Below are positions 1 to 64,000 of a stretch of 64,000 nt of DNA, one piece after another (the first letter of the stretch is position 1; every line of letters starts with the position of its first letter). Below the pieces are notes generated by a model. That model saw nothing but the letters and a program-made list of their open reading frames with translations, ran no database searches and was not told where the DNA came from. The translations under genes were made by a program, and so were the position numbers. Source of the DNA: Granulicella arctica (GTDB lineage Bacteria > Acidobacteriota > Terriglobia > Terriglobales > Acidobacteriaceae); NCBI RefSeq assembly GCF_013410065.1, contig NZ_JACCCW010000001.1:868001-932000 (forward strand). Direction: 5' to 3'.

Positions 1-1061
1 TACTGGTGATTGGCTGCGTCGGTGGTGCCGATGGCAGCGACGGAGGTGGGGCGCGTGTGATTCAGGTTCTGTGTGCTGGCGTAGTACTGGAAGGGCTGGT
101 GGTGCGGGACGTAGTCGGCAACGGTGCCGGTGTATGCCGAGGTGGAGGACCGCTTGCAGCCGGTGGTGCCGTTGGAGTTGGTGACGGTGAGGTCGAAGCC
201 TCCCTCGAACCAGCCCCAGGTGAGGCTCTTGGCGTTGAGGAGGTCGCCGATGTTTTTACCGGACAGGCTGGCCGACTTGGTGGTGCTGGAGCAGATGTCG
301 CCGGTGGGGTCTGCATCGCCGACGAGGGTGAGGCCGCCGTTGCCGTCTGCGGCGACTGCTCCGCCGGGGTTGACGGTGTTGACGACGCCGTTGGTCTGGC
401 CGGAGATCAGGTTGATGGCGCCGGGGGTGGAGGGGCCGAAGTTAGTGCCGAAGGAGCGGTCGTTGAGGGCGTAGTGTTGGGCGTAGTTCCACATGACGGT
501 GGCGGTGTTGCCATCGAAGTAGCCCATGGTGAGACCGGTGGTGGCGGCGATGGCGGAGGCTCCGGTGGAGGTGGCCAGCGTGGCGCTGTCTGCTGAGCCG
601 ACGGAGGTGGGGAAGAGATCCATTTTGCCGCCGTCAAAGGCTGACTGCTCGGCGGTGTAGCCGTGATCCTGGTCGGCGGTGGCGGCCTGCGAGGGCGAGA
701 GGCGGAAGGGGTTTGCGGCACCGGCACCGTTCTGGGAGCCTGAGTTCGGATTGTCGGTGAGTAGCCCGGGGTTGCTGACGTAGTTGTTCGTCGTCGTCGG
801 GGTGCCGGTGGCGGCGGTGAACTTGGTCTCGCCGGGGAGATTGAGCGCGTTCGGATAGGTTCCGAAGTAGTGATCGAAGGAGACGTTCTCGCCGAAGATG
901 ACCACGACATGCTTGATGGCGGCGGATTGGGTGGTCGGCGTGATGGTAACCGTCGGCGTGGTGTTGGCGCTTCCGTTGCCCGGAGGCGTGCCGGTGGTGC
1001 TGGTGCATCCGCTCAGAACAATGGAGCTGGACAGGGCAAGAGCTAGCGACTTGCGGATCAT
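1..1061 (-). CDS. Phospholipase C-like phosphoesterase lipoprotein, C-terminus beyond window
   Basis: The frame is open from an ATG at 1061 to the left edge, so only about 353 N-terminal residues are present. The protein starts with a lipoprotein signal (MIRKSLALALSSSIVLSGC, lipobox LSGC), followed by a Ser/Thr-rich linker. The phosphoesterase (PF04185-type) motif FGENVSFDHYFGTYPN follows at about residues 56-71. This family hydrolyses phosphoesters such as phospholipids outside the cytoplasm. A GAAGG Shine-Dalgarno lies about 8 nt upstream of the ATG. A second family member lies at 13270-15231. The C-terminal metal-binding half is not visible, so substrate cannot be judged. Confidence 0.85.
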   Translation of the reverse strand, partial: MIRKSLALALSSSIVLSGCTSTTGTPPGNGSANTTPTVTITPTTQSAAIKHVVVIFGENVSFDHYFGTYPNALNLPGETKFTAATGTPTTTNNYVSNPGLLTDNPNSGSQNGAGAANPFRLSPSQAATADQDHGYTAEQSAFDGGKMDLFPTSVGSADSATLATSTGASAIAATTGLTMGYFDGNTATVMWNYAQHYALNDRSFGTNFGPSTPGAINLISGQTNGVVNTVNPGGAVAADGNGGLTLVGDADPTGDICSSTTKSASLSGKNIGDLLNAKSLTWGWFEGGFDLTVTNSNGTTGCKRSSTSAYTGTVADYVPHHQPFQYYASTQNLNHTRPTSVAAIGTTDAANHQ

Positions 1062-1204
1062 CGGGGGTACCTTCGACTGGAGAGTATTGTGCACCTCTCT
1101 TTTTAGGGTCGAAATACTGCTGCGAGGTGACGGCTTGTTTAATAACGCGTCAATATTTTGATTTGAGGTAAGCCCTATGACTTGTGCTGCGTCGCCCGTG
1201 TGGG

Positions 1205-1822
1205 CTAGTGGCGCTGGAAGAGTCGGATTCCGGCGATCCCGCTGGCTCCGGCCTGGAGGCAGGTTGGTAGGTTGTCCGGGGTGATGCCGCCTAGCGCGAG
1301 GACCGGGATGGGAGCGGCAGCGGCGCAGGCCTGCTGGAGGAGGGCGAGGCCGGTGCCTTCGGTGCGGTATTCGCCGGAGACGGACTTCTCGAAGACGGGG
1401 CCGAAGAGGATGGCGGAGAGTGGTTCGAGGCGGTGGCGGACGACGTCCTGGAGGGTGTGACAGGAGAGGGTGACGATGGGCGCGGGCAGGTTGGCCTGGG
1501 CGTATAGATCGTGGATTTGTCGCGGGGGGAGCTCGTCGAGGGACGAGGTCAAGTGGACGCCGTGGGCGCAGGTAGCGACGGCGATGTCCGCTCGGGTGTT
1601 GATGATGAGCTTAGTTCCGGAGGAGCGAAGGGTTTGAAGGAGGGTAAGGGCGAGGCTTGCGAGGGTGGCTGCGGGTAGATCTTTTTCGCGGAGTTGCAGG
1701 AGGTCTACGCCTTCGGCGGACAGTAGAGCGGCTTGCCGAACGAGGGCTGAGCGGCGTTGCGGCTCGTCGCCGGGGAAGAGGGAGCGATCGGTGATGGCGT
1801 AGCGCATTACCTTGGAGGTCAC
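1205..1822 (-). CDS. thiE: Thiamine-phosphate synthase / TenI-like protein
   Basis: This 205-residue TIM-barrel protein has the length of ThiE, which joins HMP-pyrophosphate and thiazole phosphate to give thiamine phosphate. Visible family motifs are LLQLREKD (41-48), LIINTRADIA (72-81), HGVHL (87-91), ILFGPVFEKSVS (138-149) and LALGGITPDNL (175-185). The segment after HGVHL (TSSLDELPP) departs from the usual ThiE substrate loop, so a TenI-like non-synthase role is possible. No TPP riboswitch or other thiamine gene is nearby. An alternative start is the internal ATG at 1807 (MRYAITD), which may be the true one. Confidence 0.75.
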   Translation of the reverse strand: MTSKVMRYAITDRSLFPGDEPQRRSALVRQAALLSAEGVDLLQLREKDLPAATLASLALTLLQTLRSSGTKLIINTRADIAVATCAHGVHLTSSLDELPPRQIHDLYAQANLPAPIVTLSCHTLQDVVRHRLEPLSAILFGPVFEKSVSGEYRTEGTGLALLQQACAAAAPIPVLALGGITPDNLPTCLQAGASGIAGIRLFQRH

Positions 1823-2023
1823 AATTTTAACAGTGTAGGGGCGTGGGGCGGGGTGTGTTAGCTTTTAGCAAGCATAGCCGGGCGCTGGCGAGGCTGGCTC
1901 CCGCGGTCTTCCGTGGCTGTCGCGGGCCTTCGTCGTCGCGGAATGGCGCAACCAGGTTTTGTACGAGTTAGAGAGCAAGCGTCATTATGTACGCATCATG
2001 CACGCATTGATGGGCAAGTGTCT

Positions 2024-3421
2024 ATGAGTAGTGTTTACGATCTGATCGTGATTGGGTCCGGGCCAGCCGGGCAGCGGGCTGCTATCTATGGTGCGAAGTT
2101 AGGCAAAAGGGTCGCACTGGTGGAGATGCGGGAGGTAGTCGGGGGAGCTTGTATCAATACCGGCACCATTCCTTCGAAGACCATGCGCGAGGCTGTGTTG
2201 CACCTCTCCGGCTATAACTACAAGTCCATCTATGGCATGAACTACCGCGTGAAGGAACGGATCACGATGGCGGATCTTGCCTTCCGCGTCCAGCACGTGA
2301 TCAAGACTGAGATCGATGTGACGGAGGCGCAGCTTTCGCGCAACAACATCGAGATGCTGGTGGGCGTGGCGAGCTTTGTGGACCCGACGCATGTCCAGGT
2401 GACGAACACGCGCGGATCGACGATCTACGAGGCGAAGAACATTCTGATTGCGACCGGCACGAAGCCGGCGGCGTCGGCGAAGGTGCCGATCAATGGGCGC
2501 AGCATCATCAACAGCGACCTGGTGCTCGACCTGCCAAACCTGCCGAAGACGCTGATTGTGGTGGGCGGCGGTGTGATTGGGGTGGAGTACACCTGTATGT
2601 TCTCAGCCCTCGGGGTGCGGGTGACGCTGATTGAGCGACGGCCGCGGCTGCTGGAGTTTGCCGACCAGGAGATTATCGAGGCGCTGAGCTATCACCTGCG
2701 GGATTCGCGTGTAACGATGCGGCTGAACGAAGAGGTGGAGTCGGTCGAGGAGATGCCGGATGGCACGGTGGTCGCGAACCTTGAGAGCAAGAAGAAGGTG
2801 CAGGGCGATGCGCTGCTGTATGCGGTTGGACGACAGGGCAATGTGGACGAGCTGAATCTTGCCAATGTCGGTGTTGACTCTGACTCGCGCGGGCGTATCC
2901 CGGTGGACAAGGATTTTCGTACCAAGCAGCCGACGATCTTCGCGGTGGGCGATGTGATCGGCTTCCCTTCTCTGGCTTCGGTTTCGATGGAGCAGGGCCG
3001 GATTGCGGCGGCGAGGGCTTTTGGCGACGAGACGATTCTGTCGAACCCAAGTTTTTATCCGTATGGCATCTATACGATTCCGGAGATCAGCTTTATCGGG
3101 AAGACCGAGGAGCAGTTGACGGAGGAGGATGTGCCGTATGAGGTTGGTGTGGCCTACTACCGTGAGATTGCGCGTGGACAGATTCGCGGCGATACGACGG
3201 GCCGGTTGAAGCTGATCTTTCACCGGATGACGCATGCGATCCTCGGAGTGCACATTATCGGCGAGGGTGCGAGTGAGCTGTTGCACATCGGTCAGGCCGT
3301 GATGGCTCTTGGTGGAAAGCTGGATTATTTCGTCGATACGGTGTTTAACTACCCAACTCTTGCTGAATGTTATAAAGTTGCCGCTTTCAACGGTTTGAAC
3401 CGTGTAAGCAAGTTCGACTGA
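2024..3421 (+). CDS. sthA: Soluble pyridine nucleotide transhydrogenase
   Basis: The enzyme transfers hydride between NADPH and NAD+ in the cytoplasm using FAD. The open frame begins at 1913, but the ATG at 2024 (MSSVYDLIVIGSGPAG) gives 465 residues, the usual SthA length, and puts the FAD-binding GxGxxG at residues 11-16. The disulfide-oxidoreductase site reads ACINTGTIPSK: Cys43 is present but the second redox cysteine is Thr48, which separates SthA from lipoamide dehydrogenases. A second nucleotide-binding motif (VVGGGVIGVEY) is near residue 180. The ROK gene follows 29 nt downstream, probably in the same operon. Confidence 0.93.
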   Translation: MSSVYDLIVIGSGPAGQRAAIYGAKLGKRVALVEMREVVGGACINTGTIPSKTMREAVLHLSGYNYKSIYGMNYRVKERITMADLAFRVQHVIKTEIDVTEAQLSRNNIEMLVGVASFVDPTHVQVTNTRGSTIYEAKNILIATGTKPAASAKVPINGRSIINSDLVLDLPNLPKTLIVVGGGVIGVEYTCMFSALGVRVTLIERRPRLLEFADQEIIEALSYHLRDSRVTMRLNEEVESVEEMPDGTVVANLESKKKVQGDALLYAVGRQGNVDELNLANVGVDSDSRGRIPVDKDFRTKQPTIFAVGDVIGFPSLASVSMEQGRIAAARAFGDETILSNPSFYPYGIYTIPEISFIGKTEEQLTEEDVPYEVGVAYYREIARGQIRGDTTGRLKLIFHRMTHAILGVHIIGEGASELLHIGQAVMALGGKLDYFVDTVFNYPTLAECYKVAAFNGLNRVSKFD

Positions 3422-3450
3422 GCAACGGAAGACAGACGAGGTGGGGAAGC

Positions 3451-4347
3451 ATGGCAAAGATAGTTGGGGTCACGTTGACGGAGCGGATGCTGGCGGGGCT
3501 GGTGGTAGACCACCAGATCGTTGGTCCGCTGCGGAGGTTTCCAGAGAATGAAGACGATCAATATGCCCTGGTCGAGATGCCGAGCGATGGGCTGATCCGA
3601 ACGATCTGTGAGCGGGTGGTGCAGGCGGCAGATGGGGCTAAGGATGTGACGGGAGTTGGGGTTGCGCTGCCGGGTCTGATCAAGAATGGTGTGGTCGAGG
3701 ATGCTCCGAACCTTCCCCAGTTGAAGGGAGCGCGTATCCAGGAGCAGTTGACGGCTCAGTTGCGCCATCATGGGTTGGAGGCGACGGTCAACATCCTGAA
3801 CGATGCGGATGCGATGGCCTCGGGGTTGGCGGCTTCGATTGGGAAGCTGGATCATACGATTCGCGTGTGGACGCTGGGCGTCGGTATTGGATACGGTCGC
3901 TATCCGTTTACGCAGTCTACGGGCGAGGGCGGGCATTCGATCGTCTCGCTCGACGATAGGGAGCGCTTCTGCGGGTGTGGCGGACGCGGGCACATCGAAG
4001 GCATCATGGGGCATCGTGCGATGCGGCTGCGTTTTTTGGATATGGAGCCGGAAGAGGTCTTCGAAGCGGCCAATGCAGGCGATGCGAAGTGTCTGGAGTT
4101 CAAGAAGCTATGGCATAAGGCGCTGGCAGCGGGGACGGCCAGCTCGATTCATATGGATGGGCCGGGGAAGTTCTTTCTGACTGGGTTCAACGTGCGCTTC
4201 GTGGACATGCCGATGTTGAAGGACTATCTGCACCAGATGGTGAAGATGAGTCCTCTGCAAAGCTACATGCTGGAGATTGTGACCGATGACGCGGCGACGC
4301 GGGTGATTGGGGCGGCGGTAGCGGCGGAGCAGGCTGCTACGCGTTGA
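3451..4347 (+). CDS. ROK-family protein with degenerate phosphate and zinc motifs
   Basis: This 298-residue protein has the fold signatures of ROK sugar kinases and repressors: GVGVALPGL, the catalytic-Asp motif ILNDADAMASG, GEGGH and a CGCGG cluster. Two standard motifs are altered. The N-terminal DxGGT phosphate loop reads GVTLTER, and the third zinc cysteine in the usual GHx(n)CxCGxxGCxE pattern is histidine (CGCGGRGHIE). There is no N-terminal DNA-binding domain, so it is not a classical ROK repressor. It may be a divergent kinase or a sugar-binding regulator. It follows sthA closely, with GAGGTGGGG before its ATG. Confidence 0.8.
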   Translation: MAKIVGVTLTERMLAGLVVDHQIVGPLRRFPENEDDQYALVEMPSDGLIRTICERVVQAADGAKDVTGVGVALPGLIKNGVVEDAPNLPQLKGARIQEQLTAQLRHHGLEATVNILNDADAMASGLAASIGKLDHTIRVWTLGVGIGYGRYPFTQSTGEGGHSIVSLDDRERFCGCGGRGHIEGIMGHRAMRLRFLDMEPEEVFEAANAGDAKCLEFKKLWHKALAAGTASSIHMDGPGKFFLTGFNVRFVDMPMLKDYLHQMVKMSPLQSYMLEIVTDDAATRVIGAAVAAEQAATR

Positions 4348-4363
4348 TTTTCTAAAGCGGCGG

Positions 4364-5179
4364 CTATTTTTGGCAGGTGGGACAGAAGTGCGTGCCTCGT
4401 CCGGCGAGGAGGATGCGCTGGATGGGTGTCTTGCAGACGAGGCATGGTTCGCCGGTGCGCATGTAGACGCGGTGCTCGAGTTGGAAGAAGCCGGCTACGC
4501 CGTCGGCATCGACGTAATCGGAGACTGAGGAGCCGCCAAGTTGGATGGCGTGTCGCAGGACTGATTGCAGGGCGTCGCGCAGGCGGGAGAGCTCGGCGCG
4601 GCTGATGCGTCCGGCGTGCCGGCGGGGGCGGATGCCGGCGTGGAAGAGGCTCTCGTCGGCGTAGATATTGCCGACTCCATGGAGAAGTGACTGGTTGAGC
4701 AGCGCGGCTTTGATGGGGGTTTTGCGGCCATGGAAGAGGGCGACGAAGTCTTCGAGGGAGATGGTGAGGGGCTCGCGGCCAGGACCGGTGTAGGTCTCGT
4801 CGAGCGCGGTGACGGAGAGGCGTCCGAAGCGGCGGGCGTCGACGAAGCGGAGCTCGCGGCCGCTGCTGAGGGTGAGCGTGGCGTGGGTGTGAGGCGGAAT
4901 GGGCGTCTCGGGTGAGGAGACGAGTAGGCGGCCGGTCATGCCGAGGTGGACGAGAAACTGGGCATGGGTTGCGTCGGGCCGGTGGAGGTCGACGACGATG
5001 GTCTTGCCGACGCGGTGGACGCGGTCGATGCGTGAGCCGGTGAGAACTTCGGCGATGAGGGCGGGAGGGGATTTGAAGGTTTGTGGCTTGTTGCTGGTCC
5101 AGACGGAGTAGATGGTCTGTCCGTGGATGCGCTCGTGGACGCCATTGGCGACGGTTTCGACTTCGGGGAGTTCGGGCAT
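4364..5179 (-). CDS. mutM: Formamidopyrimidine-DNA glycosylase
   Basis: MutM excises 8-oxoguanine and formamidopyrimidines and cleaves the abasic site. The N-terminus is the diagnostic MPELPEVETV, with Pro2 as the catalytic nucleophile and Glu3 beside it. The C-terminus carries the zinc finger, CLVC followed by CPTC, and ends almost immediately after it. Length, 271 residues, is normal. It lies 27 nt downstream of the lasso-B2-like gene on the same strand, so it may be read through from the RiPP operon although its function is unrelated. MutY, its partner in the oxidised-guanine pathway, is encoded at 58720. Confidence 0.96.
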   Translation of the reverse strand: MPELPEVETVANGVHERIHGQTIYSVWTSNKPQTFKSPPALIAEVLTGSRIDRVHRVGKTIVVDLHRPDATHAQFLVHLGMTGRLLVSSPETPIPPHTHATLTLSSGRELRFVDARRFGRLSVTALDETYTGPGREPLTISLEDFVALFHGRKTPIKAALLNQSLLHGVGNIYADESLFHAGIRPRRHAGRISRAELSRLRDALQSVLRHAIQLGGSSVSDYVDADGVAGFFQLEHRVYMRTGEPCLVCKTPIQRILLAGRGTHFCPTCQK

Positions 5180-5206
5180 GTCCAGTAGGCAGTATAGGCT
5201 GTCCGG

Positions 5207-5680
5207 TTACTGGAGCAGGGCGTGGGTTGAGCCGACGAGTTCGCGGTAGAGGTTTTTTGCGTCGGTGCCGCCGATGAGGATGGTGTCGTTGTGGGTGAGC
5301 CATGCGTGGGCGGCGAACTGGCCCTGCTCGTCCTTGCGAGCGCCGATGTGGAGGTCGGTTGGGATGTTGCGGCTGGCCAGGAGCATGCGGAGAGCAAGGG
5401 CGCGGATGAGGCAGTTGGCGAAGGTCAGGCGACGGCTGCTCTTCTCCAGGGCATGGATGGCGGGAGCGATCTCGGAGGGTAGCGTGGCGGCTTGCGTATT
5501 CGCCGCGCTGGGAGCGAGATCCAGGTTGCCGAGGGCCAGCAGCGTGCGGGTCGAGACGCTGACGGTCGCGACTTTGGCGCAGAGGAGGTAGAACGTGGTT
5601 TCTACGATGAGCCAGCGGTCCTCGCGGGAGAGGCGCATGAAGCGATTGAGAGCGTAGGCGGCTCGAACGATGCGGTGCAT
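5207..5680 (-). CDS. Lasso-peptide B2-type transglutaminase-like leader peptidase
   Basis: The 157-residue protein matches the lasso-peptide B2 family (Transglut_core3 type), cysteine proteases that remove RiPP leader peptides. The catalytic Cys lies in ANCLIRALALRMLL and the catalytic His in FAAHAWL, followed by an Asp-containing segment, giving a Cys-His-Asp arrangement. The open frame extends upstream to 5881, but the ATG at 5680 lies 2 nt past the stop of the preceding nucleotidyltransferase gene and gives the normal family length. It is the last dedicated gene of the RiPP-like operon that begins with the precursor at 9382. Confidence 0.85.
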   Translation of the reverse strand: MHRIVRAAYALNRFMRLSREDRWLIVETTFYLLCAKVATVSVSTRTLLALGNLDLAPSAANTQAATLPSEIAPAIHALEKSSRRLTFANCLIRALALRMLLASRNIPTDLHIGARKDEQGQFAAHAWLTHNDTILIGGTDAKNLYRELVGSTHALLQ

Positions 5681-5682
5681 GG

Positions 5683-6891
5683 TTAGCGAACCGACCGGGC
5701 GGCCACGGCTGTCTTGGTGACGAGGCGTTGCGGTCCGTATTTTTTCAGAAGCCGGACGATGCGGAAGAGGTAGTTTATGAAGAACAGCGGCCGGTTGTGT
5801 ACGGGGACGAACAGGTCTTCGTAGTTCAGCTCCACCAGGGGCTGCACAGCATAGAAGATTCGGTCGCGAAGACGTGGGCAAAGTAAGGAAATAGGCGCTC
5901 TTTTTGCACGGGTCGAGATGGAATCCGTTTGCCCGCTCATGACGTGGGCGACGAGATCTTCGGCGAGAGCGACGATTTTGGGGGCGCGTTGCAGCGCTTC
6001 CACCGCGATCGAGGGGAGCTTCAAACTATAGATGTTTGCGGTAACCGCAAGACCGAGGAGGACGACGGAGTCCTTTTTGGATTTACGGAGGGCGAGGAGA
6101 AGGGCCGGCCAATCGAGCTTATCGCGATAGACGTGAAGGAACTGTGCGATGTCGCAGCACCATTTCAAGCGATCCCAGTAGTGCTTGGTCGCGTGGGCGC
6201 AGAGGCTGACGAGCAGATCATCGGGGCGTTGTATGCGCAGTTCGACGTCGGCGAGGGGCCAGGGTATGTCTGCGCGTTCAATATCCTTCTGCGCATCCTG
6301 CCACAGATGGAAGCGGGCGGGCATGATCTGTAGATGGAACTCGATCAGGAGCGACTCGGTGGGTCGGGCAAAGCTGAACTCTCGGTGGAGTGTGAAGATG
6401 TAGAGATCTTTGCTCTCAGTGTCGGAGCTTTCGAGCAACCGATAGCCGAGCCGACGCGTGACACTCATGACCTGCTGAAGATCTTCCTCTCGAAAGAGGA
6501 AATCGAGATCCGACGAGTCGCGGAGTGCGGCTGATCCATAGAGCAACCACCCTACCGAAGGCCCTTTCCAGGCCAAAACGGTAATGCCGTGGCTGTCGAA
6601 CTCACGCTGCAACTGGACGAGCGCCAGAGTCTGGATGAGGCTTCGGTGGAGATACTTTGCCTGATGCTCCTGCAACATGGAGATGACAGGCGCAGGGATT
6701 GCCTGACTTGCGGATGGGGGGGATGAAGATAGCAGCCTGGAGGCTAAGAGCGGAAACATGCCATGCCAGGCTGCGAGCTCGAAGAGCCGAGTCCAGTCGA
6801 TCGAGGTAAGGTCTTGTGTCAGATCACGGCCCGCCCCGGAATGAGGCGGAAGACATTCCGCCAGAAGGCGCATTTCGGGAGTGGAAGCCAT
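5683..6891 (-). CDS. NTP_transf_5-type nucleotidyltransferase in RiPP-like operon
   Basis: This 402-residue protein belongs to the uncharacterised nucleotidyltransferase family PF14907. The signature is VLAWKGPSVGWLLYGSAALR followed by DSSDLDFLF (about residues 100-130), with the DxD pair expected to bind metal. A helical C-terminal half follows. Members occur beside HprK-like kinases in lasso-peptide clusters, where related proteins have been linked to further modification of a phosphorylated peptide. Here it sits between the PqqD-like gene (14 nt gap) and the B2 protease (2 nt gap), so it is very likely co-translated with them. Substrate is unknown. Confidence 0.8.
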   Translation of the reverse strand: MASTPEMRLLAECLPPHSGAGRDLTQDLTSIDWTRLFELAAWHGMFPLLASRLLSSSPPSASQAIPAPVISMLQEHQAKYLHRSLIQTLALVQLQREFDSHGITVLAWKGPSVGWLLYGSAALRDSSDLDFLFREEDLQQVMSVTRRLGYRLLESSDTESKDLYIFTLHREFSFARPTESLLIEFHLQIMPARFHLWQDAQKDIERADIPWPLADVELRIQRPDDLLVSLCAHATKHYWDRLKWCCDIAQFLHVYRDKLDWPALLLALRKSKKDSVVLLGLAVTANIYSLKLPSIAVEALQRAPKIVALAEDLVAHVMSGQTDSISTRAKRAPISLLCPRLRDRIFYAVQPLVELNYEDLFVPVHNRPLFFINYLFRIVRLLKKYGPQRLVTKTAVAARSVR

Positions 6892-6905
6892 GATTCTGTC
6901 GGTAA

Positions 6906-7184
6906 TCAGTTCGATGGTTGTTGGATAAGCTTTTTGGCCTCAAGCTGGGCGAGGAGAGCATCGAGGTCGGCGGCAAGAACCGTCGGCTCAACGTCAAACT
7001 CGTTCAAGAGGATGGATTGAATCTTTTCGCGAGTCAATCCCTCCGAGAGGAGCTTCCAGAAGCGGCTGGCGACTGGAGATAAGCCGAAGTACATTCCGGA
7101 GCTCATATCAAGGACAACCGTTTCGTCGTTGAGGGACTCCGAAAGGACATATTTGGGAATTGTGATAGTTGAATCAGGTGTCAT
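6906..7184 (-). CDS. PqqD-family RiPP recognition element (RRE)
   Basis: A 92-residue PqqD/lasso-B1-like protein. Family features are the N-terminal strand pair (TITIPKYVLSESLNDETVVL), the MSSGMYFGLSPVASRFWKLL segment near residues 27-46, and a helical C-terminus ending DALLAQLEAKKL. RRE proteins bind the leader of a RiPP precursor and bring it to the processing enzymes. In lasso systems they recognise a YxxP leader motif, which is present in the small protein at 9209-9382. It lies between the radical SAM gene (72 nt gap) and the nucleotidyltransferase gene. Confidence 0.85.
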   Translation of the reverse strand: MTPDSTITIPKYVLSESLNDETVVLDMSSGMYFGLSPVASRFWKLLSEGLTREKIQSILLNEFDVEPTVLAADLDALLAQLEAKKLIQQPSN

Positions 7185-7256
7185 ACATATTCTCCGTCCA
7201 TCGAATAATCTACCAACGCACTCATAAACGTCTAGTCAATCTTCATCTCATGCCCA

Positions 7257-8276
7257 TTACATCGGAGACGGGGTGAGTGCACGCAATTCGGGGCTTGTCT
7301 GGCTGTAGAGGTGTGCAGCCGCAATGGCCATACGAACTCCATCGTCGTCGAGGCGCTCTCGGATACGCTGAACGACGGCAGGGACGTCGTTCATATCGAG
7401 GCAGAGCTCGCAGATGCCGGTGTAACGATCTCGCACGGGCAGCAGGCCGCGGAGCGAAGGCTCATCCTTGATGAGCTGGAAGAGCCCGTAGGGTCCAATG
7501 CTGCTGATGGCTTCGACGAGGGGATCACGAACGGCGCGATGGAGGATGCTGTCGAGGTCTTCGTCAGCGGTATTGCCAAGGACGAGGGGCGACGACGGCT
7601 TCTTGGCGAAGCGTGCGGGACCGCAGCAGGCGTAGACGTTGCCGTCCGGTTCGATGACGGCCTGTAGCGCTGTGGAGCAGCCACCCTTTCCAGCGAAAGC
7701 CTTGAAGGTGAAATGCTCCTCCGGCAAGGTTGCTGCGGTGCCTAGACGCAAGACACTGACCTTCTGGTAGTTCACGTCGATATTGACGAGCTTCTGTTCG
7801 ATGCGCGGGTTGGGGCCGAAGGCCGACATGACACCACGGACAAAGTTCGGCAGGCCAATCTCCTTGCAGATTTCTACGAGAAGAAGGGCGTTTTCAGCGG
7901 GAGAGAACTCCTCGTGATAGTCGTCCCAACTGACGAGCAAGGTATCGAGGCCGGCTTCCTTGAGGCCCATCATCCGCTCGCGCGCGATCTCGGGTTTTTT
8001 CTGACTGACCCAGCCGCCGCCGGTAACGAGCGTAGCTTTAAGGCCCAGTTCCTTGGCTTGCCTGATAAGCGGGAGAATTTCGTTGTAATAGAGAAGCGGT
8101 TCGCCGCCGGTGAAGCAGACCTGATCCGAGTATTTCGGGATGATTTTGAGGTACTCGCTCGCCTGGGCAGGTGTCATTTTGTCCGTCTCTTTCGGAGACG
8201 ATTCGATAATGCAGTGCCTGCAGGCTAGAGGGCAGGTCCGAGTGTAGAGCAGGCCGAAGACGGTGTATCGGATCAT
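7257..8276 (-). CDS. Radical SAM peptide-modifying enzyme
   Basis: The 339-residue protein has the radical SAM cluster motif CPLACRHC (Cys15, Cys19, Cys22) and the SAM-binding GGEP at 57-60. The C-terminal third has extra cysteines in GGCS, YACCGP and GICELC, resembling an auxiliary-cluster (SPASM/twitch-like) region. Such enzymes install thioether, C-C or epimerised residues in RiPPs, and others have unrelated roles. There is no B12-binding domain. Its ATG overlaps the stop of the kinase gene (ATGA), indicating translational coupling. In this operon it takes the place where a lasso cyclase would be expected. The reaction cannot be predicted from sequence alone. Confidence 0.87.
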   Translation of the reverse strand: MIRYTVFGLLYTRTCPLACRHCIIESSPKETDKMTPAQASEYLKIIPKYSDQVCFTGGEPLLYYNEILPLIRQAKELGLKATLVTGGGWVSQKKPEIARERMMGLKEAGLDTLLVSWDDYHEEFSPAENALLLVEICKEIGLPNFVRGVMSAFGPNPRIEQKLVNIDVNYQKVSVLRLGTAATLPEEHFTFKAFAGKGGCSTALQAVIEPDGNVYACCGPARFAKKPSSPLVLGNTADEDLDSILHRAVRDPLVEAISSIGPYGLFQLIKDEPSLRGLLPVRDRYTGICELCLDMNDVPAVVQRIRERLDDDGVRMAIAAAHLYSQTSPELRALTPSPM

Positions 8277-9202
8277 AGAGTGGCCTCGCTAACATCTTTC
8301 TGTATGAACTCGTAGACCTCTGGAAGCCGATCAAGGGACCGGGGAACGCGCAGAATGGATACGGGAACTTGTCGCGCTACCTCGGCCAAACCCCGAAATC
8401 GGTCATCTACCAAGGGAAAGTGGTCCAGTTTCTTTGAATTAGGGAGGGTGTAGTGGAGGTAAGAAGCGACCGCGCAGACCGCATCGATGCCAGTGATCCG
8501 CTGCGCCTGTGGAGCCATCGTCGCAGGAGCTGGTTTTAGAAGATAGATATGACGTAACGGGGATGCGTCGGGCGAGTAGTTTGCCGCACGATAGCCGAGG
8601 TCTTCCGCAGCGCGATATGGGCGATAGAACGGGATCGCCGGCTGAACATCGGCGTAGCTTTGCCGATGAATCGCGATATGGTCGTCGGTGACCAGAGCAT
8701 GTCCTTCCGTGAGGAAATAGTTCAGCAAAGTAGACTTTCCGGCGTGAGATGGGCCGAGAACGGCTACGCAGCCAGCAGATGATTCAGAGGTAGTATCGTT
8801 ATTCGACGTCGTCCTGAAAGCCATGCCATGAAGGAACTCCGTGGAGCCTCTCAGAAAGACATAGAGTGGAATGATCTGCTGAAGGATCCAGTACCGCAGC
8901 GATTCGTCGGACATTTCGTGTACAGCAAGACATTGGATTGTGTTGGACGCAATCCAGTACTGAATATCGAGAATGGAATCGATCTGCACGGCGACGTAAA
9001 GATCGTGATAGACGATGTGAACGGTTCTGTCCTGAGCGTAGCAAGGACCTATCGGCTCGCCAGGATCTTTTTCGAAGCTTGCGATGCGTTGAACGTCGAG
9101 CGTAATCGTAGAGCCGTCCCGGACGGTGCGAGGGAGAGTGTCAAAAAGCAGGTTGCTTTCGATACTCTCCCCGTACACCGTATAGACGTCGCTGACCTTC
9201 AA
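8273..9202 (-). CDS. HprK-like kinase of RiPP-like operon
   Basis: This 309-residue protein has the P-loop of HPr kinase C-terminal domains (LGPSHAGKST, 149-158) and the downstream acidic pair TDDHIAI (172-178). It lacks the usual HprK sensor organisation and has its own N-terminal region. Related kinases in lasso clusters phosphorylate the C-terminal Ser of the peptide; the candidate precursor here ends in Gly, so another residue would have to be the target. The likely start is TTG at 9202, 6 nt after the precursor stop, with an alternative GTG at 9178. Its 3' end overlaps the radical SAM start by 4 nt. Confidence 0.82.
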   Translation of the reverse strand: MKVSDVYTVYGESIESNLLFDTLPRTVRDGSTITLDVQRIASFEKDPGEPIGPCYAQDRTVHIVYHDLYVAVQIDSILDIQYWIASNTIQCLAVHEMSDESLRYWILQQIIPLYVFLRGSTEFLHGMAFRTTSNNDTTSESSAGCVAVLGPSHAGKSTLLNYFLTEGHALVTDDHIAIHRQSYADVQPAIPFYRPYRAAEDLGYRAANYSPDASPLRHIYLLKPAPATMAPQAQRITGIDAVCAVASYLHYTLPNSKKLDHFPLVDDRFRGLAEVARQVPVSILRVPRSLDRLPEVYEFIQKDVSEATL

Positions 9203-9208
9203 CGTTAC

Positions 9209-9382
9209 CTACCCAATGACTGCGACGGCAATGGAAGGCGTGAGGATGAGCACAATCGATGGGTCGAGTTCGTCAGGATTCATAAGACCGAAGATTTTGG
9301 TGCGCTCGGCGAGCGAACCGTATTCGGTCAACGTGGGTTTGGTGTAGGTGACTTTCGCGTTTGTAACAGTTTGCTTGCTCAT
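9209..9382 (-). CDS. Candidate RiPP (lasso-like) precursor peptide, 57 aa
   Basis: The ATG at 9382 is preceded by GGGGGA at good spacing; an upstream in-frame start at 9430 is less likely. The first half looks like a lasso leader: Tyr13-x-x-Pro16, Leu18, Gly22 and Thr28 in YTKPTLTEYGSLAERT match the YxxP-L-G-T pattern bound by B1/RRE proteins. If cleavage follows Lys29, so that Thr28 is the penultimate leader residue, the core starts IFGLMNPDELD. Asp37 and Glu38 then fall at core positions 8 and 9, where lasso ring acceptors lie. The remaining tail is hydrophobic and ends AVAVIG. There is no Cys and no C-terminal Ser. It is the first gene of the operon. Confidence 0.75.
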   Translation of the reverse strand: MSKQTVTNAKVTYTKPTLTEYGSLAERTKIFGLMNPDELDPSIVLILTPSIAVAVIG

Positions 9383-9571
9383 GGTGTTTTCCCCCGGCTG
9401 TATTGAGATGTTGGAATGGCGTCCTGCCACCCACTATATCGACCTTTGTGTACTAACGGAAGTGCAAACTTTAAAATAATGACAAAAGTAATCGTTTTCT
9501 GGGGTTTCATCTGTCTCTTAGGTGACATATAGAGCTTCTGGAGGGGGTGAGGGGCGACGCATGTACAGTAA

Positions 9572-9752
9572 AAGGGTGCAGGTGCAAGGCTTATGGCCTT
9601 GTTAAACGGGAAGCCGGTGAGATTCCGGTGCTGACCCGCAGCGGTGATGGGAGCGAACGACGCACGGCCTGAGGCCACGCACTGTTCTTGAAGGAGAATG
9701 GGAAGCGGCGTTTAGTAGGTAGCCCAAAGTCCGAAGACCGGCCTGCCGCCAC
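9572..9752 (+). ncRNA. Cobalamin (B12) riboswitch upstream of metE
   Basis: The AdoCbl-type aptamer is recognisable. It has a GGTGC lead-in, the core B12-box region GCCGGTGAGATTCCGGTGCT at about 9613-9632, then CTGACCCGCAGCGGT, and the 3' element AGTCCGAAGACCGGCCTGCC at 9728-9747. It precedes metE, the B12-independent methionine synthase, so cobalamin binding should turn metE off. The expression platform probably lies in 9753-9905, which holds a CACCG/CGGTG hairpin at 9841-9857 and the AAGGAG ribosome-binding site just before the ATG at 9910. Confidence 0.93.
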
Positions 9753-9909
9753 CACCATGGAAGAGCCGTGTGCTCTGACCGTGGCGTGCGCTGAGGAGTC
9801 TGGTCTCGAGGTTGGACCTGTCGCCACTGTGTCGTGTTTTCACCGTATATTGCGGTGATTCGCGTGCCTGCGCATGGGTGGTTCCCTTTGCTTTAAGGAG
9901 AGGAACCGA

Positions 9910-12201
9910 ATGTCTACATCATCCGCTGCAACCACTAATAGACAATTTAATACTGCAAATCTGGGGTATCCCCGTATGGGGCGTCACCGTGAGCTGAAGT
10001 TTGCGCTGGAAGATTTCTGGCGTGGCCGCATCTCGGAGGAGAGCCTGATTGCTACAAGCAAAGAGCTGCGCGAGCGGCATTGGAAGCTTCAGCAGAGTGC
10101 GGGAATCGACCATATTCCCAGTAATGATTTTTCTTTCTATGACCAGGTGCTGGATGCGCTGGTTCTGGTTGGCGCGACCCCCAGCCGGTTTGGGGTCGGG
10201 CAGCAAGTGACTCTAGAGAGTTACTTCCAGATGGCGCGTAACAGTCATGAGCAGACAGCGATGGAGATGACGAAGTGGTTCGATACAAACTACCACTATC
10301 TGGTTCCGGAGTGGGGTGCGGATCTCAGCTTTGTGCCGAATACGAGCAAGGTGGTTGGAGAGTACAAGGAGGCGCTGGCGCTTGGCATCGCGACGCGTCC
10401 GGTGCTGATTGGGCCGGTGACGCTGCTGTTGCTGGGCAAGGGCGTGGAGGGGCTTGAGCCGTTGACGTTGTTGCCACGTTTGCTGAGCGCCTACAAGGCC
10501 GTGCTGGCGGAGCTGGTTGCGGAGGGTGCGGAGTGGGTGCAGATCGATGAGCCGTGCCTGGTGACGGACCTGACGCAGGAGGCTGTAGCGGCGTATCGCC
10601 TGGCGTATGCGGAGCTGTCGAAGCTGCCGGTGAAGCTGATGCTGACGACGTATTTCGGTGCGCTCGGGGACAATCTGGAGCTGGCTTGCTCGCTGGGAAC
10701 GGCGGGTTTGCATATCGATGCGGTTCGTGCGCCGGAGCAGCTGGCGGTGGTGGTCGAACGGATCGGGCCGGAGCAGATATTGAGCCTGGGATGTGTGGAC
10801 GGGCGGAATATCTGGCTGGCGAATCTGGTGGCTTTGCGTGGAACGGTCGAGTCGGTTGCGGAGAGGCTGGGGGCGGATCGGTTGCAGATTGCGCCTTCGT
10901 GCTCGATGCTGCATGTTCCATATGACACGGCGGATGAGCACATGTTGAACGGGCGCATCGGCGATTGGCTCAGCTTTGCTCAGCAGAAGGTTGAAGAGCT
11001 GGCGCTGCTGGCGAAGGGTCCGGCGGGAGCTTCTGCGGCTTATGTGCAGAACCTGTTGCGGCATGAGGATCGGATGACGGCGGAGAGCAGCACAAACGTT
11101 GTTGTGCGCGATGCTTTGGCGAAGTTGAAGGAGAAGGATCTGCATCGGAAGGCCGCGTATCCCGAGCGGGCGGTGGTGCAGCGGGATGAGCTGAAGCTGC
11201 CGTTGCTGCCGACGACGACGATCGGCTCGTTTCCGCAGACTACGGAGGTGCGGAAGCAGCGCGCGGCGAATAAGGGCGGGCATCTTTCGGATGCCGACTA
11301 CAACACGTTTCTTGAGCAGGCGATTACGGACTGCGTGCGTCAGCAGGAGGCGATTGGCCTCGACGTGCTGGTGCATGGCGAGTTCGAGCGGAACGACATG
11401 GTGGAGTACTTCGGCGAACATCTATCGGGGTTCGCGTTTACGCAGAACGGCTGGGTGCAGAGCTATGGGTCGCGGTGCGTGAAGCCACCGGTGATCTATG
11501 GCGATGTGTCGCGGCCGAAGGCGATTACGGTGTTCTGGAGCGACTATGCGCGGTCGCTGACGAAGCGGCCGATGAAAGGGATGTTGACCGGGCCGATCAC
11601 GATTTTGCAGTGGTCGTTTGTGCGGAACGATATTCCGGAGAAGGATGTGGCATGGCAGATTGCGCTGGCGCTGCGGCAGGAGGTGTGCGATCTGGAGGCT
11701 GCCGGGATCCGCATCATTCAGGTGGACGAGCCTGCTCTGCGCGAGGGGCTGCCGCTGCGGCGTGCGGATTGGCCGGGGTATCTGGACTGGTCGGTGAAGG
11801 CGTTCCGGCTGGCGACCTCGGGCGTCGAGAACGGCACGCAGATCCATACGCACATGTGCTACTGCCAGTTTGAAGATATCCTCGACTCGATTGCGGCTCT
11901 GGATGCGGATGTGATCTCAATGGAGACGGCTCGGTCGCGGATGGAGATGCTGCATGCCTTCCAGCAACATGGCTATCCGAACGAGATTGGACCGGGGATC
12001 TATGACATCCATTCGCCGCGGGTTCCGACGACCGAGGAGATGAAGGGGCTGCTGACGCTGGCGCTGGAGGTGCTTCGACCGGAGCAGGTGTGGGTCAATC
12101 CGGACTGCGGTTTGAAGACGCGTGGCTGGCCGGAGACGGTTGCGGCGTTGACGAACCTCTGCGAGGCAGCGGCGCTGGTTCGTGCGGAGATTGCGAGCTA
12201 G
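9910..12201 (+). CDS. metE: Cobalamin-independent methionine synthase
   Basis: MetE transfers a methyl group from 5-methyltetrahydropteroyl-triglutamate to homocysteine. The start at 9910 (MSTSSAATT) has AAGGAG ahead of it and gives 763 residues, close to the 753 of the E. coli enzyme. The upstream in-frame ATG at 9874 lies before the ribosome-binding site and is rejected. The N-terminal half begins NLGYPRMGRHRELKFALE. The C-terminal catalytic half has TTTIGSFPQT, the zinc motif HTHMCYCQF and NPDCGLKTRGW. Expression is controlled by the cobalamin riboswitch just upstream, implying that the organism also has, or can use, a B12-dependent MetH. Confidence 0.97.
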   Translation: MSTSSAATTNRQFNTANLGYPRMGRHRELKFALEDFWRGRISEESLIATSKELRERHWKLQQSAGIDHIPSNDFSFYDQVLDALVLVGATPSRFGVGQQVTLESYFQMARNSHEQTAMEMTKWFDTNYHYLVPEWGADLSFVPNTSKVVGEYKEALALGIATRPVLIGPVTLLLLGKGVEGLEPLTLLPRLLSAYKAVLAELVAEGAEWVQIDEPCLVTDLTQEAVAAYRLAYAELSKLPVKLMLTTYFGALGDNLELACSLGTAGLHIDAVRAPEQLAVVVERIGPEQILSLGCVDGRNIWLANLVALRGTVESVAERLGADRLQIAPSCSMLHVPYDTADEHMLNGRIGDWLSFAQQKVEELALLAKGPAGASAAYVQNLLRHEDRMTAESSTNVVVRDALAKLKEKDLHRKAAYPERAVVQRDELKLPLLPTTTIGSFPQTTEVRKQRAANKGGHLSDADYNTFLEQAITDCVRQQEAIGLDVLVHGEFERNDMVEYFGEHLSGFAFTQNGWVQSYGSRCVKPPVIYGDVSRPKAITVFWSDYARSLTKRPMKGMLTGPITILQWSFVRNDIPEKDVAWQIALALRQEVCDLEAAGIRIIQVDEPALREGLPLRRADWPGYLDWSVKAFRLATSGVENGTQIHTHMCYCQFEDILDSIAALDADVISMETARSRMEMLHAFQQHGYPNEIGPGIYDIHSPRVPTTEEMKGLLTLALEVLRPEQVWVNPDCGLKTRGWPETVAALTNLCEAAALVRAEIAS

Positions 12202-12211
12202 CTGGAGAATG

Positions 12212-12251
12212 GCCGGGGCGCGGTGGTTTGCCGTGCCCCGGCTCTTTCTTT
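12212..12251. terminator. Intrinsic terminator between convergent genes
   Basis: The stem GCCGGGGC (12212-12219) pairs with GCCCCGGC (12235-12242) and is followed on the plus strand by TCTTTCTTTGG. It directly follows the metE stop and lies just before the stop of the opposing solute-binding-protein gene. Confidence 0.7.
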
Positions 12252-12253
12252 GG

Positions 12254-13270
12254 TTATTTGAGTGGCAGGGCGTACATCAGGCCGCCCTGGTTCCAGAGTG
12301 CGTTGAGCCCTCGGGGGAGTTTCAAAGGGGAGTCGGTACCGAGGTTTCTGTTGAAGATCTCTCCGTAGTTGCCGACGGCGAGGATGACGTTTGCGGCCCA
12401 GTCATCGTCGAGGCCAAGGGGGCGTCCCAGCTCGCGTGTTTTGCCGAGGAGTCGTTGGGTTGTGGGATTGCGGCTGGTGTTTGGCGATTGGGCTGTGCTG
12501 GCGGTGATGCCGCTCTCCTCTGCCTGGATGAGGATGTTGATGGTCCAGGTGAGGATCTTTCCCCACTGCTCGTCCGAGGTGCGGTAGGCCACGGCGAGGG
12601 GGTCCTTCGAGATGTTGTCGGGGAGTAGGGCGTAATTTTTTGCGAGCGGGCCGAAGGACTCTCGGGTTTCGGCGAGGCGGGTCAGGTCGGCTGCGAGGCC
12701 GGTGCAGTTGTTGGTGACGTAGGCTGCCTCCATTTCTCCTTCCTCCTGGAATGGGAAGGGGATGAAGGTGAGGTGGTGGCTCTCAAACCAGGCTCGCAGT
12801 GTTACCTCGGCTTCTGTTTCGGCGAGGACGCAGATCTTTTTTCCGCTGAGATCGGTTGCTTTTTCGATACCGGAGGTGATCGGGACCATCAAGGCTACGC
12901 CGTCGTAGAGGACAGGACGAGTGAGGGAGATGCCGCTCTCGGTTGTGTGGGAGAGGTCGGCGCTGAGGGAGGGGATGAGGTCGATCTCGCCTGAGCGGAG
13001 AGCGGCGAGGCTGGTCTGGTCGTCGGGGTAGCCTTTGATAACTACCTTGGCGTTGGGGCCTAGGACGGCGGTGGCAGCAGCTTTGCATAGGTCCTGGTCG
13101 AAGGCTACGCGGGCGCCGTGGTCGTCCGTTGTGGAGAACTCGGCTTCGCTCTGGTCGATGCCGCAGATGAGTTGCTGGGCTTTGCGGATGGAATCGACCG
13201 TGGTCCCTGCGTGAGCGACAGGAACCACGGTGAGCAACAGAAGCAGGAGGCTGGTTTTACGAAGGTGCAC
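12254..13270 (-). CDS. Periplasmic amino-acid-type solute-binding protein, orphan
   Basis: This 338-residue protein has a cleavable signal peptide (RKTSLLLLLLTVVPVAHA) and a family 3 solute-binding fold like AapJ general amino-acid receptors. Visible parts are GARVAFDQDLCKAAATAV, LRSGEIDLIPSL, the Thr-rich SLTRPVLYDGVALMV, DLSGKKICVL and a C-terminal NYGEIFNRNLG segment. No ABC permease or ATPase gene is adjacent. The start codon is GTG at 13270, and its G is shared with the TAG stop of the upstream phosphoesterase gene (TAGTG), so the two proteins are probably made together. This may point to a role in using the phosphoesterase products, which is inference. Confidence 0.83.
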   Translation of the reverse strand: MHLRKTSLLLLLLTVVPVAHAGTTVDSIRKAQQLICGIDQSEAEFSTTDDHGARVAFDQDLCKAAATAVLGPNAKVVIKGYPDDQTSLAALRSGEIDLIPSLSADLSHTTESGISLTRPVLYDGVALMVPITSGIEKATDLSGKKICVLAETEAEVTLRAWFESHHLTFIPFPFQEEGEMEAAYVTNNCTGLAADLTRLAETRESFGPLAKNYALLPDNISKDPLAVAYRTSDEQWGKILTWTINILIQAEESGITASTAQSPNTSRNPTTQRLLGKTRELGRPLGLDDDWAANVILAVGNYGEIFNRNLGTDSPLKLPRGLNALWNQGGLMYALPLK

Positions 13271-15231
13271 TATGGAATCCAGGTGCCGGAGGTTGGGATG
13301 CCGGGAGTAGTGTCGGGGCGGGGGTTGAAGTCGGCGGGGATGGGATTTGGCTTGCCGGAGTCGGTTGGCGTGATGCCGAGGGCGTGGCAGCCCTGGCCTC
13401 CCATGTGGGGGAAGCTGTTGATCTGGGCTTCGGGGATCTCCGCGTAGGACGGGGACAGAGGTTTGCGCTTGCCGAGTAGGCGGAGGTTGTCGAAGCCGGA
13501 GAAGAGATCGCCGACGCCCTCTACCTTGTCGTCGGCGGGGCCGAGGTCTTTTTGGCCGTGCTGCTCCAGTCCAATCTTGCGAGCGCGCTCTTCGTCGGGC
13601 AGGTCTGCCAGTGGGATCAGGTTGAAGAGCTCGTCGACGAATTTGATGATCGAGCTGTGCTCGGAGAGCTCGTGCGAGACGCCGTGGGCTACGCCGTAGG
13701 GCGAGATGAGGAGAAAGGGGATGCGTGGGCCCTGATCGAGGGGAACGCCAGCGGCATCGTGCGAGCGGACGCGTGGTCGTGCGTGGTCGTAGAGCCCGTC
13801 TGACTCGTCGTAGGCGATCAGGATGGCGCTCTGGTTCCAGTAGGGGCTTTGGGCGATGGCGTTGATCTCTTTGGCAAGGAAGGCTTCGCTGATGCCGGAG
13901 TCCGCGTAGCCGGGGTGGTCGTCGTTGCCGTTGAAGACGGTTGCGAGATGCGGATTGGGATCGGCGGGCGGGAGGCTGGCGATGTTGCCATAGCCGCCAC
14001 GGACGTAGAAGACCCCGGAAGATGGGAGCCGTCGGGCGGCTACGTCGTCGAAGAAGGCCCCCATGGGATGCATGTGGATGTTTGCTTCGGGGTTGTCGGA
14101 GACGTAGCCGAAGTACTGCGGCCCGTTGTGGTGGATGACGTAGTTCTTGTGCGTTGCGATTCCGACGGGGTCGGTGGGCTCATGGCCGTAGCCCTGCTGG
14201 TACCAGCCCCAGTTGATGGCGGGGACTCCGTGGCCTGCGATCTTTTTGATGTCGCCCTGGACGTCCATCAGGTCGAAGACTGGGTTGTAGTCGGCGGCGG
14301 TGGTCTTCTCGATATCGCTCCCCATGAAGGAGAGGGGCAGCGTGGCGAAGGTGAGGTTGGGCGCGGGGTTTTTATCCTGGGTCGGTTTCGGCTGGGCTGG
14401 ATTGCCTGCGGCGTCCTGCGCGAGACCCCAGTAGGGATGGGCGTTCGCGACCATGGGCAGAGCGGTGCCGTTCTTCCCTTCCGCCAGATTGGGGTGCAGC
14501 ATCCACTGGGTTTCGCCGGATTGGCCGGCGATCATGGCGATGGCGTTCGGTCCGGAGGGTCCGATGACGGTGTCGAAGAAGTGGTCGAAGAGGGTGAACC
14601 GGTCGGCGTAGCTCCAGAGGAAGGGCGCTGCATCGCAGTCCACGTGCGACATAACGAGCTCGCCGAATTGCTTTCGTTCGAGCGTGGGGAGTTTGGAGGG
14701 CTTGCCGTCGATCAGGGTGACGCCCTCTTCGGTCAGGGCGTAGCGGTCGTTCTGAGCGATGGAGTTGGCGTCGAGATCGAGCTTGTGGGCGATGCCGAGG
14801 TGGCTGTGGTTTACCGAGGCGATGTCGGTGGGGTAGAGCGGAACGGTCTTACCGTTGGCGTCGACGACGGACGCTGGGATTTTGAAGGGGGAGATGGTGC
14901 CGATGGTGCCGTCGAGGTTGACGATGGGCTGGGTGAATCCGGCGATCTGATCGGCGGATTTCGAGTAGAGTCCATCGGCTCCGGGGTAGGTGGCGAAGTA
15001 GAAGTCGAAGGAGCGGTTTTCCTGGAAGAGGATGAACACGTACTTGATGTGTTGGCGGATGAGGCGGAGCTTCTCTGCGTGTGAGAGATTTGGCGCGTCG
15101 GCTACCTTGACGACCATCCGCTGAACGGTGCTGTTGGAGCGGGGGGCGATCTCGATTGCAGGTGGAGCTACCTGAGCCGAGGCGACTGTGGCACAGGCAA
15201 AAAGGAGAGGTAATCCTCGCATCAGTTTCAT
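13270..15231 (-). CDS. Secreted phospholipase C / acid phosphatase-like phosphoesterase
   Basis: A PF04185-type phosphoesterase of 653 residues from the ATG at 15231, which starts a signal peptide (MKLMRGLPLLFACATVASA). An upstream in-frame start at 15264 would add 11 residues before the signal. Metal- and active-site motifs include FQENRSFDFYFATYPGADG near the N-terminus, GPSGPNAIAMIAG in the middle, and AYDESDGLYDHARPR with GPRIPFLLISPYG near the C-terminus. Family members act on phospholipids or other phosphomonoesters outside the cytoplasm. A paralogue is cut by the left edge of the window. It is translationally coupled to the downstream solute-binding protein. Confidence 0.88.
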   Translation of the reverse strand: MKLMRGLPLLFACATVASAQVAPPAIEIAPRSNSTVQRMVVKVADAPNLSHAEKLRLIRQHIKYVFILFQENRSFDFYFATYPGADGLYSKSADQIAGFTQPIVNLDGTIGTISPFKIPASVVDANGKTVPLYPTDIASVNHSHLGIAHKLDLDANSIAQNDRYALTEEGVTLIDGKPSKLPTLERKQFGELVMSHVDCDAAPFLWSYADRFTLFDHFFDTVIGPSGPNAIAMIAGQSGETQWMLHPNLAEGKNGTALPMVANAHPYWGLAQDAAGNPAQPKPTQDKNPAPNLTFATLPLSFMGSDIEKTTAADYNPVFDLMDVQGDIKKIAGHGVPAINWGWYQQGYGHEPTDPVGIATHKNYVIHHNGPQYFGYVSDNPEANIHMHPMGAFFDDVAARRLPSSGVFYVRGGYGNIASLPPADPNPHLATVFNGNDDHPGYADSGISEAFLAKEINAIAQSPYWNQSAILIAYDESDGLYDHARPRVRSHDAAGVPLDQGPRIPFLLISPYGVAHGVSHELSEHSSIIKFVDELFNLIPLADLPDEERARKIGLEQHGQKDLGPADDKVEGVGDLFSGFDNLRLLGKRKPLSPSYAEIPEAQINSFPHMGGQGCHALGITPTDSGKPNPIPADFNPRPDTTPGIPTSGTWIP

Positions 15232-15349
15232 AGAGTTTGCTAGTGGCGGATAGCCGCCGACCATCTTCCTTTCTTACGGGTAGTGCATTGCAGAGCTGCC
15301 TATTTGTTCTTCTAGGGTACGGCCACTGTGCGGTGTCCGGCTAGACAAA

Positions 15350-15784
15350 GTGCTTTGTTGTTTGCAAGAGCGCAGAGATGAGGCTGCCACGAAACTGTCT
15401 GCTTGGGCTCAGCTCGTCACTGGTGTAACTCCAGTTTGCCGACGATCCAGCCTTCTGGGTTATGAACCAAGAGAGACCGCAATCTTCCATACTGAGAGCA
15501 TAGACGCCGAACGCGCATTTCTCCTGTCTCTGCCGCATGTGGTCGAAACAGTCAGCGAGACAACTCAGTGGGGCAACAAACTTGTCTTCCGAGTAGGAGA
15601 TCAAGCAGTAGGCGGAAAGATGTTCTCCCAGATTGACTTTGAAGAAGACGGCAGAGCGGTGCTCTCTTTCGCCACTGATCCCGAACGATTTCACGAGCTT
15701 ATCGAAAGAGAAGGAGTTATCCCAGCTCCCTATCGAGCACGCCTCTATTGGATCGCCCTCACAGTGGTCAAAAATGGACAGTAA
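15350..15784 (+). CDS. MmcQ/YjbR family protein
   Basis: From about residue 50 the frame reads as a YjbR/MmcQ domain: [61 protein letters not shown] and [10 protein letters not shown]. This small domain has a CyaY-like fold and no settled biochemical role. The GTG at 15350 would give 144 residues with an unusual N-terminal extension. No good ATG with a ribosome-binding site lies closer to the domain, so the start is uncertain. It is not clearly in an operon. Confidence 0.7.
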
Positions 15785-15872
15785 ATTCATCTCGTAAAGA
15801 AATCCTCTGAACAGTAGCTCCTGTAATATCCTGATCGTCGAACATCCAACTTCATCTTTAGGGGTTTCTAAA

Positions 15873-16724
15873 ATGCTGGTCCGCTGGTCATATGTTCGTA
15901 GAGTCACTCTGGGAATCTTTTCTGCAATAACTCTTACTGCAAGCATCACACCCGCCGCCGCCGCGCAAGACGCCCTCGTTACGGCACTCAAACAGAAATA
16001 CCGTCTCACGGAGATCAATATGCAAGGGGTAGCGGCTAGCCCTGGAACCGTGTTGACGATCGAAGCCGACGGGATCAACGCCGAACCCTACCCAACGATG
16101 ATCACCTTCGAAAACCCAGTCGTGGACGGGCAAGTGAAACAACGCTCCAAGGGCCTCGGCCTTCTCAAGAGCAACAACTTGCAGATCCTGCAGCCTGGCC
16201 AGAAGGTCTATATCACCAAGATCAATGACGACACGCAAGGAAAGGAGGATGCTCTCAAGGTGACCATCCTCACATCCGACGCGGTCCTCGCCACGTTTTC
16301 GCGCGGCACATACGGAGGCACGTATCAAGCTGCAAAGAGATACTCCACGACCCTGGACTTCAAAGAACCCAAGGGTACCCTGGCGCAGATGTCTGTAGAT
16401 GATGCGTCAAAAATGATCGAAGCCATTCTGTCGGTGAATCCCGCCGATCAGGTACGTGCACGCGCCACCGGTGTAGTTGCCCGTTCCTGCGAACCGCATT
16501 GCGCCGTCTCCACGACAACTGGCACAACCGTCGGAGGCGCAATTGTCTCACAGGCCGACACGCAGCCCGCCACTCCGACCGTCGCGCTTGGACAGTCGAC
16601 TGCTCAGGTAACTTCGATCCTCGGCCCACCCAAGCAGATCATCGACCTGGGTTCGAAGCAGATCTACAAATATCCCGATATGAAAGTCGTCTTCATCGAC
16701 GGCAAAGTTAGCGACGTAGACTAA
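15873..16724 (+). CDS. Secreted protein with C-terminal BamE/OmlA-like segment
   Basis: A 283-residue protein with a signal peptide ending near ITPAAAAQ and no recognised catalytic motif. The central part is a predicted beta-rich domain, with Ser/Thr/Gly-rich linkers around residues 205-235. The C-terminal segment VALGQSTAQVTSILGPPKQI followed by KQIYKYPDMKVVFIDGKVSDV resembles the 'G-xT...V...LG.P' repeat of BamE/OmlA-like proteins, where a short alpha/beta unit reports a periplasmic interaction. Function is unknown. A GGGG stretch precedes the ATG at modest distance. Confidence 0.75.
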   Translation: MLVRWSYVRRVTLGIFSAITLTASITPAAAAQDALVTALKQKYRLTEINMQGVAASPGTVLTIEADGINAEPYPTMITFENPVVDGQVKQRSKGLGLLKSNNLQILQPGQKVYITKINDDTQGKEDALKVTILTSDAVLATFSRGTYGGTYQAAKRYSTTLDFKEPKGTLAQMSVDDASKMIEAILSVNPADQVRARATGVVARSCEPHCAVSTTTGTTVGGAIVSQADTQPATPTVALGQSTAQVTSILGPPKQIIDLGSKQIYKYPDMKVVFIDGKVSDVD

Positions 16725-17017
16725 CGTAGCCAGCAAATAGCTCTCGATGAAATGGAATGAGTGCACCACACCTCAATATTCCTTTCAACACTGTAGAAAT
16801 CATGTGCGGTCGTCACCGCACTCAATGAAACATCCGTTTCAGCTGCACCGCTTTTTGCCCACCCATAACACCCTTTATGGGTGGGTACGCTCTCTACTAC
16901 CTCTTTCAACGCTTGCCTTCTAAACAAAGAGCAAGAGTCAGCCCGGAATCCTCCTCACCACAAATCCACACAAAACTCACAGTTGACCTGCACCCCAGAC
17001 CCGCATAGCGTTAAACC
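16725..17017. other. Intergenic region with stable hairpin, upstream of yceD
   Basis: No gene is visible. A perfect 11-bp stem with 6-nt loop lies at 16858-16885 (CCCACCCATAA / TTATGGGTGGG). It lacks a following U-tract on either strand, so I do not call it a terminator. The promoter for the yceD-rpmF-plsX group should lie between the hairpin and 17018. Confidence 0.5.
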
Positions 17018-17575
17018 ATGCTCATCACACCGCTCCAACTCGAAAATGAGCCCCTACAGATCGCCGAGTCCTTCGCGCCCGGCAGCATCGACTTCACCAC
17101 CGGCATCACCCAGCTCGGCCCGCTTCCCGTCAACGGCCACGCCGACCTCATCGTCGAACACCGCGGCGGCAGCGACCTCATCTCCGACATCCGCGTCCGC
17201 GCCGACTACACCGGCACCTTCGAAATCCAGTGCGCCCGCTGCGTCGAACCCGTCCAAATCCCCCTCAAAGGCGACTTCGACCTCATCTTCCGCCCCCAGG
17301 ATGCCGACGCCGATGCCGCAGAACGAGCAATTACTGTCGACGAGACCGAAATCGGGTATTATGAAAAGAGCGGCTTGCTGCTTGAGGATGTCGTGCGGGA
17401 GCAGGTGTTACTCTCCCTGCCTGGACGCGCCCTCTGCCAGACGGACTGCAAAGGGCTATGCCCGCGCTGTGGCCAGAATCTGAACCAGGCACTCTGTTCC
17501 TGTGAAGACACTCCGGCTGATCCGCGTTGGAACGCTCTTGCCGGTCTAGCCGGTAAGCTCGAGCTCAAGCACTAA
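17018..17575 (+). CDS. yceD: DUF177 / YceD family protein
   Basis: This 185-residue protein is a YceD-family member, often encoded just before rpmF and implicated in large-subunit rRNA metabolism or assembly. Recognisable features are an N-terminal beta-rich part, the motif FEIQCARCVEPVQIPL (about 68-83), an acidic stretch and the C-terminal cysteine pattern LCQTDCKGLCPRCGQNLNQ followed by CSCED. Rather than a strict zinc finger, the family has this CxxxCxGLCPxCG signature. It is followed by rpmF and plsX on the same strand, the common bacterial order. Confidence 0.9.
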   Translation: MLITPLQLENEPLQIAESFAPGSIDFTTGITQLGPLPVNGHADLIVEHRGGSDLISDIRVRADYTGTFEIQCARCVEPVQIPLKGDFDLIFRPQDADADAAERAITVDETEIGYYEKSGLLLEDVVREQVLLSLPGRALCQTDCKGLCPRCGQNLNQALCSCEDTPADPRWNALAGLAGKLELKH

Positions 17576-17653
17576 AGGTTTTCGTACCAAACAAGTTCTC
17601 CTTCACTGCCTGCGTGCATCGCGGTATGTTGAAGATATTGAAGGGATACCGCA

Positions 17654-17839
17654 ATGCCTAATCCGAAACGGCGCCACTCCAAACAGCGCACCGCCAAGCG
17701 CCGCAGCCATGACTTCCTCACCCCCACCGGTCTCTCCGAGTGCCCCAACTGCCACGAGCGCAAGCTGCCCCACCGGGCCTGCGGCAAGTGCGGTGAGTAC
17801 AAGGGCCGTGCAGTCCTCGCGACCAAGGAAGCAAGCTAA
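17654..17839 (+). CDS. rpmF: 50S ribosomal protein L32
   Basis: A 61-residue protein with the typical L32 start MPNPKRRHSKQRTAKRRSHD and the zinc-binding pairs CPNC and CGKC. It is a structural component of the large ribosomal subunit near the peptide exit region. A GAAGG site lies upstream of the ATG. It lies between yceD and plsX, a conserved arrangement linking ribosome and phospholipid synthesis. Confidence 0.97.
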   Translation: MPNPKRRHSKQRTAKRRSHDFLTPTGLSECPNCHERKLPHRACGKCGEYKGRAVLATKEAS

Positions 17840-17873
17840 CACCACAACTGAACCAGCACAGGCCCCCAACTAG

Positions 17874-18902
17874 ATGCCGATAGACATCGTTGTCGATGGA
17901 ATGGGTTCTGACAAGGCCCCCGAATCCGAGATTCGCGGGGCCATCCTCGCCTGCCGTCACCTTGACGTCCGGGTCCACCTCGTTGGCCCCGAAGACATCC
18001 TGCGCCCTGCGCTCCGCCAACACCTCGCCAGCCATAATCTCCAGAACAAGCACCTCCCCGTCTTCATCGTCCCCGCCTCCGAGTGGATCAGCATGGACGA
18101 CAAAGCAGCCCAGGCCGTCCGCGCCAAACGCGACTCCTCCATGCGCGTCGGCCTCAAGATGGTCCGCGAGGGCCGCGCCGCCGCCTTCTTCACCGCTGGC
18201 AACACCGGCGCCGCCATGGCCACCGCCAAGATGGTCCTCGGCATGTTAGCCGGAGTCCATCGTCCCGCGCTGGCAACGGTCCTGCCCACCACCACCGGCT
18301 CCCCATCCCTCCTGCTCGATGTCGGCGCCAACGTGGACTCCGACCCCGACAACCTCGTCCAGTTCGCCGTCATGGGCAGCATCTACGCCCAGAACGTCCT
18401 CAAAGTCCGCCACCCCCGCGTCGGCCTGCTCTCCATCGGCGAAGAGGACTCCAAGGGCAACACCCTCACCCACGACACCCTGCCCCTGCTCCGCGCCCTG
18501 CCCAGCATCAACTTCATTGGCAACGTCGAAGGCCGCGACCTCTACAACGGCCACACCGATGTCTCCGTCTGCGACGGCTTCGTCGGCAACGTCGCCCTCA
18601 AAACCAGCGAGGGCCTCGTCAAACTCTTCAGCGTCCTCCTACGCGACTCGCTCAAGTCCACCATCACCGCCCAGGTAGGCGCACTCTTTTCTCGCACCGC
18701 CTTCAACGATTTCAAGAAGCGCCTCGACTACTCCGAGTACGGCGGAGCACCCCTCCTCGGCGTCCGCGGCCCCTGCATCATCGGCCACGGCTCCTCCAAC
18801 GAAAAGGCCATCATGAACGGCATCCGCGTAGCCGCCGAGTTCGCCCAGGCCGAGGTCAACGCCAGCATCGAAGCCGCCCTCAAACCACCCGCCACAACCT
18901 AA
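17874..18902 (+). CDS. plsX: Phosphate acyltransferase PlsX
   Basis: PlsX converts acyl-ACP to acyl-phosphate, the first step of phospholipid synthesis in most bacteria. The 342-residue protein begins [18 protein letters not shown] and has [62 protein letters not shown] and [18 protein letters not shown], all typical of the family. It follows rpmF by 34 nt. The next region downstream carries an interspersed repeat rather than fatty-acid genes. Confidence 0.96.
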
Positions 18903-18916
18903 ACCCACCCACCAAA

Positions 18917-18990
18917 CTGTCATCCTGAGCGAAGCGCAAAGCGCGCAGCCGAAGGACCTGCATTTGCCCTTGCCGTTGTTTGGTTTTGTA
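18917..18990 (+). repeat. Interspersed intergenic repeat, copy 1
   Basis: This begins CTGTCATCCTGAGCGAAG and continues through CGCAAAGCGCGCAGCCGAAG, then GACCTGCATTTGCCCTTGCC. Related copies lie at 21209, 31186 and 31303. All are just downstream of a plus-strand gene and share the same order of sub-motifs. Confidence 0.8.
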
Positions 18991-19125
18991 CGAGACTGTT
19001 CGAAGCCCTTTGATCGCACGAAGATCGTCGCTAGCCCGCCTGCGAGTTGGCGACAAACCGGGAACCAAGTGATGAGATGCGCGTCTCCAAGGAACTATCT
19101 TGCTTGGGTCTGCTCCTGATTCAAA

Positions 19126-19991
19126 TCAGATCACCGCCTGTAAGACTTGGCACAGCAAGTAGCACGCGGCCTCGCTCAAGAGCTCAGCGTAATTTATCGT
19201 CTCGCCATACTGCGTAACATCGACTGTCTTCCCGAAGTCGGTAGGAAATTTTTTATCAGCGATCGCGGAGCGAAGGTCTGCACCATGCGCTAGCTTGTTC
19301 CTGAGCAAATAGAGAGGAATGGAGAGTTCATCCACTGTATAGGCGGCGCACCGGGCTCCGAGTGCCAGTTGGAAAATGCCATCGTTTGCGAACCGAGACA
19401 GTCGCAGAGTTTCTTCTTGAACTCTTCGCGCCCGCCACTATCGAAGATTGCCTCAAGGCCGGTTACCCACAACAGGCCCGCAATGTAGGGATGGAAATGC
19501 TCAAGACCTAGTTGCAGCAATGTGAGCGCGTTCTTGTGCTCCACATTGCTCCCATCCATCACCGGCTGAATTCGTTGGATCATAGCGGGCACTTGCGCTA
19601 GCATGCCTGCGTCAAATTTGTTCGCCATCGCCCATCGCCCAGGCTGCATTGGGGGACGGCGCTCTATCTGCTGACGCCTATATATAAAGCCGAGCGTTCG
19701 GATTGGCTTGATTACTTGGAACGCCATTAAGCCGGCATAGAAGCGGTTTGCTCCCCCGTTCCGGCGCTGAGCGTATGTCTTCCCCAGGGATGTACTGCTC
19801 GTATTCGCAAAATAGGTACGGCTTGCTGTCGCTTCTTCATCCATCTCACCCTTGCCCTGCGCCCAGTCCCAGCGGTGCGATAGCAGTTGGTCGTTGGGAC
19901 GCACCAGCGAGAGACCATCTCCTAAGGCAATGGTGTGCTCACCCTCATCTGCGACATCCATCAGAGCCGTATGGATCGTGTCTGTGCTCAT
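19126..19991 (-). pseudogene. HEPN-like (Apea-type) protein, frameshifted
   Basis: Two overlapping minus-strand frames look like one protein. The upstream frame (start 19991) encodes about 220 residues of a hypothetical protein with ALTLLQLGLEHFHPYIAGLL. Coding sense then passes, around 19340-19355, to another frame that continues YTVDELSIPLYLLRNKLAHG to the stop at 19126. RNKLAH fits the Rx4-6H motif of HEPN RNases and Apea-HEPN proteins. The junction sequence CGGAGCCCGGTGCGCC is GC-rich, so an indel or a sequencing error are both possible. If intact in other strains, it would be about 285 residues. No toxin or defence partner is adjacent. Confidence 0.6.
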
Positions 19992-20232
19992 ATTCGTCTA
20001 TGTTACGGTTGCCTTCATATTGCGCCCCGGTGAAACCTCAAATTCCGGTCGATTGGCAGATGAACCGAAACGTCTGCTGCATATAGGTAGTGGTTCGATA
20101 AGTCCCCATAAGTCGCATTCTCGACAGCGATCCATATGGGTTGAGTGCCAGAAGGAGAGTCCCGTAACACCCTCCTTTACCTCCCCACCCAAGAAAAAAC
20201 ATCACCCCACCATCCCCAGCATCCAACCACAC

Positions 20233-21165
20233 ATGAGCCCCTGGACCCTAGCCAACATCCCCACCCAGCAAGGCCGCCGAGCTCTCATCACCGGAGCCAA
20301 CAGCGGCATCGGCTACTACGCCGCATTGGAGCTCGCCCGCAAAGGCGCTCACATCCTCTTCGCCAGCCGCGACCGCACCCGCGGAGAAGCCGCTCTCGCC
20401 CGCCTCCGCGCCGAGGCCCCCAACGCCTCCGCCGAGCTCGTCACCCTCGACCTCGCCTCCCTCCAATCCGTCCACAACTTCGCCGCTCAACAGCTCGAGC
20501 AAGGCCTTCCCCTCGATCTCCTCATCAACAACGCAGGCGTCATGGCCCCACCCCAGCGCCTCGTGACCGCCGACGGCTTCGAGCTCCAGTTCGGCACCAA
20601 CGTCCTCGGCCACTTCGCCCTCACCGCGCTGCTCCTTCCGCTCATTCAAAAGGCCGCAGGAACACCCCGCATCGTCACCATCGCCTCCATCGCCCACAAG
20701 CGCGGACGCATCGACTTCGACGACCTCCAGGCCACCCGCAGCTACGCTCCCATGCGCTCCTATCAGCAGTCCAAGCTAGCCAACCTCATGCTCGCCTTCG
20801 AGCTCGATCGCCGCCTCCGCGCCGCGCACTCCCCCATCCTCAGCATCGCCGCCCACCCCGGCGTCGCCAACACCAACCTCTTTCACAAAGGAGATTTCTC
20901 CTCCATAGAAAGAGCCGCCCGCAGAGCAGTCGGCAGCCTGATCGATTCCTTCCTGAACTCCGAAGCCTCAGGAGCCCTGCCCACCCTCTACGCTGCCACC
21001 GCCCCCGAAGCCGTCAGCGGCGGCTACTACGGCCCGCAAGGCTTCCAAGAGATGCGTGGCGGCGACGTAGGCCCCGCAAAAATCAGCCCGCAAGCCCTCG
21101 ACCAAGCCGCCCAGCAGCGCCTCTGGCTCTTCTGCGAACAGCTCACCGGAACCACACTTCTCTAA
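20233..21165 (+). CDS. Short-chain dehydrogenase/reductase (retinol dehydrogenase-like)
   Basis: This 310-residue NAD(P)-dependent oxidoreductase has TGANSGIG near residue 20, LASRDRTRGE, LLINNAGVM, the catalytic Ser in VTIASIAHKRGRI and the YxxxK pair in SYQQSKLAN. Length and motif spacing match the WWOX/retinol-dehydrogenase-like subgroup. The open frame runs back to 19852, but the ATG at 20233 (MSPWTLANIP) starts the normal domain. The substrate is unknown. The neighbours are unrelated. Confidence 0.9.
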   Translation: MSPWTLANIPTQQGRRALITGANSGIGYYAALELARKGAHILFASRDRTRGEAALARLRAEAPNASAELVTLDLASLQSVHNFAAQQLEQGLPLDLLINNAGVMAPPQRLVTADGFELQFGTNVLGHFALTALLLPLIQKAAGTPRIVTIASIAHKRGRIDFDDLQATRSYAPMRSYQQSKLANLMLAFELDRRLRAAHSPILSIAAHPGVANTNLFHKGDFSSIERAARRAVGSLIDSFLNSEASGALPTLYAATAPEAVSGGYYGPQGFQEMRGGDVGPAKISPQALDQAAQQRLWLFCEQLTGTTLL

Positions 21166-21208
21166 AAGCCTGTCCAGGAACTGCCTTTTAGCACTGCTGC
21201 TTTTTCGT

Positions 21209-21264
21209 CGTCATCCTGAACGCAGTGAAGGACCCCTGTATTTGTTTTTGCTGTTGCTTGTTCC
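21209..21264 (+). repeat. Interspersed intergenic repeat, copy 2 (short variant)
   Basis: The copy begins GTCATCCTGAACGCAGTGAA, then GGACCCCTGTATTTG and TTTTTGCTGTTGCTTGTTCC. It lacks the central CAAAGCCCGCAGTC part seen in other copies. It lies between convergent genes and may serve as a transcription end. Confidence 0.65.
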
Positions 21265-21310
21265 ATACAGAAGGATGCGCATCCAAGATTATTGAAGCTT
21301 TGAACAGCTT

Positions 21311-22474
21311 CTAGTTCGCCGCAGCAGCCTGCCGCAGCGACACCGGAACCAGCTCCGAACTCAGCGTCTTCGCAGGCCCCGTCAGATAGTACGTCGGAAT
21401 CTCCGGATACTGCTCCTCCACCAGGATCAACGTCCGAAAATCGAAGCTCTGCACCTCCGACCGCCCCTCCATGTGGTTCCGCTTGATCGCTCCGCACAGC
21501 GTCTTCACAAACAGCTCCGGCCCCACCGTATGGTTGCCATCCGGCTCCCCGGCAGCCTTCGCCTCAGCCGGAGAAAGCTCCGGCAGAATCTTCGTCTCCA
21601 GGTTGAACCGCACCGTCTCCGCGTTCCGCCACCGAGCCTCGGCACCCGGCGTACCCTTGCCCACACCATCCTTGTAGTAGTGCGCGTAGAACCGCACGAA
21701 CCGGAACAACTGCTCCACATACGTCGGCACATACGGACTGATCAGGTGCTCCTGCTTCGCAAACTCCACCGCCACCGGCGACAACGCCAGATCGTTCGTC
21801 TGCTGCGCCCCAAAGTGCAGCTTGTCGCAGATGAACATCTTCTGCGCCTCCACTGACGAGATATCCCGCGTGTACACCTTGTTCTCCAGCGTGTACGCCG
21901 ACCCATCCGCCTTCCGGCACGACTGCGGATTCAGAAACTGGTCATGCCAGATCAGCGAAACATGATCCGTCGTCACCCCCGTATCCGTCTCCAGCGTCGT
22001 CGACAGATGATCCAGCCCATCCTCGAACGACGGTAGCGTATTCTCCGGCCGCAACCCGCGCCCCCCGCGATGCGCCGACACATCGAAGCTCGCAAAGTAA
22101 GCAGCCTCATCCGGATGTGCCGCCTTCTCTTCCTTCAGCACCGCCTGCAACATATCCGGGTAATCCGAGATGATGCCATCCACCCGCAGCGCAATCAACG
22201 CCTTCATCTTCTCCGGCGTATCCGTCGTCCACGGAATCACGCGAAACCCAGCCTTATGCAGCTCCGCCACATTCACCGCCGGATTCTCCCCCAGCAGCGT
22301 CCCATCATACGGCGACAACACCGGAGCCACCTTCACCCCATGCGCCTTCGCATGCGCGCCAGCCTTCGTCATCAAGCCAAGAAACGGATTCATCCCTTGC
22401 TCCTGCTGCGCCGACGCGCTCAAAACACCCACACCCAGCAAACCCATCGCAAGCCAAAGGCAGTAACGCTTCAT
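21311..22474 (-). CDS. Secreted glycerophosphodiester phosphodiesterase-like protein
   Basis: The 387-residue protein has a signal peptide (MKRYCLWLAMGLLGVGVLSASA). The catalytic N-terminal motif of GDPD enzymes appears late, at AHRGGRGLRPENT (134-146), with LETDTGVT (161-168) and the catalytic pair in IWHDQF. Before it, residues 75-110 look like the C-terminal end of a GDPD barrel (FRVIPWTTDTPEKM, DGIISDYPDML). The protein may therefore be a fusion of a barrel remnant with a full domain, or a circularly permuted arrangement. It would release alcohols from glycerophosphodiesters in the periplasm. It starts from its own promoter downstream of the toxin gene. Confidence 0.82.
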   Translation of the reverse strand: MKRYCLWLAMGLLGVGVLSASAQQEQGMNPFLGLMTKAGAHAKAHGVKVAPVLSPYDGTLLGENPAVNVAELHKAGFRVIPWTTDTPEKMKALIALRVDGIISDYPDMLQAVLKEEKAAHPDEAAYFASFDVSAHRGGRGLRPENTLPSFEDGLDHLSTTLETDTGVTTDHVSLIWHDQFLNPQSCRKADGSAYTLENKVYTRDISSVEAQKMFICDKLHFGAQQTNDLALSPVAVEFAKQEHLISPYVPTYVEQLFRFVRFYAHYYKDGVGKGTPGAEARWRNAETVRFNLETKILPELSPAEAKAAGEPDGNHTVGPELFVKTLCGAIKRNHMEGRSEVQSFDFRTLILVEEQYPEIPTYYLTGPAKTLSSELVPVSLRQAAAAN

Positions 22475-22588
22475 CCGTACAACTCCTCTATCTGATCAAT
22501 CACAATAGACTAACCAGCCAACGTTGACGAACCATGAACAGAGCAGCCCGCAAAGAAAAGGGGCGGCGAATCCTACGTTGCGCAAGCA

Positions 22589-23035
22589 CTATTCGTCCCC
22601 CGGATCCCAGACATCGAATCCTTCCTTCCGTGCTGCTTCCAGAAGAGCTTTATCAGAGGCTATAAAGCGCATATCTGTAGCCGCAAGGAGTTCGCGTGAG
22701 ACGATAGCGCTCCCAAGCTGCACAGCGTCCAGCGCCCGCAGATCATGACGATCAATCAAGGCGCTCGCCGCATCAAGCACTGGAGGATTTACCGGTTGCT
22801 CGAGGATCCGTCTTATCTCGCCTGCGAGCGTTTCAAGTGCCATCACAGCTTCGTCAGGGGAGATAAATCTCCCCTGACGAAGCCTGCATATAGCTGAACG
22901 GGCTTCGATCTGCGCAAGTGCGGAGACGACTTTACTTCTATCGTCCTCCACATTGGCGAAACGAAGCATCTTCTCACTGCCTTGCTCGTCGATAAACAGT
23001 TTTACTAACGCACTCGTATCGATGAAATGAAAGAT
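22589..23035 (-). CDS. VapC-like PIN-domain toxin, apparent ATC start
   Basis: The reading frame encodes a PIN RNase: FHFIDTSALVKLF with the first catalytic Asp, AQIEARSAI with the Glu, DLRALDAVQLGSAI and FIASDKALLEAARKEG with the later acidic residues. The first ATG (22969) would remove the catalytic Asp. An excellent GGGGAGG ribosome-binding site ends 6 nt before an ATC at 23035, giving a 148-residue protein beginning (M)FHFIDTSALVK, normal for VapC. The ATC immediately follows the TAG stop of the antitoxin-like gene in the same frame. ATC initiation, readthrough, or ATG-to-ATC inactivation are all possible. Confidence 0.72.
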   Translation of the reverse strand: MFHFIDTSALVKLFIDEQGSEKMLRFANVEDDRSKVVSALAQIEARSAICRLRQGRFISPDEAVMALETLAGEIRRILEQPVNPPVLDAASALIDRHDLRALDAVQLGSAIVSRELLAATDMRFIASDKALLEAARKEGFDVWDPGDE

Positions 23036-23848
23036 CTAGAACCTCCCCCGGTCACGCAAGAGAATCTCCGAGGCAGCTTCACCACCCCTCGTACGGATGG
23101 GTTGATAGCGAGGTGGAACAACCTGAGCGTAGCTAGATTCTCGGTTCAATTTGATCGTGGTAGTTGGGTGTTGCGGCGCCCTTGGATTAGGAATTTGGGT
23201 AGTCATAACAGCTCCCAGATCAATTGCCCTCGACAGCACTGCTTGCCGATGCGCTAAAGATTCAGCCCATACATAATTGTGTGCGGTTAGTTCATTATCG
23301 CGAAACTTCTTCAGTGCGATAAATGCCCTGCCTTCCTTTTCAGCTTCAGCAAGCGCAAGACACAACTGTTGAATCTGAATCTCCGCGACTAAAGGCTCCG
23401 TTGGCTGCCCCGCCACTCGCTGAACTCTGGCCGAGGCGAGCCTGGGCCGCTCTGCTTCAGTAACCAACAACGGGTCCAATCGGTGGCCGGTTTCCACATC
23501 GCGATTCATCCGTGCAAAAGCCGGGTGAACATCCTGCAAGGTCCTCTGAGGTGCAGGTTGCATCGGCGAAAGAGGACTAGATTCTTGCTGGAGGGGTTCA
23601 AAATAAATGACGATCTCGCCCGTCTGCGGATTCCAGTTCGAAGCAGCAGCCGTGCTGCGCTTCTTACGTCCATCCTCTTCAAGCTGAGCAACGGGTCGGT
23701 AGCCAGGTGGCGTTAGAAACTTCAATGCAGCCGTAATCTGTTCGCTTAAAGGAGCATTACGAAGAGCTTCTAAGCCCTCCTGAACAGTCTTTTCAATATC
23801 GCTGATGGTGGGTTCGCTTGGGGTAGGGGCATTGGACAATGTAGCCAT
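23036..23848 (-). CDS. Oversized VapB-like antitoxin with unknown N-terminal domain
   Basis: This 270-residue protein ends PIRTRGGEAASEILLRDRGR, which resembles the C-terminal toxin-binding tail of VapB/Phd-type antitoxins. The other 240 residues are not a normal antitoxin. They include KFLTPPGYRPVAQLEEDG, ASNWNPQTGEIVIYFEP and an EAEKEGRAFIALKKFRD helix followed by WAESLAHRQAVL. I do not recognise this region. It sits directly upstream of, and in frame with, the PIN toxin gene. A 37-bp palindrome covers the likely promoter. Confidence 0.6.
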   Translation of the reverse strand: MATLSNAPTPSEPTISDIEKTVQEGLEALRNAPLSEQITAALKFLTPPGYRPVAQLEEDGRKKRSTAAASNWNPQTGEIVIYFEPLQQESSPLSPMQPAPQRTLQDVHPAFARMNRDVETGHRLDPLLVTEAERPRLASARVQRVAGQPTEPLVAEIQIQQLCLALAEAEKEGRAFIALKKFRDNELTAHNYVWAESLAHRQAVLSRAIDLGAVMTTQIPNPRAPQHPTTTIKLNRESSYAQVVPPRYQPIRTRGGEAASEILLRDRGRF

Positions 23849-23891
23849 AATATAATTTCTCTTTATATCTATAAGATAATGAATATACCCC

Positions 23892-23937
23892 TATATAAGC
23901 AGAGGTATCCGTTATTTGTCAAATAACGGATACCTCT
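23892..23937 (-). promoter_or_regulatory. Toxin-antitoxin promoter with 37-bp perfect palindrome
   Basis: AGAGGTATCCGTTATTTG (23901-23918) and its exact reverse complement (23920-23937) flank one T. On the minus strand the centre contains TTGACA (23923-23918), a perfect -35 box, with TATA-rich candidates 18-20 nt downstream (23899-23892). The gene start is 23848. The position suggests an operator overlapping the -35, as in autoregulated toxin-antitoxin loci. No U-tract follows, so a terminator is less likely. Confidence 0.6.
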
Positions 23938-23946
23938 GGCACAAAC

Positions 23947-26862
23947 CTAAACCTTTCCCGCCAACTGCCGCAGCACATACTGCAAGATCCCACCATGCTG
24001 ATAGTACAAAATCTCCTGCGGCGTATCGATCCGCAGCGTCGCCGGAAAGCTCTTCGTCACGCCCAGCTCCGACTCCGCCACAATCGTCAGGTTGCGCCCA
24101 TTCGCAAACTTGCTGTCGAGCATCGCCTGCAACTGCCCCGGCTCATCCCCAACATGGAAGATCTCCTCGCCCGTCAGCCCCAGCGACTCCGCGCTCTCTC
24201 CCGGCTCAAACTGGAACGGCAGAATCCCCATCCCCACCAGGTTCGACCGATGAATCCGCTCATAGCTCTCCGCGATCACAAACTTGATCCCCAGCAGCCG
24301 CGGCCCCTTCGCCGCCCAGTCGCGCGACGACCCCGACCCATACTCCTTACCCGCAAGAATGCACAGCGGCGTCCCGCGCTCAGCATAGATAACCGAAGCA
24401 TCGTAGATCGACATCTCCGTCAGATCCGGCAGCAGCCGCGTCACGCCGCCCTCCGTCCCCGGAGCCATCTTGTTTCGCAGCCGCACATTCGCGAATGTCC
24501 CGCGCACCATCACCTCATGGTTGCCGCGCCGCGACCCATAGCTGTTGAAGTCCACTGGAGCAACCCCATGCTCCATCAGGTACTGCCCCGCCGGTCCATT
24601 CTTCTTGATCGACCCCGCCGGCGAAATATGGTCCGTCGTCACCGAGTCGCCCAGCACCGCCAGCGCCCGCGCCGCCTTGATGTCCTCAATCGGAGCAGGC
24701 ACCGCCGTCATCCCATCGAAGTAAGGAGCCTTGCGAATGTACGTCGAATCCGGCTCCCACCCATACGTATCGCCCTCTGGAAACTTCAGGTGCTGCCAGT
24801 TCGCATCCCCATCCGACACCGTCGCATACTGCGTCCGGAACATCTCCGAATCGATGCAGCTCGCCACCGTCTCCGAAACCTCCTTCTGCATCGGCCAGAT
24901 GTCCTTCAGGAACACTGCCTCACCGCCCGTGCCCCGGCCAATCGCCTCCGTCGCAAAGTTGTGATGGATCGTTCCTGCCAAAGCGTATGCAACCACGAGC
25001 GGCGGACTCATCAGATAATTCGCCCGCACCTCCGGAGAAATGCGCCCCTCGAAGTTCCGGTTTCCCGACAGCACCGACACCGCCACCAGACCATGGTCCT
25101 CAATCGCCTTCGATACATCCGTCGGCAGCGGCCCCGAGTTCCCAATGCACGTCGTACATCCATAGCCAACCGTCTGGAAACGCAGCGCATCGAGATACTG
25201 CGACAGCCCCGCCTTGTTGTAGTAATCCGTCACCACACGCGACCCCGGAGCCAGCGAAGTCTTCACCCACGGCGGCGTCCGCAGCCCCTTCTCCACAGCC
25301 TTCTTCGCCAGCAACCCAGCCGCCACCATCACATACGGATTCGATGTATTCGTGCAGCTCGTAATCGCCGCAATCACAATCGACCCATGATTCAGGTACG
25401 GCTCCGGATCGACCCCAAACCGTCCCTTGATCGAGGTCGGCTGCACCTCCAGCGACTCCGTCTCCGTCAGCGTCGCAACCGCTACACTCTCACCCTCAGC
25501 GACAGCCGCACCCGTGCCATTCGGCATCGCATGGCCACCCTCACCCTCCCACCGAACTACCTGCCGAACCTCTCCCTTATTCCCATTCGGCCCCAGCAAC
25601 GCCGGAAGCTGCTGCGCAAAGCTCTCCGCCGCACCCGACAGCAGCACCCGATCCTGCGGACGCTTCGGCCCCGCCACACTCGGCTCCACCGTCGCCAGAT
25701 CCAGCGAGATCGTCGCCGAATACACCGCCTCAGCCGCATCCGCCGTATGGAACATTCCCTGCTCGCGGTAGTACGCCTCCACCAGCGCAATCTGTTCCTC
25801 TGTCCGCCCCGTCAACCGCAGATAGCGCAGCGTCTCCGCATCCACCGGGAAGATCCCGCACGTCGCCCCATACTCCGGAGCCATATTCGCAATCGTCGCC
25901 CGATCCGCCAGCGGCAGCTCGCTGATCCCCGGCCCATAAAACTCCACAAACTTGCCGACCACGCCCAGCTTCCGCAACATCTCCGTCACCGTCAACACAA
26001 GGTCCGTCGCAGTCGTCCCCTCCTTCAGCTTGCCCGTCAGTTTGAACCCAACCACCTGCGGGATCAGCATCGACACCGGCTGCCCCAGCATCGCCGCCTC
26101 GGCCTCAATGCCACCCACACCCCAACCCAGCACGCCCAACCCATTCACCATCGTCGTATGCGAGTCCGTCCCGACCAGCGTATCGGGATACGCAAACGCA
26201 TGCGTCTCTTCCACGCTGGCCTTGTGCCCTTCAACCGCGACAGCATCAAGACTCCGCTCCGGCGAAGTCGTAAACACCACCCGCGCCAGATACTCCAGAT
26301 TCACCTGATGACAGATCCCCATCCCCGGCGGCACAGCGGAGAAGTTATCGAACGCCGTCTGCCCCCACTTCAAAAACGCATACCGCTCCCGGTTCCGCTT
26401 AAACTCCAGCGCCGCATTCAGGTCATACGAGTGCTTCGTCCCAAACTCATCCACCTGCACCGAGTGATCAATCACCAGCTCCGCCGGTTGCAGCGGATTA
26501 ATCTTCTCCGGATCGCCACCCAGCGCCCGCATCGCATCCCGCATCGCAGCCAGATCCACAATCGCCGGAACCCCGGTAAAGTCCTGCATCAACACCCGCG
26601 CCGGCATATACGCGATCTCCCGCGAAGGCTCCGCCTTCGGGTCCCACGCCGCCAGAAATTTGATATCGTCCGCCGTCACCGTCCGGCCATCCTCATGCCG
26701 CAGCAGGTTCTCAAGCAGCACGCGCAGCGAGAACGGCAGCCGCGTCAGCGCAACGCCCTGCTCCGCCAGCGCCTTCAGGCGAAAGAGCGTATACGTCGTG
26801 GAACCGCTGGTAAGGGTGGACTTGCTTTTAAAAGAATCGAGGTGCGTGGAAGGCATGGTCAT
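23947..26862 (-). CDS. acnA: Aconitate hydratase
   Basis: Aconitase interconverts citrate and isocitrate in the TCA cycle. The 971-residue protein has the first iron-sulfur cysteine in [15 protein letters not shown] and the other two in [12 protein letters not shown]. It also has [57 protein letters not shown] and [18 protein letters not shown]. It is about 80 residues longer than E. coli AcnA. About 40 of these lie between KRPQDRV and [10 protein letters not shown], including a Gly/Ala/Glu-rich spacer. The ATG at 26862 or the one two codons later may be used. It stands alone. Confidence 0.95.
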
Positions 26863-27195
26863 CTCTCCTGAAGCGCCACAGATACGCCATGGCAGCTTGG
26901 GTTGGCTCGCTCGCGAAGAGCGGGGAACGTTCGAAGGGTAGCAGAGAGGTTAAGGAGAAAACTACGAGCGGCCCCGGTCGCGACGACCAAGGCGAAAGCG
27001 CTTGAGGAAGGGAACGCGCAGGCTCATAAAAGCAGTTTACCGCCAGATAACCAAACTCGGCCACAGTTTTTCACGCCCCCTCTCACCCGCAGGAGTACCA
27101 TAAATTGGCTCAGCAGCTGCACTATCGGCAACAGACCGCATCTTATTCCGAGTACAAGTGTTCCAGATAACGGTAAGTAACAGCAGGAGAGACAA
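26863..27195. other. Divergent intergenic region between acnA and Gln-rich lipoprotein
   Basis: There is no convincing gene. It should hold the acnA promoter on the minus strand and the promoter for the lipoprotein at 27196, which is preceded by CAGCAGGAGAG. I see no riboswitch or clear operator. Confidence 0.5.
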
Positions 27196-28965
27196 ATGCT
27201 CGACCTTAAACATCTCGCAAAACAATTTCCCGCACGCACCTACATTCTCGGTGCTGCCATAGGGCTCGTAGGACTTGCAGGACTAACCGCAGCCACAGGC
27301 TGCAAGGGCAACCCCAACCCGGCAACCACGGCCGATAACTCAGGCCCCGATCCAGCCGCCACCAACGAAGCCACCGTAGACCCCAATCAGACTGCTCCAC
27401 AGCAGCAGTACACCCAGCCAGCGACTACAAACTACGCACCGGCCACACCACGCACACGCGTCCTCAGCCAGCGCCAAACCAACGAAGCCCAGCAGCAGGC
27501 CCAGGACTATCAGCAGCAACCGCAACAGCAGTATCAGCAGCCGCAACAGCAGTATCAAGCTCCCAACCCTGACAACTATGTCCCGCCCGCCCAGAACGAT
27601 CAATACGCCCAGCAGAACGACCAGAGCTATCAGTCAGGCGACGAAAACTTCGATCAGACCATCGACTCCTACGCCGAACAGCCCCCGCCGCCACTCCCCG
27701 TCTATCAGCAACCACCCGCTCCCTACCCCAACTATCTCTGGACCCCCGGCTACTGGGCCTGGGCGCCCGTTGGCTACTACTGGGTCCCCGGAGCCTGGTG
27801 CGCCCCCCCTTACAGTGGTGCCCTCTGGACCCCCGGCTACTGGGGCTTCTATGGTGGACGCTACGGCTTCCACCGCGGCTCCTGGGGCCTGCACATCGGC
27901 TTCTACGGCGGCATCAACTACGGCTTCGGTTACATTGGCCACGGCTATGAGGGCGGCTACTGGAACGGCAACAACTTCTACTACAACCGCGCCGTCAGCA
28001 ACGTCAACGTCACCAACATCCACAACGTCTACGTCCGCAACGTAACCGTCAACAACACGACGATCAATAACACAACCATCATCAATAACAACCGCGTCAG
28101 CTACAACGGCGGTCGCGGCGGTATCCAGGCACGACCCGCTGCGTTTGAAGTCGCAGCCATGCGCCAGCAGCGCACGCCCCCCATGGCCGCACAGGTCCAG
28201 CTCCACCAACAGGCCGCACAGAACCGCGGAAACTTCTACAGCGCAAACCAGGGACGCCCGGCAACCGTCGTCGCCCAGCGCCCACTCGCCGCCGACCGCG
28301 GCATAGTCGCTCCCCCACGCAACATCCAACAGCAGCAGGTAAATCGTCCCGGCACAACCGCCGGAGGCTTCAACAACCAGCAGCTACAGCAGCAGCAGCT
28401 TCAACAGAGAAATCAGCAGCAACAGATTCAGCAGCGCAACGAGCAGCAACTACAGCTCCAGCAGAAAAACCAGCAAGAGCTGCAACAGCGCAATCAGCAG
28501 CAGCTACAACAGCGCAACGAACAACAGCAGCTACAGCAGAAAAATCAGCAGGAGCAGCAACAGCGGAATCAGCAGTTGCAGCAACAGCAGCTCCAACAGA
28601 GAAACGAGCAGCAGTTACAGCAATGGAACCAGCAGCAGCAGCAGGTTCAGCAGCGCAACGAGCAGCAGCAACAACAGCAAAAAAACCAGCAAGAGCAGCA
28701 ACAACGGAATCAGCAGCTACAACAACAGCAACATCAGCAACAAATACAACAGCAGCAACACCAACAACAGGTGCAGCAACAACAACGCCAACAACAGGTG
28801 CAGCAACAACAGCGCCAACAGCAGGTACAACAGCAGCAACATCAACAACAGGTGCAGCAACAACAGCGTCAACAGCAGCAAAAGGTTGAGCAGCAGCAAA
28901 AGGCTCCTCAACCACGCCCCCAGGAAGCCCGTCCAACGGAGAAGCCCGAAGAGAAGCCCCGCTAA
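27196..28965 (+). CDS. WxxGxW-repeat, Gln-rich lipoprotein
   Basis: A 589-residue envelope protein. An N-terminal hydrophobic segment with lipobox-like TAATGC (Cys36) suggests lipidation. Next comes a Gln/Pro-rich linker. Then follows an aromatic block of WTPGYW and YYWVPGAWCAPP units (YXWxxGxW-type repeats), a Gly/Tyr-rich FYGGINYGFGYIGHGYEGGY stretch and an Asn/Thr/Val-rich part (NNTTINNTTIINNN). The last 230 residues are mostly Q with N, R, E and K, in units such as QQRNQQQLQ. The DNA there is CAG/CAA repeat-like. Similar proteins are common in acidobacteria but their role is unknown; a wall- or surface-associated scaffold is a guess. Confidence 0.8.
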   Translation: MLDLKHLAKQFPARTYILGAAIGLVGLAGLTAATGCKGNPNPATTADNSGPDPAATNEATVDPNQTAPQQQYTQPATTNYAPATPRTRVLSQRQTNEAQQQAQDYQQQPQQQYQQPQQQYQAPNPDNYVPPAQNDQYAQQNDQSYQSGDENFDQTIDSYAEQPPPPLPVYQQPPAPYPNYLWTPGYWAWAPVGYYWVPGAWCAPPYSGALWTPGYWGFYGGRYGFHRGSWGLHIGFYGGINYGFGYIGHGYEGGYWNGNNFYYNRAVSNVNVTNIHNVYVRNVTVNNTTINNTTIINNNRVSYNGGRGGIQARPAAFEVAAMRQQRTPPMAAQVQLHQQAAQNRGNFYSANQGRPATVVAQRPLAADRGIVAPPRNIQQQQVNRPGTTAGGFNNQQLQQQQLQQRNQQQQIQQRNEQQLQLQQKNQQELQQRNQQQLQQRNEQQQLQQKNQQEQQQRNQQLQQQQLQQRNEQQLQQWNQQQQQVQQRNEQQQQQQKNQQEQQQRNQQLQQQQHQQQIQQQQHQQQVQQQQRQQQVQQQQRQQQVQQQQHQQQVQQQQRQQQQKVEQQQKAPQPRPQEARPTEKPEEKPR

Positions 28966-28984
28966 CCTACAGATGAAAGCAAAA

Positions 28985-29021
28985 CAGAATCGGCGTCAGT
29001 CTAAGACTGGCGCCGATTCTG
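28985..29021. terminator. Terminator hairpin between convergent genes
   Basis: CAGAATCGGCGTCAGTC (28985-29001) pairs with GACTGGCGCCGATTCTG (29005-29021) through one wobble, with a TAA loop. On the minus strand it is followed by TTTTGC, suiting termination of mntH. It also follows the lipoprotein gene on the plus strand. Confidence 0.75.
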
Positions 29022-29040
29022 TCTCTGGCCCTCTAGCCAC

Positions 29041-30402
29041 CTACGTCCCCAACATCAATTGCCCCAGCAGCACCACATTCAGCGCCACGATAATCCCCAC
29101 CGTAACCCACCCGGCAACCTTCGTCCCCACCCCGCTGACAAAGCTCCCCATCACCCCATGCCTGTTGCTCAAAATCAGCAGCGGCACCAGCGCAAACGGC
29201 AGCGTGAAACTCAGCACCACCTGTGACAGGATCAAAATCTTCAGCGGATCAAGCCCCACCGCAATCACCACGATCGCCGGAATAATCGTAATCAGCCGCC
29301 GCAGAAAGATCGAAAATTTGATATCGAGAAATCCTTCGATAATCACCTGTCCCGCCATCACCCCCACCGTCGACGACGACAGCCCCGAGCACAGCAGCGC
29401 CACCGCAAACACCGTCGCCGCAGCCGGTCCCAGCAACGGCCCCAGCGTCCGATAAGCCTGCTCCACATCCGTCACCGGAGCGCCCAGATGCGTAAACGCC
29501 ACCGCAGCCATCACGATCATCGCCGAATTAATCAGCCAAGCCCCATTCATCGCGACAAACACATCCACCAGCTCGAACCGCAGATACTGCCGCCGCAACC
29601 CATCGCTCAACGACTCCACGCGAGGCAGCGGAGACACCACCACCGCCGTCATTCCCTCAGCCGCCATCCCCTTCAACCGCGGCTGCACCAGCGCCGAATG
29701 CAGATAGATCACATGCGGCATCACCGTCGCCCCCAGCATCGACACCGCCAGATAAATGCTGTCGTGAAAGTTCCCCGCGCTACTCGTATCCAGCGTCGGC
29801 ACCAGCGTATGGAACGCCGCCAGCCGCCAATCCGGATGCACCAGCAGCACCTCGAACCCATAGCAAAGCCCGATCACGCCCACGAACACCATGATTCCGC
29901 CCTCGAGCCAGCGATACCCCGCAAGGTCCAGCGCAAGAATCAAAAACACCGCCCCCGCAGACACCACCGCTGACGCCAGCAGCGTCTCCGTCCGCGTCCA
30001 TCCATGCGCCAGCAGCGCCGGCCCACACAGCAAATACAACCCCAGCGCCGCTCCCAGAAACTCTGCCAGGTCCGTCGCAATCGCCGCAATCTCCGCGCAC
30101 CCCCACAGAAACAACGTCATCGGCCGCGAAAAATGCTTCCTGCAATTCTGCGGTAGCGTCAGCCCCGTCACAATCCCCAGCTTCGCCGAAAGATACTGCA
30201 CCAGGATCGCCATCGCGTTCGACCACAACAGCACCCACAGCAGCCGATAGCCAAACTGCGACCCACCCGCGATATTCGTCGCGAAATTACCCGGATCGAT
30301 ATACGCAACCGACGCCACAAACGCCGGGCCGAAGTAGCTCCATAGCTGCTTCCGCCAGCTCCCCACCTGAACCTCTGGCTCACTAACTAAATATTTAGCC
30401 AT
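29041..30402 (-). CDS. mntH: Nramp-family Mn2+/metal transporter
   Basis: This is a multi-spanning inner-membrane proton-coupled metal importer of about 453 residues from the ATG at 30402. The canonical TM1 motif YIDPGNFATNI and TM6 motif MPHVIYLHSAL coordinate the metal. Hydrophobic segments fit the 11-12 spans of the family. A GTG at 30366 with AGAGG 5 nt upstream would leave the palindrome at 30387-30398 outside the coding sequence and may be the true start. The adjacent divergent gene encodes a DtxR/MntR regulator, so manganese- or iron-dependent control is likely. Confidence 0.92.
   Translation of the reverse strand: MAKYLVSEPEVQVGSWRKQLWSYFGPAFVASVAYIDPGNFATNIAGGSQFGYRLLWVLLWSNAMAILVQYLSAKLGIVTGLTLPQNCRKHFSRPMTLFLWGCAEIAAIATDLAEFLGAALGLYLLCGPALLAHGWTRTETLLASAVVSAGAVFLILALDLAGYRWLEGGIMVFVGVIGLCYGFEVLLVHPDWRLAAFHTLVPTLDTSSAGNFHDSIYLAVSMLGATVMPHVIYLHSALVQPRLKGMAAEGMTAVVVSPLPRVESLSDGLRRQYLRFELVDVFVAMNGAWLINSAMIVMAAVAFTHLGAPVTDVEQAYRTLGPLLGPAAATVFAVALLCSGLSSSTVGVMAGQVIIEGFLDIKFSIFLRRLITIIPAIVVIAVGLDPLKILILSQVVLSFTLPFALVPLLILSNRHGVMGSFVSGVGTKVAGWVTVGIIVALNVVLLGQLMLGT
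30387..30398. promoter_or_regulatory. Candidate MntR/DtxR operator between mntH and mntR
   Basis: The perfect 12-bp palindrome CTAAATATTTAG lies in the short space between the two divergent genes. It overlaps the first codons of mntH if the ATG at 30402 is used. Related CTAA/TTAG half-motifs recur in the flanks. No U-tract or other gene explains it. The assignment is inference. Confidence 0.45.
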
Positions 30403-30439
30403 GACTAAGTATCGCTGCAATGTTAAGCTAAATCAAGCG

Positions 30440-31168
30440 ATGCCCAAGACAAAAGTGAAATCGAAGGCGAAACCTTCACGATCCTCCGAAGCCAGCAAAG
30501 CAGGCAGCGAAGCAGTAGACGACTACCTCAAGACCATCTTCCAGCTCAGCGGACGCGAAGAACGCCAGGTCGCCAGCACCGAGATCGCCGTCCAGCTCGC
30601 CATCAGCGGAGCCTCCGCCACCAACATGCTCCAGAAGCTCGCCGCCACCGAGCCGCCCATGGTTCTCTATCGCAAACACCACGGCGTCAAGCTCGCCCGC
30701 GCAGGCCGCAAGCGCGCCCTCGAGATCATCCGCCACCATCGCCTCCTCGAAACCTTCCTCCACCAGGTCCTCGACTACCCCTGGGACGAGGTCCACCAGG
30801 AGGCCGAGCGCCTCGAGCACTTCATCTCCGAGCGCTTCGAAGAGCGCATCGCCGCCAAGCTCGGCCACCCCGAGTTCGACCCCCACGGCCACGCCATCCC
30901 CGCCCTCGACGGCTCCCTCCCCGGCCAGGACCTGCAATCCCTCGCCCAGCTCGGCCCCGGCCAGTCCGCCAAAGTCGTCAGCGTCTCCGACAAAGACCCC
31001 GCCATGCTCCGCTACCTCGCCGCGCAGGGCATCCGCCCCGGCGTCCGCCTCACCCTCGGCGAGCAGCTCCCCTTCAAAGGCTCCTGGCAGATCCGCATCG
31101 GCCGCTCCACCACCCCCACCCTCCTCAGCGACTCCCTCGCCGCCGCCATCCTCGTCGCCCGCACCTGA
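30440..31168 (+). CDS. mntR: DtxR/MntR-family metal-dependent regulator
   Basis: The 242-residue protein has the N-terminal winged helix of DtxR-like regulators (VDDYLKTIFQLSGREERQVA, AISGASATNMLQKL). The metal-binding dimerisation domain follows (HHRLLETFLHQVLDYPWDEVHQEAERLEHFIS), then a C-terminal FeoA/SH3-like domain. The start at 30440 (MPKTKVKSK) replaces a less likely upstream start at 30401. The basic N-terminus is unusual but short. It is divergent from mntH, its probable target. The gene is followed by two copies of the interspersed repeat. Confidence 0.9.
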   Translation: MPKTKVKSKAKPSRSSEASKAGSEAVDDYLKTIFQLSGREERQVASTEIAVQLAISGASATNMLQKLAATEPPMVLYRKHHGVKLARAGRKRALEIIRHHRLLETFLHQVLDYPWDEVHQEAERLEHFISERFEERIAAKLGHPEFDPHGHAIPALDGSLPGQDLQSLAQLGPGQSAKVVSVSDKDPAMLRYLAAQGIRPGVRLTLGEQLPFKGSWQIRIGRSTTPTLLSDSLAAAILVART

Positions 31169-31185
31169 TCCATCCCCCAAGAACA

Positions 31186-31282
31186 CTGTCATCCCGAACG
31201 AAGGGCAAAGCCCGCAGTCGAAGCCCGTCCTGAGCTTGTCGAAGGAACCTGCAGTTGTCTTTGCCTTTGCTGTTGCCTGTTC
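31186..31282 (+). repeat. Interspersed intergenic repeat, copy 3
   Basis: CTGTCATCCCGAACGAAGGG, then CAAAGCCCGCAGTCGAAG. It carries an internal extra CCCGTCCTGAGCTTGTCGAA before the usual GAACCTGCAGTTGTC and TTTGCCTTTGCTGTTGCC tail. It lies just after mntR. Confidence 0.8.
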
Positions 31283-31302
31283 TTTCTCCACCCCATAACC
31301 AA

Positions 31303-31385
31303 ACTGTCATCCTGAGCGAAGGGCAAAGCCCGCAGTCGAAGGACCTGCGGTTGTCTTTGCCTTTGCCGTTGCTGTTGCCTGTTCT
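31303..31385 (+). repeat. Interspersed intergenic repeat, copy 4
   Basis: CTGTCATCCTGAGCGAAGGG, then CAAAGCCCGCAGTCGAAGGA, CCTGCGGTTGTC and a TTTGCCTTTGCCGTTGCTGT tail. It is a direct repeat of the copy ending about 20 nt upstream. Confidence 0.8.
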
Positions 31386-31451
31386 CCCCAACCAAAACCC
31401 CACCTAAAACATCCCTCAGCAACAACATCCCAGCTATGCCGAGATGTCATC

Positions 31452-32363
31452 TCAAGACCCAAGCCCAATATCCTTGCGAAGAAACACCGTTGCCTGGGGA
31501 TTATCGTTATAGCGTTCGCACGAAACATACCCACGTTTCCTATAGAGAGCTATGGCGGCCTTCAGATCGTCATAGCTATCAAGGTAGATCCAACGCAGAT
31601 GCTTGCTCCGAGCGAAATCCTCCTGCGCGTCCAGCAGCCTGTCAGCAATGTGATGCCCACGGGCTACAGGCTGAACATAGAGACGCTTACACTCCCCGGC
31701 AAACCGAACCGAGCCAAGCTCTCGCAAGACAACACACCCAACGGCCTTTTCATCCAGATAAGCAAGCCACATCCCCGAACCGGGAGCATCGATAATCCTT
31801 TGGATCGCTTCAGGAGTATCCCGTTGGACAACGCTGACCGCCACGTAATACTCCTCTAGCAAGCGAAGCGCGTCGTCGTTGGACTCAGACAAGCGAACGA
31901 TTCGAATGGAGGGTCCTTCAGGTTCGCTCAGAATGGAGCGAACCTTCGAAAGCGCTTCAACCAGCGCCTCGCGATCCTTGGAATGGACGTGAGCCAGCAG
32001 CACTTGTATCTGGAGTGCTGATTGTTCGTTCAGCCACGCCAAGGAGCTCTCTCCCGCAGCCGAGAGTGTAAGCAACTTCTCACGACCGTCCTGCTTCGAT
32101 AACGTCTGGCGCACCAGCTTTCGCTTGGTCAACAGCGTAAGGCTGCGGCTGATGTATCCGGCATTCAGACCAAGCGTCTCGCGTAATAAGGAGGCCGTCA
32201 GCCGGGGGCTCGCTCCGATCTCATACAAGATGCGCGCTTCTGTAAGCGAAAGATCCCCGCCAAGGTGCCGCTTGCGCAACAAGCCTAGCCGCGCCGTGTA
32301 GAAGCGATTAAACTCCCGCACCGCAGAGATTTGTTTCTCTTCCTGAATGCTTTTGAGCACCAT
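31452..32363 (-). CDS. MarR-family regulator fused to GNAT acetyltransferase
   Basis: This 303-residue two-domain protein has an N-terminal MarR winged helix (LSLTEARILYEIG, TASLLRETLGLNAGYISRSL, LVRQTLSKQDGREKLLTLS; about 40-115). A C-terminal GNAT domain (about 155-300) includes KRLYVQPVARGHHIADRLL with the acetyl-CoA loop, then IYLDSYDDLKAAIALYRKRG. Such fusions may regulate genes and acetylate a small molecule or protein. A near-perfect palindrome 14 nt upstream of its ATG is a plausible autoregulatory operator. It is divergent from purD. Confidence 0.9.
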   Translation of the reverse strand: MVLKSIQEEKQISAVREFNRFYTARLGLLRKRHLGGDLSLTEARILYEIGASPRLTASLLRETLGLNAGYISRSLTLLTKRKLVRQTLSKQDGREKLLTLSAAGESSLAWLNEQSALQIQVLLAHVHSKDREALVEALSKVRSILSEPEGPSIRIVRLSESNDDALRLLEEYYVAVSVVQRDTPEAIQRIIDAPGSGMWLAYLDEKAVGCVVLRELGSVRFAGECKRLYVQPVARGHHIADRLLDAQEDFARSKHLRWIYLDSYDDLKAAIALYRKRGYVSCERYNDNPQATVFLRKDIGLGS

Positions 32364-32376
32364 GGAAAGAGTCTAT

Positions 32377-32409
32377 GTGCAATTAATTGCTAAAAGCAAC
32401 TAATTGCAC
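32377..32409. promoter_or_regulatory. Putative operator of the MarR-GNAT gene
   Basis: GTGCAATTAATTGCT (32377-32391) and AGCAACTAATTGCAC (32395-32409) are inverted repeats with one mismatch around AAA. The core GCAATTAATTGC is itself a 12-bp palindrome. This AT-rich dyad lies directly upstream of the regulator gene, as MarR operators usually do. Confidence 0.65.
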
Positions 32410-32461
32410 GCTCGATCCTATTCACACCGCGTGCGTCAGTAAGGAGACGTCGAAACCAAAA

Positions 32462-32477
32462 TGTTCCACGTGGAACA
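32462..32477. other. parS (ParB-binding) site 1
   Basis: TGTTCCACGTGGAACA is a perfect 16-bp palindrome matching the parS pattern TGTTNCACGTGNAACA. It lies upstream of purD. The short reading frame MFHVEHSS through this site is a by-product of parS. Confidence 0.85.
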
Positions 32478-32565
32478 TTCCTCGCCCCGTTTGACTTCAC
32501 CCCCCACACCCCCTAGCCTCAAAGGGTTAGCCTTAAAAAGTCCAGCAGCAGGAGCATCCGTTTTC

Positions 32566-33876
32566 ATGAAGGTTTTGGTCATCGGTGGTGGTGGAAGAGA
32601 GCACGCAATCGCATGGGCACTGCGCAAGAGCCCCCGCGTCACCGAGGTCGTCTGCGCCCCCGGCAACGGCGGCATCGCACGCGAGGCCCGCTGCGTCCCC
32701 GTCGATGTCTCCAACCTCGCCGCCATGGTCGCGCTCGTCCAGGGCGAAGCCCCCGCCCTCACCATCGTCGGCCCTGAGCTCCCGCTCTCCCTCGGCCTCG
32801 TCGATCAGCTTCAGAGCCTTGGCCTGCGCGTCTTCGGCCCTACCCAGGCCGCAGCTCGCCTCGAGTCCAGCAAGGCCTTCGCCAAATCCTTCATGCAGCG
32901 CACCGGCATCCCCACCGCTGCCTACGCCCTCTGTACCTCGCTCGATGAAGTCCGCCGCGAGCTCAAAAGCTTCGCCGCACCCATCGTCGTCAAGGCCGAC
33001 GGTCTCGCCGCAGGCAAGGGCGTCGTCATCTGCAACACCCACCACGAGGCTGAAGCCGCAGCAGCAGAAATGTTCTCCGGCGCCCTGCTTGGCGCTGCCG
33101 TCGATGAGATTGTCCTCGAAGAGTTCCTCACCGGCGACGAGCTTTCTTTCTTCGCCCTCTGTGACGGCAAACACGCCGTCCCCCTCGCCGCCGCGCAGGA
33201 CCACAAGCGCATCGGCGAAGGCGACACCGGCCCCAACACCGGCGGCATGGGGGCCTACTCCACTGACGCCCTCATGCCTCCTGCTCTCCGCGACTGGCTC
33301 AACACTCGCGTCGCCCAGCGCGTCGTCGACGAGATGGCCGCCGCCGGAACTCCCTTCACCGGCATTCTCTTCTGCGGCATCATGATGGTCCCCGATCCTA
33401 ACGGCCCAGTCCTCTTCGGCCGCGGCCCCGTCTCGCCGATGGTTCTCGAGTTCAACACCCGCTTCGGTGACCCTGAAACTCAGGCCATCCTCATGCGCCT
33501 TGAGACCGACATCCTCGACCTCTTCGAAGCCGCCATCGACGGGCGTGCCGACCGCCTCGACATTCAGCTCAAGCCCGGCGCCGCTGCCTGCGTCATCGCC
33601 GCCAGCGGAGGCTACCCCGGCAAGTACCCCAGCGGCCTCCCCATCACTGGCGAAGCCGCCCTCCACAACGCCGACCCCAGCCTCAAGGTCTTCCACTCCG
33701 GCACGGCACTCACTTCAGATGAAACGTTCGTCACCGCCGGAGGCCGCGTCCTCGCCGTCACCGCCGTCTCCACTATCGGCCTCAAAGAGGCTCTCGGCCT
33801 CGCCTACGACGCCCTTGGCAAACTCTCCTTCGATGGCATGCAGTATCGCCGCGACATAGGCTGGCGCGCCCTGTAG
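32566..33876 (+). CDS. purD: Phosphoribosylamine-glycine ligase
   Basis: PurD makes glycinamide ribonucleotide in purine synthesis. The true start is the ATG at 32566 (MKVLVIGGGGREHAIAWAL), giving 436 residues; an extended frame from 32461 reads through the parS site and is rejected. ATP-grasp motifs include VVKADGLAAGKGVVI, VLEEFLTGDELSFFALCDG, NTGGMGAYS and EFNTRFGDPETQAIL. The C-terminal domain ends near YRRDIGWRAL. PurF and PurL are encoded at 37107-40948. The gene is bracketed by two parS sites. Confidence 0.96.
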   Translation: MKVLVIGGGGREHAIAWALRKSPRVTEVVCAPGNGGIAREARCVPVDVSNLAAMVALVQGEAPALTIVGPELPLSLGLVDQLQSLGLRVFGPTQAAARLESSKAFAKSFMQRTGIPTAAYALCTSLDEVRRELKSFAAPIVVKADGLAAGKGVVICNTHHEAEAAAAEMFSGALLGAAVDEIVLEEFLTGDELSFFALCDGKHAVPLAAAQDHKRIGEGDTGPNTGGMGAYSTDALMPPALRDWLNTRVAQRVVDEMAAAGTPFTGILFCGIMMVPDPNGPVLFGRGPVSPMVLEFNTRFGDPETQAILMRLETDILDLFEAAIDGRADRLDIQLKPGAAACVIAASGGYPGKYPSGLPITGEAALHNADPSLKVFHSGTALTSDETFVTAGGRVLAVTAVSTIGLKEALGLAYDALGKLSFDGMQYRRDIGWRAL

Positions 33877-33885
33877 CCATTCCAA

Positions 33886-33901
33886 TGTTCCACGTGGAAC
33901 A
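33886..33901. other. parS (ParB-binding) site 2
   Basis: The 16-mer TGTTCCACGTGGAACA is identical to site 1 and to its ATG...CAT flanks. It lies 9 nt after the purD stop. Two perfect copies 1.4 kb apart are very unlikely by chance. Confidence 0.87.
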
Positions 33902-33902
33902 T

Positions 33903-34456
33903 CCAAAACCTGTCAACCCCCAAACGCACAAAACCCGCGCCATTCCTGACGATTCGCGTGGCATACGAGTTATCCCATCCTGATAAAATAGAGATAGGGC
34001 AGATTCTCGATACCATGCGCAACCAGCAGCTTCCACCACGAAGTGCAGACGTGAGATCTGCCTAAGCCTATCCAGGTCCAGACCTAAGTCCTTTGTTCTT
34101 CATATTTTGGATATATTAGATAGGGGTACCCCCCTTAAGCGTTAAGGGAAGGAAGAACTACGTCCAAATGGGACGCAATCCGGAAGTCTGGGTTTGGCAG
34201 TGTAGCTAGAGCGTTCGGTGAGTACATTGGCGATTTTGCGTCCACCGAGAGGCGGTTCTGTTACTCCAGGTTTCAGAGTCACGATCTCGGCGCTTTCATC
34301 GATCCGCCGTTTGCCACATTGATTCGGTGTAGCTGGTTTGCTAAAGTCGTCGTCATGTCTGAGCGTTCCATGGAGCAGATACGCAAATTGCTCCGCTCAA
34401 ACCTGATGACGTCACCACGGTGGAGCTAATCAGAATTTCGAAAGCGAGAAGCATAC
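33903..34456. other. Intergenic region near parS, with a possible gene remnant
   Basis: There is no complete gene. On the minus strand, about 34400 to 34142, an open stretch of roughly 85 codons without a normal start reads PNQCGKRRIDESAEIVTLKP and GVTEPPLGGRKIANVLTERS, possibly a decayed gene. An AT-rich part at about 34095-34125 precedes GGGGTACCCCCC. A TTATCCCAT at 33971 is too far from a DnaA box to be called one. Confidence 0.4.
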
Positions 34457-35101
34457 ATGTCAAAGGTTCGTGTCGCGGGATTTGGTGTTTCCTTGGACGG
34501 TTTTAGCGCAGGAGTAGAGCAGAGCCTGGACGATCCGCTGGGCAAGCGCGGTCCAGAGATCTTTCAGTGGTTCTTCCATACCAAGACATTCTGTGCCATG
34601 CACGGGAAGGAAGGCGGATCGGTCGATGTGGACGACGCGTTCGCGCGGCGGGCGATGGAAAATTTTGGGGCCTTCATCCTTGGCCGCAATATGTTTGGTC
34701 CGGTCCGTGGACCATGGCAGGACGACTCATGGAAGGGATGGTGGGGTCCCAATCCGCCATACCATGCGCCGACCTTCGTTCTGACGCACTACGAGCGTGA
34801 GCCGATCGTAATGGAAGGCGGGACGACCTTCTACTTTGTCACCGGCGGAATCGAAGAGGCGCTGAGACTCGCGAAACAAGCAGCGGGCGACAAGGATGTC
34901 AAGATCGGAGGCGGTGTTTCCAGCGTGCGGCAATATCTACAGGCTGGACTGATCGATTCCATTCACTTTGCACTTGCACCTGTTGCCCTCGGTCAAGGTG
35001 AGGCACTTCTTAGCGGCATTGACCTGCCCGCGTTGGGATTTTCTGTGACGGAGCACGAGGCCACGGAGCATGCGACGCATGTTGTTCTGACGACAAGATA
35101 G
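34457..35101 (+). CDS. Dihydrofolate reductase / RibD C-terminal-like reductase
   Basis: This 214-residue protein has the DHFR-like fold of the RibD C-terminal family: VAGFGVSLDGFSAG at the N-terminus, GAFILGRNMFGPVRGPW, FYFVTGGIEEALRLAKQAAG, and KIGGGVSSVRQYLQAGLIDS followed by HFALAPVALGQGEALL. These motifs suggest an NAD(P)H-dependent reductase. It has no neighbouring riboflavin or folate genes, so the substrate is unknown. GAAGC precedes the ATG. Confidence 0.85.
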   Translation: MSKVRVAGFGVSLDGFSAGVEQSLDDPLGKRGPEIFQWFFHTKTFCAMHGKEGGSVDVDDAFARRAMENFGAFILGRNMFGPVRGPWQDDSWKGWWGPNPPYHAPTFVLTHYEREPIVMEGGTTFYFVTGGIEEALRLAKQAAGDKDVKIGGGVSSVRQYLQAGLIDSIHFALAPVALGQGEALLSGIDLPALGFSVTEHEATEHATHVVLTTR

Positions 35102-35393
35102 GAGACGAATCCTGGCTTGCTGCACTGCCCGGCACCAATTACCGGACGCTGATGGCCCGTTCGGAGTGGCTTGTGCCAATGATCGATGATTTTCCGGATG
35201 CCCGATGACCAAGTGTGTGAATCGCCATGCTCTCAGTTAGCGATAGCAGGGCGATTTACGCAGCGAACTTGCCTGCCAGAGCGTTCCCCAGTTTTCCCGC
35301 GTGGGTTGTCGACAATGGGAAAGCTATCGCCGCTCGAGCCCTCGAATCCAATCCGCAAATCGGCCATCTAAACGTACGAAAGAGGTTATCAAC
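35102..35393. other. Intergenic region with short remnant-like frame
   Basis: Right after the reductase stop a plus-strand frame reads DESWLAALPGTNYRTLMARS, then EWLVPMIDDFPDAR and a stop at 35208. It has no clear start for the first part and may be a remnant of a longer gene. The rest includes the pirin promoter and its GAGG ribosome-binding site. Confidence 0.35.
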
Positions 35394-36089
35394 ATGTTAA
35401 CCATTCGTCCCGCGGCCGAGCGTGGCCATGCCAATCATGGCTGGCTCGACTCCAACTTCAGCTTCTCCTTCGCCGAGTACTACGATCCTGCGCACATGGG
35501 CTTTCGCGCCCTCCGCGTCATCAACGAGGATCACGTTGCGCCCTCCATGGGCTTCGGCAAGCACCCGCATCGCGACATGGAGATCCTTACCTACGTCCTT
35601 GAGGGCGCTGTGAAGCACGAGGACTCGACCGGCGCGAGCGAGACCCTCGTCCCCGGCGAGTTGCAGCACATGACCGCTGGCTCCGGCGTTCGCCACAGCG
35701 AGATGAACCCGTCCGACGCGGAGACCCTGCACCTGCTCCAGATATGGCTGATGCCCAATCAGTTGGGCATTCCGCCGAAGTACGAGCAGAAGAGGTTCTC
35801 GGTTCAGGAGGAGCCTAACCAGCTCCATCTGCTGGCCAGCACGGACGCTCGCGACGGCTCCTTCCAGCTTCATGCGGATGCCGAGCTGCTTGCCGCGAAG
35901 CTTGACCCCGGCGCAAGCGTTACCCATCCGTTCAAGCTGGGCAACGGCTGGTTGCAGGTTGCTCGGGGGTCTGTGAGCGTAGCGGGGCGGTCTCTCAAAG
36001 CGGGCGACGGGCTCGCGCTTACCGGGGAGTCATCCATCACCATCAGCAGTGCCGACGGCGCGGAGTTTTTGCTATTCGACCTGGCTTGA
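35394..36089 (+). CDS. Pirin family (YhhW-like) bicupin protein
   Basis: The 231-residue protein begins MLTIRPAAERGHANHGWLDS and has the metal-binding N-cupin motif GFGKHPHRDMEILTYVLEG with KHEDS, and AGSGVRHSEMN. A second cupin follows. YhhW-like pirins bind a metal and can act as quercetin dioxygenases, though their physiological role is often unclear. The start was chosen at 35394 after AAGAGG; an upstream in-frame start at 35301 lies outside the domain. Confidence 0.9.
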   Translation: MLTIRPAAERGHANHGWLDSNFSFSFAEYYDPAHMGFRALRVINEDHVAPSMGFGKHPHRDMEILTYVLEGAVKHEDSTGASETLVPGELQHMTAGSGVRHSEMNPSDAETLHLLQIWLMPNQLGIPPKYEQKRFSVQEEPNQLHLLASTDARDGSFQLHADAELLAAKLDPGASVTHPFKLGNGWLQVARGSVSVAGRSLKAGDGLALTGESSITISSADGAEFLLFDLA

Positions 36090-36188
36090 GCAACCGCATG
36101 ATGCAACTGACGCACGCGCAAGGGCTTCGCGCCTCCATCGCTTAACGCGTTTGACGGTCCACTTCACGCTACTCTAGAGTGGCTATCC

Positions 36189-37094
36189 GTGAAGACCTTG
36201 CGTGTTATCGCCACTCTTGCTCTATGTTGCCCTCTGCTGTCTGCACAGATGCTGCTCGCGCAGAAGCGTCCGGCGATCACGGGCATTGCGTTCTTTCGCA
36301 TGTATTCGGCCGATCTCAACGCATCGGCGAAGATCTATGACGACGAGATGGGCTTTTTGCGGACTGAAGCTGATGGCCGCGACTTCTACTCTGTTAACGA
36401 TGCGCAGTGGTTCGAGGTGCTTCCGCTGGCCGCGCCCGAAGAGGGTTCTCGGCTTATTGCTATCGGCTTGACTACGCGCAATGCGAAGAGGCTTGCGACG
36501 TATCTTCGCGCGCATGGGCAGGCGATTTTGCCGCAGAAGGAGCCCGGCCAGTTCGGCGTGAAGGACCCTGAAGGCAACCTGATCGTCTTCGTGCAGGAGG
36601 GCAATAAGCATCCCGGCGCTTCAGTGACTCAGCCGCGAGCCACCTCGCACCGCATCATCCATGCGGGTTTTATCGTGCGCGATGCTGCTGCGGAGGACCG
36701 CTTCTATCGCGATCTGCTCGGCTTTCGCCAGTATTGGCATGGTGGACAGACCGATGCCCGCACCGATTACGTCAGCATTCAGGTTCCTGACGGCACTGAC
36801 TGGCTCGAGTACATGCTGAACAATCCGGCGAGCCCGAACCAGCGCACGTATGGGATGTCCAACCACTTTTCGTTAGGTGTCGCACACATGGACGCAGTGG
36901 TGGCCGCGCTCGCTGCCAACCGCTGCACGGAACCGATGTGCAGCAAGACCCAGGTTGGCCGCGATGGCAAGGTTCAGCTGAATATGTTCGATCCGGACAA
37001 GACGCGCATCGAGTATATGGAGTTCAAGCCGGTCGCTACGCCATGCTGCTCTCCGTTCGCCGGAAGACATCCCGATGAACAGGAGAGCAAGTAA
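36189..37094 (+). CDS. Secreted VOC-family (glyoxalase-like) protein 1
   Basis: This 301-residue protein starts with GTG and a signal peptide (LRVIATLALCCPLLSAQMLLAQ). Two VOC (glyoxalase/dioxygenase fold) modules follow: ITGIAFFRMYSADLNASAKI with FGVKDPEGNLIVFVQEG, then IIHAGFIVRDAAAEDRFYRD with FDPDKTRIEYMEF. VOC proteins bind metals and act in isomerisation, ring cleavage or drug binding. Export of a VOC protein is unusual outside acidobacteria and relatives. A related protein is encoded at 46518-47342. Confidence 0.82.
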   Translation: MKTLRVIATLALCCPLLSAQMLLAQKRPAITGIAFFRMYSADLNASAKIYDDEMGFLRTEADGRDFYSVNDAQWFEVLPLAAPEEGSRLIAIGLTTRNAKRLATYLRAHGQAILPQKEPGQFGVKDPEGNLIVFVQEGNKHPGASVTQPRATSHRIIHAGFIVRDAAAEDRFYRDLLGFRQYWHGGQTDARTDYVSIQVPDGTDWLEYMLNNPASPNQRTYGMSNHFSLGVAHMDAVVAALAANRCTEPMCSKTQVGRDGKVQLNMFDPDKTRIEYMEFKPVATPCCSPFAGRHPDEQESK

Positions 37095-37106
37095 GCCTTT
37101 GGCGAG

Positions 37107-38618
37107 CTAGACGACCAGCGCGCGGGCTGGAAGGATCTCTGCTACATCCACCCACTGGGTCGGATAATCGCCCGTGTAGCAGGCTGTGCAGAAGCTGGCT
37201 GGCGACAGGCCCTCTGAGGTTTCACCCTTGGTGCAGGAGTGCGTGAGGCCCACGAGCGAGAGGTATGCGAGAGAATCGGCCTCGATGAACTCGCAGATCT
37301 CCGCGACGGACTTGTTCGCGGCGATCAGGTCCTTCTTCGAGGGTGTATCGACGCCGTAGAAACAGGGCGAGATTGTTGGCGGACATGAGATGCGCATGTG
37401 CACCTCGGTCGCTCCGGCGGCTCGCACCATGCGCACGATCTTTCTGCTTGTCGTTCCACGGATGATCGAGTCGTCGATCAAAATGACGCGCTTGCCTTCG
37501 AGCAGCGACCGCACTGGATTCAGCTTCATGCGTACGCCGAAGTCGCGTACGCGCTGCTCTGGCTGGATGAAGGTGCGCCCGACGTAGTGGTTGCGGATCA
37601 GACCGAGGTTGAACGGGATTCCCGACTCGGTTGCATAGCCGATTGCGGCGGTCACGCCGGAGTCCGGGACTGGAACGATCAGGTCTGCGGGAACGCCGGA
37701 CTCGCGCGCGAGCTGCCGACCCATCTCTTCGCGGCTCTGCTGCACCCAGCGACCGTAGATCTTCGAGTCGGGTCGTGCGAAGTACACGTGCTCGAAGACG
37801 CAGCTGGACTGCGGCATGGTGGTGTTGAAGTAGCGGCTGGTTACGCCGTCTTCGGAGACCATGATGAGCTCGCCGGGCTTCACATCGCGCTCGTACTTTG
37901 CGTGCAGCAGGTCGAAGGCGCAGGTCTCGGATGCGAAGACGAAGGTGTCCGGTGCGCCGTCCTTGCCTTCGATGCGGCCCATCGACAAGGGGCGGAAGCC
38001 GTGTGGATCGCGTGCGGCGAAGATGCGGTTGCGCGTCATCATGACGATGGAAAACGCGCCATCGACCTGTTGCAGGGCGTCGGCCATGCAGTCGATCAGG
38101 GTGTTCTTCTCGCAGTGCGCGATCAACTGGATGATGATCTCGGAGTCCGAGGTGGTCTGGAAGATCGCGCCATCGCGCTCCAGCCGCTCCTTTGCGGTGC
38201 CGAGGTTGATCAGGTTGCCGTTGTGCGCAATCGCTATCAATCCCTTGGTTGACTCGACCGAGATGGGCTGCGCGTTCAGCAGGGCGGAGTCTCCGGTCGT
38301 GGAGTAGCGCGTATGCCCGATGGCCATGTGGCCGGGGAGCTTCGCCAGCACGTCGTCGGTGAAGATCTCCGAGACGAGGCCCATGCCCTTGTACTCGTTC
38401 ACCTCGTGGCCGTCCGCCGAGGCGATGCCTGCGGACTCCTGCCCGCGATGCTGCAACGAGTAGAGGCCCCAATAGGTCATCCGAGCTGCATCGGAGTGGT
38501 TGTAGACGGCCATGACGCCGCACTCTTCGCGCAGCTTGTCGAACGGATTTGCGTCGTCCGCGTCGTCGATCAACTCATCATCCAGCACAGGATTCAACGG
38601 CAGCTTGAGATCGTCCAT
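37107..38618 (-). CDS. purF: Amidophosphoribosyltransferase
   Basis: PurF makes phosphoribosylamine from PRPP and glutamine, the first purine step. The 503-residue protein has a 32-residue acidic N-terminal part before Cys33 in REECGVMAVYNH, which should become the N-terminal nucleophile after propeptide removal. Other motifs are GHTRYSTTGDS, HNGNLINL, and the PRPP site VILIDDSIIRGTTSRKIV. Cysteines including FCTACYTGDYP match the iron-sulfur type of Bacillus PurF. The ATG overlaps the purL stop (TAATG), so PurL and PurF are translationally coupled. Confidence 0.96.
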   Translation of the reverse strand: MDDLKLPLNPVLDDELIDDADDANPFDKLREECGVMAVYNHSDAARMTYWGLYSLQHRGQESAGIASADGHEVNEYKGMGLVSEIFTDDVLAKLPGHMAIGHTRYSTTGDSALLNAQPISVESTKGLIAIAHNGNLINLGTAKERLERDGAIFQTTSDSEIIIQLIAHCEKNTLIDCMADALQQVDGAFSIVMMTRNRIFAARDPHGFRPLSMGRIEGKDGAPDTFVFASETCAFDLLHAKYERDVKPGELIMVSEDGVTSRYFNTTMPQSSCVFEHVYFARPDSKIYGRWVQQSREEMGRQLARESGVPADLIVPVPDSGVTAAIGYATESGIPFNLGLIRNHYVGRTFIQPEQRVRDFGVRMKLNPVRSLLEGKRVILIDDSIIRGTTSRKIVRMVRAAGATEVHMRISCPPTISPCFYGVDTPSKKDLIAANKSVAEICEFIEADSLAYLSLVGLTHSCTKGETSEGLSPASFCTACYTGDYPTQWVDVAEILPARALVV

Positions 38619-40948
38619 TAGACAAGCACCTCTGCAGCGAGCTGTGATTCAAGAGCGGTGGTCCAATCGCCTTTTAGGTGTTGGATCGGTTCATCCACAA
38701 TAGGCTGTTCATTGATCAGGATCGTGTAGTTCCCTGATGTGACCTTGCCCAACGGCGCAACCCAAACGCCTGGATACTCTGCGAGTGCGGCTTGAATCTC
38801 CGCCAGCTTCGCAGGCTCTGCCGTTGCAATCACCGAAGAAGCAATCTCGCTGAACAGCCGCTCCTTGATTGCAAACGCATCGAGTGAAGGCATGGTCATC
38901 GAGATGTGAACACCGAGGTTGCGCGGAAAACATCCCTTCGCAAACGCAACCGCCGAGCCGCCATCCGAAATATCCGAGGCTGAGGTCAACAGGCCTTTTG
39001 CAGCCAGTGCCACGAGCGCCTTGTGCAGCGCGGCCTCCTCCTCCAGCACCAGACCTGGGGGTTTGCCCCAGAAGGTACCCTCGATGCTCTTCACATATTC
39101 GGTCGAACCAAACTCCGGCATCACATCCCGGCCTTTGCCGGTGAACGCCGAAAGGAATAGCACAAGGTCGCCCGCCTTCTGGAAGCTCGCAGGCACAGCC
39201 TGCGTTACATCCTCGATGATTCCGACGATTCCGAGTACCGGCGTTGGATAGATTCCCTCGCCCTTGGTTTCGTTGTAGAGGGAGACGTTGCCGCCGGTTA
39301 CGGGCGTTCCCAGGGCGATACATGCCTCAGCGATGCCGTCGATGGCGGATGAGAGCTGCGCCATGATCTCCGGCTTTTCCGGGTTGCCGAAGTTCAGGCA
39401 GTTGGTTGCGGCGACTGGCTTTGCGCCTGTACAGGCGACCTTGCGGGCGGCTTCGGCTACAGCGTGCATCGCGCCCAGCTTCGGGTCGAGGTACGTCCAG
39501 CGGCCGTTGCCTGCGAGCGCCATCGCGAGGCCACGGTCGGTGCCCTTGATGCGCATGACGCCGGCTTCGCCGCCGGGACCTTGCACGGTGTTGGTCTGCA
39601 CCATCGAGTCGTACTGCTCGAAGACCCAACGTTTGCTACAGATGTTTGCGCTTGCCAGCAGCTTCTTGAGGTCCGCGGTGTAGTCGCGCGGCTGCTTGAG
39701 CAACTCCAGCACGTGCTCTGGAGGGTCGAGCGGAACGGGAGCCTTCCACACGCCCACGGGACGGTGATAGACCGGCGCGTCGTCGGTCAGTGCCTTGTTG
39801 GGGATCTCGCAGACCAGCTCGCCGTGGTGCGTGACGCGCATGGTGTCGTCGGCGGTGACGATGCCGACGATGCTTGCGTCGAGACCCCACTTTTCGAAGA
39901 CCGCCAGCACCTCGCCCTCGCGGCCCTTGTCGGCCACCAGTAACATGCGCTCCTGCGACTCCGACAGCATGATCTCGTAGCTCGACATGCCGGTCTCGCG
40001 CTGTGGAACGAGGTCCAGCTCGATGGTGAGGCCGAGTTCGCCGCGTGCGCCCATCTCGCAGGTCGAGCAGGTCAGTCCAGCGGCGCCCATGTCCTGAATG
40101 CCGAGCACTGCGCCGGTCGCCATGGCTTCGAGGCAGGCCTCGAGCAAGAGCTTCTCGAGGAACGGATCGCCCATCTGGACGTTGGGGCGCTTCTGCTCGG
40201 AGCCTTCGGTGAACTCTTCGCTGGCCATGGTGGCTCCGTGGATGCCGTCACGGCCGGTCTTCGCGCCGACGTAGATGACCGGATTGCCAACGCCCGTCGC
40301 CTTAGCGTAGAAGATCTCGTCGATCTTTACGAGACCCAACGCAAAGGCATTCAGCAGAGGATTGCCCGAGTAACAGGGCTCAAACCGCGTCTCGCCGCCA
40401 AGGTTGGGCACGCCGAAGCAGTTGCCGTAGCCTGCAACGCCGGCGACGACGCCGTTGACCACTGCGTGGTTTCGGCGGCGGAGCTGCGCGTCCTTCTCGG
40501 CTTCGTCGAGCGGGCCGAAGCGCAGGGAGTCCATCACGGCGAGCGGGCGGGCGTTCATCGTGAAGATGTCGCGCAGGATGCCGCCGACCCCGGTTGCAGC
40601 ACCCTGGTAGGGCTCGATGTAGCTGGGGTGGTTGTGCGACTCGATCTTGAAGGCGCAGGCCCAGCCGTCGCCGACGTCGATGATACCGGCGTTCTCACCG
40701 GGCCCCTGAACGACCAGCGGCGACTTTGTCGGCAGGCGCTTCAGGTGTACGCGGGAGCTTTTGTAGGAGCAGTGCTCGGACCACATGACCGAAAAAATGC
40801 CCAGCTCGGTAAGGCTGGGCGTGCGGCCTAACGCCGCTTCGATGCGCGTGTACTCATCCGGTGTGATGCTGTGCTGCTTGAGCAGCGCCGGAGTAATGGA
40901 GGCGGAGGTGGGGGCCTGACTGTGAGGCTGAACTTGCTGATTGGGCAT
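38618..40948 (-). CDS. purL: Phosphoribosylformylglycinamidine synthase subunit PurL
   Basis: This is the small-type PurL (776 residues) that amidates FGAR with ATP and ammonia, and needs PurQ and PurS, which are not in this window. Motifs include [81 protein letters not shown], and [13 protein letters not shown] with [12 protein letters not shown]. The ATG at 40948 matches the family start with a short Gln/Pro/Ser-rich N-terminal tail. It is upstream of purF in the same operon. Confidence 0.96.
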
Positions 40949-41001
40949 GGCTCGCTAGATAGATTGTCGCATGTCCAGCGAGCCCCTGCGTGCTTTTGCC
41001 G

Positions 41002-41433
41002 CTACTTGCCCGTGCTGCCAAAGCCGCCTGCGCCGCGCGGAGCCTCGATCAGCTCGTCCACCTCTTCAAAGATGGCTTCGTAGCGCCGCACGAGCCGTAG
41101 CTGGGCGAGCCGGTCGCCAACGGCGATGGTTCGCGGCTCCGTGCTGAGGTTTGTGAGCACAACTTTGATCTCGCCCCGATAGCCGGGATCGATCACGCCA
41201 GCCAGCGTGGTGATCCCCTTGACGGCCAGACCGGAGCGGTCCTCGACCAGCGCGCCGTACTCCGATGGAAACTCCATCGCAATGCCGGTGGGGACGAGCC
41301 CGGTTGCTCCCGGCGCCAGCGTCGCCTCTTCGGAGGCGTACAGATCGGCGGCCAGATCGCCCCACGCCCCGGAATGGGCGTAGCGAGGCAGTTGGGCAGC
41401 GGGATGAAGCTTCAGCACTTTGATTCGCAGCAT
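41002..41433 (-). CDS. dut: dUTP diphosphatase
   Basis: Dut cleaves dUTP to dUMP and prevents uracil incorporation. The 143-residue protein has trimeric dUTPase motifs: DLAADLYASEEATL, LVEDRSGLAVKGI, TLAGVIDPGYRGEIKVVL, VGDRLAQLRL, and the C-terminal P-loop-like arm RGAGGFGSTGK. The active-site Ser of motif 2 is seen in EDRSGLA. It lies 50 nt downstream of purL on the same strand, transcribed in the same direction (it is upstream on the minus strand). Confidence 0.95.
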   Translation of the reverse strand: MLRIKVLKLHPAAQLPRYAHSGAWGDLAADLYASEEATLAPGATGLVPTGIAMEFPSEYGALVEDRSGLAVKGITTLAGVIDPGYRGEIKVVLTNLSTEPRTIAVGDRLAQLRLVRRYEAIFEEVDELIEAPRGAGGFGSTGK

Positions 41434-41521
41434 GAAATTCCTTCGTTCGAGAGATCGACTCTATTTTTATTGTTACGCATGGGGCTCTGTAAAACGGGTT
41501 CTCGGCTAATCCCGATCCACT

Positions 41522-42121
41522 TCAAAATAGAAAAGGAATCAGGCACCATGTGCGTTCCATATATTCGCGATAGGGAGTACCCAATCCCTTTAGTAATGAC
41601 TGCTCCTCTATGCGAATGCGGTATATATAGGCAGCAGCCAGGCAGATGGGCGGCAACAGCATCGCTAACGAATTGGTGAGCGTCATCCCGAAGCCAATCT
41701 CGCCCAGCAGCGAACCCAGATACGCTGGATGCCGAAGCCAGCGATAGGGTCCGTCTTCCACCACATGCTGGCCCGGGGACACGGCTACGTCATACGTGAA
41801 GAAACGTCCCAAAGTGCGAATTGAATACCAACGGAATATCGTCCCGCCCAGCCAGACCACGATGCCGGCTGCGAATACGGTCTTCCAAGTCGCACCGAGA
41901 GAGAAGCGTGGAAAGGCAATTGCCATGACAAATCCGATTGCCACGGCGAGGTTTGCGGCCACAATGACAATGACCTTCGATCCCCTATCCGATTTTTGAG
42001 CATCTTCGCCTGAATGGAGCCGTCTGGAAAGGATGATCTCCGGCACCATGCAAAGCGCATAGGTAGCAAACCAGACGACAGTAAACCCCGGATGATCATG
42101 AAAAGCGTGCGGCAATGTCAT
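41522..42121 (-). CDS. Isoprenylcysteine methyltransferase-like membrane protein
   Basis: The protein of about 199 residues (ATG at 42121, MTLPHAFHDHPGF; an upstream start at 42184 is possible) has four or five transmembrane segments. It carries the ICMT/phospholipid-methyltransferase signature GPYRWLRHPAYLGSLLGEIG followed by RIRIEEQSLLKGLGTPYREY. These enzymes bind SAM within the membrane and methylate lipids, prenylcysteine or other substrates. The bacterial substrate is unknown. Confidence 0.85.
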   Translation of the reverse strand: MTLPHAFHDHPGFTVVWFATYALCMVPEIILSRRLHSGEDAQKSDRGSKVIVIVAANLAVAIGFVMAIAFPRFSLGATWKTVFAAGIVVWLGGTIFRWYSIRTLGRFFTYDVAVSPGQHVVEDGPYRWLRHPAYLGSLLGEIGFGMTLTNSLAMLLPPICLAAAYIYRIRIEEQSLLKGLGTPYREYMERTWCLIPFLF

Positions 42122-42390
42122 GTATTTCCTTGCTGTTGAGGAGGTCGTATCAAAACTACACCACTTCCCAACAGGAACAATCATTGACCCCGGCCTCCCA
42201 GGTACGGTACACTTTGTAAGCTTGGCGTTGCAGCCTATCCGGTTGCAGGGCCGGTGAGTTCATACGGCGGTCGGGAACATCACGAGACTGCAATGTTGTG
42301 AAGGATCCGGCGCGATAGTATCGCCCCCACGCGACACATTTTACGAAGGAAGCGGTTTGAGCACGAACGTGCCACGCTTGAGGTTTTGCC

Positions 42391-42714
42391 ATGTATGCAG
42401 TCATTCGGACCGGCGGTAAGCAGTATCGCGTAGCACCAGGCGACAAGTTGAAGATCGAGACGACCGCGCATGACAATGGCGCCGTCGAGTTCTCCGATGT
42501 TCTCGCTGTGAGCGGCGAAGAGGGCAAGTTCGAGCAGGAGCTGAGCGGCGCGAAGGTTCTCGGGTCGGTCGTCGGCGAAGGCCGCGGCGAGAAGATCCTC
42601 GTCTTCAAGCTGAAGCGCAAGAAGCAGTACAAGAAGATGCAGGGTCACCGGCAGAACTTCGTCGAGGTCAAGATCAACGAGATCCTCGTCAACGGTAAGA
42701 GCTTCAAGGCATAA
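42391..42714 (+). CDS. rplU: 50S ribosomal protein L21
   Basis: This 107-residue L21 begins MYAVIRTGGKQYRVAPGDKL and ends with the conserved RNA-binding C-terminus KKQYKKMQGHRQNFVEVKIN. It is encoded just upstream of rpmA in the common rplU-rpmA operon. A long AT-poor leader (42185-42390) precedes it; I cannot identify a specific autoregulatory element there. Confidence 0.97.
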   Translation: MYAVIRTGGKQYRVAPGDKLKIETTAHDNGAVEFSDVLAVSGEEGKFEQELSGAKVLGSVVGEGRGEKILVFKLKRKKQYKKMQGHRQNFVEVKINEILVNGKSFKA

Positions 42715-42779
42715 AGCAACAAACAAGAGTTTTGATTTATATCCAATCCACCGCCCTGCGGTGTAGATGAGGCAATGAA

Positions 42780-43055
42780 ATGGCACATAAAAAAGGGTTA
42801 GGATCTTCGAAGAACGGCCGCGACTCAAACGCCCAGCGACTTGGCGTTAAGGTTTTCGGCGGCCAGGCAATCCTCGGCGGCGGCATCATCGTCCGGCAGC
42901 GTGGAACACCGCTGAAGCCGGGTGCAAACGTAGGTCGTGGCAAGGATGACACCTTGTTCGCCAAGATCAGCGGCGTTGTCCGCTTCCAGGATCGTGGCCA
43001 GAAGGGCCGCTTTGTCCTGGTCGATCCGGCTGAAGTGACCGCAATCCCTGCGTAA
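42780..43055 (+). CDS. rpmA: 50S ribosomal protein L27
   Basis: The 91-residue L27 starts [20 protein letters not shown] without the cleavable N-terminal extension found in Firmicutes, so its tail should reach the peptidyl-transferase centre after only Met removal. [17 protein letters not shown] and [15 protein letters not shown] are conserved. It follows rplU by 65 nt and is followed by a clear intrinsic terminator. Confidence 0.97.
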
Positions 43056-43078
43056 GCTTTGCAGATTTTATGCAAAAG

Positions 43079-43100
43079 GCCCTGCTTAGGCAGGGCTTTT
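43079..43100 (+). terminator. Terminator of rplU-rpmA
   Basis: GCCCTG and CAGGGC form a stem around CTTAGG and are followed by TTTT. It lies 24 nt after the rpmA stop. Confidence 0.85.
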
Positions 43101-43114
43101 CTGCGCTTGGCGAG

Positions 43115-44011
43115 CTATTTCACCGGTTGTGCTACGGGCTTGCCTCGTTCATCGAGGGTGACCGACGCCATTGGGGTGTGATGGTCGTGCGTGAAGAGAA
43201 CCAGCCATTGCTCCGGGATGGCGCGCTGGTAGAAGCGCTTGCGCTGGGCAATACACTCCAGCGGGTCGAGATCGTACCCCATGACCCAGGTCGCGTCGAG
43301 ATGGGCGCTGGTCGGGAGCAGGTCGCTCGCATAGCAGGCGTGTTGCGAGCCGGATTCGATATGGACCGCCATGAGGTGGTCGGTGTGTCCGGGGAAGAGC
43401 TCGACTGAGATACCACTGCAGATCTTTGGGTCCGACAGAAGCCGCTCATCGTCGAGCAGGGTCATCTGCCCAGATTGAATCAGTGGATCGTAGTTCGAGG
43501 AGAGGTAGCTGACCCGGTCGCGGTCCAGTTGCAGATGCCCATGCTGCACCTCGCCCCGATGGGCGAAGTAGTGCGCGTTGGGAAAGGTCGGAGTGACGGA
43601 GCCGTCCGGGTGCAGTGTGGTGTTCCAGCCACAGTGATCGAAGTGGAGATGGGTGTTGATGACGATGTCCACCTCTTCGGGCCGCACGCCAGCCGCCGCG
43701 AGCGATGCTGGGAGCAGCTCCTGATTGCCGTGGATCTCCTTCATCTTCGGGGGCGTTTTGTTGCCGATGCCGGTCTCGATCACCACGATATGTTTGCCGG
43801 TGCGCACGACGACTGTATTCAGCCCCAGCAGAATGCGGTTCTGTTCATCCGCCGGCATCCGCTTCTGCCAGAGTGTCTTGGGGACGACGCCGAACATGGC
43901 ACCGCCGTCCAGCAGGTACGTGCCGTCGGTGCAGATGGTTAGCTCGAAGTCGCCCAGTTGGGTGCGGGCGCGAATCAGGTCACAGTCGGTGGATCGGGAA
44001 GCGGGGTGCAT
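43115..44011 (-). CDS. MBL-fold metallo-hydrolase
   Basis: The 298-residue protein has the metallo-beta-lactamase metal motif INTHLHFDHCGWN, a later His in LFPGHTDHLMAVHIES, the Asp in ACYASDLLPTSAHLD and a C-terminal LFTHDHHTP. The form is that of the quorum-quenching lactonase/general hydrolase subgroup, but the family is broad. No signal peptide is seen. Its C-terminus meets the rpmA terminator region. Confidence 0.88.
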   Translation of the reverse strand: MHPASRSTDCDLIRARTQLGDFELTICTDGTYLLDGGAMFGVVPKTLWQKRMPADEQNRILLGLNTVVVRTGKHIVVIETGIGNKTPPKMKEIHGNQELLPASLAAAGVRPEEVDIVINTHLHFDHCGWNTTLHPDGSVTPTFPNAHYFAHRGEVQHGHLQLDRDRVSYLSSNYDPLIQSGQMTLLDDERLLSDPKICSGISVELFPGHTDHLMAVHIESGSQHACYASDLLPTSAHLDATWVMGYDLDPLECIAQRKRFYQRAIPEQWLVLFTHDHHTPMASVTLDERGKPVAQPVK

Positions 44012-44067
44012 GGGTTCTCCTCAGGCCGCCACGGCCTGATATGAGAACCATCATAGCGACGGAGAAG

Positions 44068-44505
44068 CTACGCCTGGGAAGGTAGGGTCGTCAGATCGAC
44101 GCCAACCGCCACAACATGCTCACCGCTCGAAGCGGCAGCAATCAGCTCAGAGGTCGTAGCGTTGAACTGAGAGGTCACCTGAGCAAGATTTGAGGTGGAT
44201 GGAGCTTGCTTGCTCTGAAAACACTGGCGGCAGAGGACTGGACGCCCCTGGGTCGGCTTAAAGGGGACCGTTGTCTCGATCCCACAGGCGGAACACTCCG
44301 TCCGCGTCTCTGTGCGCGAGAGCCCGGCAGCGGACGGCCCGGACCCTGGCCTAGCTGCGGCACCGGCGCGTTTGTTCTTGCAGGGCTTGCATCGTTTGGG
44401 GTCGTTCTTGAATTGCTTATCGAAGAAAAACAGTTGTTCGCCCGCGGTGAAGATGAATTCACCGCCGCAGTCGCTACAGGTCAGGAGCCGATCAAGAAAT
44501 TCCAT
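44068..44505 (-). CDS. Zinc-ribbon domain protein
   Basis: This 145-residue protein has two zinc-ribbon units: LTCSDCGGEFIFTAGEQLFF with RCKPCKNKRAG (1-50), and ECSACGIETTVPFKPTQGRP with LCRQCFQSK (70-110). A hydrophobic/Ala-Ser tail follows. Such proteins are common in acidobacteria and Chloroflexi and are thought to bind nucleic acid, but no role is established. It is monocistronic. Confidence 0.8.
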   Translation of the reverse strand: MEFLDRLLTCSDCGGEFIFTAGEQLFFFDKQFKNDPKRCKPCKNKRAGAAARPGSGPSAAGLSRTETRTECSACGIETTVPFKPTQGRPVLCRQCFQSKQAPSTSNLAQVTSQFNATTSELIAAASSGEHVVAVGVDLTTLPSQA

Positions 44506-44718
44506 ATCGCTTCTCCGTTTCTACGGGAAGAGGATAAATACATGCGCAACGAATAAGGGACGCTCCGAGGAGCCATCTCTTATGTCTTCAATTGATTTCA
44601 GGGGCCCGTGCCGTTTACTTGCGGCAATATTGTAGTGATACCGGCGGCTTATACATTACACCGCTTTGTATCTTTCCCGGCGCATATCGGGGAGGAAGGG
44701 ATCGCCAGGGGTTACAGC

Positions 44719-44748
44719 GGCCGCCTCTCAAATCGATGAGAGACGGCC
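44719..44748. terminator. Hairpin downstream of rpsU (weak terminator)
   Basis: GGCCGCCTCTCA and TGAGAGACGGCC form a stem with one mismatch and loop AATCGA. It follows the rpsU stop on the minus strand but has no U-tract. Confidence 0.4.
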
Positions 44749-44768
44749 ACTAAGGTTGAAGAGTAGAA

Positions 44769-44966
44769 CTAGTCTTGCTCTTTACGAATCTTCTTGCGGT
44801 TACGCTTGCGCGCCAACGCTTCCTTCACGCGCTTCTTTTCACCTGGTTTCAGGTAAAACGAGTGACGCTTGACTTCCTTGATAATGTCTTCAGTCTGCAC
44901 TTTACGCTTGAAGCGACGTAGGGCATTCTCAAGGGGTTCGCCTTCTTGAACTCGAACCTCTGCCAA
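44769..44966 (-). CDS. rpsU: 30S ribosomal protein S21
   Basis: The 65-residue protein matches S21 from (M)AEVRVQEGEPLENALRRFKR to a basic C-terminus. The conserved start coincides with a TTG codon at 44966, preceded by GGAGG 10 nt upstream. The longer frame from 45047 lacks any S21 homology. S21 helps position mRNA on the 30S subunit, and a TTG start may limit its synthesis. Confidence 0.93.
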   Translation of the reverse strand: MAEVRVQEGEPLENALRRFKRKVQTEDIIKEVKRHSFYLKPGEKKRVKEALARKRNRKKIRKEQD

Positions 44967-45150
44967 AAGAAATACACCTCCAAACACTCCCAATCGGGAT
45001 ACTTTAAGCATACGCTTGGTCTGTCGCATCATACACACAAAATCCAAGATTTTTCACATAAAAATTTCGTTAGATCGTTGATAAGAAACGATTAGTTTCC
45101 TTCGTAACCATCAGTAATCGAAATTCTCTCTCCGGAATAAGAGACAAATC

Positions 45151-45669
45151 ATGATCCGTTCGTATCAGGGCGTGCATCCGGTCGTCGGCCCCGACTGCTA
45201 TATCGATCCTTCTGCCCAGGTTATCGGCGACGTCGTGCTGGGAGCTCAGGCCAGTGTCTGGATGAATGCCGTCGTGCGGGGCGACGTCAACTCCATCCGA
45301 ATCGGCGCGAAGAGCAATGTGCAGGATTGTGCGGTGCTGCATGGGATGCGCCATCTTTATCCGGTCATCATCGGGGAGATGGTCACAATCGGCCATAACG
45401 CCACCGTGCATGGATGCGTCCTCGAAGACGCTGTGCTTGTGGGGATAGGAGCGACCATTCTGAACGATGCGCGTATCGGCGAGGGGTCGATCATTGCGGC
45501 TGGCGCGGTGATTCCCGAGCACACGATCATTCCTCCGCGGTCGCTTGTGGCGGGTGTACCGGGCAAGGTACGGCGAACGCTGGGGGATGCGGATCGCGAG
45601 ATGATCCTGAAGTACGCCCAGAACTATCTGGATTACACGGCCATCTATCTGAAAGAGCCGAAGCCTTAG
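45151..45669 (+). CDS. Gamma-carbonic anhydrase family protein
   Basis: A 172-residue left-handed beta-helix protein with hexapeptide repeats. The metal-ligand histidines are in NVQDCAVLHGM, IGHNATVHGC and nearby, and the catalytic-region Arg/Asp are in VVRGDVNSIRIG. Many such proteins are PaaY/YrdA-like and may not have high anhydrase activity. The C-terminal 4 nt overlap the end of the convergent prmC gene. Confidence 0.9.
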   Translation: MIRSYQGVHPVVGPDCYIDPSAQVIGDVVLGAQASVWMNAVVRGDVNSIRIGAKSNVQDCAVLHGMRHLYPVIIGEMVTIGHNATVHGCVLEDAVLVGIGATILNDARIGEGSIIAAGAVIPEHTIIPPRSLVAGVPGKVRRTLGDADREMILKYAQNYLDYTAIYLKEPKP

Positions 45670-46514
45670 TCGGGACGTGTGGCGATGGCGACGCGGGGAA
45701 TCCCTTGTAGATCGTCGACAAATGAGACGCCGTGCCAGCCACTTAGGAGGTCAGCAATCGCTTCGCGCTGGCCGCAGCCGATCTCCAGCGCCAGCAGGCC
45801 GCCCGGCACGAGGGCATCATAGGCAACGGGGATGAGTCGCTGGTAGATGTCGAGCCCTGCCTGTCCAGCGAAGAGCGCTTGCTCGGGCTCGTAGTCGCGC
45901 ACCTCGGGGTGAAGTGATGCGCGGTCGGCTGCTGGAATGTAGGGAGGGTTGCTGACGATGACGTCGAATCGCTCTCCAGCGACCGCGCTGAGCAGGTCGG
46001 ATTGGAGGAGGCGGATGCGCTGCGACACAGCGTGCGTCTGCGCGTTTTCCTGTGCGATGGCGAGCGCTGCGGGAGATAGGTCTACGGCGGTGATTTGGGC
46101 CTGGGGGAGATGCGTGGCGAGCGCGATAGCGATGGCTCCGGAGCCGGTGCCGATGTCGAGTATGCGCAGGGGCTGGTCCTTTGGAGACCGATGTAGCACT
46201 GTTTCGACGAGGTGCTCCGTCTCCGGGCGCGGAATGAGAACGGCGGGTGTGACGTGGAGCGGCAGGCCGTAGAACTCCTGCTGGCCGAGGATGTATTGGA
46301 TGGGTTCGTTGGCGAGCCGCCGCGTGAGGCTTGCTTTGTAGCGAAGCTGTTCGGGGGGCGTCAGCTCGCGGTCTGGATGAGCCAACAGGGAGGCGCGGGT
46401 GATACTTAGCTCGTTCAAGAGCAGCAGCTCGGCGTCGCGCGCTGCACTGGCTGACAGAGCTGGATTGGCTGCCAGACGTTGTGCTGCTGCCGCGATTGCC
46501 TCTCGGACGGTCAT
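45666..46514 (-). CDS. prmC: Peptide chain release factor N5-glutamine methyltransferase
   Basis: PrmC methylates the Gln of the GGQ motif in release factors. The 282-residue protein has SAM-binding ILDIGTGSGAIAIALA and the catalytic VSNPPYIPAAD. The N-terminal helical domain and LVETVLHRS region are typical. It is the last gene of prfA-VOC-prmC, so its substrate RF1 is encoded two genes upstream. Confidence 0.95.
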   Translation of the reverse strand: MTVREAIAAAAQRLAANPALSASAARDAELLLLNELSITRASLLAHPDRELTPPEQLRYKASLTRRLANEPIQYILGQQEFYGLPLHVTPAVLIPRPETEHLVETVLHRSPKDQPLRILDIGTGSGAIAIALATHLPQAQITAVDLSPAALAIAQENAQTHAVSQRIRLLQSDLLSAVAGERFDVIVSNPPYIPAADRASLHPEVRDYEPEQALFAGQAGLDIYQRLIPVAYDALVPGGLLALEIGCGQREAIADLLSGWHGVSFVDDLQGIPRVAIATRPD

Positions 46515-46517
46515 CGG

Positions 46518-47342
46518 TTAGCGGGACTGCACGAGAAGGAGGTTGCCGTCGGGGTCGATTATGGTCAGAACGCCCCTGGCTTTTGTGAAGGGAAGATGCT
46601 GCTTGTGGAGGTGCTGCTCGGCCTTATGGAGGTCGGTCGTGTGGAAGACTACTCGCGCCTTGCGTCCCAGATTGGAGGAGACGATCTCCACCTGATCGCC
46701 GGAGGTTCCGGGCAGGTCGAACAGCATTGGGTTGTGCGGAGAGGCTGTAAATCGGAGTTGCTTCCGGTAAAAATCGCTCGCTACTGCCATATCATTCATC
46801 GCGAGCGAGACGAGCACCATGCTGTCGGCGATGCGGTCGGCACCGAGATTTTTGCCGATGTTGTTCGAGTGCAGCGAGCCGGGCATGTACTGGGTGTACT
46901 CGATGTTCTGGCCTTCGGGGCCTTCCATGGTGAAGAGAAGATTGCCGGCACCTGCTTTGCGGACTGCATTTGGAGTAAGCCCCCGGCTTAGGTACTCCTT
47001 GTTGATCGCATCGAGATCGGCTCCTTCGAAGCATAGGTGGAGGAAGCCGATCTGCGTGTTCTTCTCGTCGAGGGGATAGAGCTCGATGAACTGCTGGTCG
47101 TTGATCTTGATGAATGACTCGTAGACCGCACCGTTTTTACTGAGCGTGAAGGCCTCATCGAAGCCGAGCTTCTGGTAGAAGCTGCGCGAGGCATCCAGAT
47201 CGCGGACGCGGATCGCCACGTGAGCGATGCCGTTGAACGGCGGAAGCTGTTGCGCTTCAGCAGATTTCTTTGCCAACGAAACGCCTGGCATCAGCAGAGC
47301 GAAGCACAGAATGGTTGCTCGATTGATCCAGCGCTTGAGCAT
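46518..47342 (-). CDS. Secreted VOC-family protein 2
   Basis: The 274-residue protein has a signal peptide (RATILCFALLMPGVSLAKK) and two VOC modules: FNGIAHVAIRVRDLDASRSF ... and SMVLVSLAMNDMAVASDFYR with TIIDPDGNLLLVQS. It is inserted between prfA and prmC (27 nt and 3 nt gaps), an unusual placement for an exported protein. It is related in layout to the gene at 36189. Function is unknown. Confidence 0.82.
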   Translation of the reverse strand: MLKRWINRATILCFALLMPGVSLAKKSAEAQQLPPFNGIAHVAIRVRDLDASRSFYQKLGFDEAFTLSKNGAVYESFIKINDQQFIELYPLDEKNTQIGFLHLCFEGADLDAINKEYLSRGLTPNAVRKAGAGNLLFTMEGPEGQNIEYTQYMPGSLHSNNIGKNLGADRIADSMVLVSLAMNDMAVASDFYRKQLRFTASPHNPMLFDLPGTSGDQVEIVSSNLGRKARVVFHTTDLHKAEQHLHKQHLPFTKARGVLTIIDPDGNLLLVQSR

Positions 47343-47369
47343 GGCGAAGTCTCCCGGGGACGGACGAGA

Positions 47370-48449
47370 TTATGCGGCGGTGGGTTCGTCGGCCTTCATC
47401 TTCTCGGCGACGTCGTGGGCGATCAGGGCGTCAACGGTGGGCTGTAGGAGCCCCTCCATCACCATGGCGAGCTGATGGTTGGTCAGGCCGATGCGGTGAT
47501 CGGTCAGGCGGTTCTGGGGGAAGTTGTAGGTGCGAATTTTTTCGCTGCGGTCGCCCGATCCTACCTGCGCCTTGCGGTCCTTGGCCTGGATCTGGTGGAT
47601 GCGCTCCGCTTCGACCTCATACAGTCGCGACCGCAGTACGCGCATCGCCTTCTCGCGGTTTTTGATCTGCGACTTTTCGTCCTGGCAGCTCACTACCGTC
47701 TGGGTCGGGAGGTGGGTGATCCGGATCGCCGAATAGGTTGTGTTGACCGACTGGCCACCGGGGCCGGAGCTGCAAAATGTATCGATGCGCAGGTCCTTCG
47801 CTTCGATCTTGATGTCCACCTCTTCCGCTTCGGGAAGGACTGCAACGGTGATCGCGGATGTGTGTACGCGCCCCTGCGTCTCGGTCGCGGGAACGCGCTG
47901 CACACGATGCACGCCGGACTCGTACTTCATCTGCGAGTAGACCTTGTCGCCTTCGAAGATGGCTGTGACTTCCTTCAGCCCGCCGCCGATGCCCGACTCC
48001 GACTCAGAGAGAACCTGCACCTTCCACTTGTGCTGCTCGGCGAACCGGAGATACATGCGGAACATCTCGGAGACGAACAGTGCGGCTTCGTCGCCACCGG
48101 TCCCGGCGCGCAGTTCGATGATGATGTTCTTGTCGTCGTTCGGATCTTTGGGCAGGAGAAGGACCTTCAGAGCCTCTTCGATGGGCGCGAGACGCGGCTC
48201 CAGGGAGGCGAGCTCTTCGGCGGCCATCGCCTTGATCTCGGGATCGCTCTCGCTCAGCATGGCCTTGGCCTCGGCGATTCCTTCTTGCACCTTCTTATGC
48301 TCGCGGAAGCGCTCTACCACCGGCTCCAGGTCGCGGTGCTGCTTGGCGGTCGCCTGAAACTTCTTCTGATCATTGACGAGCGTGGGGTCGGAGAGCTGGC
48401 GGCCTAACTCCTCGTACTTTGCTTCCATCTGCTCTAAACGGTCGAACAT
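47370..48449 (-). CDS. prfA: Peptide chain release factor 1
   Basis: RF1 recognises UAA/UAG and triggers peptide release. The 359-residue protein carries the GGQ motif ([20 protein letters not shown]), the family motif [12 protein letters not shown] and the anticodon-like region that in RF1 is Px[21 protein letters not shown] is conserved. It is followed by a VOC gene and prmC, which modifies its GGQ glutamine. Confidence 0.97.
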
Positions 48450-48791
48450 GGGGTGTCTCCTCTGCGGAATCGCAGGATATGGTGCAGAAATGTCGTTACG
48501 GAAGGGAAATAGGGTAGGCGCAGCTAGGCAAAGTCGTGACGGTCTGGCCGCAGAGCGACGAACGTCAGGAGGGAGAAAATCACCGGGTTTGCAACTGCGC
48601 GAATCATCTCTTATTCGATGATACTCCGGACGGGGCCGATGCGGAACGCCTCTTGATGGGCGAGGCCGTTGTCTTCGGAGAGACTGGCACAGACTTTATG
48701 GCGGATATTTCGGGGGAGATCGCGGTCGCCTTCAACAAGGATTCACACCAACAGGCGCATCCTGCCTCGTCGCAGTATCATCGAACCCACT
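48450..48791. other. Intergenic region before aldo/keto reductase
   Basis: No gene is supported; short frames here have no homology I recognise. It should contain the divergent promoters of prfA and the aldo/keto reductase gene. No hairpin or riboswitch is visible. Confidence 0.4.
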
Positions 48792-49826
48792 ATGGAATAT
48801 CGTCAGCTAGGAAGATCGGGATTGAAGGTGCCGGAGCTTTGCTTCGGTGCAGGGACGTTTGGCACAGCCAACGAGTTCTTCAAGGCGTGGTCGGAGACGA
48901 CGCAGGATGAGGCTATCCGGATCGTCGACATCTGTATGGAAGCCGGAGTGAACTTCTTCGATACGGCCGATATCTATTCAAACGGCGGAAGCGAGACCGC
49001 GCTGGGAAAAGCTATCTCTCATTTGAAGCGTGAGGATGTGCTGATCTCGACCAAGGCTACGTTCCGTTTCGGCACGGGACCGAACGATGCGGGATCGAGC
49101 CGCTATCATCTCATCCAGTCGCTTGAGAACAGCTTGAAGCGCCTCGGCACGGACTACGTGGATGTGTATCACCTGCATGGTTTTGACGCGTTGACTCCTG
49201 TTGAAGAGACGCTGAATACGCTGGACAAGTTTGTCCGTGAGGGCAAGGTGCGTTACATTGCCTGCTCCAATTTTTCGGGCTGGCATCTGATGAAGTCGCT
49301 TAGTGTGAGCGAGCGATATGGATGGGCGAAGTATGTCGGCCACCAGGTGTACTACTCCCTGATTGGGCGGGACTACGAGTGGGAGTTGATGCCGCTGGCG
49401 CTCGACCAGGGTGTTGGCGCGCTGGTGTGGTCGCCGCTGGGTTGGGGTCGCCTGACCGGGAAGATTCGGCGAGGTCAGCCGCTGCCGGCGGAGAGCCGAC
49501 TGAACACCAAGGTCGTCGTCGATCACGGACCGCAGCCCGATGAGGAGTATCTCTATAACGTCGTGGATGCGCTGGACGAGGTCGCAGCGGAGACGGGCAA
49601 GAGCGTGCCGCAGATCGCGTTGAACTGGCTGTTGACTCGACCGACGGTGTCGACGCTCGTTATTGGCGCTCGCAATGAGGAGCAGTTGAAGGCGAATCTT
49701 GGCGCTGTGGGCTGGAAGCTCTCTGTCGAGCAGATTGCCAAGCTCGATGCTGCGAGTGAACGACCGGTTGCTTATCCATACTGGCATCAGCGGCAGTTTG
49801 AAGAACGAAATCCGAAACCGGTGTAG
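48792..49826 (+). CDS. Aldo/keto reductase
   Basis: The 344-residue NADPH-dependent reductase starts MEYRQLGRSGLKVPELCFGA at 48792. The catalytic tetrad is visible as Asp and Tyr in FFDTADIYSNGGSE, Lys in LISTKATF and His in VYHLHGFD. The C-terminal cofactor loop is in VSTLVIGARNEEQLKANL. An upstream start at 48669 is rejected because it lies before the domain. Substrate unknown. Confidence 0.93.
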   Translation: MEYRQLGRSGLKVPELCFGAGTFGTANEFFKAWSETTQDEAIRIVDICMEAGVNFFDTADIYSNGGSETALGKAISHLKREDVLISTKATFRFGTGPNDAGSSRYHLIQSLENSLKRLGTDYVDVYHLHGFDALTPVEETLNTLDKFVREGKVRYIACSNFSGWHLMKSLSVSERYGWAKYVGHQVYYSLIGRDYEWELMPLALDQGVGALVWSPLGWGRLTGKIRRGQPLPAESRLNTKVVVDHGPQPDEEYLYNVVDALDEVAAETGKSVPQIALNWLLTRPTVSTLVIGARNEEQLKANLGAVGWKLSVEQIAKLDAASERPVAYPYWHQRQFEERNPKPV

Positions 49827-49920
49827 CATTCCTGTGCAACAACTATGTGCAGGTCAAGGGGTCTGAGACAACAAGCGCAGGAAAGATCTCATCTCACTGC
49901 ACGTACTTGAAAGGATCGAT

Positions 49921-50289
49921 ATGAAATTTACACGGTTTGCAGCACCAGCACTTGCGTTGGCTCTTCTTGGTACGACCGGTGCGATGGTAGCCCAGCAGTA
50001 TGGCCCGCCACAGGGTCCCCCGCCGCCTCCGGGATATGGGCAACCCGGTGGATGGGATACCCCACCGCAGGAGTACCGTGAGTTTCAGCGTCAGGGCTTC
50101 CATGATGGCATCGAAGGCGCCCGTAAGGACATCGAAAATCACCGTCGTCCGAACGTCAACAATCGGGATGAGTTTCGGCATCCCAATGTTCCCGGGAATG
50201 TTCGCCATGACTACCGTGAGGCGTTCCGGCGTGGATATAACGTGGGGATTCAGAACATCCTCAACGGTGGCGGCCCGCGGCCGTACTAA
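49921..50289 (+). CDS. Small secreted Pro/Gly-rich protein
   Basis: The 122-residue protein has a signal peptide (FAAPALALALLGTTGAMVAQ), a Gln/Gly/Pro-rich segment (YGPPQGPPPPPGYGQPGGW) and a charged module with FQRQGFHDGIEGARKDIENH and DYREAFRRGYNVGIQ, which looks like a repeated F/Y-xxGxxxG unit. I do not recognise a function. A clear terminator follows. Confidence 0.75.
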   Translation: MKFTRFAAPALALALLGTTGAMVAQQYGPPQGPPPPPGYGQPGGWDTPPQEYREFQRQGFHDGIEGARKDIENHRRPNVNNRDEFRHPNVPGNVRHDYREAFRRGYNVGIQNILNGGGPRPY

Positions 50290-50312
50290 CGAAGATCCAT
50301 CGCGGCAAAGAG

Positions 50313-50340
50313 ACGCCCGGCTCAGCGAGTCGGGCGTTTT
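50313..50340. terminator. Terminator between convergent genes
   Basis: ACGCCCG (50313-50319) and CGGGCGT (50331-50337), with an inner CTC/GAG pair, form a stem followed by TTT on the plus strand. Confidence 0.8.
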
Positions 50341-50366
50341 CAATCTCTTACAGATGCTCCGTGGCT

Positions 50367-52013
50367 CTAGTGCATCGGCGCGTCGGTTGCCGGCTTGATC
50401 TTGCCGATCAGGAACACGAGCGGGATCATGCAGAAGCAGAACACGCAGAAGATGGCAATGATGTCCATATATGCCAACATGGCCGACTGCCGATGAAGCT
50501 GCTGGTAGATGTATGCCTGCGCGGTGTGTACGCCTGGCCCTGAGATGGTGCTGTTCCCGTGGTCTCCACCGAAGAAACCCTTGAGCGCCCTGATCTGATT
50601 CTGAAACGCGGTGTTTCCCTGAGTCAGACTACGGATCATGTACGCTTCATGCCGTTGCTGACCACGCGAGAGCATCGTGGCGACGAACGCCGTTCCAACA
50701 GAGCCTCCGATATTGCGGGAGAGATTCGTCAGACCTGCGACGTCGTTGTTCTGCGCCTGCGCTACCCCGGTATAGCTGATGGTATTGATCGGAATAAACA
50801 GGAACGCCAGACCGGACGCTTGATAGATGCGCACCCACATGATGTATTTGAAGCTCGAATCCAACGAGAACGAGTGCATCAGGATCATGGATGTGGCCAG
50901 GATGAAGAACCCCATCGCGATGAGCTTGCGGGGATCGCTGCGGCCGATCAGGAAACCGACCACGGGCATCATGCACATGATCATTATGCCGCCCGGCGAG
51001 ATGACAAAGCCTGCCAGCGTAGCCGTATAACCCAACAGTGTCTGGACCATCTGCGGGATGAGGACGGTCGTGCCGTAGAGCGAGAATCCGAGCACGAACA
51101 TCAACATAAAGGGAATGGCAAATGTCTTTCGCTTGAAGAGCGTGAGGTTGAGGATGGGCCGGTGCTTCATCTTCAACTGATACAGCTCCCAGACGATCAG
51201 CGTGACCAGGGAGGTGACACAAAGGATCGTGAAAAAGACGATGATCTTTGAACCGAACCAGTCGTCCTCCTGGCCTTTATCGAGGATGAATTCGAGCGAA
51301 CCGAAGCCGGATGCGAGCAGGCCGAAGCCGAAGAAGTCGAGGTTGAGTCCCTTTTTCGCGGCCTCGGCGACCTCGCGCTTGATGTGCGGCGGATCTTCGA
51401 CGAGGCGGTTGGTCAGGAATAACGAGAGGATGGCGATTGGGACGTTGATGAAGAAGATCCAGCGCCAGTCGTAGTTATCGGTGATCCAGCCGCCGAGCGA
51501 GGGACCGATAGCAGGCGCGCAGACGACGGCTAACCCATAGAGCGCAAAGGCTTGTCCGCGCTGTTTGGGGGTAAAGGTGTCTGCGAGGATGGCCTGTTCG
51601 GACGGCGCGAGACCGCCGCCACCTGCTCCCTGAAGCACGCGGCAGAAGATCAGGATCGGGAGCGAGGGAGCGAGGCCGCACAGCATGGAGCTGATGCCGA
51701 AGAGCACCACGCAGATCATGTAGAACTTCTTGCGGCCTATGAAGGTCGTAAGGTAAGCACTGGCCGGGAGAATGACGGCGTTCGAGACGAGGTACGAGGT
51801 CAGGACCCAGGTAGCCTCGTCCTGCGACGCGCCCAGCGAGCCGGCGATATGCGGAAGAGCGACGTTTGCAATGGAGGAGTCCAGCACCTCCATGAAGGTC
51901 GCAAGCGTCACCGTGAGTGCAATGGCCCAGGGGTTCGCGCGGGGCCGCCAGTTGCGCTCAGCAAGCGCGTGCGCAGAGCCTACAGAATCCAATTCAAGGG
52001 TTGCGGTAGCCAT
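50367..52013 (-). CDS. DHA2-family MFS drug efflux transporter (EmrB/QacA-like)
   Basis: The 548-residue protein has about 14 transmembrane segments and DHA2 motifs: LDSSIANVALPHIAGSL near the N-terminus, the loop motif FIGRKKFYMICV and GAGGGGLAPSEQAIL (motif C-like). It would export drugs or other toxic compounds with protons. There is no EmrA or TolC partner gene next to it. Confidence 0.9.
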   Translation of the reverse strand: MATATLELDSVGSAHALAERNWRPRANPWAIALTVTLATFMEVLDSSIANVALPHIAGSLGASQDEATWVLTSYLVSNAVILPASAYLTTFIGRKKFYMICVVLFGISSMLCGLAPSLPILIFCRVLQGAGGGGLAPSEQAILADTFTPKQRGQAFALYGLAVVCAPAIGPSLGGWITDNYDWRWIFFINVPIAILSLFLTNRLVEDPPHIKREVAEAAKKGLNLDFFGFGLLASGFGSLEFILDKGQEDDWFGSKIIVFFTILCVTSLVTLIVWELYQLKMKHRPILNLTLFKRKTFAIPFMLMFVLGFSLYGTTVLIPQMVQTLLGYTATLAGFVISPGGIMIMCMMPVVGFLIGRSDPRKLIAMGFFILATSMILMHSFSLDSSFKYIMWVRIYQASGLAFLFIPINTISYTGVAQAQNNDVAGLTNLSRNIGGSVGTAFVATMLSRGQQRHEAYMIRSLTQGNTAFQNQIRALKGFFGGDHGNSTISGPGVHTAQAYIYQQLHRQSAMLAYMDIIAIFCVFCFCMIPLVFLIGKIKPATDAPMH

Positions 52014-52090
52014 CAGTGAGGATTGGATTCTGGAAGACGCGCAGGGGACGCAGAATCTTTAGGACTCTGCATCCCCTTGCTGATGGCGAC

Positions 52091-53464
52091 TCAACGGGTC
52101 GAATGACGGGAGGTTTGGGGATGGCCGCCGTAGTTCTGGATGTAGATATCCCGGGGCAACCCTGCGCCGGCTGCATGATCCTTGAAGGCTGCTGCCTCGG
52201 CCCGCGTCATCGCTCCCCCCAGGGTAACGAGGTAAGGTGCTGCTCCTGAAGGACTAAATACCTCCGGCCGCAGCGAGGCATCACGCTGTGCGACCTCGTC
52301 GGCCTTATGCTGTGCCTGGTCCTGATGGTTGTAGGTGTAGGCAACGACACGCCAGCGACGAGTCTCATCTCCGCTTGCGGCGGCCTGAGTGACATCGCTA
52401 TCTGGCTGAGGAACTACAGGAGTCGATACCGGAGCCGGGGCGGGTGATGTTCCCTTGGGCTGGCCAACATCTGCAAGCGTGGTAACGGGTTGTGCCGCAT
52501 TGCTGCCCTGCGCCGGTCGATGAAGGAAGTGCCAGCCCAGTGCGGAGGCGATGACGATCACTGCGGGAGCGACCGCGATCCACCACCGCTTGTGCGGGGG
52601 ATCCTGCTCGACGGGGATTGCGATGCGGTCCCGAGACGGTTGAGGCGTGCGCGTGACCGGCGGTACGGCTTGCTTCTCCGCCTGAAGCGGTGCAGCGCCG
52701 GGAGAGGTTTTTTCGGTTATCTCTGGAATAGCCAGGGGAATCTGTTGCGGCTCTATAGGAATAGGAGCAGGCGCTTTCGCGGGAGCAGCGGGCGGCGTCA
52801 GCGCGGCGGCGATCTGCGCCAGACCCCATGTCCCCTGAATGCCGTTGCGGATGACCTGGTCGAACGGAGCCGGTAGCTTCGCAGCCCCGATGGCGTCCAG
52901 GCTGCGCTGTAGAGTTAACGATTGCAGCAGGACGACGGCGAGGTCATGGACATCCTGCTTCTTCAGGGCGATGCCTTCTTCGCCGTCAGGGGCCTCGCGG
53001 ACACAGTCGCTGCGCAGCTTTACGAGTTCCCCCGTGGCGAGCACGTTCACCGGCTCAACATGCTCATGAACGATGTTCGAACCATGAAGCGCCTGGAGCG
53101 CCTCCACCAGGCTCGTGGCGATCTGGCGCGTCTCGTCGACGGTCAGGGGGCGCTCTTTGAGGATGCCTGACAGGTCGGCCTCTGTGGCTTCCATCAGGAC
53201 GTAGATCAGTGGCGTACCTTCGAAGGCAGTCTGTCCGAATTTCTTGAGCGTGATGAGGTGGGTCTCTTTCAGATCCGCGACGGCCTTCCAGCGGGTGAGG
53301 ATCTCGTCCTCATCGTTAATCGCTTCGATAAGGCGGATCACGGCTGGGATACCGGTCCCATTCGAGGTTGAGAAAAAAGCGCTGCGGCCCTCTGGGCGGA
53401 GCAGCTTCTCGATCGGGTAGATTCCCGCGATGGTGGTTCCTTCGTAGTCGTTCCAAAGTCGCAT
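52091..53464 (-). CDS. Membrane pseudokinase with C-terminal SPOR-like domain
   Basis: From the ATG at 53464 (MRLWNDYEGTTIAG) the protein has 457 residues. Residues 1-220 resemble a Ser/Thr kinase, but the HRDxKxxN loop reads HEHVEPVNV (133-141): the catalytic Asp is His and the Lys is lost. No DFG is seen. Two Pro/Ala-rich linkers flank a single TM segment (294-314, WWIAVAPAVIVIASALGWHF). The C-terminal 371-448 (RRWRVVAYTYNHQDQAQHKA ... SPSGAAPYLVTLGGAMTRAE) looks like a SPOR domain, which binds denuded peptidoglycan. A role sensing the septum or wall is inference. Confidence 0.75.
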   Translation of the reverse strand: MRLWNDYEGTTIAGIYPIEKLLRPEGRSAFFSTSNGTGIPAVIRLIEAINDEDEILTRWKAVADLKETHLITLKKFGQTAFEGTPLIYVLMEATEADLSGILKERPLTVDETRQIATSLVEALQALHGSNIVHEHVEPVNVLATGELVKLRSDCVREAPDGEEGIALKKQDVHDLAVVLLQSLTLQRSLDAIGAAKLPAPFDQVIRNGIQGTWGLAQIAAALTPPAAPAKAPAPIPIEPQQIPLAIPEITEKTSPGAAPLQAEKQAVPPVTRTPQPSRDRIAIPVEQDPPHKRWWIAVAPAVIVIASALGWHFLHRPAQGSNAAQPVTTLADVGQPKGTSPAPAPVSTPVVPQPDSDVTQAAASGDETRRWRVVAYTYNHQDQAQHKADEVAQRDASLRPEVFSPSGAAPYLVTLGGAMTRAEAAAFKDHAAGAGLPRDIYIQNYGGHPQTSRHSTR

Positions 53465-53770
53465 AGTCGTGTCCAGTCCTGGAAATGTAGGCAAAGGAAA
53501 ATTACTGCAAATGGCAGGGAAAGCAGAGAAGCAGTGAGCGAAGCACACATGGGTCCACTCTTCGTGCCCTCCTATTATCGTTCATCCGGATACGGTTCTC
53601 AATCGAGGGCCCGTCTCCACTTCGATACCTATGGACGTACTATGGTGGAGAGCGGCATACGAATCACGGATAGCCGAATGAGACGGGAAACGCTCCTGGT
53701 ACATAGCCATGAGATGCTAAACTTCGTTCTTTCGACCGATCCGCGAACCAACAGATTGCGAGGGCATACG
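53465..53770. other. Divergent region between pseudokinase and zinc-ribbon coiled-coil genes
   Basis: Extended frames cross this region on both strands (to 53548 on minus and from 53534 on plus) but lack homology. I place both starts inside it and treat it as a shared promoter region. No distinctive hairpin was found. Confidence 0.45.
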
Positions 53771-54550
53771 ATGCATCCGGATCTTGAAAAGCTGATGGCG
53801 CTACAGACGCATGATGTCGAAGCAAAGCGTCTGCGGGACGAGATCGCCGCGCTGCCGAAGCTGGTCGCCAGCCTCGAGACCAAGCAGAAGGCTGTCGAAG
53901 GCCAGCGAGCCGTCATCCTGGATCTGATCGCCAAAGAAGAGGCTTTGCGCCGTCGTCAGGAGTCCGATATTAAGGACCATCAGGCGAAGATCGCCCGCGT
54001 ACGCAAGCAGATGGACCTGGCAACGACGACCGTGCAGGTGACCGCCTTCGAACACGAGATTGCTTTCGCGCATGGCGAGGTGAGCCGCCTGGAAGACGCC
54101 GAGCTGGAGAGCATGGAGCGCAGCGAGTCTCTGGAAGGGCAGCGCAAGCTTGCTGATGAGGCCGTCGAAGAGGCGGGGAAGAATCTCGCGCGGGAGCGTT
54201 CTCGTGCAGCAGATACGATTGCTTTGGATAAGGCAGCACTTGCTGCGGTCGAAGAGCAGAGGACCGCGCTTCGGCCTCAGATCGAAGAGGCGATGCTTTC
54301 GACTTACGACCGTATCGCCAAGGCCAAGGGAACCGCTGTCGCCGAAGCGCTGAACCAGAAGTGCATGGCTTGCCAGATGATGCTTCGGCCCCAGCGCTGG
54401 AACGACCTTCGCGATCGCAGCAATGAGGAGACGATGATGAGCTGCGACTCCTGCGGACGGCTGCTCTATTACGACCCCGCTCGCGATGCGCCGCAACGCA
54501 AGACGGTGCCCATCGAAAGCATCGCAGCCTCCATCATTCGATCCCTTTGA
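53771..54550 (+). CDS. Coiled-coil zinc-ribbon protein (CT398-like)
   Basis: The 259-residue protein from ATG 53771 (MHPDLEKLMALQTHDVEAKR) is mostly long coiled coil (about 10-185) and ends with a C4 zinc ribbon: CMACQMML and CDSCGRLLYYDP. CT398-like proteins of this layout are widespread and may bind nucleic acid or act as adaptors (for example with flagellar/RNA polymerase partners), but no fixed role is known. The next gene starts 31 nt after the stop. Confidence 0.85.
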   Translation: MHPDLEKLMALQTHDVEAKRLRDEIAALPKLVASLETKQKAVEGQRAVILDLIAKEEALRRRQESDIKDHQAKIARVRKQMDLATTTVQVTAFEHEIAFAHGEVSRLEDAELESMERSESLEGQRKLADEAVEEAGKNLARERSRAADTIALDKAALAAVEEQRTALRPQIEEAMLSTYDRIAKAKGTAVAEALNQKCMACQMMLRPQRWNDLRDRSNEETMMSCDSCGRLLYYDPARDAPQRKTVPIESIAASIIRSL

Positions 54551-54581
54551 CGAGTTTGAGAAGAAACGGAGTTCCGACGCA

Positions 54582-55121
54582 GTGAAGCGCATTTGCATTG
54601 ATATGGATGAGGTTATGGCGGATGCAGTGGCCGAGCATCTGCTGCGCTACAACCGGGATTATCAGGAGCAGATTACGAGAAGCGATCTGCATGGCAAGCA
54701 GATCTGGGATGTCGTTCCAACGGATCGCCACTCGATTCTCGAGGGCTATCTGCTCTCAGAGGACTTCTTTGGGGTGTTGAAGGTGATGCCCCACGCCCAG
54801 CGGGTGATCGAACGACTCCAGCAGCGGTACGAGGTCTTTATCGCGACGGCGGCGATGGAGGTTCCGACCTCGTTTCAGGCCAAGTATCTCTGGCTTGGGC
54901 GACACTTTCCCTTCATCTCGCCATCGAATATTGTCTTCTGCGGGGATAAGAGCATTCTGCACGCCGACTACCTGATCGACGACAATCCCCGGCAGTTGCG
55001 GCGGTTCCAGGGCGAGGGGATACTCTTCAGCTCGCACCATAATGCAGGGGTGACGGGCTATCAACGAGTTGAGGATTGGCTCGATGTGGAGAAGCTTTTC
55101 CTCGGCGGAGCCTCTGTATAG
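54582..55121 (+). CDS. 5'(3')-deoxyribonucleotidase-like HAD phosphatase
   Basis: From the GTG at 54582 the 179-residue protein begins VKRICIDMDEVMADAV, the HAD motif I with both catalytic Asp residues. FIATAAMEVPTSFQAKYLWL and the motif DYLIDDNPRQLRRF match the NT5C-type nucleotidase family that dephosphorylates deoxynucleotides. An internal ATG would remove the first motif residues. GGAG lies about 10 nt before the GTG. It probably forms a transcript with the upstream CT398-like gene. Confidence 0.85.
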   Translation: MKRICIDMDEVMADAVAEHLLRYNRDYQEQITRSDLHGKQIWDVVPTDRHSILEGYLLSEDFFGVLKVMPHAQRVIERLQQRYEVFIATAAMEVPTSFQAKYLWLGRHFPFISPSNIVFCGDKSILHADYLIDDNPRQLRRFQGEGILFSSHHNAGVTGYQRVEDWLDVEKLFLGGASV

Positions 55122-55124
55122 GGC

Positions 55125-55562
55125 CTAGCTGTATAGACCCACTTCGAAGCGCTGCAAGGCGGCATCGCTCCAGGCGTGGCTGCTCTTGCGCCACTGGTCT
55201 CCCTGCTCTTCCATGAAGTTGGGAAAGTCCATGCGGCAGTATCCGCACCGGGCCTGAAAGTCGTACAGGGCCTGCGCTGAGCCATCCAGATACAGGACGG
55301 CCTGGAAGCCATCCCGCGACCACTCAATGCTGGCAATGCGTTCGGGCTCCGGCCGTTCGAGCTCCGCGTCGCTCTTGGCGAGGGCGGCTACGTTGTAGAT
55401 GAGCATGGCATCGAGGATGCTGTTCTCGTGGATCTCCTGCGAGCGATCACATGCGTAGAAGTAGCCCGCGACTCCTTCATCCTCAAAAACGACCGTCCAT
55501 GGAACCCTGCTGGAGTTGGAAGAGAGAAAAGCTCGGCCGGGCACAAAAGAAAGCGACTGCAT
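55125..55562 (-). CDS. DUF2251 family protein
   Basis: The protein of 145 residues (start ATG 55562, MQSLSFVPGRAFLSSNSSRV) has VPWTVVFEDEGVAGYFYACD and NSILDAMLIYNV, typical of DUF2251. The C-terminal part includes two Cys in ARCGYCRMDFPNF. No function is known for the family. A longer frame from 55628 is not needed. It converges on the nucleotidase gene with a 3-nt gap. Confidence 0.8.
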   Translation of the reverse strand: MQSLSFVPGRAFLSSNSSRVPWTVVFEDEGVAGYFYACDRSQEIHENSILDAMLIYNVAALAKSDAELERPEPERIASIEWSRDGFQAVLYLDGSAQALYDFQARCGYCRMDFPNFMEEQGDQWRKSSHAWSDAALQRFEVGLYS

Positions 55563-55659
55563 AACACCTCTTTTCTCAAGATACACTTGAAGGCGGGCTG
55601 TAACCGAGCTCCAGCACAACCAATCCATACGATCCGCACGAGGCCGACGAAATCCTGCA

Positions 55660-56862
55660 ATGAAGCTCCCCCGTATTCACATCGGCCGCCCGCAACAGCT
55701 TGCTGCGCTCCTGCTTCTTTTCTTTATGGCGGAGTGCCTTTGGGTCGTGGGACGGCAGGAGCTCTCTCCCCAGGACTATCGCTATGCACGTTGCGGCCGA
55801 GAGATGTGGGAGCGGCCATCGCCACTGGCGGGCTACTTCACGACCTGCGGAAATCTGAACGGGGATGGTACCTTCGCCTACCGCGTCGCGGGGCTTCCTC
55901 TTACCGTGCAGCGGCTGGCGTTGCTCGCCGGCGACAAGCTCCGCAAGCCGGAGAACCGTCTGTATGCGGGAGGCGCCCTCAACGGTTCGACGTGGGAGGC
56001 ACGGCACGAGCTTTCGAGCGTGAAATATCTGCTCCATGTCCCGTTCATCCTGTTTGCGATGTGGCTCGGCGCTGGGCTGTGGTGGGTTTCGCGCCGCCTC
56101 TTTGGCAATGAGGGCGGTTTTCTTGCGCTGGGGCTCTACTGTTTCTGTCCTACGATCATCCATGCCTCGGTCGCGCCGAATAACGATGTTTTGGCCATGT
56201 GGGGACTCTATGGCCTGATTTACACGGCGATCGGGGTGGCTCACGCGATGCAGGGACCGCGGCGGAAGTGGCGTCCACGCATTGCCCTGCTTACGCTGGC
56301 GCTTGGGCTTACGGCGGCCGCGCATCTGCTCGCCGCGATCATTGGCTTTGTGGCGGCCATTCTGTTCATGTTCTACGTCGCGGAGCGCAGGCGCAGCTAT
56401 GTTGTGCAGATCCCGATCTTTACGGGAATCGGCGCGTTGCTGATTCTGTTTGCGTTTTACAGCTTTCGGCCTGCCCCCTTCAGCTACGTGTTTACCGGCG
56501 GCGGCGCGAGATTCTGGTTCTCTCTGGTAGGGCCGTCCGGATTTATCAGGGACATCACAAACGCGCCGATTCTGATTGCGGCAGGAGTTGCGGCGATTCT
56601 GTACCTTACGGTCCGCCGGAGCCGCTACTTCGGCAATACGACCCCGCTGCTGATGCTGCTGCTCCTGCTCCCACTCCAGACAACCCAGACGATCTCCAGT
56701 CCGTGGCTGTGGGCCCTTCCTTTCCTGTTCACGTTTATTGGCGGAACCTTCGCGGACGCGCTCGAGACCCGGCATCGCAAGCTGTTTCTCACTTTAACCG
56801 GTGCAGTACTCGTCACTCAGGCGATACTCTGTCTGGCGGCGCTTCCTTCCATCGCGCTTTAG
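55660..56862 (+). CDS. Polytopic membrane protein, possibly GT-C glycosyltransferase-like
   Basis: The 400-residue protein has about 9-10 hydrophobic segments. An extracytoplasmic loop after the first TM (residues 35-120) holds LSPQDYRYARCGREMWERPS and Cys/Asn/Gly-rich parts. ALYCFCPTIIHASVAPNND resembles the second periplasmic loop of dolichol-phosphate-mannosyltransferase-like (GT39/GT-C) proteins, but no firm DE or DD catalytic pair was identified. The function is uncertain. It is divergent from DUF2251. Confidence 0.65.
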   Translation: MKLPRIHIGRPQQLAALLLLFFMAECLWVVGRQELSPQDYRYARCGREMWERPSPLAGYFTTCGNLNGDGTFAYRVAGLPLTVQRLALLAGDKLRKPENRLYAGGALNGSTWEARHELSSVKYLLHVPFILFAMWLGAGLWWVSRRLFGNEGGFLALGLYCFCPTIIHASVAPNNDVLAMWGLYGLIYTAIGVAHAMQGPRRKWRPRIALLTLALGLTAAAHLLAAIIGFVAAILFMFYVAERRRSYVVQIPIFTGIGALLILFAFYSFRPAPFSYVFTGGGARFWFSLVGPSGFIRDITNAPILIAAGVAAILYLTVRRSRYFGNTTPLLMLLLLLPLQTTQTISSPWLWALPFLFTFIGGTFADALETRHRKLFLTLTGAVLVTQAILCLAALPSIAL

Positions 56863-56964
56863 CCGTATTTTGGTTGCAACCGAAGATTGCAAGGACACGA
56901 AAAGGAAATCGCGCATCTAAACGTCTGGCGCTTTGCTCCCCATTCGATCCGAAGGACAATTTTA

Positions 56965-58695
56965 GTGAAGACGACAGTCAATCTCCGCAGCGTGGGCGCA
57001 GTATGCGCGATTGCCATTCTGCTGCTTGCATCGGGATGCAAGCGCCACGGCAAGACCAGCTTCTCCCCTTTTTCGCCGAGCACCCCGGACTACACATTGG
57101 ACCTTCAGCCCCTGGTCTCCGCGAAGACGATGCCGACGCTGCACTGGCCGGACTTCTCCGACTACCAGCCGATGGTGCAGAAGTTTTACGACGATCGGAA
57201 GTATGACCTTGCGTGGACGAAGGACGGCAAGCCCACTCCACAGGCGATAGCGTTCGTCCAGGCGATCCAGAATGTTGCTGCCAAGGGGCTCAATCCGGAG
57301 GACTATGATGCTTCGCTGTGGACAGGGCGGCCGCAGCAGCTCAGTGAGAAAAACCCGGCTGCGCTTGCGCAGTTCGATGTGGCGATGACGATCAGTGTTA
57401 TGCGGCTGATCTCCGATCTGCATATTGGGCGCGTCAATCCGCAACACTTCAACTTCGAGATCGACTCGGCCTCGAAGAAGTATGATCTGCCCCAGTTCCT
57501 TACGGACAAGGCCATCGGTGCGGCGGATGTTCCGCAGCTTCTGGCGTCGGTAGAGCCCGACTCGGAGGTGTACCGGCAGACCGAACAGGCGCTCGTTCAT
57601 TACATGGATCTGGCGAAGCAACAGCAGCAGGCGAATGCCGATCCACTGCCGATGGTTGCTAACCCGGTTTCGCAAGGGGGAAGCTACCCTGCGGCGCAGG
57701 AGCTTTGGCAGCGGCTGCAACTTGAGGGAGATGCGGGCGACGACGATGCTCCGAAGACCTACAACAAGGCTCTCTCAGACGCTGTGAAGACCTACCAGAG
57801 TCGACATGGGATCACGGACGATGGCAGGCTTACGCCGCAGACCGTCAAGTCTCTCAACGTGCCGCTTGCAGACCGAGTGACGCAGTTGCAGGACTCGCTT
57901 GAGCGCTGGCGCTGGCTGCCGGACCCTTATCTGAATGCGCGGCTGATGGTGAACCTGCCTGAGTTTGTGTTGCGCGGCTACAACGAGGAGCACACGCTCG
58001 ACTTCACCATGAAGGTCGTCGTCGGCAAGGTCAAGGGCGATCATGAGACGCCGGTCTTCACGCATATGATGAAGTACCTCATCTTCCGGCCGTATTGGAA
58101 TGTGCCGGTCGATATCGCCAAGAAGGAGCTGGTGCCTCACATGGAGGCGAACAAGGACTACCTCGCGAGCAAGAACTACGAGGTGACCAACAACAAGGGC
58201 GTCGTCCTGCCGAACTATACAGTTCATCAGGTGGAGCACGCGATGGTGCTGGTACGCGAGAAGCCCGGCCCGGGGAACTCACTGGGGCTGGTCAAGTTCA
58301 TGTTCCCGAACCAGTACGACATCTACCTGCACTCTACTCCTGAGACCTATCTGTTCAACCGCACGCGGCGGGATTTCAGCCACGGCTGCGTCCGTGTGCA
58401 GAAGCCCGACGGCCTGGCGGTCTGGGTGCTCCAGGGGCAGCAGGACTGGGATCTCGACAAGGTGCAGGAGGCCATGAATACTGGCCCGGACAACCATCAG
58501 GTGAATCTGAAGAAGCAGCTTCCGATCGTGATCTTCTACCTGACAGCGATTCCCGCGGAGGATGGGAAGACGCATTTCTTCGATGATATCTACGGCTACG
58601 ACGCGGCGCTGCAAGCGGTTCTGACCAAGGGAATGCCTTATCCCAAGGCACCTGAACCGGTTATACCCAAGACCAAGCCTGGCGATACTGCGTAG
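56965..58695 (+). CDS. L,D-transpeptidase (YcbB-like) lipoprotein
   Basis: A cell-wall crosslinking enzyme of about 576 residues from the GTG at 56965, which starts a lipoprotein signal (SVGAVCAIAILLLASGCKR). It has an N-terminal helical domain like YcbB/LdtD, a peptidoglycan-binding region (LSDAVKTYQSRHGITDDGRL) and a YkuD domain with PYWNVPVDIAKKELVP and the active-site RDFSHGCVRVQKP. It makes 3-3 crosslinks or attaches proteins to peptidoglycan. A GAAGGA site precedes the GTG; an upstream frame start at 56887 would place residues before the signal. Confidence 0.92.
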   Translation: MKTTVNLRSVGAVCAIAILLLASGCKRHGKTSFSPFSPSTPDYTLDLQPLVSAKTMPTLHWPDFSDYQPMVQKFYDDRKYDLAWTKDGKPTPQAIAFVQAIQNVAAKGLNPEDYDASLWTGRPQQLSEKNPAALAQFDVAMTISVMRLISDLHIGRVNPQHFNFEIDSASKKYDLPQFLTDKAIGAADVPQLLASVEPDSEVYRQTEQALVHYMDLAKQQQQANADPLPMVANPVSQGGSYPAAQELWQRLQLEGDAGDDDAPKTYNKALSDAVKTYQSRHGITDDGRLTPQTVKSLNVPLADRVTQLQDSLERWRWLPDPYLNARLMVNLPEFVLRGYNEEHTLDFTMKVVVGKVKGDHETPVFTHMMKYLIFRPYWNVPVDIAKKELVPHMEANKDYLASKNYEVTNNKGVVLPNYTVHQVEHAMVLVREKPGPGNSLGLVKFMFPNQYDIYLHSTPETYLFNRTRRDFSHGCVRVQKPDGLAVWVLQGQQDWDLDKVQEAMNTGPDNHQVNLKKQLPIVIFYLTAIPAEDGKTHFFDDIYGYDAALQAVLTKGMPYPKAPEPVIPKTKPGDTA

Positions 58696-58719
58696 CCCGC
58701 AACGATAGACTTGCAATCG

Positions 58720-59826
58720 ATGCCTTCCTCTTCCAAAGCTGCTCCGAGCGCACTCGCGCCCATCCATATCGCTGCCTTCCGCGAGAAGCTAATGGCCTGG
58801 TACAGGCTGAATGCGCGCGAGTTGCCGTGGCGTGGGATTCATGATCCGTACCGAACGTGGGTGTCGGAGATTATGTTGCAGCAGACGCGTGTGGCGGCGG
58901 TGATTGAGCACTACCACGACTTTCTGAGCCGCTTTCCTTCGGTTACGGCGCTTGCTGCGGCTCCTGAGAGCGAGGTGCTCGCTGCGTGGTCGGGGCTCGG
59001 CTACTATCGGCGTGCGCGGATGATGCATAAGGCGGCGCAGGTGATCGCTGAGGAGCTTCAGGGAGCTCTGCCGGAGTCTTCGACGGAGCTGCGCAAGCTG
59101 CCCGGCATCGGCGAGTACACCTGCGCGGCGATTGCCAGCATCAGCTTTGGGGAGAGCATCGCCGTCGTCGACGGCAACGTGGAGCGTGTGCTGCTGCGGG
59201 TGACGGGCCGACCGGAGGAGGCGACCGCCGCAGGACGCGATTTTGTGCGCCAGCAAGCGGCAGCGCTTGTTCCTCCGCGATGGGTTCGGGGTGGGACGAA
59301 TGCGGCAGGCGATCACAATCAGGCCATGATGGAGCTGGGAGCGACGATCTGTCTGCCCCGTGGTCCGCTGTGCCTTCAATGCCCCGTCTTTGCGCTGTGC
59401 CGTACGCGCGGCGAACACCCGACTCCGCCTCGGAGCAAGCAACGGAGCTTGCCAGCAGCCTACCTGCTCAGTTTGAGAACGCGTGGGAAGCAGACCGAGG
59501 TGTTGATGGAGCAGCGTCCGGCGCATGCAAGCCTGATGGCCGGAATGTACGAGCTGCCGCCGCTGCCGATGGATGTGGTCAAGGAGCTGGAGCCGCTGTT
59601 GCGGCTTCGCCACTCCATTACGAATACCAACTACCTTGTCGCGGTATTTGCAGAGGCCGATCCGAAGAGCTATGCGTTGCGCAAGGCCATTCCAACCCGC
59701 ATTGAGATGCTGCACTGGACGCCGACAGGTAAGCTGGGGGAGCTTCCATTGACCGGGCTGGCGCGGAAGGTTCTGCGGCGGCTGAAAGTGATGGGAGCAT
59801 CGGCTCGGCGCAAAGCTGAAATTTAA
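58720..59826 (+). CDS. mutY: A/G-specific adenine glycosylase
   Basis: MutY removes adenine opposite 8-oxoguanine. From the ATG at 58720 (MPSSSKAAPS) the protein is about 368 residues. It has ELPWRG, WVSEIMLQQTRVAAV with the catalytic Glu, the HhH motif LPGIGEYTCAAIAS, catalytic Asp in AVVDGNVERVLLR, the iron-sulfur Cys pattern CLPRGPLCLQCPVFALC and a C-terminal NUDIX-like 8-oxoG-recognition domain. A TTG start at 58711 is possible. It complements MutM at 4364. Confidence 0.95.
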   Translation: MPSSSKAAPSALAPIHIAAFREKLMAWYRLNARELPWRGIHDPYRTWVSEIMLQQTRVAAVIEHYHDFLSRFPSVTALAAAPESEVLAAWSGLGYYRRARMMHKAAQVIAEELQGALPESSTELRKLPGIGEYTCAAIASISFGESIAVVDGNVERVLLRVTGRPEEATAAGRDFVRQQAAALVPPRWVRGGTNAAGDHNQAMMELGATICLPRGPLCLQCPVFALCRTRGEHPTPPRSKQRSLPAAYLLSLRTRGKQTEVLMEQRPAHASLMAGMYELPPLPMDVVKELEPLLRLRHSITNTNYLVAVFAEADPKSYALRKAIPTRIEMLHWTPTGKLGELPLTGLARKVLRRLKVMGASARRKAEI

Positions 59827-59996
59827 TAAAAGTCGGCACAGCTCAGGAAGTAGCCGCAGAGAGGGCAGACGAGCTTGCAGCGACTGTCCTTCAACCGCGA
59901 GGAGCAGGTGGGACAGTAGACGCAGTGGTGTTCAGCGGGAATCCGGCACTGTTGCGGCTCAGGGACGGGATCGGATTGGCCAGCAGAGACAGGCAT
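59823..59996 (-). CDS. Small Cys-rich zinc-ribbon protein
   Basis: The 57-residue protein from ATG 59996 ends CPTCSSRLKDSRCKLVCPLC followed by GYFLSCADFY. Two CxxC pairs form a likely zinc ribbon. I have the impression that this C-terminal sequence is common in acidobacteria, but no role is known. A longer frame from 60041 lacks supporting features. It converges on mutY and overlaps its last codon. Confidence 0.65.
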   Translation of the reverse strand: MPVSAGQSDPVPEPQQCRIPAEHHCVYCPTCSSRLKDSRCKLVCPLCGYFLSCADFY

Positions 59997-60100
59997 GGAG
60001 AACAGGGTAGCGCACCATGCTGTTTTTTCAACTCCCATCATGCGGATGGAGCATCCAAGAAGGTACAGTCGGATGCAGCACGTCTACTGAGGAGAAGATC

Positions 60101-60529
60101 ATGAATCGCAGCGGAAGCGCAGTTTGGCATGGAAGTCTGAAAGAAGGCAACGGAACAATCTCGACGCAGAGCACGGCGTTGAAGGATCTGCAATACAGCT
60201 TTGGATCGCGATTCGCCGAGGGCGTTGGAACGAATCCAGAGGAGTTGCTCGGAGCGGCGCATGCAGGCTGTTTTTCGATGGCGCTGAGCGCGCAGTTTAC
60301 GGAGGCCGGACTCGTGCCGGACACGATTGAGACGACCGCTCAGGTGACGCTCGAGATTCTGAAGGACGGCGGCCCAACCATCACGAAGATTCATCTGACG
60401 ACGAAGGTGAAGGCTCCGGGCGTGGATAAGGCGAAGTTCGACGAGCTGGCGCACAAGGCGAAGGAAGGCTGCCCACTGTCGAAGGTGCTGAAGGCTGCTG
60501 AGATTACGCTGGACGCGACGCTGGTTTAG
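60101..60529 (+). CDS. osmC: OsmC-family peroxide reductase
   Basis: The 142-residue protein starts MNRSGSAVWHGSLKEGNGTI and has the OsmC/Ohr cysteine pair in LLGAAHAGCFSMAL and KAKEGCPLSKVL. Length matches E. coli OsmC (143). It reduces organic hydroperoxides using thiols. GAGGAGAAG precedes the ATG; the in-frame start at 60017 is rejected. Confidence 0.92.
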   Translation: MNRSGSAVWHGSLKEGNGTISTQSTALKDLQYSFGSRFAEGVGTNPEELLGAAHAGCFSMALSAQFTEAGLVPDTIETTAQVTLEILKDGGPTITKIHLTTKVKAPGVDKAKFDELAHKAKEGCPLSKVLKAAEITLDATLV

Positions 60530-60544
60530 ATTCGCACAGCTACA

Positions 60545-61501
60545 TCAGTGCGCGTGGCTATGACCGTGATGATGGTGATGGCCATGCGCACCAACCACCT
60601 CGAGCGGCGGCGGAGCGCTGCATCCATGGGTCGTCTCGCAGCCCGTGGTTTCGAACTGGATCGTCGTGTGATGGATGTGAAAACGGTCGCGAATGGCGCA
60701 GTTGAGGCTTTCGAGAATCGCGCCGCACTCCGACATCGGCATCTCAGAGGTCGTAACGTGACATGCCAGCGCGTGCGACGACGAGCCGAGGCTCCAGACA
60801 TGCAGATCGTGGACGTTGAGCACGCCGTCAACCTCCTGCATGGCAGCGCGAATCTCGGCCAGGTGCAGGGTGCTGGGCGTACCTTCGAGGAGGATGTTGA
60901 GCGTCTCGCGGACGATGCCGACGGAGCTCCAAAGGATCATGCCGGCGATAAGAATCGATAGCAGAGGATCGATCCATGAGAGCCCCGTATAGAGGATGCC
61001 AGCGCCACCGGCGATGACCGCGGCGGTCGAGAGCGTATCGCCGAGCATGTGCAGGAAGACGCTGCGAATGTTGACGTCGCCGGAGAACTTCCAGAGCAGG
61101 CTGGCGATGGCGCCGTTCATCAGAACACCGGCTGCGGCGACGGCCATCATCAGACGCGGCTGCACGGCGACCGGCGCGCTGAAACGATGGGTGGCGGCAA
61201 ACGCGATCCAGATGGAGAGAACGATCAGCGTAAGCGCGTTGACGAAGGCGGCTAGAACTCCGGCACGCTGATAGCCGAAGGTCTTTTCTTCCGTCGCCGG
61301 GCGCGACTGGAAGTACACAGCCACAAACGACAGCAGGATGGCGAGCAGGTCGCTGACGTTATGTCCGGCCTCGGAGATGAGCGCAAGGGAGTGCGCTCGC
61401 ACGCCGAAGTAGAAGGTCGCGACCACATAGAGAAAGGTTGCGGCCATCGAAATCTGTAGAACGCGCTGCATCTTACTGTTCGGGCTGGCGACCATGTGCA
61501 T
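60545..61501 (-). CDS. CDF-family zinc/cation efflux transporter (ZitB/CzcD-like)
   Basis: From ATG 61501 (MHMVASPNSKM; also possible at 61495) the protein has about 318 residues with six TM segments. HNVSDLLAILLSF (TM2) and HMLGDTLSTAAVI (TM5) carry the HxxxD metal sites, and the cytoplasmic domain includes VHDLHVWSLGSSSHALACHV. The C-terminal tail GAHGHHHHHGHSHAH is a further metal-binding segment. It would export Zn2+ or similar ions. A longer frame to 61705 overlaps the DUF3592-like gene and is rejected. Confidence 0.92.
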   Translation of the reverse strand: MHMVASPNSKMQRVLQISMAATFLYVVATFYFGVRAHSLALISEAGHNVSDLLAILLSFVAVYFQSRPATEEKTFGYQRAGVLAAFVNALTLIVLSIWIAFAATHRFSAPVAVQPRLMMAVAAAGVLMNGAIASLLWKFSGDVNIRSVFLHMLGDTLSTAAVIAGGAGILYTGLSWIDPLLSILIAGMILWSSVGIVRETLNILLEGTPSTLHLAEIRAAMQEVDGVLNVHDLHVWSLGSSSHALACHVTTSEMPMSECGAILESLNCAIRDRFHIHHTTIQFETTGCETTHGCSAPPPLEVVGAHGHHHHHGHSHAH

Positions 61502-61532
61502 ATCTAAAGTGTAGCCCCCAGCTAGAAGAGCT

Positions 61533-62036
61533 TCAATCGCGAGGGTTCGATTCACCCAGAAATTGACGAAGGGAGCGTTCCAGCCGCACGCCCGTCCAGT
61601 TTTCGGCGACGACGATGCTGTTACCGGGATTGCGCGGGTCGTAACGGACCTGGACGGGGAGATCGATCCGGAGGTTACGCACGTGGTCGGGGAGGCTGGT
61701 GACATCCTGCGCGCACTCGTAGGTAACCCCGGCGATGCGGTAGCGGTAGATCAGCATGCGGGGCACACCGAGGTCCTCGTCGGGGATGTCGACGACGCCG
61801 TCGATGCTGTTGTCCTCGGTGGTGTGGTCGATGCCGACGATGCTTCCGTCGATCAGGCGGCCAGAATGGGCCAGGAGGGTGCGCCGCTGGAGTTCGATCT
61901 CCTCGGGAGACTCCCGCCTGCGCAGCATCGCGTACAGCAGGATTCCCCCCACTGCGAGGGTGGCGGCTGCGGCGGCAGTTACCTGTTGCCGGGTGAGGCG
62001 ATCGAGGTGCAAAGAAGATGGAAGATGCGGGAACAC
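61533..62036 (-). CDS. DUF3592-like single-span membrane protein
   Basis: A single N-terminal TM segment (TRQQVTAAAAATLAVGGILL) precedes a beta-rich domain with RTLLAHSGRLIDGSIVGIDH, YRYRIAGVTYECAQDV and LPVQVRYDPRNPGNSIV, which fits DUF3592 proteins (surface-exposed, function unknown). A GTG at 62036 is proposed because the ATG at 62144 lies inside or at the divergent hslV start. The stop is about 30 nt upstream of the cation exporter. Confidence 0.75.
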   Translation of the reverse strand: MFPHLPSSLHLDRLTRQQVTAAAAATLAVGGILLYAMLRRRESPEEIELQRRTLLAHSGRLIDGSIVGIDHTTEDNSIDGVVDIPDEDLGVPRMLIYRYRIAGVTYECAQDVTSLPDHVRNLRIDLPVQVRYDPRNPGNSIVVAENWTGVRLERSLRQFLGESNPRD

Positions 62037-62143
62037 AGTGCCTTTTGCACAGCATAGACCATGCGGCCCCTCTACGGTTAAACCATGTTCATGTTTGCAA
62101 AAATGGGGGAAATAAACGATTGGCGATATACTGAAGTGTGCCA

Positions 62144-62797
62144 ATGAAGCCGTCTAGTGTCTCCTCTGCGAAGCAGTTTCCCCGTCTGAAGCATGTTCCC
62201 GCTGCGCCACAGCTTGCCCACCCGCTCGATCTGGCTGAGGGTCGCCGCATCCGGTCCACGACCGTCATCTGTGTGCGGCGCGGCGACTCGGTCGTGATGG
62301 CTGCCGATGGGCAGGTATCGCTGGGTTCGACCGTGATGAAGCACTCGGCAAAGAAGATCCGGCGGCTGTATCAGGACAAGGTGCTGGCTGGGTTTGCCGG
62401 ATCGACTGCGGACGCGTTCTCGCTCTTTGCCCGCTTCGAGACCAAGCTCGAGCAGTACGCCGGAAACCTGGGGCGAGCCGCCGTGGAGCTGGCGAAGGAC
62501 TGGCGAACGGACAAGATGTTGCGCCAGCTTGAGGCGCTGCTCATCGTGGCCGATCCGAAGCATACCTTCCTGCTGAGTGGGACGGGCGATGTGATCGATC
62601 CGGATGAGGGAATCGCGACCATCGGCTCGGGCGGCAGCTATGCACTGGCCAGCGCACGGGCCCTTATGGAAAACACGGACCTGTCGGCACGCGAGATCGC
62701 TGTGAAGAGCATGAAGATCGCCGGACAGATCTGTATCTATACCAACGACCAGATCACGATCGAAGAGCTGAAGGCAGAGCCTGCAACCGATCGATAG
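62144..62797 (+). CDS. hslV: ATP-dependent protease subunit HslV with N-terminal extension
   Basis: HslV is the proteolytic subunit of the HslUV (ClpQY) complex. The conserved [20 protein letters not shown] region, which should have its first Thr exposed as the nucleophile, starts only at residue 39 of the frame from ATG 62144. No usual start codon lies between. [17 protein letters not shown] and [20 protein letters not shown] are conserved. The 38-residue extension ([16 protein letters not shown]...) must be cut off for activity, or a non-standard start used. hslU follows 44 nt downstream. Confidence 0.88.
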
Positions 62798-62841
62798 GCC
62801 GTTTCCTTTACTCAATATTTTGCAATCAGGAGCACCGCATC

Positions 62842-64000
62842 ATGGCAATTTTCCTACCGGGGACCGCTGACGATCAGGCGCTCGCGCTCGATGAGATGAC
62901 TCCACGTGAGATCGTCGCCGAGCTGGACAAGTATGTAGTCGGGCAACACGCCGCGAAACGAGCCGTAGCGATTGCGCTGCGTAATCGTTCGCGTCGACAG
63001 AAGCTTCCACCCGAGCTCGCCGAAGACATCATGCCGAAGAACATCATCATGATCGGGCCGACCGGCGTGGGTAAGACGGAGATCGCGCGGCGTCTCGCCA
63101 AGCTGACGAACTCGCCGTTTCTCAAGGTCGAAGCGTCGAAGTTTACCGAGGTGGGCTATGTCGGGCGCGATGTCGAATCCATCGTCCGCGACCTGGTCGA
63201 AATCGCCATCGACATGGTTCGCGAAGAGAAGCTGGAAGATGTCGAGGATAAGGCCGAGCTAAACGCGGAGGATCGGCTGCTGGATCTGCTGCTGCCGCCT
63301 TCGCCGGCGAGCGCTCCGGTGACAGCCGCGGCGACGACTGCGGCGGCGGCCACGAGTGAGCCGGGAAGCAATGTGATCCAGTTGCCAACCTCCGCTCTGG
63401 TTGACGATGTTGCCCATGTGGAACCGGAGACGGCGGAAGAAAAGCCCGGCGACAGCCAGCAGAGAACTCGCGAAAAGCTGCGGCAGCAGTTCCGCGAGGG
63501 CAGGCTGGACGACCGGATGGTGGAGCTGGATGTCCGGGACCGCAATCAGCCGAGCTTCGAGCTGATTACGAACCAGGGGCCGGACGAGATGGACGTCAAC
63601 CTGAAGGACATGCTCCCGGGGCTGTTTGGCCAGCGCACAAAGAAGCGCAAGATGAAGGTCTCCGAAGCCTTCGACTACCTCGTGCAGGAGGAGGAGGGTC
63701 GCCTGATCGACATGGATCAGGTGACGCGGCTCGCCGTCGAACGGGTCGAGGACTCGGGCATCGTCTTCCTCGATGAGATCGACAAGATTGCTGGACGCGA
63801 GGGCGGCCATGGACCGGATGTCTCCCGTGAGGGCGTGCAGCGCGACATTTTGCCCATCGTTGAAGGCACCACGGTCAACACGAAGTACGGCATGGTATCG
63901 ACCGACCACATCCTATTTATCGCGGCGGGCGCGTTCCACGTCTCGAAGCCGAGCGATCTGATCCCGGAGTTGCAAGGACGGTTCCCGATTCGGGTGGAGT
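62842..64000 (+). CDS. hslU: ATPase subunit HslU, C-terminus beyond window
   Basis: The AAA+ unfoldase HslU is open from ATG 62842 ([20 protein letters not shown]) to the right edge, about 386 residues. It has Walker [29 protein letters not shown], the intermediate domain with a Pro/Ala-rich insertion ([20 protein letters not shown]), and Walker [23 protein letters not shown]-like AGGAGC is just upstream. The remaining sensor and C-terminal parts lie outside the window. Confidence 0.95.

What the first reader, a model, noticed from the sequence alone, without database searches (positions are those of the whole stretch)
5207..9382. Six-gene RiPP-like operon with radical SAM enzyme and no lasso cyclase
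Seen: adjacent minus-strand genes with gaps or overlaps of 2-72 nt encode a YxxP-leader peptide, HprK-like kinase, radical SAM enzyme, PqqD/RRE, PF14907 nucleotidyltransferase and lasso-B2-type protease. Known: lasso clusters need an Asn-synthetase-like cyclase with B1 and B2; kinases and nucleotidyltransferases are accessory. Inference: without a cyclase in the cluster and with a radical SAM enzyme in its place, the mature product may be a radical-SAM-modified and phosphorylated or nucleotidylated peptide, not a standard lasso peptide.
Basis: partly seen in the sequence, partly recalled or inferred. Interest (0 to 1): 0.86.

Follow-up and report, generated by a model that had tools for sequence, protein, structure and literature searches.

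The report
Lasso-peptide machinery running without its cyclase
A soil bacterium carries a small, complete set of genes that looks like a lasso-peptide factory from which the knot-tying enzyme is missing and in which an enzyme resembling a known maker of mirror-image amino acids is present, so it probably makes a new kind of modified, unknotted peptide.

Summary
Minus-strand 5207-9382 is a compact six-gene operon: a YxxP-leader peptide, an HprK-like kinase, a radical SAM enzyme, a PqqD/RRE, an NTP_transf_5 protein and a lasso-B2-type protease, with no cyclase. Four other Acidobacteriaceae carry the same six genes in the same order, also without a cyclase. Three of these five genomes showed no lasso-type cyclase anywhere, so the absence is not an assembly gap.

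In Methylocystis, Methylococcus and Verrucomicrobiota relatives the same radical SAM family sits in clusters with a lasso cyclase; 7 of 9 such cores carry Asp at ring position 8 or 9. In Acidobacteriota the cyclase is absent and the ring acid wanders.

The radical SAM enzyme matches the peptide epimerase EpeE/YydG far above other solved structures. Its eight invariant cysteines align with EpeE cysteines, including H-donor Cys223; EpeE Asp210 is not conserved. The core has no Cys, which argues against thioethers.

Best reading: a lasso-related pathway making a linear peptide with D-residues, possibly phosphorylated or further decorated. Gene set, cyclase absence and fold are shown; the chemistry is inferred. 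My searches found no published cluster of this kind.

The parts
9209..9382 (-). Precursor peptide, 57 aa: lasso-type leader ending YTKPTLTEYGSLAERTK, then predicted core IFGLMNPDELDPSIVLILTPSIAVAVIG
   Evidence: ORF; NF033521 lasso leader 20.7 bits against cut-off 19; homologues beside the radical SAM gene in 7 of 7 acidobacterial loci
8273..9202 (-). HprK/PEPCK-fold kinase, 309 aa; H125, G155, K156, T158 and D173 invariant in a 40-row alignment
7257..8276 (-). EpeE/YydG-like radical SAM enzyme, 339 aa; C15, C19, C22, C200, C217, C218, C289, C292 invariant in a 60-row alignment
6906..7184 (-). Stand-alone PqqD/RRE (B1-like), 92 aa
   Evidence: PF05402 59.9 bits; best NCBIfam hits are lasso PqqD models, below their cut-offs
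5683..6891 (-). NTP_transf_5 (PF14907) nucleotidyltransferase-fold protein, 402 aa; GS...DLD motif present
   Evidence: PF14907 152.5 bits; alignment of 8 rows
5207..5680 (-). Lasso-B2-type (Transglut_core3) leader protease, 157 aa; Cys and His invariant in 10 aligned B2 rows

Best explanation
The operon is a RiPP pathway that descends from, or shares an ancestor with, radical-SAM-containing lasso pathways and works without a lasso cyclase. The PqqD protein binds the YxxPxLxxxGxxxxxT leader. The EpeE-like radical SAM enzyme abstracts Calpha hydrogens in the hydrophobic Ser/Thr-Val/Ile tail and its Cys218 gives a hydrogen back from the other face, leaving D-residues. The HprK-like kinase, and perhaps the NTP_transf_5 protein, decorate a Ser or Thr of the core. 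The B2 protease then cuts after the leader's T-K and releases a linear peptide of about 28 residues. Shown here: gene set, conservation, cyclase absence, fold and catalytic-residue matches. Inferred: every chemical step, the cleavage point, the modified residues, and that the product is linear.
Against: The window core and the three other cores of its genus from loci keep D8, three of these four also E9, a lasso ring position; and this genome owns a lasso-type cyclase elsewhere (L014). In Methylococcus (L158) a full cyclase coexists with a core that has no acid at 7-9, so a missing ring acid does not prove a missing cyclase. EpeE Asp210, which was mutated for structure 8ai6, is Ser in the family profile and Gln205 in the window. 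TIGR04078 scores 82 bits against a cut-off of 300; structural identity to EpeE is 17-18%. Eight remoter radical SAM relatives (L043-L050, 25-31% identity) showed no cyclase or peptide hit, so wider family function is open. S-[VI] was noticed first and tested after; rows are related, controls are shorter cores. The kinase could explain Ser/Thr conservation as well. 10 of the 17 acidobacterial-type cores are proteins whose gene neighbours were not seen.
Confidence: 0.55

Rival explanations
1. The radical SAM enzyme acts on this peptide but makes something other than D-residues (for example desaturation, hydroxylation, a C-C or ether crosslink, or cleavage).
For: EpeE Asp210 is not conserved; TIGR04078 is far below cut-off; radical SAM folds carry many chemistries.
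Against: EpeE stands about 10 Z units above the other listed structures and the residue aligned to its donor Cys is invariant in 60 rows; cores lack Cys, Tyr and Lys in 17 of 17 loci and Trp in 16, which argues against thioethers and the common aromatic crosslinks.
Confidence: 0.27
2. In this genome an unlinked lasso cyclase (the L014 cluster) closes an 8- or 9-residue ring at Asp8/Glu9, so the product is a lasso with extra tailoring.
For: Core keeps D8/E9; a lasso-type cyclase of 628 aa lies at G000:C1 about 335.3-337.2 kb.
Against: G187 has the same operon and a D8/E9 core but no lasso-type cyclase was found; L014 has its own PqqD and B2; the acid wanders in relatives. The L014 cyclase scores 80-118 bits against the cyclases outside its own group, a little below the 94-216 that radical-SAM-cluster cyclases of different groups score against each other, so this comparison is weak.
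Confidence: 0.12
3. The operon is a decaying lasso cluster that lost its cyclase and makes nothing.
For: Rare and patchy: 5 of 398 family genomes; ring acid not held.
Against: All six frames are open in 5 of 5 loci, catalytic motifs are kept, the operon sits beside the same mutM-like gene in two species, and two genomes have extra peptide-RSAM loci.
Confidence: 0.06

Closest known systems
Epipeptide pathway of Bacillus subtilis (YydF/EpeX and radical SAM epimerase YydG/EpeE)
   Same: Radical SAM fold over 306 residues, CxxxCxxC, five aligned C-terminal cysteines including the H-donor Cys223; a Val/Ile-rich core without Cys here, and Val/Ile as YydG targets in print
   Different: 17-18% identity; Asp210 not kept; lasso-type leader, PqqD, kinase, NTP_transf_5 and B2-type protease as partners
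Tailored lasso peptides with kinase and nucleotidyltransferase (paeninodin, pseudomycoidin)
   Same: YxxP leader with Thr at -2, PqqD (B1), B2 protease, HprK-like kinase, nucleotidyltransferase-family protein (their gene sets partly recalled, partly PMC9266682 passages)
   Different: No cyclase; no C-terminal Ser, the phosphorylated residue in those peptides; radical SAM enzyme added
Radical-SAM-containing lasso-type clusters of Methylocystis, Hyphomicrobiales, Methylococcus and Verrucomicrobiota found here (L035, L037, L162, L158-L161, L041)
   Same: Same radical SAM family (39-49% identity), with kinase, NTP_transf_5, B2 and PqqD in most, a related leader and, in Methylocystis, a similar core start (AIGL) and tail
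   Different: Full-length lasso-type cyclase present; Asp at core 8 or 9 in 7 of 9 cores
MS-271 lasso peptide with epimerase MslH
   Same: A lasso pathway with a peptide epimerase
   Different: MslH is a metallophosphatase-superfamily enzyme acting on C-terminal Trp (PMC9266682 section 7), not a radical SAM enzyme; a cyclase is present

Membership tests
Lasso peptide | Leader with YxxP motif and Thr at -2 | tested here: met
   YTKPTLTEYGSLAERTK; NF033521 above cut-off; Thr -2 from PMC10885120 passage
Lasso peptide | B1 (RRE) and B2 protease | tested here: met
   PF05402 and NF033537 above cut-off
Lasso peptide | Asn-synthetase-like lasso cyclase in the cluster | tested here: not met
   None in the operon or its four six-gene relatives; none of lasso type found in three of the five genomes
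Lasso peptide | Asp/Glu at core position 7-9 | tested here: inconclusive
   Present in the window core (D8, E9) but in only 9 of 17 acidobacterial-type cores
Lasso peptide | Threaded macrolactam product | not testable with these tools
   Needs the compound
EpeE-type radical SAM epimerase | CxxxCxxC and the C-terminal auxiliary-cluster cysteines | tested here: met
   C15, C19, C22 and C200, C217, C289, C292 invariant in 60 rows and aligned to EpeE Cys; that these four bind the cluster is inferred, ligation not tested
EpeE-type radical SAM epimerase | H-donor cysteine (Cys223) | tested here: met
   Aligned to C218; the 8ai3 sequence has Ala there and its title says C223A
EpeE-type radical SAM epimerase | Asp210 | tested here: not met
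   Aligned to Ser of the profile, Gln205 in the window
EpeE-type radical SAM epimerase | NCBIfam TIGR04078 equivalog cut-off | tested here: not met
   82.4 against 300 bits, so not filed as YydG
EpeE-type radical SAM epimerase | Makes D-Val/D-Ile in a peptide | not testable with these tools
   Needs an enzyme assay
HprK/PEPCK-type kinase | HprK-like P-loop fold with GK(S)T and catalytic His/Asp | tested here: met
Phosphorylated lasso (paeninodin type) | C-terminal Ser as phosphate acceptor | tested here: not met
   Window core ends in Gly; the seven acidobacterial locus cores end G, F, F, F, V, L, T; two metagenome cores (P0144, P0169) do end in Ser

The most novel reading that the evidence does not exclude
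A new RiPP class: linear, D-amino-acid-containing and phosphate- or nucleotide/sugar-decorated peptides made by lasso machinery that dispensed with its cyclase. Its sister group, radical-SAM-epimerised true lasso peptides in methanotrophs and Verrucomicrobiota, would join threading and radical epimerisation in one molecule.
Probability: 0.4. Interest if true: 0.84.

Novelty: new variant of a known kind. Interest (0 to 1): 0.68.

Why it matters
Lasso biosynthesis is taken to need protease and cyclase working together. This lineage separates them: leader, RRE and protease are kept, the cyclase is absent, and a radical SAM enzyme recurs with the same peptide family in clusters with and without a cyclase. 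That makes the question of how a RiPP class changes product type directly testable, gives matched pairs with and without the cyclase, and offers a candidate radical SAM epimerase outside epipeptides and proteusins. Mining that asks for a cyclase would overlook the acidobacterial clusters (inference).

Tried and rejected
Rejected: (a) cyclase lost by assembly error: neighbouring genes are 2-72 nt apart or overlap, contig C1 is 2.16 Mb, and G187 has the same B2/mutM-like junction. (b) Radical SAM enzyme as cyclase replacement: it lies beside a full-length cyclase in 8 of 10 non-acidobacterial loci of 39% identity or more; of the other two, L039 has a short 407-aa cyclase frame and L036 ends about 1.3 kb past the RSAM gene and is undecided. 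(c) The 441-aa Asn-synthase-like protein (G000, G187, G284) as a hidden cyclase: it sits in its own operon, occurs in 6 of 61 relatives, four of which had no radical SAM match, and was not found in G452 and G461. (d) Thioether chemistry: no Cys in 17 of 17 locus cores (one metagenome core, P0140, has Cys).

Led nowhere: promoter scan, 0 sigma-70-like sites against 2.6 expected; terminator-like sites 6 against 3.9. No precursor recognised in the separate L014 lasso cluster.

Limits: in the radical SAM tree of 22 rows the seven acidobacterial rows form one side of a branch with support 81/83, unstarred; parsimony over 14 rows with a coded state (L039 coded as cyclase-bearing; L015, L017, L036 not coded) gives one change; two outgroup rows have long branches, so the direction of change is not shown. 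The 59-hit peptide search gave 49 fetched rows: 16 held-out, 22 controls chosen by eye as ordinary lasso-leader peptides with unseen neighbours (P0150 and P0152 have identical cores), and 11 left out as the same or nearly the same as locus peptides; some held-out rows are still close to locus peptides. One search listed 120 of 263 RSAM proteins; 59 of them plus the window made A3. L033 lies in G452 (=G687) and L034 in G461 (=G688), counted once. Of the 79 loci only L033-L050 were opened. In one search two of five genomes (G078, G383) had only remote hits (28-29% identity), not followed up beyond cyclase and B2 counts for G078.

Literature: 9 searches over open-licence PMC papers; in the listings and passages seen there was no radical-SAM-epimerase/lasso cluster. 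Subscription papers are not held, so 'not in print' means these searches only. Seen as passages: PMC9266682 (plus its section 7), PMC8326336, PMC5682303, PMC7074687 (antiSMASH calls one lassopeptide cluster in Granulicella sp. WH15, no gene detail seen), PMC12710340, PMC10885120. All others: search listing only.
Full report

THE GENOME. PF00733 finds one full-length lasso-type cyclase (126.7 bits), in a separate cluster with its own PqqD and B2 at about C1:333-337 kb, about 0.54 Mb away. A second peptide-kinase-RSAM set lies on C2 (L015), with no PqqD, NTP_transf_5 or B2 seen beside it.

RELATIVES IN ACIDOBACTERIOTA. The radical SAM profile matches 5 of 398 family genomes at 1e-40, so the system is rare; it is as rare around Methylocystis (2 of 298) and Methylococcus (3 of 301). 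All five acidobacterial genomes carry the six genes in one order: window, G187 (L016), G284 (L018, Pseudacidobacterium ailaaui by contig-length match), G452 (L033/L148) and G461 (L034/L149, Acidipila sp. EB88). None has a cyclase in the locus. G187 also has a peptide-RSAM pair (L017). In G187 the operon ends at the same mutM-like gene as in the window.

NO LASSO-TYPE CYCLASE FOUND IN THREE OF FIVE. G187: three partial PF00733 hits of at most 39 bits, which are PF03054 (MnmA-type), QueC and a 441-aa orphan. G461 (88% complete): two hits, PF03054 and QueC. G284: two AsnB-like proteins at 309 and 315 bits with no B2, PqqD or leader peptide found beside them, the 441-aa orphan at 56 bits, and three weaker hits not typed. 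Cyclases of radical SAM clusters that were scored give 77-158 bits, and the three tested by Pfam (L158, L037, L162) carry GATase_7, as do L014 and L163. G187 and G284 each have a single B2, the one in this operon. G000 and G452 each have a separate lasso-type cluster (L014, L163).

RELATIVES ELSEWHERE. A genome-contig scan gave 79 loci, of which L033-L050 were opened; two more came. Outside Acidobacteriota there are ten loci with a radical SAM enzyme of 39% identity or more: eight have a full-length cyclase (L035, L037, L162, L158, L159, L160, L161, L041), L039 has a short 407-aa cyclase frame and L036 is cut off by its contig end. The cyclases of L158, L037, L035 and L041 have the lasso cyclase model NF033535 as best hit, below its cut-off of 525. 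Eight remoter loci (L043-L050, 25-31%) showed no cyclase or peptide hit. So the radical SAM enzyme is not a substitute for the cyclase; it is a shared partner of a lasso-type pathway. A tree of 22 enzymes puts the seven acidobacterial rows together with support 81/83, unstarred, and needs one change of cyclase state over 14 coded rows. The direction is not shown; loss in Acidobacteriota is the simpler story because two other phyla have the cyclase.

THE PEPTIDE. The leader boundary is set by the invariant Thr at -2 of lasso leaders (PMC10885120 passage). With it, 22 of 22 control lasso-leader peptides have D/E at core 7-9, which supports the boundary. Cores from cyclase-bearing radical SAM clusters (L039 included, L036 left out) have it in 7 of 9, each with D8 or D9; both exceptions are Methylococcus, one of them with a full cyclase, so a missing ring acid is not by itself proof of a missing cyclase. 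Acidobacterial-type cores have it in 9 of 17 (4 of 7 from loci, 5 of 10 from other proteins), and the first acid wanders over positions 1, 3, 6, 7, 8, 11 and 12. Three of those ten other proteins (P0134, P0144, P0169) share a contig length with a listed radical SAM protein (by eye); for the rest no radical SAM neighbour was looked up. P-[DE] occurs in 15 of 17 acidobacterial-type, 1 of 9 cyclase-bearing and 0 of 22 control cores. The tail pair S-[VI] occurs in 16 of 17 locus cores (shuffle mean 6.0), 12 of 16 held-out and 2 of 22 controls (Fisher 8e-5); it was noticed first and tested after, rows are related, and controls are shorter. Window and Methylocystis cores share x-[FI]-G-L after the leader and a similar C-terminal segment, so the core itself looks related.

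OTHER STEPS. B2 keeps Cys and His in 10 of 10 aligned rows; the Asp of L014 and L163 at a third position is Gly in this operon and in the cyclase-bearing L037 and L162, so that change does not follow cyclase loss (its catalytic role is recalled). In pseudomycoidin the kinase and nucleotidyltransferase act on a C-terminal Ser (PMC9266682 passage); no locus core here ends in Ser, so their target must differ or lie inside the core; Ser and Thr occur in all 17 locus cores. No exporter gene lies in the window operon; one relative (L158) has an ABC exporter.

VERDICT. A real, conserved, rare pathway; cyclase absence is genuine; product probably linear and epimerised. New variant of a known kind, with a real chance of being a new RiPP class.

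Noticed in passing
L158:5811-7843 and L039 (Methylococcus); P0135, P0149: Peptides with no Asp/Glu at core 7-9, only an Asp near the C-terminus (Asp17 in L158, L039 and P0135); in L158 a full lasso-type cyclase lies beside it. What that cyclase joins is unclear.
   Followed up: partly
L014:3276-7225 (G000:C1 about 333.3-337.2 kb) and L163:3432-9403: Separate lasso-type cluster shared by two Acidobacteriaceae: PqqD, a protein of about 450 aa, B2, cyclase (L163 also a 675-aa protein); no precursor peptide was recognised.
   Followed up: partly
L169:2860-6703 and L170:4426-8266: Conserved three-gene operon: a 441-aa Asn-synthase-like protein with no GATase domain detected, a radical-SAM-like protein (by eye) and an FAD-oxidoreductase-like protein (by eye); product unknown.
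   Followed up: partly
L015:7103-9188 and L017:8743-10037: Extra peptide-kinase-RSAM and peptide-RSAM loci without their own PqqD and protease, as if served in trans by the six-gene operon.
   Followed up: partly
window:9209-9382 and relatives: P-[DE] pairs recur in acidobacterial-type cores (15 of 17) and hardly elsewhere (1 of 9, 0 of 22); role unknown.
   Followed up: partly
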